From assembly GCA_019894875.1 (NCBI GenBank), contig JAGXNR010000051.1, positions 1-18,408 of the forward strand: a DNA stretch of 18,408 nt, written 5' to 3'. The DNA comes from Promethearchaeota archaeon (GTDB lineage Archaea > Asgardarchaeota > Lokiarchaeia > Sigynarchaeales > SOKP01). Under the pieces are notes generated by a model that was given only the letters and a program-made list of their open reading frames with translations, was not told the DNA's origin and searched no databases. Every line of letters starts with the position of its first letter. The stretch's first letter is position 1. The position numbers and the translations under genes are program-made. Positions 1 through 18,408 of the stretch are shown here, in pieces.

Positions 1-562
1 TAAACAATGGGGGCTTATAGTCATTAAATAGAAAGAAAGGAAATTCATCGTTGAAATTATAAAATCTTAAATTAAAGATTTCTATAAAATTCAATTTTTT
101 ATACTGATATGAATACGAATTGATATTAAAAATACCTATTTTTTATCTATTTGGTTGAGATTTGGGAAAGTAATCTGATCTCCTTTTTTCATCTTGTTCT
201 AAGTAATTGAGCTACCCAACAGTCATAATGGTTCCCAGATAATATATTATATCGAAATATATCATTAAATCCTTCAATTTGCAGTTCTTAATCGACAATC
301 TCCACTCAAAGACGATAGCAGTTTCTTTTCATATTATCTTAATTAAACCAAAAAGTTAAACGGTGCAAATGCTTGGAAATAGCCTGATAGTGATTAATCA
401 ATTCTCATAAAGAGAACTTTCTGGGATATCTATTTTTTATGTTGTTTTAAGATTATAAAAAAAAAGATAAGAGTTGATAACAATTGCAAAACAGATATTT
501 ACTAATTATTATTTTCTTACGGTATTTTATTCCTTTTTGTTGCTTTTTATTGATTCATAAAA
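1..562. other. AT-rich region with no supported gene
   Basis: I see no convincing gene here on either strand. The longest suggestive stretch is on the minus strand: about 32 open codons ending in TGA at 189-191, preceded directly by an in-frame stop and lacking a start codon. A second short open stretch overlaps it in another frame. This could be an eroded coding remnant, but with no recognisable motif it may be chance. A run of nine A at 457-465 (nine T on the minus strand) lies about 100 bases beyond the cold-shock gene stop and could end that transcript. No tRNA, repeat array or insertion sequence is visible. Confidence 0.5.
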
Positions 563-835
563 CTAAAAGCGGAAATCTCCTCTTCCTCCTCTATTATAAG
601 GATTAGGAGGAGCTTTTTCGGTCACAACTACGTTGCTTGCTTGAGGTCCTTTTTGTCCCTCAGTAATTTCAAATTCAACTTTGTCGTTTTCATTTAAGGT
701 CTTATATTCGTCATCCCTTCCACTTAACGCTGTGTAATGAACAAATATATCAGCCCCTTCTTCAGAGTTTATAAATCCATAACCTTTTCGGCTATTAAAC
801 CATTTTACTGTTCCATTTACCAATTTTAAAACCAA
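563..835 (-). CDS. Cold-shock-domain (CspA-like) RNA-binding protein
   Basis: This is a small single-domain protein of the bacterial CspA type, a five-stranded OB fold that binds single-stranded RNA or DNA and acts as an RNA chaperone in the cytoplasm. The RNP1 motif KGYGFI is at residues 17-22 and the RNP2 motif around DIFVH at 29-33, both with the expected aromatic residues. After the domain there is a short Pro/Gly/Arg tail (about 75-90) containing an RGG-like RGGRG motif, an addition beyond the usual 65-70 residues that may strengthen RNA binding. The start is unusual: the longest frame begins with TTG at 835, but the family normally starts just before VNGTVKWF. A second TTG at 823 (residue 5) would give an 86-residue protein with the canonical N-terminus. 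No Shine-Dalgarno sequence precedes either codon. The family call is firm; the exact start is not. Confidence 0.93.
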
Positions 836-840
836 ATTTT

Positions 841-858
841 TAATTGTTAATACAATTA
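841..858 (-). promoter_or_regulatory. Small inverted repeat just upstream of csp
   Basis: TAATTG (841-846) and CAATTA (853-858) are perfect complements around a six-base loop. The repeat sits between the likely transcription start and the TTG start codon. Structured 5' leaders are known for bacterial csp mRNAs, but this one is short and AT-only, so its role is speculative. Confidence 0.25.
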
Positions 859-876
859 CTTTAATTCTAAAGTACT

Positions 877-888
877 ATTTTTAAAAAG
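877..888 (-). promoter_or_regulatory. Candidate TATA box for csp
   Basis: On the minus strand this reads TTTTTAAAAATA, a reasonable archaeal TATA box. With the usual spacing of about 25 bases, transcription would start near 852-857, giving a leader of roughly 20-30 bases before the TTG start. In such an AT-rich background similar strings are common, so this rests on position as much as on sequence. Confidence 0.4.
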
Positions 889-918
889 ATACAAAGAATA
901 ATAAACTTTGACCTTTTT

Positions 919-940
919 GAGATATTTTAAAAAATATCTC
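919..940. repeat. 22-base near-perfect palindrome
   Basis: GAGATATTTT (919-928) and AAAATATCTC (931-940) are perfect 10-base complements around AA. It overlaps the stop codon of the broken PAS-related gene on the minus strand and lies between that gene and the csp promoter. It could form a hairpin at the 3' end of that transcript or be an operator for a dimeric regulator of csp. I cannot choose between these. Confidence 0.5.
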
Positions 941-1267
941 TTATTGTAACTTTAAACTTTTCCTTTCCTCCGACATTGACATATTTACCTCTCGCTGAAG
1001 CATGAATAATATCCCCATTTTTATGTACAAGTCTATATTGAATTACCGATATTGTTTCTTTTGTACTAAATGCTTCTTTCATTTTTTCTGCTATAATTGA
1101 AGTATCTAATATTTTTCATTTAACTCTCTTAATTGTCTATTGCTTTCTTGAACCTTTTTTTCTAATAAGGAAATAATCTCTTGAAAATTTTTATCTGGTT
1201 CTTTCAAGAATTTCTTCAAATATTCTCTTTCAAACGATGAAAACACATTTAATACAGAACTAGCCAT
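927..1267 (-). pseudogene. Broken small protein with the C-terminal half of a PAS domain
   Basis: From ATG at 1267 a frame of 53 codons runs to TAG at 1106-1108. It is preceded by a Shine-Dalgarno-like AGGATGAT ending about five bases before the ATG, and it encodes a charged, helical N-terminus (LLEKKVQESNRQLRELNEK). Just past the stop, another frame continues to TAA at 927-929 and reads like the second half of a PAS domain: VIQYRLVHKNGDIIHASA, then KFKVTIRDIF, closely matching the strand pattern of the first PAS of the 903-residue kinase. Adding one A to the A5 run at 1112-1116 (minus strand) fuses both parts into one 113-residue protein, reading NEKILDTSIIAEKMKEAF across the joint. Even when repaired, the first half of the PAS fold is missing. 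It may be a decayed sensor gene, an assembly indel in a homopolymer, or two small separate proteins. Confidence 0.65.
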
Positions 1268-1458
1268 AATCAATCATCCTTAACCTTGATGTTCAATAAA
1301 TAGAAAAATAATTAGCATTTTGAAAAATTAGTTTAATATTGGATATAACGATATGATTTTTGTCTTTAGATCTTACTAATCCAATATGCAATATTTTAAT
1401 AGAGTTCAAGTGATACATTACATATAGTTATTGATACTAATTTTTTCCTTACTTCTTC
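1268..1458. other. Divergent intergenic region
   Basis: This 191-base gap separates the minus-strand broken PAS gene from the plus-strand M23-like gene. It holds the ribosome-binding sequence of the former. A weak TATA-like string, TACATATAG near 1418-1426, is placed about right for transcription of the M23-like gene to begin close to its ATG. I see no RNA gene or repeat. Confidence 0.35.
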
Positions 1459-2412
1459 ATGACTAAGTCAGAATTTTATAATATTGTTGAAATAAATGAC
1501 ATCCAAGTGTCAATACCGCATTCCAGCCATTTTACCATCGGAACTTCTCCTTATTATGCACACCAGCATGCCCTAGGGATTGATATATACCATTCACTTC
1601 ATTTAGATAATTACGAAGTGTTAAGTCCAATCTCGGGTGAAATTTTAAAAGTAAAGACATTGTTAGCCCCAAAAGCAAAGTTTTTGGGTGGAATTGATAG
1701 GGATTGCCTTATTTTGGTAGGAAATCTTCATAATCCAGATATTACTTATAAAATCTTGCATGTTAAGCCTAATAATATTCATGTCGGTGAACGAATTGAA
1801 ATAGGGGATCCAATAGGAATGACTTTTCGTAATGGGTATTTTGCTAATTGGTCAAGTCCTCACATTCATCTAGAAATTAGGCCTTCTAATGATGCAATTC
1901 GGGCAAGTGGGGGGAAAACCTTTTCCTTAGCGTTCAAAAAGAGGAAAAGTAAAATCTATAAAGAAGAAAGAAAATCGGCAGAGATCTCCCTGAAAATTGA
2001 TTCAGCTTTCCCAGAATTCTTTCTTGGAAGTTTTCCAGAAGGATTCTATAAGAAAATCGATCCTATTTATGGTCTTAAGGTAATGGTTAATCAAAAGGAT
2101 TGTATACTAGATGGAGGTGTGCCCCACTATAAAAATGGCACAATTATTTCCGATCATGGTTTTAGTCTAGAGGTACAAAATTCAATTTATTTAGGGAATC
2201 AAAGAATTGGGAAATTACTCAAATCACGGGGTCAATTTGGCTTTTTTAAGTTTGATCCCTTTCTAAAATTTTTTTTAAATGGTGAAGAAATTCGAGGAAT
2301 ATCTCTATATTTAGCAAATTTTAAGCCTTTAATAAAAATTATTCCATATATGGATAATAAGATTACCTTAAATGCTAAGTCAACTCAACAATTAACTATC
2401 ATTTCAACTTAA
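1459..2412 (+). CDS. M23-like (LytM/peptidoglycan endopeptidase fold) metal-binding protein, no signal peptide
   Basis: The N-terminal half has the M23 metallopeptidase core. A first metal motif is HALGID (H37, D42), followed by the SPISGEI strand typical of the family (about 56-62), a histidine in YKILHV (H101), a GxxIGMTF-type turn (about 115-123) and the closing H-I-H pair (H135, H137) in SSPHIHLEI. In LytM-type enzymes the first His, the Asp and the last His bind zinc, and the other His of the HxH pair is catalytic. Here His and Asp are separated by four residues instead of the common three. Residues about 150-317 form a basic linker and a beta-rich region I do not recognise. There is no signal peptide or membrane segment, so it is probably cytoplasmic, which is odd because archaea lack peptidoglycan. 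It may cleave a different peptide or be a non-peptidase relative. It ends 34 bases from the convergent aminotransferase. Confidence 0.72.
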   Translation: MTKSEFYNIVEINDIQVSIPHSSHFTIGTSPYYAHQHALGIDIYHSLHLDNYEVLSPISGEILKVKTLLAPKAKFLGGIDRDCLILVGNLHNPDITYKILHVKPNNIHVGERIEIGDPIGMTFRNGYFANWSSPHIHLEIRPSNDAIRASGGKTFSLAFKKRKSKIYKEERKSAEISLKIDSAFPEFFLGSFPEGFYKKIDPIYGLKVMVNQKDCILDGGVPHYKNGTIISDHGFSLEVQNSIYLGNQRIGKLLKSRGQFGFFKFDPFLKFFLNGEEIRGISLYLANFKPLIKIIPYMDNKITLNAKSTQQLTIIST

Positions 2413-2421
2413 AAATATTAA

Positions 2422-2441
2422 TAAAAAAAAATAATATTATT
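2422..2441 (-). terminator. Candidate oligo-T terminator and palindrome between convergent genes
   Basis: Just past the aminotransferase stop, the minus strand contains the 12-base perfect palindrome AATAATATTATT (2430-2441) running into at least eight T. Archaeal RNA polymerase terminates at such T runs. It lies in the short gap between two convergent genes, where a terminator is expected. Confidence 0.45.
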
Positions 2442-2446
2442 CACTT

Positions 2447-3904
2447 CTAACCGATTAGTGTATCTAATGATACTTTCAATACACTTTCGAATTTATTGCA
2501 GATAAAATCAGCATCTTCCTCAGAAATTCCAAGGGGAGGTTTGATTTTTATTAAATTTCGCATTAGCATCTTCCCAGATCCGCTAAGATATGGCATGCTG
2601 GGGCCAAAGAAGATATTTTGTCTTACACCTTCATGTAACATTTCTTCCATTAGTTCTGTAAAAGGTTCTCTTGACTTTTGATCTTTTACTAGTTCGATTC
2701 CAATAAACAATCCTGGACCTCGAATGTCACCGATAAACTCGAACCTTTCTTGCAACTCTTTTAATCTCTTTGTTATATATTCTCCTTGTTTTTCACAATT
2801 TTCACCTAATTTAGCCCGTTCGATAACCATGAAAGACGCTAGCCCTCCTGTGCAGCCAATTGGTGTGTTACAAAATGTGGTATGATCTTCCGCAGCAATA
2901 AACCGTTTTTTAATTTTAGTTGATGCCACCATTGCTCCCAAAGGGAATCCCCCACCAAGAGCTTTCGTAAAACACATCATATCAGGAGATATATCAATTT
3001 TTAATTCTTTTTCATATTTTTCTGTTAGTGTAAAATATTTACCTGTTCTCCATACACCTGTCTGGGATTCATCGTAGATTATGAATATTTTTTCTTGTTC
3101 ACACGTTTCTCGTAATTTTATAAGAAAATCTGGGGGAAATGGAATATGACCTCCAGCAGCTTGCCATGGTTCTAATATTACTCCCGCAAGTTTTCTCGTT
3201 GTTAATCCCGTTAAATATTCCTCAACTAAATCAAAACATTCTAAATTACATTGAGGATCCTTTTCACCGTATAGACCATTTTTATATTTCCATAAACAAC
3301 GATAACAATAGGGCTGTGGCACTCTAGTGAAAAAATCGATTCCAAACGGTCGAAACCTTGTTATAGTATGGAAGGGTTGAGAAGCTGTTAACATAGCCAA
3401 TGTATTACCATGATATCCTCCCCTAAAAGTAATAAAATGATCCCCATCTCTTGAGGCTATTAAAGCAAGTTTAATAGCTGCCTCAATTGCTAAACTACCT
3501 CCTTCATTATTAATATGAACCCTTCCTCCTTTTAGTCTTCCTGGTGATAGTTCAGATAACTTATTAATAAACTTAGCTCGTGCTGGAGACACTACATCTG
3601 ATTTAATGTGAGTTAATCTGCTCATTTGTTCAGCGACAGCATAATTTACATCGGGATTAGCAAAACCTAAAGCTAATGTCCAATTTTGTGAGGTACAGTC
3701 AATCATTTCGGATGTTTCTCCTGTTTTAAAATCCCTAACTACAACCCAAGGAGAACCCGGTTCTTTGGCTTCAATTAAAATTTTGCTTTCATAATAGTTG
3801 TTCAAACAATGCTTATCAAATAGTAGCAATTCTTCTTCATTCACACCAGCAGAAATTGCTCGTAATTCCTCTTTACTTAAAACTTTTGGATTAAAATCAG
3901 CCAT
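2447..3904 (-). CDS. Class III pyridoxal-phosphate aminotransferase
   Basis: This 485-residue protein has the full class III (GabT/ArgD/dialkylglycine decarboxylase) fold. Visible features are the phosphate-binding stretch NNEGGSLAIEAAIK (132-145), YHG (164-166), E245 in LEPWQAAGG, the PLP-stabilising D278 in DESQTGVWRTG (278-288), and the Schiff-base lysine K314 in FTKALGGGFPLG. The second-subunit TTF (342-344) and the C-terminal IRGPGLFIGIEL segment (394-405) are also present. The family moves an amino group from an amine or omega-amino acid to a keto acid, but the substrate cannot be read from sequence. Between residues 200 and 223 lie four cysteines (C200, C203, C219, C223) in a PYCYRC-type loop, a feature of a subset of archaeal and anaerobe class III enzymes including broad-specificity amino acid racemases. 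A racemase role is therefore possible. It starts at ATG with no Shine-Dalgarno sequence and a well-placed TATA box, so it is probably its own transcript. Confidence 0.88.
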   Translation of the reverse strand: MADFNPKVLSKEELRAISAGVNEEELLLFDKHCLNNYYESKILIEAKEPGSPWVVVRDFKTGETSEMIDCTSQNWTLALGFANPDVNYAVAEQMSRLTHIKSDVVSPARAKFINKLSELSPGRLKGGRVHINNEGGSLAIEAAIKLALIASRDGDHFITFRGGYHGNTLAMLTASQPFHTITRFRPFGIDFFTRVPQPYCYRCLWKYKNGLYGEKDPQCNLECFDLVEEYLTGLTTRKLAGVILEPWQAAGGHIPFPPDFLIKLRETCEQEKIFIIYDESQTGVWRTGKYFTLTEKYEKELKIDISPDMMCFTKALGGGFPLGAMVASTKIKKRFIAAEDHTTFCNTPIGCTGGLASFMVIERAKLGENCEKQGEYITKRLKELQERFEFIGDIRGPGLFIGIELVKDQKSREPFTELMEEMLHEGVRQNIFFGPSMPYLSGSGKMLMRNLIKIKPPLGISEEDADFICNKFESVLKVSLDTLIG

Positions 3905-3941
3905 TTTAGATTCAAACTTAATGATTAAATTAATTAGATAT

Positions 3942-3953
3942 TATTTATAAAAC
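3942..3953 (-). promoter_or_regulatory. TATA box of the aminotransferase gene
   Basis: The minus strand reads GTTTTATAAATA, a close match to the archaeal TATA consensus, about 38 bases before the ATG. Transcription would begin near 3915-3922, leaving a leader of about 10-15 bases, which fits the lack of a Shine-Dalgarno sequence. Confidence 0.6.
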
Positions 3954-3981
3954 CATATACAAATTTAATGTTATGATTCAC

Positions 3982-3987
3982 AAAAAA
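3982..3987 (-). terminator. Candidate oligo-T terminator after the five-PAS kinase
   Basis: The minus strand carries six T in a row about 27 bases past the kinase stop and ahead of the aminotransferase promoter. This would separate the two same-strand genes into independent transcripts. It is supported only by position and composition. Confidence 0.3.
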
Positions 3988-4013
3988 CCTACTAGAAAAT
4001 AGAGATAATAAAA

Positions 4014-6725
4014 TTAGTCGTTTGACTCGATGATTATTGGGAGTGAAAAACAAAAAGTTGAACCCTTGTTTCGTCCTTCTGATTCCACCCAAATCTTTCC
4101 TCCATGTAATTCTACTATTTTTTTTGATATATATAACCCAAGACCAGAACCATCAGATATTATGTCAAGTCCCTGGCCGTACCTTTCAATCTTTCCAAAT
4201 TGAGTAAACAATCTCTCTTTCTCTTCTTTAATTAACCCAATTCCGTTATCCCTTATTGAAATTATGATAAGATTATCTTTAACTTCTGATTCAATTTCTA
4301 TAGTCCCATCCGGAGGGGTATATTTTATGGCGTTGTTTATCAAATTACTTATTACTTGATGCATTTGTTCTGGCTCAAAACTCGTTATCAACTTATCAGG
4401 AGTGTTCAATTTGACAGTATGATTCCTCAATTTAGCTAAACCTCGTAATTCTCTCACGCTCAATTTTATAAAGAAAGATAAATCATCCTCAATTTTATTT
4501 AATTGAACTACTCCTGACTCCAATTCAGCTGTATTTAAGATATCTTGTATAAGACTCTCAAGACGTTCACATCCCTGCTTAATCTCAACGATAGAAGCAA
4601 TCACATAATCATCTAATTTTTCCTTATGCACATTCAATAAAAGATCCGAATAACCTTTAATAGAAACTAAAGGAGTTTTCAATTCGTGTGATGTTCTTCT
4701 CATAAGTTCTGATTTTAAACTATCTAGTTTAACCAACTCCTCTTCAGCTACTTTTTTCTCCGTAATGTCTACGATAGTTACTAATTCTGCAGGGCTCCCC
4801 ATATAATTGATAACCGTTGAAAATTGATCAACCCATTTTAATTTACCCGATTTTGTGAATACACGGTAAGAATAATATGGTTTTACATTAGGATCTCCCA
4901 CTTGGAATTTCTTTCGATATTCCCTTAAAAATTGTAAATCATCAGGATGTATCATTTGTACTATATTATTTCTTGTCCAATTTTCAATTTCTTCATAGGA
5001 ATATTCAAAAATCTGCAGTAGAGCATTGTTCACGTATTCAATGTTATCATCAACTGTTATTAAAATACCCATAGATGAATGTTCAGCAATCATTCTGAAT
5101 TTCTCTTCGGATTCAATTAATTTTTGCTCTGCCTTCATTCGTTCTGTGATATCTAGTGCAACACCAATAAGGCCTATGATCCTTCCTTCTTTGTCTTTAA
5201 TTCCTATACTGATTGCTTCTGCAAGAAATTCTGTTCCATCCTCTTTAAGCATTGTGTACTGATTGAATCCTCTTGATTTGCCTTCTAAAGACTTATTCAT
5301 AGACTCCTTTAATTTTTGCAGATCATTTTCTGTAAAGAAATCTCTAATGTTTCTACCTTCTAAAAGTTCAGGTTTGCTCACACCATGATGTTCACAGAAT
5401 TCTTGATTGTATAAGACAATATTTCCGTTTAAATCTAACACAACCATCGAAGCAGGGACTATTTCAAATAAAGTTCTAAATTTTTCTTCAGATTCTCTCA
5501 ATAGATTTTCAGTTTTTTTTCGTTCAGTGATATCTGAAACGAAAGCAATTGCTCCTCTATATTTTCCTCCCTTATTAAAAATCGGGGATGACATCAATCT
5601 AGTTATCACTTTTGTGCCATCCTTCCGAATAAATTTTTTCTCAATTTCTTCTTTGATACCCTTCCTTCTTCTTTCAAGGGTTTTTTTCGTTGTTTCTATA
5701 TCTTCTTGAAGTGTGAAATCAAACAAACTTCTCCCTATCATCTCATCAACTTCATATCCTAAAATTCTTGACATACTTGGATTGACCAATGTTGTATTTG
5801 CATCCTCATCAATAACCCACACTCCTTCTAATGAATCTTCTATTAGTTGACGGTATTTTTTCTCAGATTCAATTATCTCTTGTTCATAAGCAATTTGTTG
5901 AGAATTGTCTGTTGTAATCCCAACTAATCCAATAACATCCCCATCAGTGTTAAATTGAGGGATCTTATACATAATTAACTTTATATTCTCTCCTTCAATG
6001 TCAACATCCATTTCATTTAGTTGTGGATCACCGCTTCTCATTACTTTTAAATCATTTTCATGAAATATTTCTGCTTGAACTGGAGGGAAAAAATCAAAAG
6101 AAGTTTTTCCAATCACATCTTCTTTATTAAGATTAAAAGTGTCAGCAAAAGCTTGGTTTACTTGAGTATATTCACCGTCTCGATTTTTACGGAAAATTAT
6201 AGCAGGGATATTATCAAAAATATCTTCTAATTCATTACTTAGAGTTTTATATATATTTTCAGATTCTCTAATTTTTTTTTCGGATCTCTTTTGCTCGGAG
6301 ATATCTCTTACTACTGCGAAAATTCTGTCTTCTCCTTCGATGTTTACTATATTCCCACTTGCAGACACATCTATGTAGTGACCATCTTTATGTATAGTTC
6401 GATATTCAATGATTACTCTCTTTTTCATAATTATTGCCTCTTTTAAAACATCAGCAGCCTTTTTTACATCATCAGGATGCATCAATTTAAATCCATTTTT
6501 GCTTATAATCTCTTCTTGTGTAAACCCAGATATATCATATATTTGAGGACTGGCGTACAAGAAATTTCCTTTTAAATCTAACACTATTACTATATCCAAA
6601 AGGTTATTGATGATATTCTTATACATATCTTCAGATGCCACTAAGTTTTCTTTTGACGAATTTAAAATTGTAAGATCTGGTTCTCTATGTGCATCATTTT
6701 CTTTACTAACAGTATCCTTTTTCAT
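4014..6725 (-). CDS. Soluble histidine kinase with five PAS domains
   Basis: This 903-residue two-component sensor has five PAS modules at about 30-150, 156-285, 289-410, 413-538 and 541-665, joined by the usual DITERKK-type helical linkers, then a HisKA dimerisation domain and a HATPase domain. The phosphorylated histidine is H680 in RTSHELKTP. The N box is at 791-802 (N794, N797, N798), the G1 box D826-x-G828-x-G830, and the G2 box G859-x-G861-x-G863. All catalytic motifs are intact. No hydrophobic segment is long enough to span a membrane, so it should sense an internal signal, perhaps redox state, a gas or a small ligand. No cofactor can be assigned. There is no receiver domain and no response regulator nearby. 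A GGGGA sequence about 10 bases before the ATG at 6725 could act as ribosome-binding site. Its transmitter half closely resembles that of the 1969-residue kinase in this window. Confidence 0.93.
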   Translation of the reverse strand: MKKDTVSKENDAHREPDLTILNSSKENLVASEDMYKNIINNLLDIVIVLDLKGNFLYASPQIYDISGFTQEEIISKNGFKLMHPDDVKKAADVLKEAIIMKKRVIIEYRTIHKDGHYIDVSASGNIVNIEGEDRIFAVVRDISEQKRSEKKIRESENIYKTLSNELEDIFDNIPAIIFRKNRDGEYTQVNQAFADTFNLNKEDVIGKTSFDFFPPVQAEIFHENDLKVMRSGDPQLNEMDVDIEGENIKLIMYKIPQFNTDGDVIGLVGITTDNSQQIAYEQEIIESEKKYRQLIEDSLEGVWVIDEDANTTLVNPSMSRILGYEVDEMIGRSLFDFTLQEDIETTKKTLERRRKGIKEEIEKKFIRKDGTKVITRLMSSPIFNKGGKYRGAIAFVSDITERKKTENLLRESEEKFRTLFEIVPASMVVLDLNGNIVLYNQEFCEHHGVSKPELLEGRNIRDFFTENDLQKLKESMNKSLEGKSRGFNQYTMLKEDGTEFLAEAISIGIKDKEGRIIGLIGVALDITERMKAEQKLIESEEKFRMIAEHSSMGILITVDDNIEYVNNALLQIFEYSYEEIENWTRNNIVQMIHPDDLQFLREYRKKFQVGDPNVKPYYSYRVFTKSGKLKWVDQFSTVINYMGSPAELVTIVDITEKKVAEEELVKLDSLKSELMRRTSHELKTPLVSIKGYSDLLLNVHKEKLDDYVIASIVEIKQGCERLESLIQDILNTAELESGVVQLNKIEDDLSFFIKLSVRELRGLAKLRNHTVKLNTPDKLITSFEPEQMHQVISNLINNAIKYTPPDGTIEIESEVKDNLIIISIRDNGIGLIKEEKERLFTQFGKIERYGQGLDIISDGSGLGLYISKKIVELHGGKIWVESEGRNKGSTFCFSLPIIIESND

Positions 6726-6858
6726 TATCTACTTATCCCCTTTCCCCTAAGTTTATGAAATTTAGCAAGTTAATTAAGATTTGATTTTTAGAAGAAAGAA
6801 ATAATATTTAACATTTTACATTACAAAAAATATTAATTAGGGCTAAGTTTGACGTCTT

Positions 6859-6877
6859 AGAAATCTTTTTATATTTG
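6859..6877 (+). promoter_or_regulatory. Archaeal BRE/TATA promoter upstream of leuS
   Basis: The purine-rich AGAAAT (6859-6864) followed by CTTTTTATATTTG (6865-6877) resembles an archaeal BRE plus TATA box. The expected start of transcription is about 6895-6900, just before the first stem-loop. If it drives leuS, the untranslated leader is about 230 bases, far longer than usual in archaea. It may instead serve a separate small RNA, with leuS driven from closer in. Confidence 0.55.
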
Positions 6878-6908
6878 TAAAAATATATTTTCAATAACAA
6901 TGATCTCA

Positions 6909-6976
6909 AATAAAACTGCTCTAGCAATAAATCTAAAAGGAAAATCACTTTTAGTGAAGCTGAACGCAGTTTTATT
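6909..6976 (+). ncRNA. Strong two-part stem-loop, candidate small RNA or leuS leader element
   Basis: AATAAAACTGC (6909-6919) pairs perfectly over 11 bases with GCAGTTTTATT (6966-6976). Inside, CTAAAAG (6933-6939) pairs perfectly with CTTTTAG (6948-6954) around an eight-base loop. Between the stems is an internal loop of 13 and 11 bases. It begins about 10 bases after the predicted start from the TATA box. The geometry recalls an archaeal box H/ACA guide (outer stem, pseudouridylation pocket, inner stem), and an ATA triplet at 6980-6982 lies 14-16 bases past the pocket, where the ACA/ANA box belongs. However, the inner stem is short and I see no clear kink-turn. Five T at 6996-7000 could end a short transcript. 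The pairing is visible in the sequence; the function is inference. Confidence 0.45.
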
Positions 6977-6983
6977 ATTATAA

Positions 6984-7037
6984 GCGATACAAACCTTTTT
7001 GTCCTTATTCTTTTAAACTTTCGACAGGTTTGTTCGC
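6984..7037 (+). promoter_or_regulatory. Second stem-loop in the leuS leader
   Basis: GCGA (6984-6987) plus ACAAACCT (6989-6996) pairs with AGGTTTGT plus TCGC (7026-7037), giving 12 base pairs with a single bulged T at 6988 and a 29-base pyrimidine-rich loop. It follows the first stem-loop after only seven bases and ends about 93 bases before the leuS ATG. Two consecutive stable stems in a short AT-rich gap are unlikely to be accidental. They could control leuS expression or belong to one structured RNA. Confidence 0.45.
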
Positions 7038-7130
7038 CTCATCGGTAGTATTAATTGAAAAAGGTCATAATCGGTTCGTTTCTAAATAGAAGAATTCCAA
7101 TAAAGGAAAAATGAGAAATAAACCAAATTA

Positions 7131-9983
7131 ATGGTTGAAAAGATGTACAACTACAAGAAAAGTGAAAAAAAATGGCAGAAGAAATGGGCCGAAGCAAGTC
7201 TATTTGAGGCGGATAAAGATGAGAGAGAAAAGTATTTCATCAATTTCCCCTTCCCTTATCTTAATGGACCTCCGCATTTAGGTCATGGTTACAGTTTATT
7301 GAAAGCGGAAGCAATGGCTAGATTTCAAAGAATGATGGGGAAAAATGTATTGTTTCCATTTGCTTTTCATGCAACTGGTGAACCTATTGTAGGTGTTGCA
7401 AAAAGAGTCAAAGCAGGTGATGAATCTCAAATTAGAACTTTGAAGATATCAGGAGTCCTTGATAAAGAAATTCCTAAATTTAAAGATCCAGAATATATTG
7501 TTGAATATTTCAAACAGAAATGGATTGAGGCAACGACTACATTAGGATTGGCTATCGACTGGCGCAGGCAATTTGTCACAACACAATTGACTCCAACTTT
7601 TTCAAAATTTGTAGAATGGCAATATAGGAAATTGAAAAAAGATGGTTATGTTATTCAAGGATCACATCCTGTAATTTGGTGTCCCGCAGATCAAAATCCA
7701 ACTGGAGATCACGATCGATTGGAAGGAGAAGGGGCTCGTGTAGTGGATTATATCGTTATAAAATTTTATTCTGAGATACATCATGCTTTTTTCTTGCCTG
7801 CTACTTTGAGGCCTGAAACAACTTATGGGGTCACTAATATGTTTATACATCCTGAAGCTTCATATGTAAGAGTAACCCTCAATGGTGAAAAGGTTATCAT
7901 ATCTAAAGATGCCGTAATTAAGTTTCAAGATCAGCAATTTGAAGTTGGGGATATCGAGGAAATAGCCACTAACGAATTAATTGGGACCTATCTTACTAAT
8001 CCAGTTAATAATAAACAGGTGATAGTTTTGCCTGGTGATTTCATAGATACAGCGGGTTCAACTGGAGTTGTTATGTCCGTGCCAGCACATGCACCTATGG
8101 ATTGGATTACTTTAAAAAATTTACAAGATAGTCCTGATAGTTTGAATAATTGGGGTATAAGTCGGGATGAATTAACTTCGATCAAGCCAATTGCCTTGAT
8201 CAAAGTAGAGGATTATGGTGAATTTCCTGCTGGTGAGGAAATCGAGAATCGTAATATCCATTCTCGTGATGATCCGGAGGTAAAAGAAGCAACTAGAATA
8301 ATATACAGAAAAGAACATCATTCTGGGAAACTGCTTGCAATAACTGGAAAATACAAAGATATGACGGTAGAGTCTGTAAAAGACAAGGTTATTGATGATT
8401 TTGTTAGCGATAATATTGCGTTCATTTTAAAAGAACCTGGAGAACCTGTTGTTTGCCGATGTGGTACTAGAAATCATGTTAAATATCTAGAAAACCAGTG
8501 GTTCTTGAAATTCTCAGATGCAGAGTGGAAAGACAAAACTCACAAATTGTTGGATAAAATGGATGTTTTTCCAACTGAAGCCCGAAAAGCATTCCACAAT
8601 ACAGTTGATTGGTTAGAAAATAAAGCATGCGCACGTAGATCTGGTTTAGGGACCCCTATGCCTTGGGATACTGATTGGATAATAGAAACATTGTCAGATT
8701 CAGTCATCTATATGGCATATTATATCATTTCCAAATATGTCAATGAGGGGCGATTTACAATAGAAAACTCTACTGATGATGTATTTGAGTTTATATTATT
8801 GGGTAATGGTGATCCAAAAACTATTAGTGATGAAGTTGGTATTGATCACTCATTGTTAGAAGAAATTCGAGAAGAATTGGTTTATTTCTATCCTTTTAAT
8901 TTAAGAACATCAGGTAAGGACTTACTAAATAATCATTTGACTTTTATGTTAATGCATCATACTGCAATTTTTCACGAAGATTTTTGGCCATTGGGTGTGG
9001 CTGTCAATGGTTACGTAGCAATTGAAAGTGTAAAAATGTCTAAAAGGCTTGGAAACTTCAAAACTATTGAAGATGTTGTCAAAGCTTTTGGTGTAGATGC
9101 AACAAGATTGGGGTTCTTGATCGCTGGAGAGGGATTGAAAGATGCTTCTTTCTCTTTAGCTGAGGCTGAAAGTTATGTCAAATGGATCCAGAACTTGTAT
9201 GAAATGGCTTTAGAAGAGGTAGATGATGAAGAAGAAAAACAAATTGACCAATGGTTAGTGTCACGTATTCAAAATCATATTGGGACAACTCTAAATTCCC
9301 TTTCTAAAATGAACACGAGAAGTGCTTTTCAATCAGCATATCATGAAACCCTACAGGATATCCGCTGGTATTTGAAAAGACGAGGATCAAAAGGTCCAGC
9401 ATATTCATATGCACTGGAAAATATTATTTTGCTAGTTTGTCCTTTCATTCCCCATGTTGTTGAAGAAATTTGGGCTGTTAAAGGAAATTCCGGTTTTGCT
9501 TCTAGTGCTTCATTTCCTACTGTTGATGAAACCAAAATTATCAAGGATTCAGAATATGCTGAAAAATTCTTAGATTCATTTATTGATGATATTAAAAATT
9601 TGAAAAGTTTCTTGTTAGAAAAGGAAAATAAACAATTGGAAAAGATTGAAGTGTTCATTGCTCCAAAATGGATGTATCCAATTTATTCTGAAGCATATGA
9701 AAATGGGTTGAATGACATAATTAAGCGGGTAATGCAAAATCCTGATATAAGAAAAATTGGAAAAAATGCGGTTAAATATGCTCAGAATTTAGTGAAAGAT
9801 GGGGCACCTCCTGATTTTCCATGGAGCCAATCTGCTGCTATAAAAATCCTGAATGAAGCAAAAGAATATATTGAGAAGCGAGTAAATGCATCGATTGAGA
9901 TTATAGATGCTGAAAATTCATCCCATGTAAAAGCAGCAGCAGCAATACCTAGGAGACCCGGTATCAACTTTATTATGCAATAA
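7131..9983 (+). CDS. leuS: Leucyl-tRNA synthetase, archaeal type
   Basis: This class Ia aminoacyl-tRNA synthetase attaches leucine to tRNA-Leu in the cytoplasm. It has the HIGH-type motif HLGH (49-52) in the archaeal context FPYLNGPPHLGHGY, and FHATGEPIVGVAKRV (79-93). The CP1 editing domain is seen in LRPETTYG (226-233) and in SVPAHAPMDW (316-325), whose aspartate D324 is expected to bind the amino group of mischarged amino acid. C442-x-C444 and the QWFLKF segment (456-461) follow. KMSK is at 635-638, and an anticodon-binding helical domain plus C-terminal tail run from about 700. The 950-residue length matches archaeal enzymes (about 940-970). Start: ATG at 7131, with an alternative ATG four codons later at 7143. 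Neither has a Shine-Dalgarno sequence. It converges on the GTPase gene 14 bases downstream. Confidence 0.97.
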   Translation: MVEKMYNYKKSEKKWQKKWAEASLFEADKDEREKYFINFPFPYLNGPPHLGHGYSLLKAEAMARFQRMMGKNVLFPFAFHATGEPIVGVAKRVKAGDESQIRTLKISGVLDKEIPKFKDPEYIVEYFKQKWIEATTTLGLAIDWRRQFVTTQLTPTFSKFVEWQYRKLKKDGYVIQGSHPVIWCPADQNPTGDHDRLEGEGARVVDYIVIKFYSEIHHAFFLPATLRPETTYGVTNMFIHPEASYVRVTLNGEKVIISKDAVIKFQDQQFEVGDIEEIATNELIGTYLTNPVNNKQVIVLPGDFIDTAGSTGVVMSVPAHAPMDWITLKNLQDSPDSLNNWGISRDELTSIKPIALIKVEDYGEFPAGEEIENRNIHSRDDPEVKEATRIIYRKEHHSGKLLAITGKYKDMTVESVKDKVIDDFVSDNIAFILKEPGEPVVCRCGTRNHVKYLENQWFLKFSDAEWKDKTHKLLDKMDVFPTEARKAFHNTVDWLENKACARRSGLGTPMPWDTDWIIETLSDSVIYMAYYIISKYVNEGRFTIENSTDDVFEFILLGNGDPKTISDEVGIDHSLLEEIREELVYFYPFNLRTSGKDLLNNHLTFMLMHHTAIFHEDFWPLGVAVNGYVAIESVKMSKRLGNFKTIEDVVKAFGVDATRLGFLIAGEGLKDASFSLAEAESYVKWIQNLYEMALEEVDDEEEKQIDQWLVSRIQNHIGTTLNSLSKMNTRSAFQSAYHETLQDIRWYLKRRGSKGPAYSYALENIILLVCPFIPHVVEEIWAVKGNSGFASSASFPTVDETKIIKDSEYAEKFLDSFIDDIKNLKSFLLEKENKQLEKIEVFIAPKWMYPIYSEAYENGLNDIIKRVMQNPDIRKIGKNAVKYAQNLVKDGAPPDFPWSQSAAIKILNEAKEYIEKRVNASIEIIDAENSSHVKAAAAIPRRPGINFIMQ

Positions 9984-9997
9984 AATTTTGGTCTAAC

Positions 9998-11191
9998 CTA
10001 TAACTTATTTTTTTGTATTGCTTTTAAAATATCTAAGTATTTTATTATATCTTTCGTATCACTTTTACCTATACAGAAGTCTAATTGTTTAGTAAAAAAA
10101 TTATTAAATAACTTCAATTGGGGACTAGAAATTACAAATTGAGAACCCTCTTCAATCTGTTTGTCAAATATAGTGTCTTTAACCTCTTCAATATTATTGT
10201 TGAGAATTTGAAGAGCAACCCATTCAAACAGCTCCCCAACGTTTTGATTTGTTTTTGCGGAGGTTTCCATATAATAAACCCCTAATTCTTTCGCTAAGTC
10301 CATACCTTCTTCGGTTGAAATTTGTCTCTCATCATTCAAATCTGCTTTATTCCCGACAAGAATTAGAATAATTTTTGGCAAAGCGACCTTATTGATTATA
10401 TCGTACCACTTTCTTACATTTTCAAATGATTCTTTATTTGTCAAATCAAAAGCAATAATACCTGCTCGTGAATCAGTTAAGTAATCTGGCCACAAGCGTT
10501 GGAATTGGTGCTGTCCTGCTAAATCCCAGATCATAAACTTTACAGAAGTATTTAATTCCTTAAATTCACATTCCTTTTTAGAAATAAACGTTCCTATCGT
10601 TGCTTTATAATCTGCTTTAAATAATCCATGAACATATCTTTGAACCATGCTTGTTTTACCTACCCCGCCATCTCCAATTAACGATAGCTTATAAACATAA
10701 TCTGGGGAATGAGCTTTACTTTGATAATAATCTAACTTACGTTTTAGTTTTTCAACTTCTGAATCTCTTTTAATTTTAGGAATAACCGGGCTTACGGGTA
10801 GTTCCCCATCAATAATTCGTGCTACTTTATCAGCTGCTAAAAATGTATACGGAAAAACATCATCAACGAAAGTTGCAGGATGAAGAATTGAAACTAACAC
10901 ATAATCTGAACCAGATTCACAAAAAATAAATCTATATTTATCGGTATCAAAGGTTCCAGCACCAAAAGTACCTAAATCAAAATCTTGAGTTAATTTTTTA
11001 AGTATTACCTCAACCAAAGAACTGAATGCTCCTACAAATTTTTTTTCCTCGATTTCTTTAGAATCTCGTGTTAAAATATCAATTACTAAACCGTCTCTTC
11101 CAACAACAAGAACTGAAATTAATGAATCTCCTACTTCTTGCATGTACCACTTAAATAATGCTAATAATTTCTCTTTATCTATATAAACCAT
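9998..11191 (-). CDS. Roadblock/LC7-like domain fused to a Ras/Rab-like small GTPase
   Basis: Residues about 1-128 have the alternating strand-helix pattern of a roadblock/LC7 domain (LISVLVVGRDGLVIDIL, a long helix, then FGAGTFDTDKYRFIF and DYVLVSIL). A charged helical linker (about 138-158) leads to a complete Ras-superfamily GTPase domain at about 165-335: G1 GDGGVGKTS (173-181), switch I threonine T198, G3 WDLAGQ (222-227) with the Ras Gln61 equivalent Q227, G4 NKAD (281-284) and G5 ETSAK (309-313). The WDLAGQ, ETSAK and YxATIG features are Rab/Ras-like. About 60 further residues form a helical tail with no C-terminal cysteine, so no prenylation is expected. Roadblock proteins act as scaffolds or regulators of such GTPases (MglB with MglA, Ragulator with Rag), and here both parts are one chain. 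Asgard archaea have many such GTPases. It follows the giant kinase on the same strand with a 151-base gap. AAAGG about 11 bases before the ATG is a weak ribosome-binding site. Confidence 0.93.
   Translation of the reverse strand: MVYIDKEKLLALFKWYMQEVGDSLISVLVVGRDGLVIDILTRDSKEIEEKKFVGAFSSLVEVILKKLTQDFDLGTFGAGTFDTDKYRFIFCESGSDYVLVSILHPATFVDDVFPYTFLAADKVARIIDGELPVSPVIPKIKRDSEVEKLKRKLDYYQSKAHSPDYVYKLSLIGDGGVGKTSMVQRYVHGLFKADYKATIGTFISKKECEFKELNTSVKFMIWDLAGQHQFQRLWPDYLTDSRAGIIAFDLTNKESFENVRKWYDIINKVALPKIILILVGNKADLNDERQISTEEGMDLAKELGVYYMETSAKTNQNVGELFEWVALQILNNNIEEVKDTIFDKQIEEGSQFVISSPQLKLFNNFFTKQLDFCIGKSDTKDIIKYLDILKAIQKNKL
10008..10014 (+). terminator. Candidate oligo-T terminator of leuS inside the convergent GTPase gene
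   Basis: Seven T on the plus strand lie 25 bases past the leuS stop, within the last codons of the GTPase gene on the other strand. leuS transcripts would therefore probably end antisense to the GTPase 3' end. This rests on base composition and position only. Confidence 0.35.
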
Positions 11192-11342
11192 TGAGACTTA
11201 ACCTTTTAGTTATTAAAATTCTCTTCTTTTCTATTAAATTAACTGATTTTTTCACGATTAAAATAATAATAGAGTATGAATATATGAATTCTTTTAAATG
11301 GATAAAAGAAAAAAAGGATGTAACGCAAAGAATTTTTTTTTT
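11192..11342. other. Gap between the giant kinase and the GTPase gene
   Basis: On the minus strand this contains a T-rich stretch near 11306-11317 (TTTTTTTCTTTT), a plausible terminator for the giant kinase. An ATTTAATAG string near 11232-11240, about 45 bases before the GTPase ATG, could be its TATA box. Both are weak in this AT-rich setting, so I cannot decide whether the two genes share a transcript. Confidence 0.3.
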
Positions 11343-14300
11343 TTAACTCGTGTTTTTTTTGTTTTTTAATATTGGTAAGGAGAAATAGAATGTTGAACCT
11401 TTATCTTTTCCTTTGGATTCCACCCAAATATTTCCGCCATGAAGTTCAACAATATTCTTCGAAATATAAAGACCCAGTCCCGAACCTTCAGAAATAACGT
11501 CTAATCCCTTTCCGTATCGTTCGATTTTTCCAAATTTTTGGAAAATCTTAGACATCTCATCTTTAGTTAAACCTATACCATTATCGTTTATTGAAAGTAT
11601 ATAGAAATCATTCTTTATTTCTGAATTTATTTTAATTATACCCCCAGAGGGAGTATATTTTATTGCATTGCTTAATAAATTTATTATAACGTCATATATT
11701 CTTTCCTTTTCAAATAAGGTTTTCATGTCTTCTTGTATTTCTAATAGTAGTTTATGATTTCTAATTTCTAATAATCCTTGTAAATCTCTTATACAAAATC
11801 TGACTAAAAATGCTAAATTCTCTTCTGATTTATTCAACACAACTTCTCCAGACTCTAATTTGGAAGTTTCTATAAGGTCTTTTATTAATGTTTCAAGTCG
11901 GGAACATCCTTGTTTTATTTCATGTAGTATCGAGATTGTGTAGAAATCAAGCCAATCATAGTGCTGACTCAAAAGTAAATCTGCATAACCTTTTATTGAA
12001 ACTAAAGGTGTCTTTAATTCATGTGATGTTCTACTCAGTAATTCGGATTTTAATCTACTCACTTCTTTTAGTTCTTCTTCCACTTCTTTCTTAAGTGTAA
12101 TATCAATAAATGTGGAAAGTGCTGCATTCTCTCCTTGGTAAATAATAGGTTTTGTAAATATTTCAATCCATTTAATTTTACCAGAGTTTATAAGTATTCT
12201 AAACAAATATCGATTCTCCGAATCAACACCACCATTTTGGGTTTTATTAAACATTTCAACAATTATAGATAATTCTTCTTTATCTATTTTTTTAAACGCT
12301 TCTTCTAAAGTCAAGAGATCGATTTCTTCCAAAGTACAACCCAATATCTCAGACACAGCGGTATTAGCAAATTTTATAAATCCATCCTGTTGAATTATCA
12401 TTCCCATGGAGGATTGTTCTGCTATTGTTCTGAATTTTTCTTCAGATTCTTTCAATTTTTGTTCGGTTTCCTTTCTGGTTGTTATATCTAAAACAGAAAC
12501 AATGACTTTTGACCAAGTTGTTTCGGATCCAGGAATAACCAATGTCCTCATATAAATGTAAACTGCATCACCTGTGATAGTTTCAGTAACAACTTCACAT
12601 TCGAAAGTTGTATTCCCCTCAATTAAAGATAATAGTTCAAGTTTATTAGTCATGAGCACTTCGGAAGATGAATGTCGATATAAGTCTTTTTCAGATTTAA
12701 TTTTCAAATCAAATATTTCTTCCTTGCTATTGGCTTTGTATAACTCAACAGCTTTATTATTTACATCTATTAATCTGATCTTAGAGATACAGTTTATAAC
12801 CTCTTCAGGATATTCTTTAAAGTATTTTTCAAAATCGATGATTCCTGAAGCTTTTAACTTATCTACATACCTTTTCAAATCAGTATAATCTTGTTCTAAT
12901 AAACCAATTGGAGAATTTTCAAATAATTCACGATATCTTTCCTCAGATTCTATTAATTTTTGTTCTACTTCTTTTCTATCATTAATATCTATAACAGAAC
13001 CAATTGTCTCAAAAGGATTTCCTTCTTTGTCTTTTATTAGTGTATGTTCGTCCTGCATCCATCGATAGGACCCATCATTCAATTTAAAGCGATAATCGTA
13101 TTTAGTGTGTTCTTCTTCAAATAATTTTGAAAGGGTAGAAAGAACATATTCTTTATCATCAGGATGGATATGATTGAGCCAAAATTCTGAATCATTTATA
13201 AAATCTTCTGAGGAATATCCCCATTTCTTTTGGACATTATTACTAATAAAAGTAGCTCCATAATCTCCTGAAACTTTTGATGTATATAATATTGTCGGAC
13301 TTGAAGAAACAAGATATTTAAATCTCTCTTCGGATTCTTTTAATTTCTGTTCAGCATTCATTCGATCAGTAATGTCAATTAAACTGATGAGAACCAGATC
13401 TTCTCCATCAAATTTCAATGGGACAGTAGAAATAAGTAAATGTACTTTATCACTGTCACCACCAGGTAATAAATATAGTGTAGCTTCTACATTTATATGA
13501 GGGTTTTTAGTTTTAAATGTATCGAGAACAGTATTGCGAATTATACAGTCTTGGCAATACTCACTAAAACCACATCCTCTAGGATCTTTGATTGAATATA
13601 AACAACGAAGAGCTTCACCTCCGTGAATACCAAATACTTCCTTCTCCTGACGATCTGTTAATTTTAATGCAAATTTATTAATTTTTCTAATCCTCCGTTC
13701 ATTATCTACTAGAAGTATTGCTATTGGGGTATAATTATAAATAGCAGTCAATTCAGCTTCACTCTGCTGAATTTTAATTTCAGATAGTTTGCGATCTGTG
13801 ATGTCTTGGAATGAATTAATTAAGGTAATCTGATCGCCCATTTTTTGAGCAATAGAAGTTAATGATCCCCAAAAAATTGATCCATCTTTACGTTTAAATT
13901 CTGCTTCAAAATCTTTTACTAATCCACTTCTAAGTAATTCAACAAATTTCTCTCTATCACTTGGTAATCGATATAAATCTATAACCGGAGTTTCCAAAAA
14001 TTCTTCTTTTGAATTATAGCCAAAATCTTGAAAGGACGTGGAATTACATTCGATCATTTTCCCTTCAGGAATAGTAATAGAAATTCCAACAGGTACAGCT
14101 TCTATTAAATCTTTCAATCGTTTCTCTGATTCTCGGATCTTTTCCTCAGCTTTTTTACGTTCAGTAATATCACGATTGATAGCCACTGCTCCAGTAGGCT
14201 TTCCTGTAATATCTTCAATCAATGTGACAGAAGAAAGTATGTTTAAAGGCAAGCCATCCCTATTATATTGAATAACCTCTCCCTTCCAAGATCCATCTTC

Positions 14301-17252
14301 AAGAAATTGTTGTATTACATCTTCTTCTTTATCATTAGGATATTCAACTGCTATAGTGTCTCTAATATTTTTTCCAATTACTTCTTCTTCATCCCATCCA
14401 TATATAGATTCTGCTGCATTGTTCCAGGTTATAACATTAAAATCTAAATCGGTAGATATAATAGCATCAGAAACTTCATCAACTAACCTCGCTTGATACT
14501 GTATCTTTTCTTCTGCTTTTTTACGCTCAGTAGTATCTCTTACTAAGCTAACAATTCCAATTTTCTCACGGCTTTCATCCCTAAGCTCACTAATTGCATG
14601 TTCAGTAGGAAATATAGTTCCATTTTTCCGTTTCATTCTAAATTCAAAATTGTGAATATTACCAAATTGTTGAAGCTTCGGGAGAACTGCTTTTTGAAAG
14701 GCTTTAAGTGAATTATTATCGATATGTAAGAACGCACTTGTACGACCAATTATTTCATCTCGTGAATACCCAAACATTTTCTCTGATATGGGATTGCAAT
14801 CAATAATTTTGGGAGGAATTTCATCATCTAAGATAAATATTGCATCTTGAAGATTATATAGAGTAGTTTCAAGTAATTGTTTACTTTCTCTTAACTCATT
14901 TTCAGCTTTTTTTCGTTCAGTAATATCTTCTCCCGAGCTCAAAAGACCAGTTATTATTCCATTTGAATCTCTGAATAAAATAGTAGACCAAGCAATTAGT
15001 TTTTCTTCTCCTTTTTTAGTCAATACAAGATTCTCATAAAATGGTATTACATCAATCTCACCTTTCAACAATTTCTTGAAATAATCTTTTACTCTTTCTC
15101 TCCCCTGTGTAGGTAGGCAATTATCAAACCAGTTCTTACCAATTAATTCCCCTTCATCCCATCCCAAAATATCATTTCCTTTTTGATTTATCACTGATAT
15201 ATTTCCGTCTCTATCTAACGCAACTATAACTACATTTACCAGATTTAAATACATTTCTGCTTTTTCTCTTTCTTGGTGTACTTTTTCTTCGATTCTCTTA
15301 CGCTCTGTTATATCAATTATTATACCTCTTACTCCTACTTTATTTTTTACTTTATCATAGAATTTTTGGTTATATTCTGTTACACATCTAATTTTACCAT
15401 TTTTACAAATAATACGATATTCTCTCTTGTCAGTTTCATCTATACGTTCATGAAATTTTTTAACTTTTTCATCAATTTCTTGAATATCATCAGGATGGAT
15501 GATCTGGTTCCATTTTATTCGCCCCGAGACAAAATCATCTTCATTATATCCGGTAATATTTTCAACCTCTCCATGAAAAAACGCGGCTGTAAAATCTTGA
15601 TAACCTTGAAATGCTATTCCTTGAAAATTTTCGATGAAACTACGATATTTAACTTCCGAACTTTCCAGTTCTTGTTCTGCTTTCTTACGCTCAGTTATAT
15701 CTCTAAATAAACCTACAATTTTCTTTTTATTATCTTTTTCAATTAGTTGACCACTTGAAGAAACTGTTACATAATGACCTTCTTTGTGCTGAATTCTGAA
15801 TTCTACCGATCCAGCTTCTCCTGTGTTCACAACATAATTTTGATTCTTTAGGAGTTCTTCCTGATCTTCTGGATGTATAAATCTAAAAGCATTTTGATTT
15901 ATCATTTCATCTGGTTTATAACCTAACATATCAATTGTCTGAGGACTTAAATAAGTGATTTTCCCATCCAAATCAAGTTCAAAAATTGCATCTAAAATGT
16001 TATCAATTAACGTGCGATATCTCTCCTCAGAGTCTTTCAATTTGTGCTCAGCTTCTTTCTTCTCGGTTATGTCAATCATGACGCTTAAAACTGCGGGTTT
16101 TCCCTCATATGTAATGGTTTTGGAGTAATCATCTACCCAAATATATTCTCCCGACTTCTTTATTCCCATAAATTGATACTGATCCATAACACCATCTAAT
16201 CCCTGTTGTTTCTTACTTGATTGTTCAGGCACAAATTTCCTATAATCAGGATGTATTATCTTAAGAAACTCTCCAGCTTTCCAATTTTTCATTTCTTCTA
16301 TTGAATACCCAGATAACATTTCCATTTGTCTATTAACATATTTAACAATTCCATTCTGGGCAATTACTATACCAACTAATGATTGATCAGAGATTGTTCT
16401 GAATTTCTCTTCAGATTCTTTTAATTCTTTAGTTCTTTCGATTACCCTTTTTTCTAATTCATTACTCAGTTTTTTATAATCTTCTATAGATTCTTTTAAT
16501 TTCTCTTCAGCTATTATGTGTTTTGTCACATCTTCAACTGTACATATCATCCCATCATATATTCCATCTTTATTTTTTGGAATTAGCCATCCAGATTGAT
16601 AACTTTGTCTACCTCTGGGTGTTGTAACGGGTACAGCATCATAATAAACAGGGTTTAATTTATCTTTAGCTTTTAAATAGTAAGGTTTAAAATATTTCAG
16701 TGTAATTTCTGAGAAATCTTTCAAAACATTGGCACCAACAATTTTATCTGCAGGTATTCCTGCAATATTTTCCATTCCTTTATTTGTAAAAAATATTATG
16801 TCATCCCTATTAGTGACCCAGATCCCATTGATGACGCCATTTAGTATGGTTTTGTAAAACTCTTCTGTTTCTTCTAATAGTTGTTCAGGTTTTAGAATTA
16901 TTAAAAAACCCTTTGAATCATAAAAATTATTTTTTAATTTACAATAAAATTTAAAATTTTTATAGATCCCATTCGCATGTTTTAATCTTAACATTTGAAC
17001 AACTGGCTTACCTTCAGTACATTTATCTAATATATTAATTGCAGTTTCGAGGTCTTCATACCATACATAATTTAACCAAGAATTTCCTATTAAATCATCA
17101 CTCTTATACCCTAAAGATTTTATCAAGGGTAAATTATTGATGTATTCAATTTCACCTACTTGATTTATAATTATGGTTAGCTCATTTATACTTTCTGTAA
17201 TCAATTCACAATTTTCTTGAAAAACTTTTAATCTTTCTTTTGATTCAATCAT
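11343..17252 (-). CDS. Giant soluble histidine kinase with about 13 PAS domains
   Basis: This 1969-residue sensor kinase consists almost entirely of PAS modules, which I place at about 10-122, 131-248, 283-405, 410-527, 534-658, 663-783, 792-918, 920-1036, 1044-1160, 1166-1303, 1309-1431, 1438-1600 and 1605-1728. A coiled-coil segment (245-282) follows module 2, and DITERKKAE-type linkers join most of the others. HisKA follows with phosphorylated H1744 (RTSHELKTP), then HATPase with N box N1858/N1862, G1 box D1890-x-G1892-x-G1894 and G2 box G1923-x-G1925-x-G1927. Module 10 carries four cysteines (1217, 1227, 1233, 1236). Module 12 is enlarged, with an extra region DYTDLKRYVDKLKASGI. There are no membrane segments or receiver domain. 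GGTG lies eight bases before the ATG as a ribosome-binding site. Typical PAS kinases have one to six sensor modules. The partner regulator is not in the window, and the ligands are unknown. Confidence 0.93.
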   Translation of the reverse strand: MIESKERLKVFQENCELITESINELTIIINQVGEIEYINNLPLIKSLGYKSDDLIGNSWLNYVWYEDLETAINILDKCTEGKPVVQMLRLKHANGIYKNFKFYCKLKNNFYDSKGFLIILKPEQLLEETEEFYKTILNGVINGIWVTNRDDIIFFTNKGMENIAGIPADKIVGANVLKDFSEITLKYFKPYYLKAKDKLNPVYYDAVPVTTPRGRQSYQSGWLIPKNKDGIYDGMICTVEDVTKHIIAEEKLKESIEDYKKLSNELEKRVIERTKELKESEEKFRTISDQSLVGIVIAQNGIVKYVNRQMEMLSGYSIEEMKNWKAGEFLKIIHPDYRKFVPEQSSKKQQGLDGVMDQYQFMGIKKSGEYIWVDDYSKTITYEGKPAVLSVMIDITEKKEAEHKLKDSEERYRTLIDNILDAIFELDLDGKITYLSPQTIDMLGYKPDEMINQNAFRFIHPEDQEELLKNQNYVVNTGEAGSVEFRIQHKEGHYVTVSSSGQLIEKDNKKKIVGLFRDITERKKAEQELESSEVKYRSFIENFQGIAFQGYQDFTAAFFHGEVENITGYNEDDFVSGRIKWNQIIHPDDIQEIDEKVKKFHERIDETDKREYRIICKNGKIRCVTEYNQKFYDKVKNKVGVRGIIIDITERKRIEEKVHQEREKAEMYLNLVNVVIVALDRDGNISVINQKGNDILGWDEGELIGKNWFDNCLPTQGRERVKDYFKKLLKGEIDVIPFYENLVLTKKGEEKLIAWSTILFRDSNGIITGLLSSGEDITERKKAENELRESKQLLETTLYNLQDAIFILDDEIPPKIIDCNPISEKMFGYSRDEIIGRTSAFLHIDNNSLKAFQKAVLPKLQQFGNIHNFEFRMKRKNGTIFPTEHAISELRDESREKIGIVSLVRDTTERKKAEEKIQYQARLVDEVSDAIISTDLDFNVITWNNAAESIYGWDEEEVIGKNIRDTIAVEYPNDKEEDVIQQFLEDGSWKGEVIQYNRDGLPLNILSSVTLIEDITGKPTGAVAINRDITERKKAEEKIRESEKRLKDLIEAVPVGISITIPEGKMIECNSTSFQDFGYNSKEEFLETPVIDLYRLPSDREKFVELLRSGLVKDFEAEFKRKDGSIFWGSLTSIAQKMGDQITLINSFQDITDRKLSEIKIQQSEAELTAIYNYTPIAILLVDNERRIRKINKFALKLTDRQEKEVFGIHGGEALRCLYSIKDPRGCGFSEYCQDCIIRNTVLDTFKTKNPHINVEATLYLLPGGDSDKVHLLISTVPLKFDGEDLVLISLIDITDRMNAEQKLKESEERFKYLVSSSPTILYTSKVSGDYGATFISNNVQKKWGYSSEDFINDSEFWLNHIHPDDKEYVLSTLSKLFEEEHTKYDYRFKLNDGSYRWMQDEHTLIKDKEGNPFETIGSVIDINDRKEVEQKLIESEERYRELFENSPIGLLEQDYTDLKRYVDKLKASGIIDFEKYFKEYPEEVINCISKIRLIDVNNKAVELYKANSKEEIFDLKIKSEKDLYRHSSSEVLMTNKLELLSLIEGNTTFECEVVTETITGDAVYIYMRTLVIPGSETTWSKVIVSVLDITTRKETEQKLKESEEKFRTIAEQSSMGMIIQQDGFIKFANTAVSEILGCTLEEIDLLTLEEAFKKIDKEELSIIVEMFNKTQNGGVDSENRYLFRILINSGKIKWIEIFTKPIIYQGENAALSTFIDITLKKEVEEELKEVSRLKSELLSRTSHELKTPLVSIKGYADLLLSQHYDWLDFYTISILHEIKQGCSRLETLIKDLIETSKLESGEVVLNKSEENLAFLVRFCIRDLQGLLEIRNHKLLLEIQEDMKTLFEKERIYDVIINLLSNAIKYTPSGGIIKINSEIKNDFYILSINDNGIGLTKDEMSKIFQKFGKIERYGKGLDVISEGSGLGLYISKNIVELHGGNIWVESKGKDKGSTFYFSLPILKNKKNTS

Positions 17253-17406
17253 ATCTAATCCACCCTGTTAGATTTTAACGAATAGAACTTAATTATTCTG
17301 AATCTAATATTTACCATTAAATTACAAAATAAGTTGTATTTAACACTTTCGTTAGCAAAAATTATCGACAAAAACGTAAGAAGAGTAAAAGATATAATTT
17401 TATCAT
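17253..17406. other. Gap upstream of the giant kinase
   Basis: On the minus strand, TAAATATTAG near 17303-17313 could be the kinase TATA box, giving a leader of about 30 bases that includes the GGGTGGAT ribosome-binding sequence. No RNA gene or strong repeat is visible. Confidence 0.3.
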
Positions 17407-18330
17407 TTATTCTATTCCATAAACATGCCTTGGAGCAAGATATTTTGGAAATCTGTCTATTAAACTCAACCTAGCAAGATAACAGAGATGGCATTCATCT
17501 ACATACTCCTTCTCATGCCTAATATCAAATTCCTTAACTAATTGAGTAGGACCTCCTCGAATTAATGGACCACATATTGGGTGTGAAGCGGTATTATAAT
17601 TCTTGATTAATTCTGATAGTGGGGTTTCCCAAAAATTACCTATGCTTAATCCTTGACAAACATGTGCATTTCCAAAAGAATCCACATGGATTCTCCCAAG
17701 TCCCTTAAAATCTTCATATGGACATTTATTAAATTCATCCCATGATCTTTTTGGTAGACCTTTAACCAATTTCTCTACAGCTCTCCCCTTAAACATAGCT
17801 CCACCACTAATTACAGGTTCTCCTTTTTCTTGGTCTTTTTTAACTGTTGGTTCTTCAATACAAATTGTCATTGAAGGTAATTCTAGGTTATCAGAAGCCT
17901 TTTTGGCTATTTTTGACAGACTTTGATCTTGATTCTCATAATGAAATGTATCATCACTTATACTAACATTATCTACACCCAACTCAGAAAAGGGCTTAAG
18001 CCATATTTCCGCATCCTCAATACTCGTTGCCCAATATGAGTTTGTGACTACCCCAACTTTAAATCCATATTCTTTACTTAATTTTATTCCCTCAACCATA
18101 ATAGGATAATAAAGAAATGGTTCACCACCCTCAAAATATATCCATTCTACTGTTCCAATTTTTTTTGCCTCACCAAGAACTTCTTTAATTTGTCTTATCG
18201 TGAATGTTCCTTGAGAATTTGGGCTACAATATAAAAAACAATGGTCACACGCATAATTGCATGTATATGTTAATAAAAAATGGATACCTTTCAACATTTT
18301 TACTTCACTTTCAAATATGGGTTTTTTCAT
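17407..18330 (-). CDS. Radical SAM protein with C-terminal cysteine-rich (SPASM-like) region
   Basis: The radical SAM motif CNYACDHC places C24, C28 and C31 as ligands of the 4Fe-4S cluster that cleaves S-adenosylmethionine. GGEP (68-71) is the SAM-binding motif, and VVTNSYW (94-100) and VSISDD (122-127) fit later strands of the partial TIM barrel. A further cysteine, C35, is close to the first cluster. The C-terminal part has C203, C225, C253, C280 and C283, a pattern fitting one auxiliary iron-sulfur cluster as in SPASM/Twitch proteins. Those often modify peptides or proteins, but no precursor peptide gene is visible, and the substrate is unknown. At 307 residues it is short for a full two-cluster SPASM enzyme. 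The start is ATG at 18330; an ATG at codon 12, just before LKGIHFLLTYTC, is an alternative. No clear ribosome-binding site is present. Confidence 0.87.
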   Translation of the reverse strand: MKKPIFESEVKMLKGIHFLLTYTCNYACDHCFLYCSPNSQGTFTIRQIKEVLGEAKKIGTVEWIYFEGGEPFLYYPIMVEGIKLSKEYGFKVGVVTNSYWATSIEDAEIWLKPFSELGVDNVSISDDTFHYENQDQSLSKIAKKASDNLELPSMTICIEEPTVKKDQEKGEPVISGGAMFKGRAVEKLVKGLPKRSWDEFNKCPYEDFKGLGRIHVDSFGNAHVCQGLSIGNFWETPLSELIKNYNTASHPICGPLIRGGPTQLVKEFDIRHEKEYVDECHLCYLARLSLIDRFPKYLAPRHVYGIE

Positions 18331-18408
18331 TATAAATTATTTACAATCTCAAATAAAATTAATTAATCAAAGTTCATTTAATTCCTTAAATTTCATTAAG
18401 AGTGAAGA

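What the first reader, a model, noticed from the sequence alone, without database searches (positions are those of the whole stretch)
9998..11191. Single-chain roadblock-GTPase lacking a lipid anchor
A roadblock/LC7-like domain and a Ras/Rab-like GTPase with all five G motifs and the catalytic Gln (Q227) sit in one 397-residue protein, with a helical linker and a 60-residue tail. In known systems (MglA-MglB, Rag-Ragulator) these parts are separate proteins. Fusion suggests a built-in regulator or dimerising platform, perhaps ancestral to eukaryotic GTPase-roadblock complexes. The absence of a C-terminal cysteine means membrane targeting, if any, must use the roadblock part or the tail.
Basis: partly seen in the sequence, partly recalled or inferred. 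Interest (0 to 1): 0.72.

Follow-up and report, generated by a model that had tools for sequence, protein, structure and literature searches.

The report
Lokiarchaeal roadblock–Rab fusion GTPase
The gene encodes a Rab-like molecular switch joined in one chain to a roadblock docking domain, one member of a large family of such fusions in Lokiarchaeia; fusions of this kind were already reported, so it is interesting but not a new kind of protein.

Summary
The protein is real: a 397-aa gene on the minus strand (9998-11191). Residues 1-128 are a diverged roadblock/LC7 domain: alone it scores only E 0.089 against Pfam, but 18 of 20 family members match Robl_LC7 at E <= 1 (best 3.6e-9), all 8 PDB profile hits at E <= 10 are roadblock proteins, and the predicted order of helices and strands fits. 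Residues 165-335 are a Rab-like G domain with intact G motifs and Gln227. A 62-residue predicted helical hairpin follows, with no terminal cysteine.

The architecture is not new: roadblocks fused to Ras- and Rag-like GTPases are in print for Lokiarchaeum (2016) and MK-D1 (2024), as is the absence of terminal cysteines. Ancestry of eukaryotic complexes is not supported: 79 of 83 genomes of this class match at E <= 1e-60, and all 37 genomes at that level in a 148-genome phylum sample lie in the class (some database names disagree).

Newer details: the window protein is a tailed offshoot of a widespread 337-aa fusion; its sister clade carries a DUF4268 module that, in the one member scanned, matches PADLOC's candidate defence family PDC-S11. 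Most likely function (inferred): a roadblock-dimerised Rab-like switch whose tail docks partners.

The parts
9998..11191 (-). Roadblock-Rab-like GTPase fusion gene, 397 aa, stop codon included
   Evidence: ORF; orthologues to 90-91% identity over the full length
10808..11191 (-). Residues 1-128: roadblock/LC7-like domain, helix-2 strands-helix-3 strands-helix
   Evidence: family and profile matches to Robl_LC7/MglB; predicted secondary structure
10700..10807 (-). Residues 129-164: linker with one predicted helix (145-158), low confidence
   Evidence: mean identity 74% among 48 orthologues
10187..10699 (-). Residues 165-335: Rab-like G domain
10652..10675 (-). G1/P-loop GDGGVGKT (residues 173-180)
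10511..10525 (-). G3 DLAGQ (residues 223-227) with catalytic Gln227
   Evidence: Gln in 58 of 59 rows
10340..10351 (-). G4 NKAD (residues 281-284)
10253..10264 (-). G5 TSAK (residues 310-313)
10001..10186 (-). Residues 336-397: tail, predicted helical hairpin, no convincing Pfam or PDB relative found, no terminal Cys
17407..18330 (-). Radical SAM protein, upstream on the same strand in 9 of 10 orthologous loci; context only, link to the GTPase not shown
11343..17252 (-). Multi-PAS histidine kinase directly upstream (151-nt gap); variable insertion between the radical SAM gene and the GTPase; context only

Best explanation
A Lokiarchaeal paralogue of the roadblock-GTPase fusions already reported from Lokiarchaeum and MK-D1. 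Shown: one chain carries a roadblock-type domain, a linker, a Rab-like G domain with the residues for GTP binding and hydrolysis, and a clade-specific tail. Inferred: the roadblock domain pairs with that of a second copy or paralogue, as roadblock domains do in MglB and Rag/Ragulator, so that two Rab-like switches sit on one platform. The GTP state changes switch I/II, whose clade-specific WPDYLTDS stretch recruits an effector or GAP, while the tail hairpin docks a further partner. Membrane association, if any, would come through partners and not through prenylation. The tailed form most likely arose by duplication of the widespread 337-aa fusion followed by change at the C-terminus.
For: Domains and motifs. 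Switch II in the window reads DLAGQHQFQRLWPDYLTDSR; the string WPDYLTDS is exact in 15 of the 19 close tailed rows of A5 and one or two letters off in the other 4, while the short forms mostly read RVRQSYLA-like and the DUF4268 forms RIRPSYLA-like, as expected of a conserved partner surface. The tail averages 70% identity among 48 orthologues but 5% in 4 rows of the DUF4268 clade, so it is a clade-specific module. The tree of 59 G domains puts the window in an 18-row all-fusion clade (95/87), inside which 7 tailed and 3 DUF4268 rows group together (100/99) apart from the short forms. Spread. Roadblock-mediated pairing of fused Rag-like GTPases as predicted in print: PMC10933270; MglB dimer acting on MglA: PMC11016934 (abstract).
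Against: No dimer was modelled and no interface tested. The relative placing of roadblock and G domain is unresolved (linker pLDDT under 50, pTM 0.61). The window's own roadblock domain is below Pfam's cut-off and was not modelled alone. Several paralogues coexist per genome, so homodimer and heterodimer cannot be told apart. The two diverged tailed forms L046 and L047 do not have the WPDYLTDS stretch (RIRPAYL), so tail and switch II did not simply change together. No experiment supports the function.
Confidence: 0.55

Rival explanations
1. Built-in regulator: the roadblock domain (or its dimer) acts on the attached G domain as GAP and/or exchange factor, an MglA-MglB pair fused into one chain.
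For: An MglB dimer acts as both GAP and GEF for MglA, and a functional complex was made from an artificially linked MglA-MglB construct co-expressed with MglB (PMC11016934, abstract). The window's switch I stretch 188-201 holds no Arg, so an outside helper for hydrolysis would be useful.
Against: The G domain is Rab-like: Ras family 165.8 bits, best PDB hits Rab6. The MglB residues named as essential for GAP action (section heading) were not mapped onto this domain. The linker is poorly predicted.
Confidence: 0.25
2. Part of a conservon-like module: the multi-PAS histidine kinase next door controls the roadblock-GTPase, as in actinobacterial conservons (kinase-like protein, roadblock, CvnC, GTPase; start of abstract of PMC13343842; passage of PMC4316618).
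For: In the window a kinase lies directly upstream on the same strand, and a large frame ending in a kinase-type C-terminus lies directly upstream in 4 of 10 orthologous loci (L002, L007, L008, L009). L003 has one directly downstream.
Against: Other orthologous loci have none beside the GTPase (L001, L004, L006, L010). Five genomes carry 13-32 HATPase_c matches each, and a shared insertion is not independent evidence. No CvnC-like gene was looked for.
Confidence: 0.07
3. Relic of the ancestor of eukaryotic Rag/Ragulator or Rab systems.
For: Roadblock plus Ras-family GTPase in an Asgard archaeon. Short paralogue L022 scores Gtr1_RagA 36.3 bits, above its cut-off of 22, and some close orthologues (P0007, P0013, P0016 and others) carry PF04670 in their precomputed domain lists. 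Some family entries are named as Heimdall-, Odin-, Hermod-, Hod- or Thorarchaeota.
Against: In the genomes sampled the fusion is confined to one class: 37 of 148 phylum genomes at E <= 1e-60, all 37 in the class. In 80 of the 110 non-class genomes all 67 roadblock matches (E <= 1e-5) lie in frames of 97-211 aa. Rag's roadblock is C-terminal (recalled); this one is N-terminal. No tree with eukaryotic sequences was made.
Confidence: 0.04

Closest known systems
Roadblock-GTPase fusions of Lokiarchaeum and MK-D1 (Dey et al. 2016 citing their ref. 23; Tran et al. 2024)
   Same: Roadblock and small GTPase in one chain (RB-GTPase order in Tran et al.), no terminal cysteines in MK-D1, Lokiarchaeia
   Different: Tran et al. 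describe the fused forms with their Rag-like class; this G domain is Rab-like by Pfam and PDB. The 62-residue tail and the DUF4268 sister form are not mentioned in the parts I read (sections 6, 7, 13 and passages; supplements not read).
MglA-MglB
   Same: Ras-family GTPase with roadblock partner
   Different: Two separate proteins; MglA has an Arg in switch I proposed as intrinsic Arg finger, none in the window's 188-201
Rag GTPases / Gtr1-Gtr2 with Ragulator
   Same: GTPase and roadblock domain in one chain, dimerising through the roadblock
   Different: Roadblock domain is C-terminal in Rag (recalled), N-terminal here; window's Gtr1_RagA score 20.7 bits, below the cut-off of 22, though some relatives pass it
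Eukaryotic Rab and Thor-Rab (7EZB)
   Different: Eukaryotic Rabs carry prenylatable C-terminal cysteines and no roadblock domain (recalled); Thor-Rab lacks the cysteines

Membership tests
Rab/Ras-family small GTPase | G1-G5 motifs and catalytic Gln | tested here: met
   Pfam Ras 165.8 bits against cut-off 21.6
Rab/Ras-family small GTPase | C-terminal prenylation cysteines (eukaryotic Rab) | tested here: not met
   Cys only at 91, 208, 373; 0 of 127 family proteins, window's own included, with Cys in the last 10 residues
Roadblock/LC7 domain | Match to the Robl_LC7 profile | tested here: inconclusive
   window alone E 0.089, 13.0 bits under the cut-off of 23; 18 of 20 family members match at E <= 1, best 3.6e-9
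Roadblock/LC7 domain | Relationship to solved roadblock proteins | tested here: met
   family profile: 8 of 8 PDB hits at E <= 10 are roadblock/MglB, best 2.2e-4; only 1 of the 8 is below 1e-3
Roadblock/LC7 domain | Order of helices and strands, with C-terminal helix | tested here: met
   (predicted only)
Roadblock/LC7 domain | Structural match of the domain to solved roadblock structures | tested here: inconclusive
   whole-model searches list only G-domain matches in the 50 rows shown; the domain was not modelled alone
Roadblock/LC7 domain | Dimerisation through the central helix | not testable with these tools
   no multimer prediction offered
Rag/Gtr GTPase | Gtr1_RagA profile | tested here: inconclusive
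   window 20.7 bits, under the cut-off of 22; some orthologues carry PF04670 precomputed and L022 scores 36.3 bits, far below its Ras score of 169.7
Rag/Gtr GTPase | Roadblock domain C-terminal to the G domain | tested here: not met
   roadblock is N-terminal; the tail is a helical hairpin
Asgard RB-GTPase fusion (Tran et al. 2024) | N-terminal roadblock plus GTPase in one chain | tested here: met
Asgard RB-GTPase fusion (Tran et al. 2024) | Direct orthology to a named MK-D1 protein | not tested

The most novel reading that the evidence does not exclude
Lokiarchaeia use the roadblock-Rab fusion as a general switch chassis and swap what hangs on its C-terminus: nothing (337 aa), a helical hairpin (the window), a module of about 200 residues (520-540 aa forms), or a DUF4268 module of the candidate defence family PDC-S11. 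The last would mean that a Rab-like switch drives an antiviral or nucleic-acid-sensing output, an immune use of the Rab fold outside eukaryotes.
Probability: 0.12. Interest if true: 0.65.

Novelty: new member of a known kind. Interest (0 to 1): 0.32.

Why it matters
It shows that the roadblock-Rab fusion is not a curiosity of one genome but a class-wide, multi-copy expansion. Because it looks confined to one class in the genomes sampled, it is a poor candidate for the ancestor of eukaryotic Rag or Rab complexes. The swapped C-terminal modules, above all DUF4268, give concrete handles on what Asgard small GTPases do.

Tried and rejected
Whole-protein Pfam scan missed the roadblock domain; scanning the domain alone and its family was needed. 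NCBIfam gave only the generic small_GTP domain above cut-off. PADLOC gave nothing for the window protein or for L028 at E <= 0.01. The tail had no Pfam match in the window protein (one weak DUF5092 match, E 0.031, in 1 of 13 members) and no PDB match better than E 0.41.

Structure searches of the whole models show only Rab G-domain matches in the 50 rows listed. The roadblock part is not represented there; it was not predicted alone, so that test is inconclusive and not evidence of absence.

Radical SAM partnership: the gene lies upstream in 9 of 10 orthologous loci (not in L009), but 35 of 83 class genomes have it at E <= 1e-60 while only 12 of 83 have the close 397-aa form. I do not claim a functional pair.

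One origin of all fusions: the tree needs 2 label changes because the long-branch fusion row L033 falls among single-domain rows; one clade is not rejected (p-AU 0.258). Not claimed either way. The tree holds 31 of the 59 fusion rows of A5 and 28 single-domain rows picked from search listings; one of these (L062) has an end branch of about 10 and may be a wrong frame. It was left in.

The small divergent gene beside the DUF4268 fusions (4 of 4 loci) looked longin-like by eye; Pfam (Robl_LC7 E 0.19 in one of four) and PDB (best E 0.33) do not support it.

Full report

THE N-TERMINAL DOMAIN. The window protein alone gives only a sub-threshold Robl_LC7 match (E 0.089, 13.0 bits) and none when scanned whole. 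The family carries the case: 18 of 20 members match Robl_LC7 at E <= 1 (best 3.6e-9), and a profile of the 20 finds 8 PDB sequences at E <= 10, all roadblock or MglB, the best at 2.2e-4 and the other seven above 1e-3. Two AlphaFold2 models (mean pLDDT 67 and 75) give helix, two strands, helix, three strands, helix over 6-128, the roadblock order with its C-terminal helix. The domain was not modelled or searched alone.

LINKER AND TAIL. The linker (129-164) carries a low-confidence helix. The tail (336-397) is predicted as a helical hairpin, mean pLDDT 82-87 over residues 361-390, with 70% mean identity among 48 orthologues and no convincing relative. Two more distant members (L046, L047) have a tail of similar length at about 30% identity. 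The protein has no cysteine within 20 residues of its end.

RELATIVES. Searching with residues 1-150 gave 190 proteins at E <= 1e-3 among 540 candidates; all 120 listed carry the Ras domain too. The search's length rule shuts out stand-alone roadblock proteins, so this shows that the fusion is stable, not that the domain occurs only fused. Of 17 named loci, 15 (L001-L015, L015 cut off by its contig end) carry the fusion, and all 15 are titled Lokiarchaeota or Lokiarchaeia; the other two are GTPase-only matches in Prometheoarchaeum. Among the protein clusters, some entries are named Heimdall-, Odin-, Hermod-, Hod- or Thorarchaeota. That speaks against strict confinement to Lokiarchaeia unless the bins are misnamed, which I could not check. 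Single genomes carry several such fusions: a 337-aa form, forms of 318-328 aa, forms with open frames of 522-537 aa that lie in tandem in L027 and L028, and one with a further P-loop domain in front.

DISTRIBUTION. In the class of genome G001 (home of locus L001, a Lokiarchaeota record), 79 of 83 genomes match the full-length profile A1 at E <= 1e-60. In a sample of 148 genomes of the phylum, 37 reach that level, and all 37 are in the class list. The sample's 38th class member reaches 1.6e-53; the best of the 110 others is 5e-57, a G-domain match. With a broader profile (A4) class members reach 7.9e-77 or better and the others 1.4e-64 at best. I tested 80 of the 110 non-class genomes further. 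The roadblock profile A2 found 67 matches at E <= 1e-5 in 40 genomes, all in open frames of 97-211 aa, too short for roadblock plus GTPase. In the truncated list of the fusion profile every row begins at position 78 or later.

THE BRANCH. In the tree of 59 G domains the window sits in a clade of tailed forms (7 rows, 100/97), grouped with 3 DUF4268 rows (100/99) inside an 18-row all-fusion clade (95/87) with the short forms. The close 397-aa form occurs in 12 of 83 class genomes; three more (G158, G135, G081) have a diverged full-length tailed form and at least one (G170) a partial one. Frames of 679-704 aa, the DUF4268 length, occur in 8 of 83; G135 and G081 hold both kinds. The DUF4268 module was confirmed by Pfam in L011 and L014 and aligned in four loci; L011, the only one scanned, matches PADLOC's PDC-S11 at 4.4e-56. 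In all four the Glu of the 'IENQ' stretch of two bacterial homologues is replaced (IINQ, IIPQ, ILPQ). If that is the catalytic Glu, which I recall and did not test, the module may be nuclease-dead, which speaks against a simple nuclease output. A search for 'DUF4268' with 'GTPase' returned one paper, on GmrSD (listing only).

NEIGHBOURHOOD. A radical SAM gene lies upstream on the same strand in 9 of 10 orthologous loci, a multi-PAS kinase lies directly upstream of the GTPase in 4 of 10, and a LeuRS gene faces the GTPase in 9 of 10, though not in L003. None of this shows function.

WHAT WAS KNOWN. Dey et al. [quoted passage not shown] 2016 (not held). Tran et al. 2024 (PMC10933270, sections 6, 7, 13) report RB-GTPase, GTPase-RB and longin fusions in MK-D1, absence of terminal cysteines, and no general operon linkage to regulators.

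MECHANISM. Most likely a roadblock-paired Rab-like switch (0.55), with the tail and the clade-specific switch II as docking surfaces; a built-in GAP/GEF is the main rival (0.25). Pairing, partner docking and membrane behaviour are inferred, not shown.

VERDICT. Real, correctly read as an architecture, over-read in novelty and ancestry. New member of a known kind; interest 0.32.

Noticed in passing
L011:8001-10028, L014:8001-10034 (also L012, L013): Sister clade of the window protein: the same roadblock-GTPase fused to a C-terminal DUF4268 module (Pfam in L011 and L014); L011, the only one scanned, matches PADLOC's candidate defence family PDC-S11 at 4.4e-56. The Glu of the bacterial IENQ stretch is replaced in all four.
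   Followed up: partly
window 7131-9983; L002, L004-L010 at the same place: The convergent LeuRS gene is 89% identical in L001 but only 31-34% in eight other orthologous loci, though the three proteins scanned (window, L002, L010) all score as archaeal LeuRS. Of 14 genomes searched, 10 have one match each at E <= 1e-60, of one type or the other, and 4 have none: an essential tRNA synthetase apparently replaced in place.
   Followed up: partly
L026-L029: Roadblock-GTPases with open frames of 522-537 aa, in tandem pairs in L027 and L028, whose G3 motif reads DxGAQ (Gly to Ala before the catalytic Gln) in all six rows examined. The C-terminal module of about 200 residues had no Pfam match at E <= 0.05 in the two L028 proteins scanned.
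   Followed up: no
L011:7377-7769, L012:4548-4955, L013:7367-7771, L014:7426-7854: A small gene of 131-143 aa, divergent and next to each of the four DUF4268 fusions, 67% mean column identity, no confident family: a candidate partner.
   Followed up: partly
L031:1116-2813: A small P-loop GTPase-like domain, then a weak roadblock match, then a Ras domain in one frame.
   Followed up: no
L038:364-1317: Ras domain behind a weak glycine-cleavage-H-like domain, E 0.022, below its cut-off.
   Followed up: no
window 563-835: Cold-shock-domain protein (PF00313, 2.5e-27) in a Lokiarchaeal window, kept in L001, L003 and L005.
   Followed up: no
window 11343-17252: A 1969-aa histidine kinase with about ten PAS-type repeats, between the radical SAM gene and the GTPase in only some relatives.
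   Followed up: no
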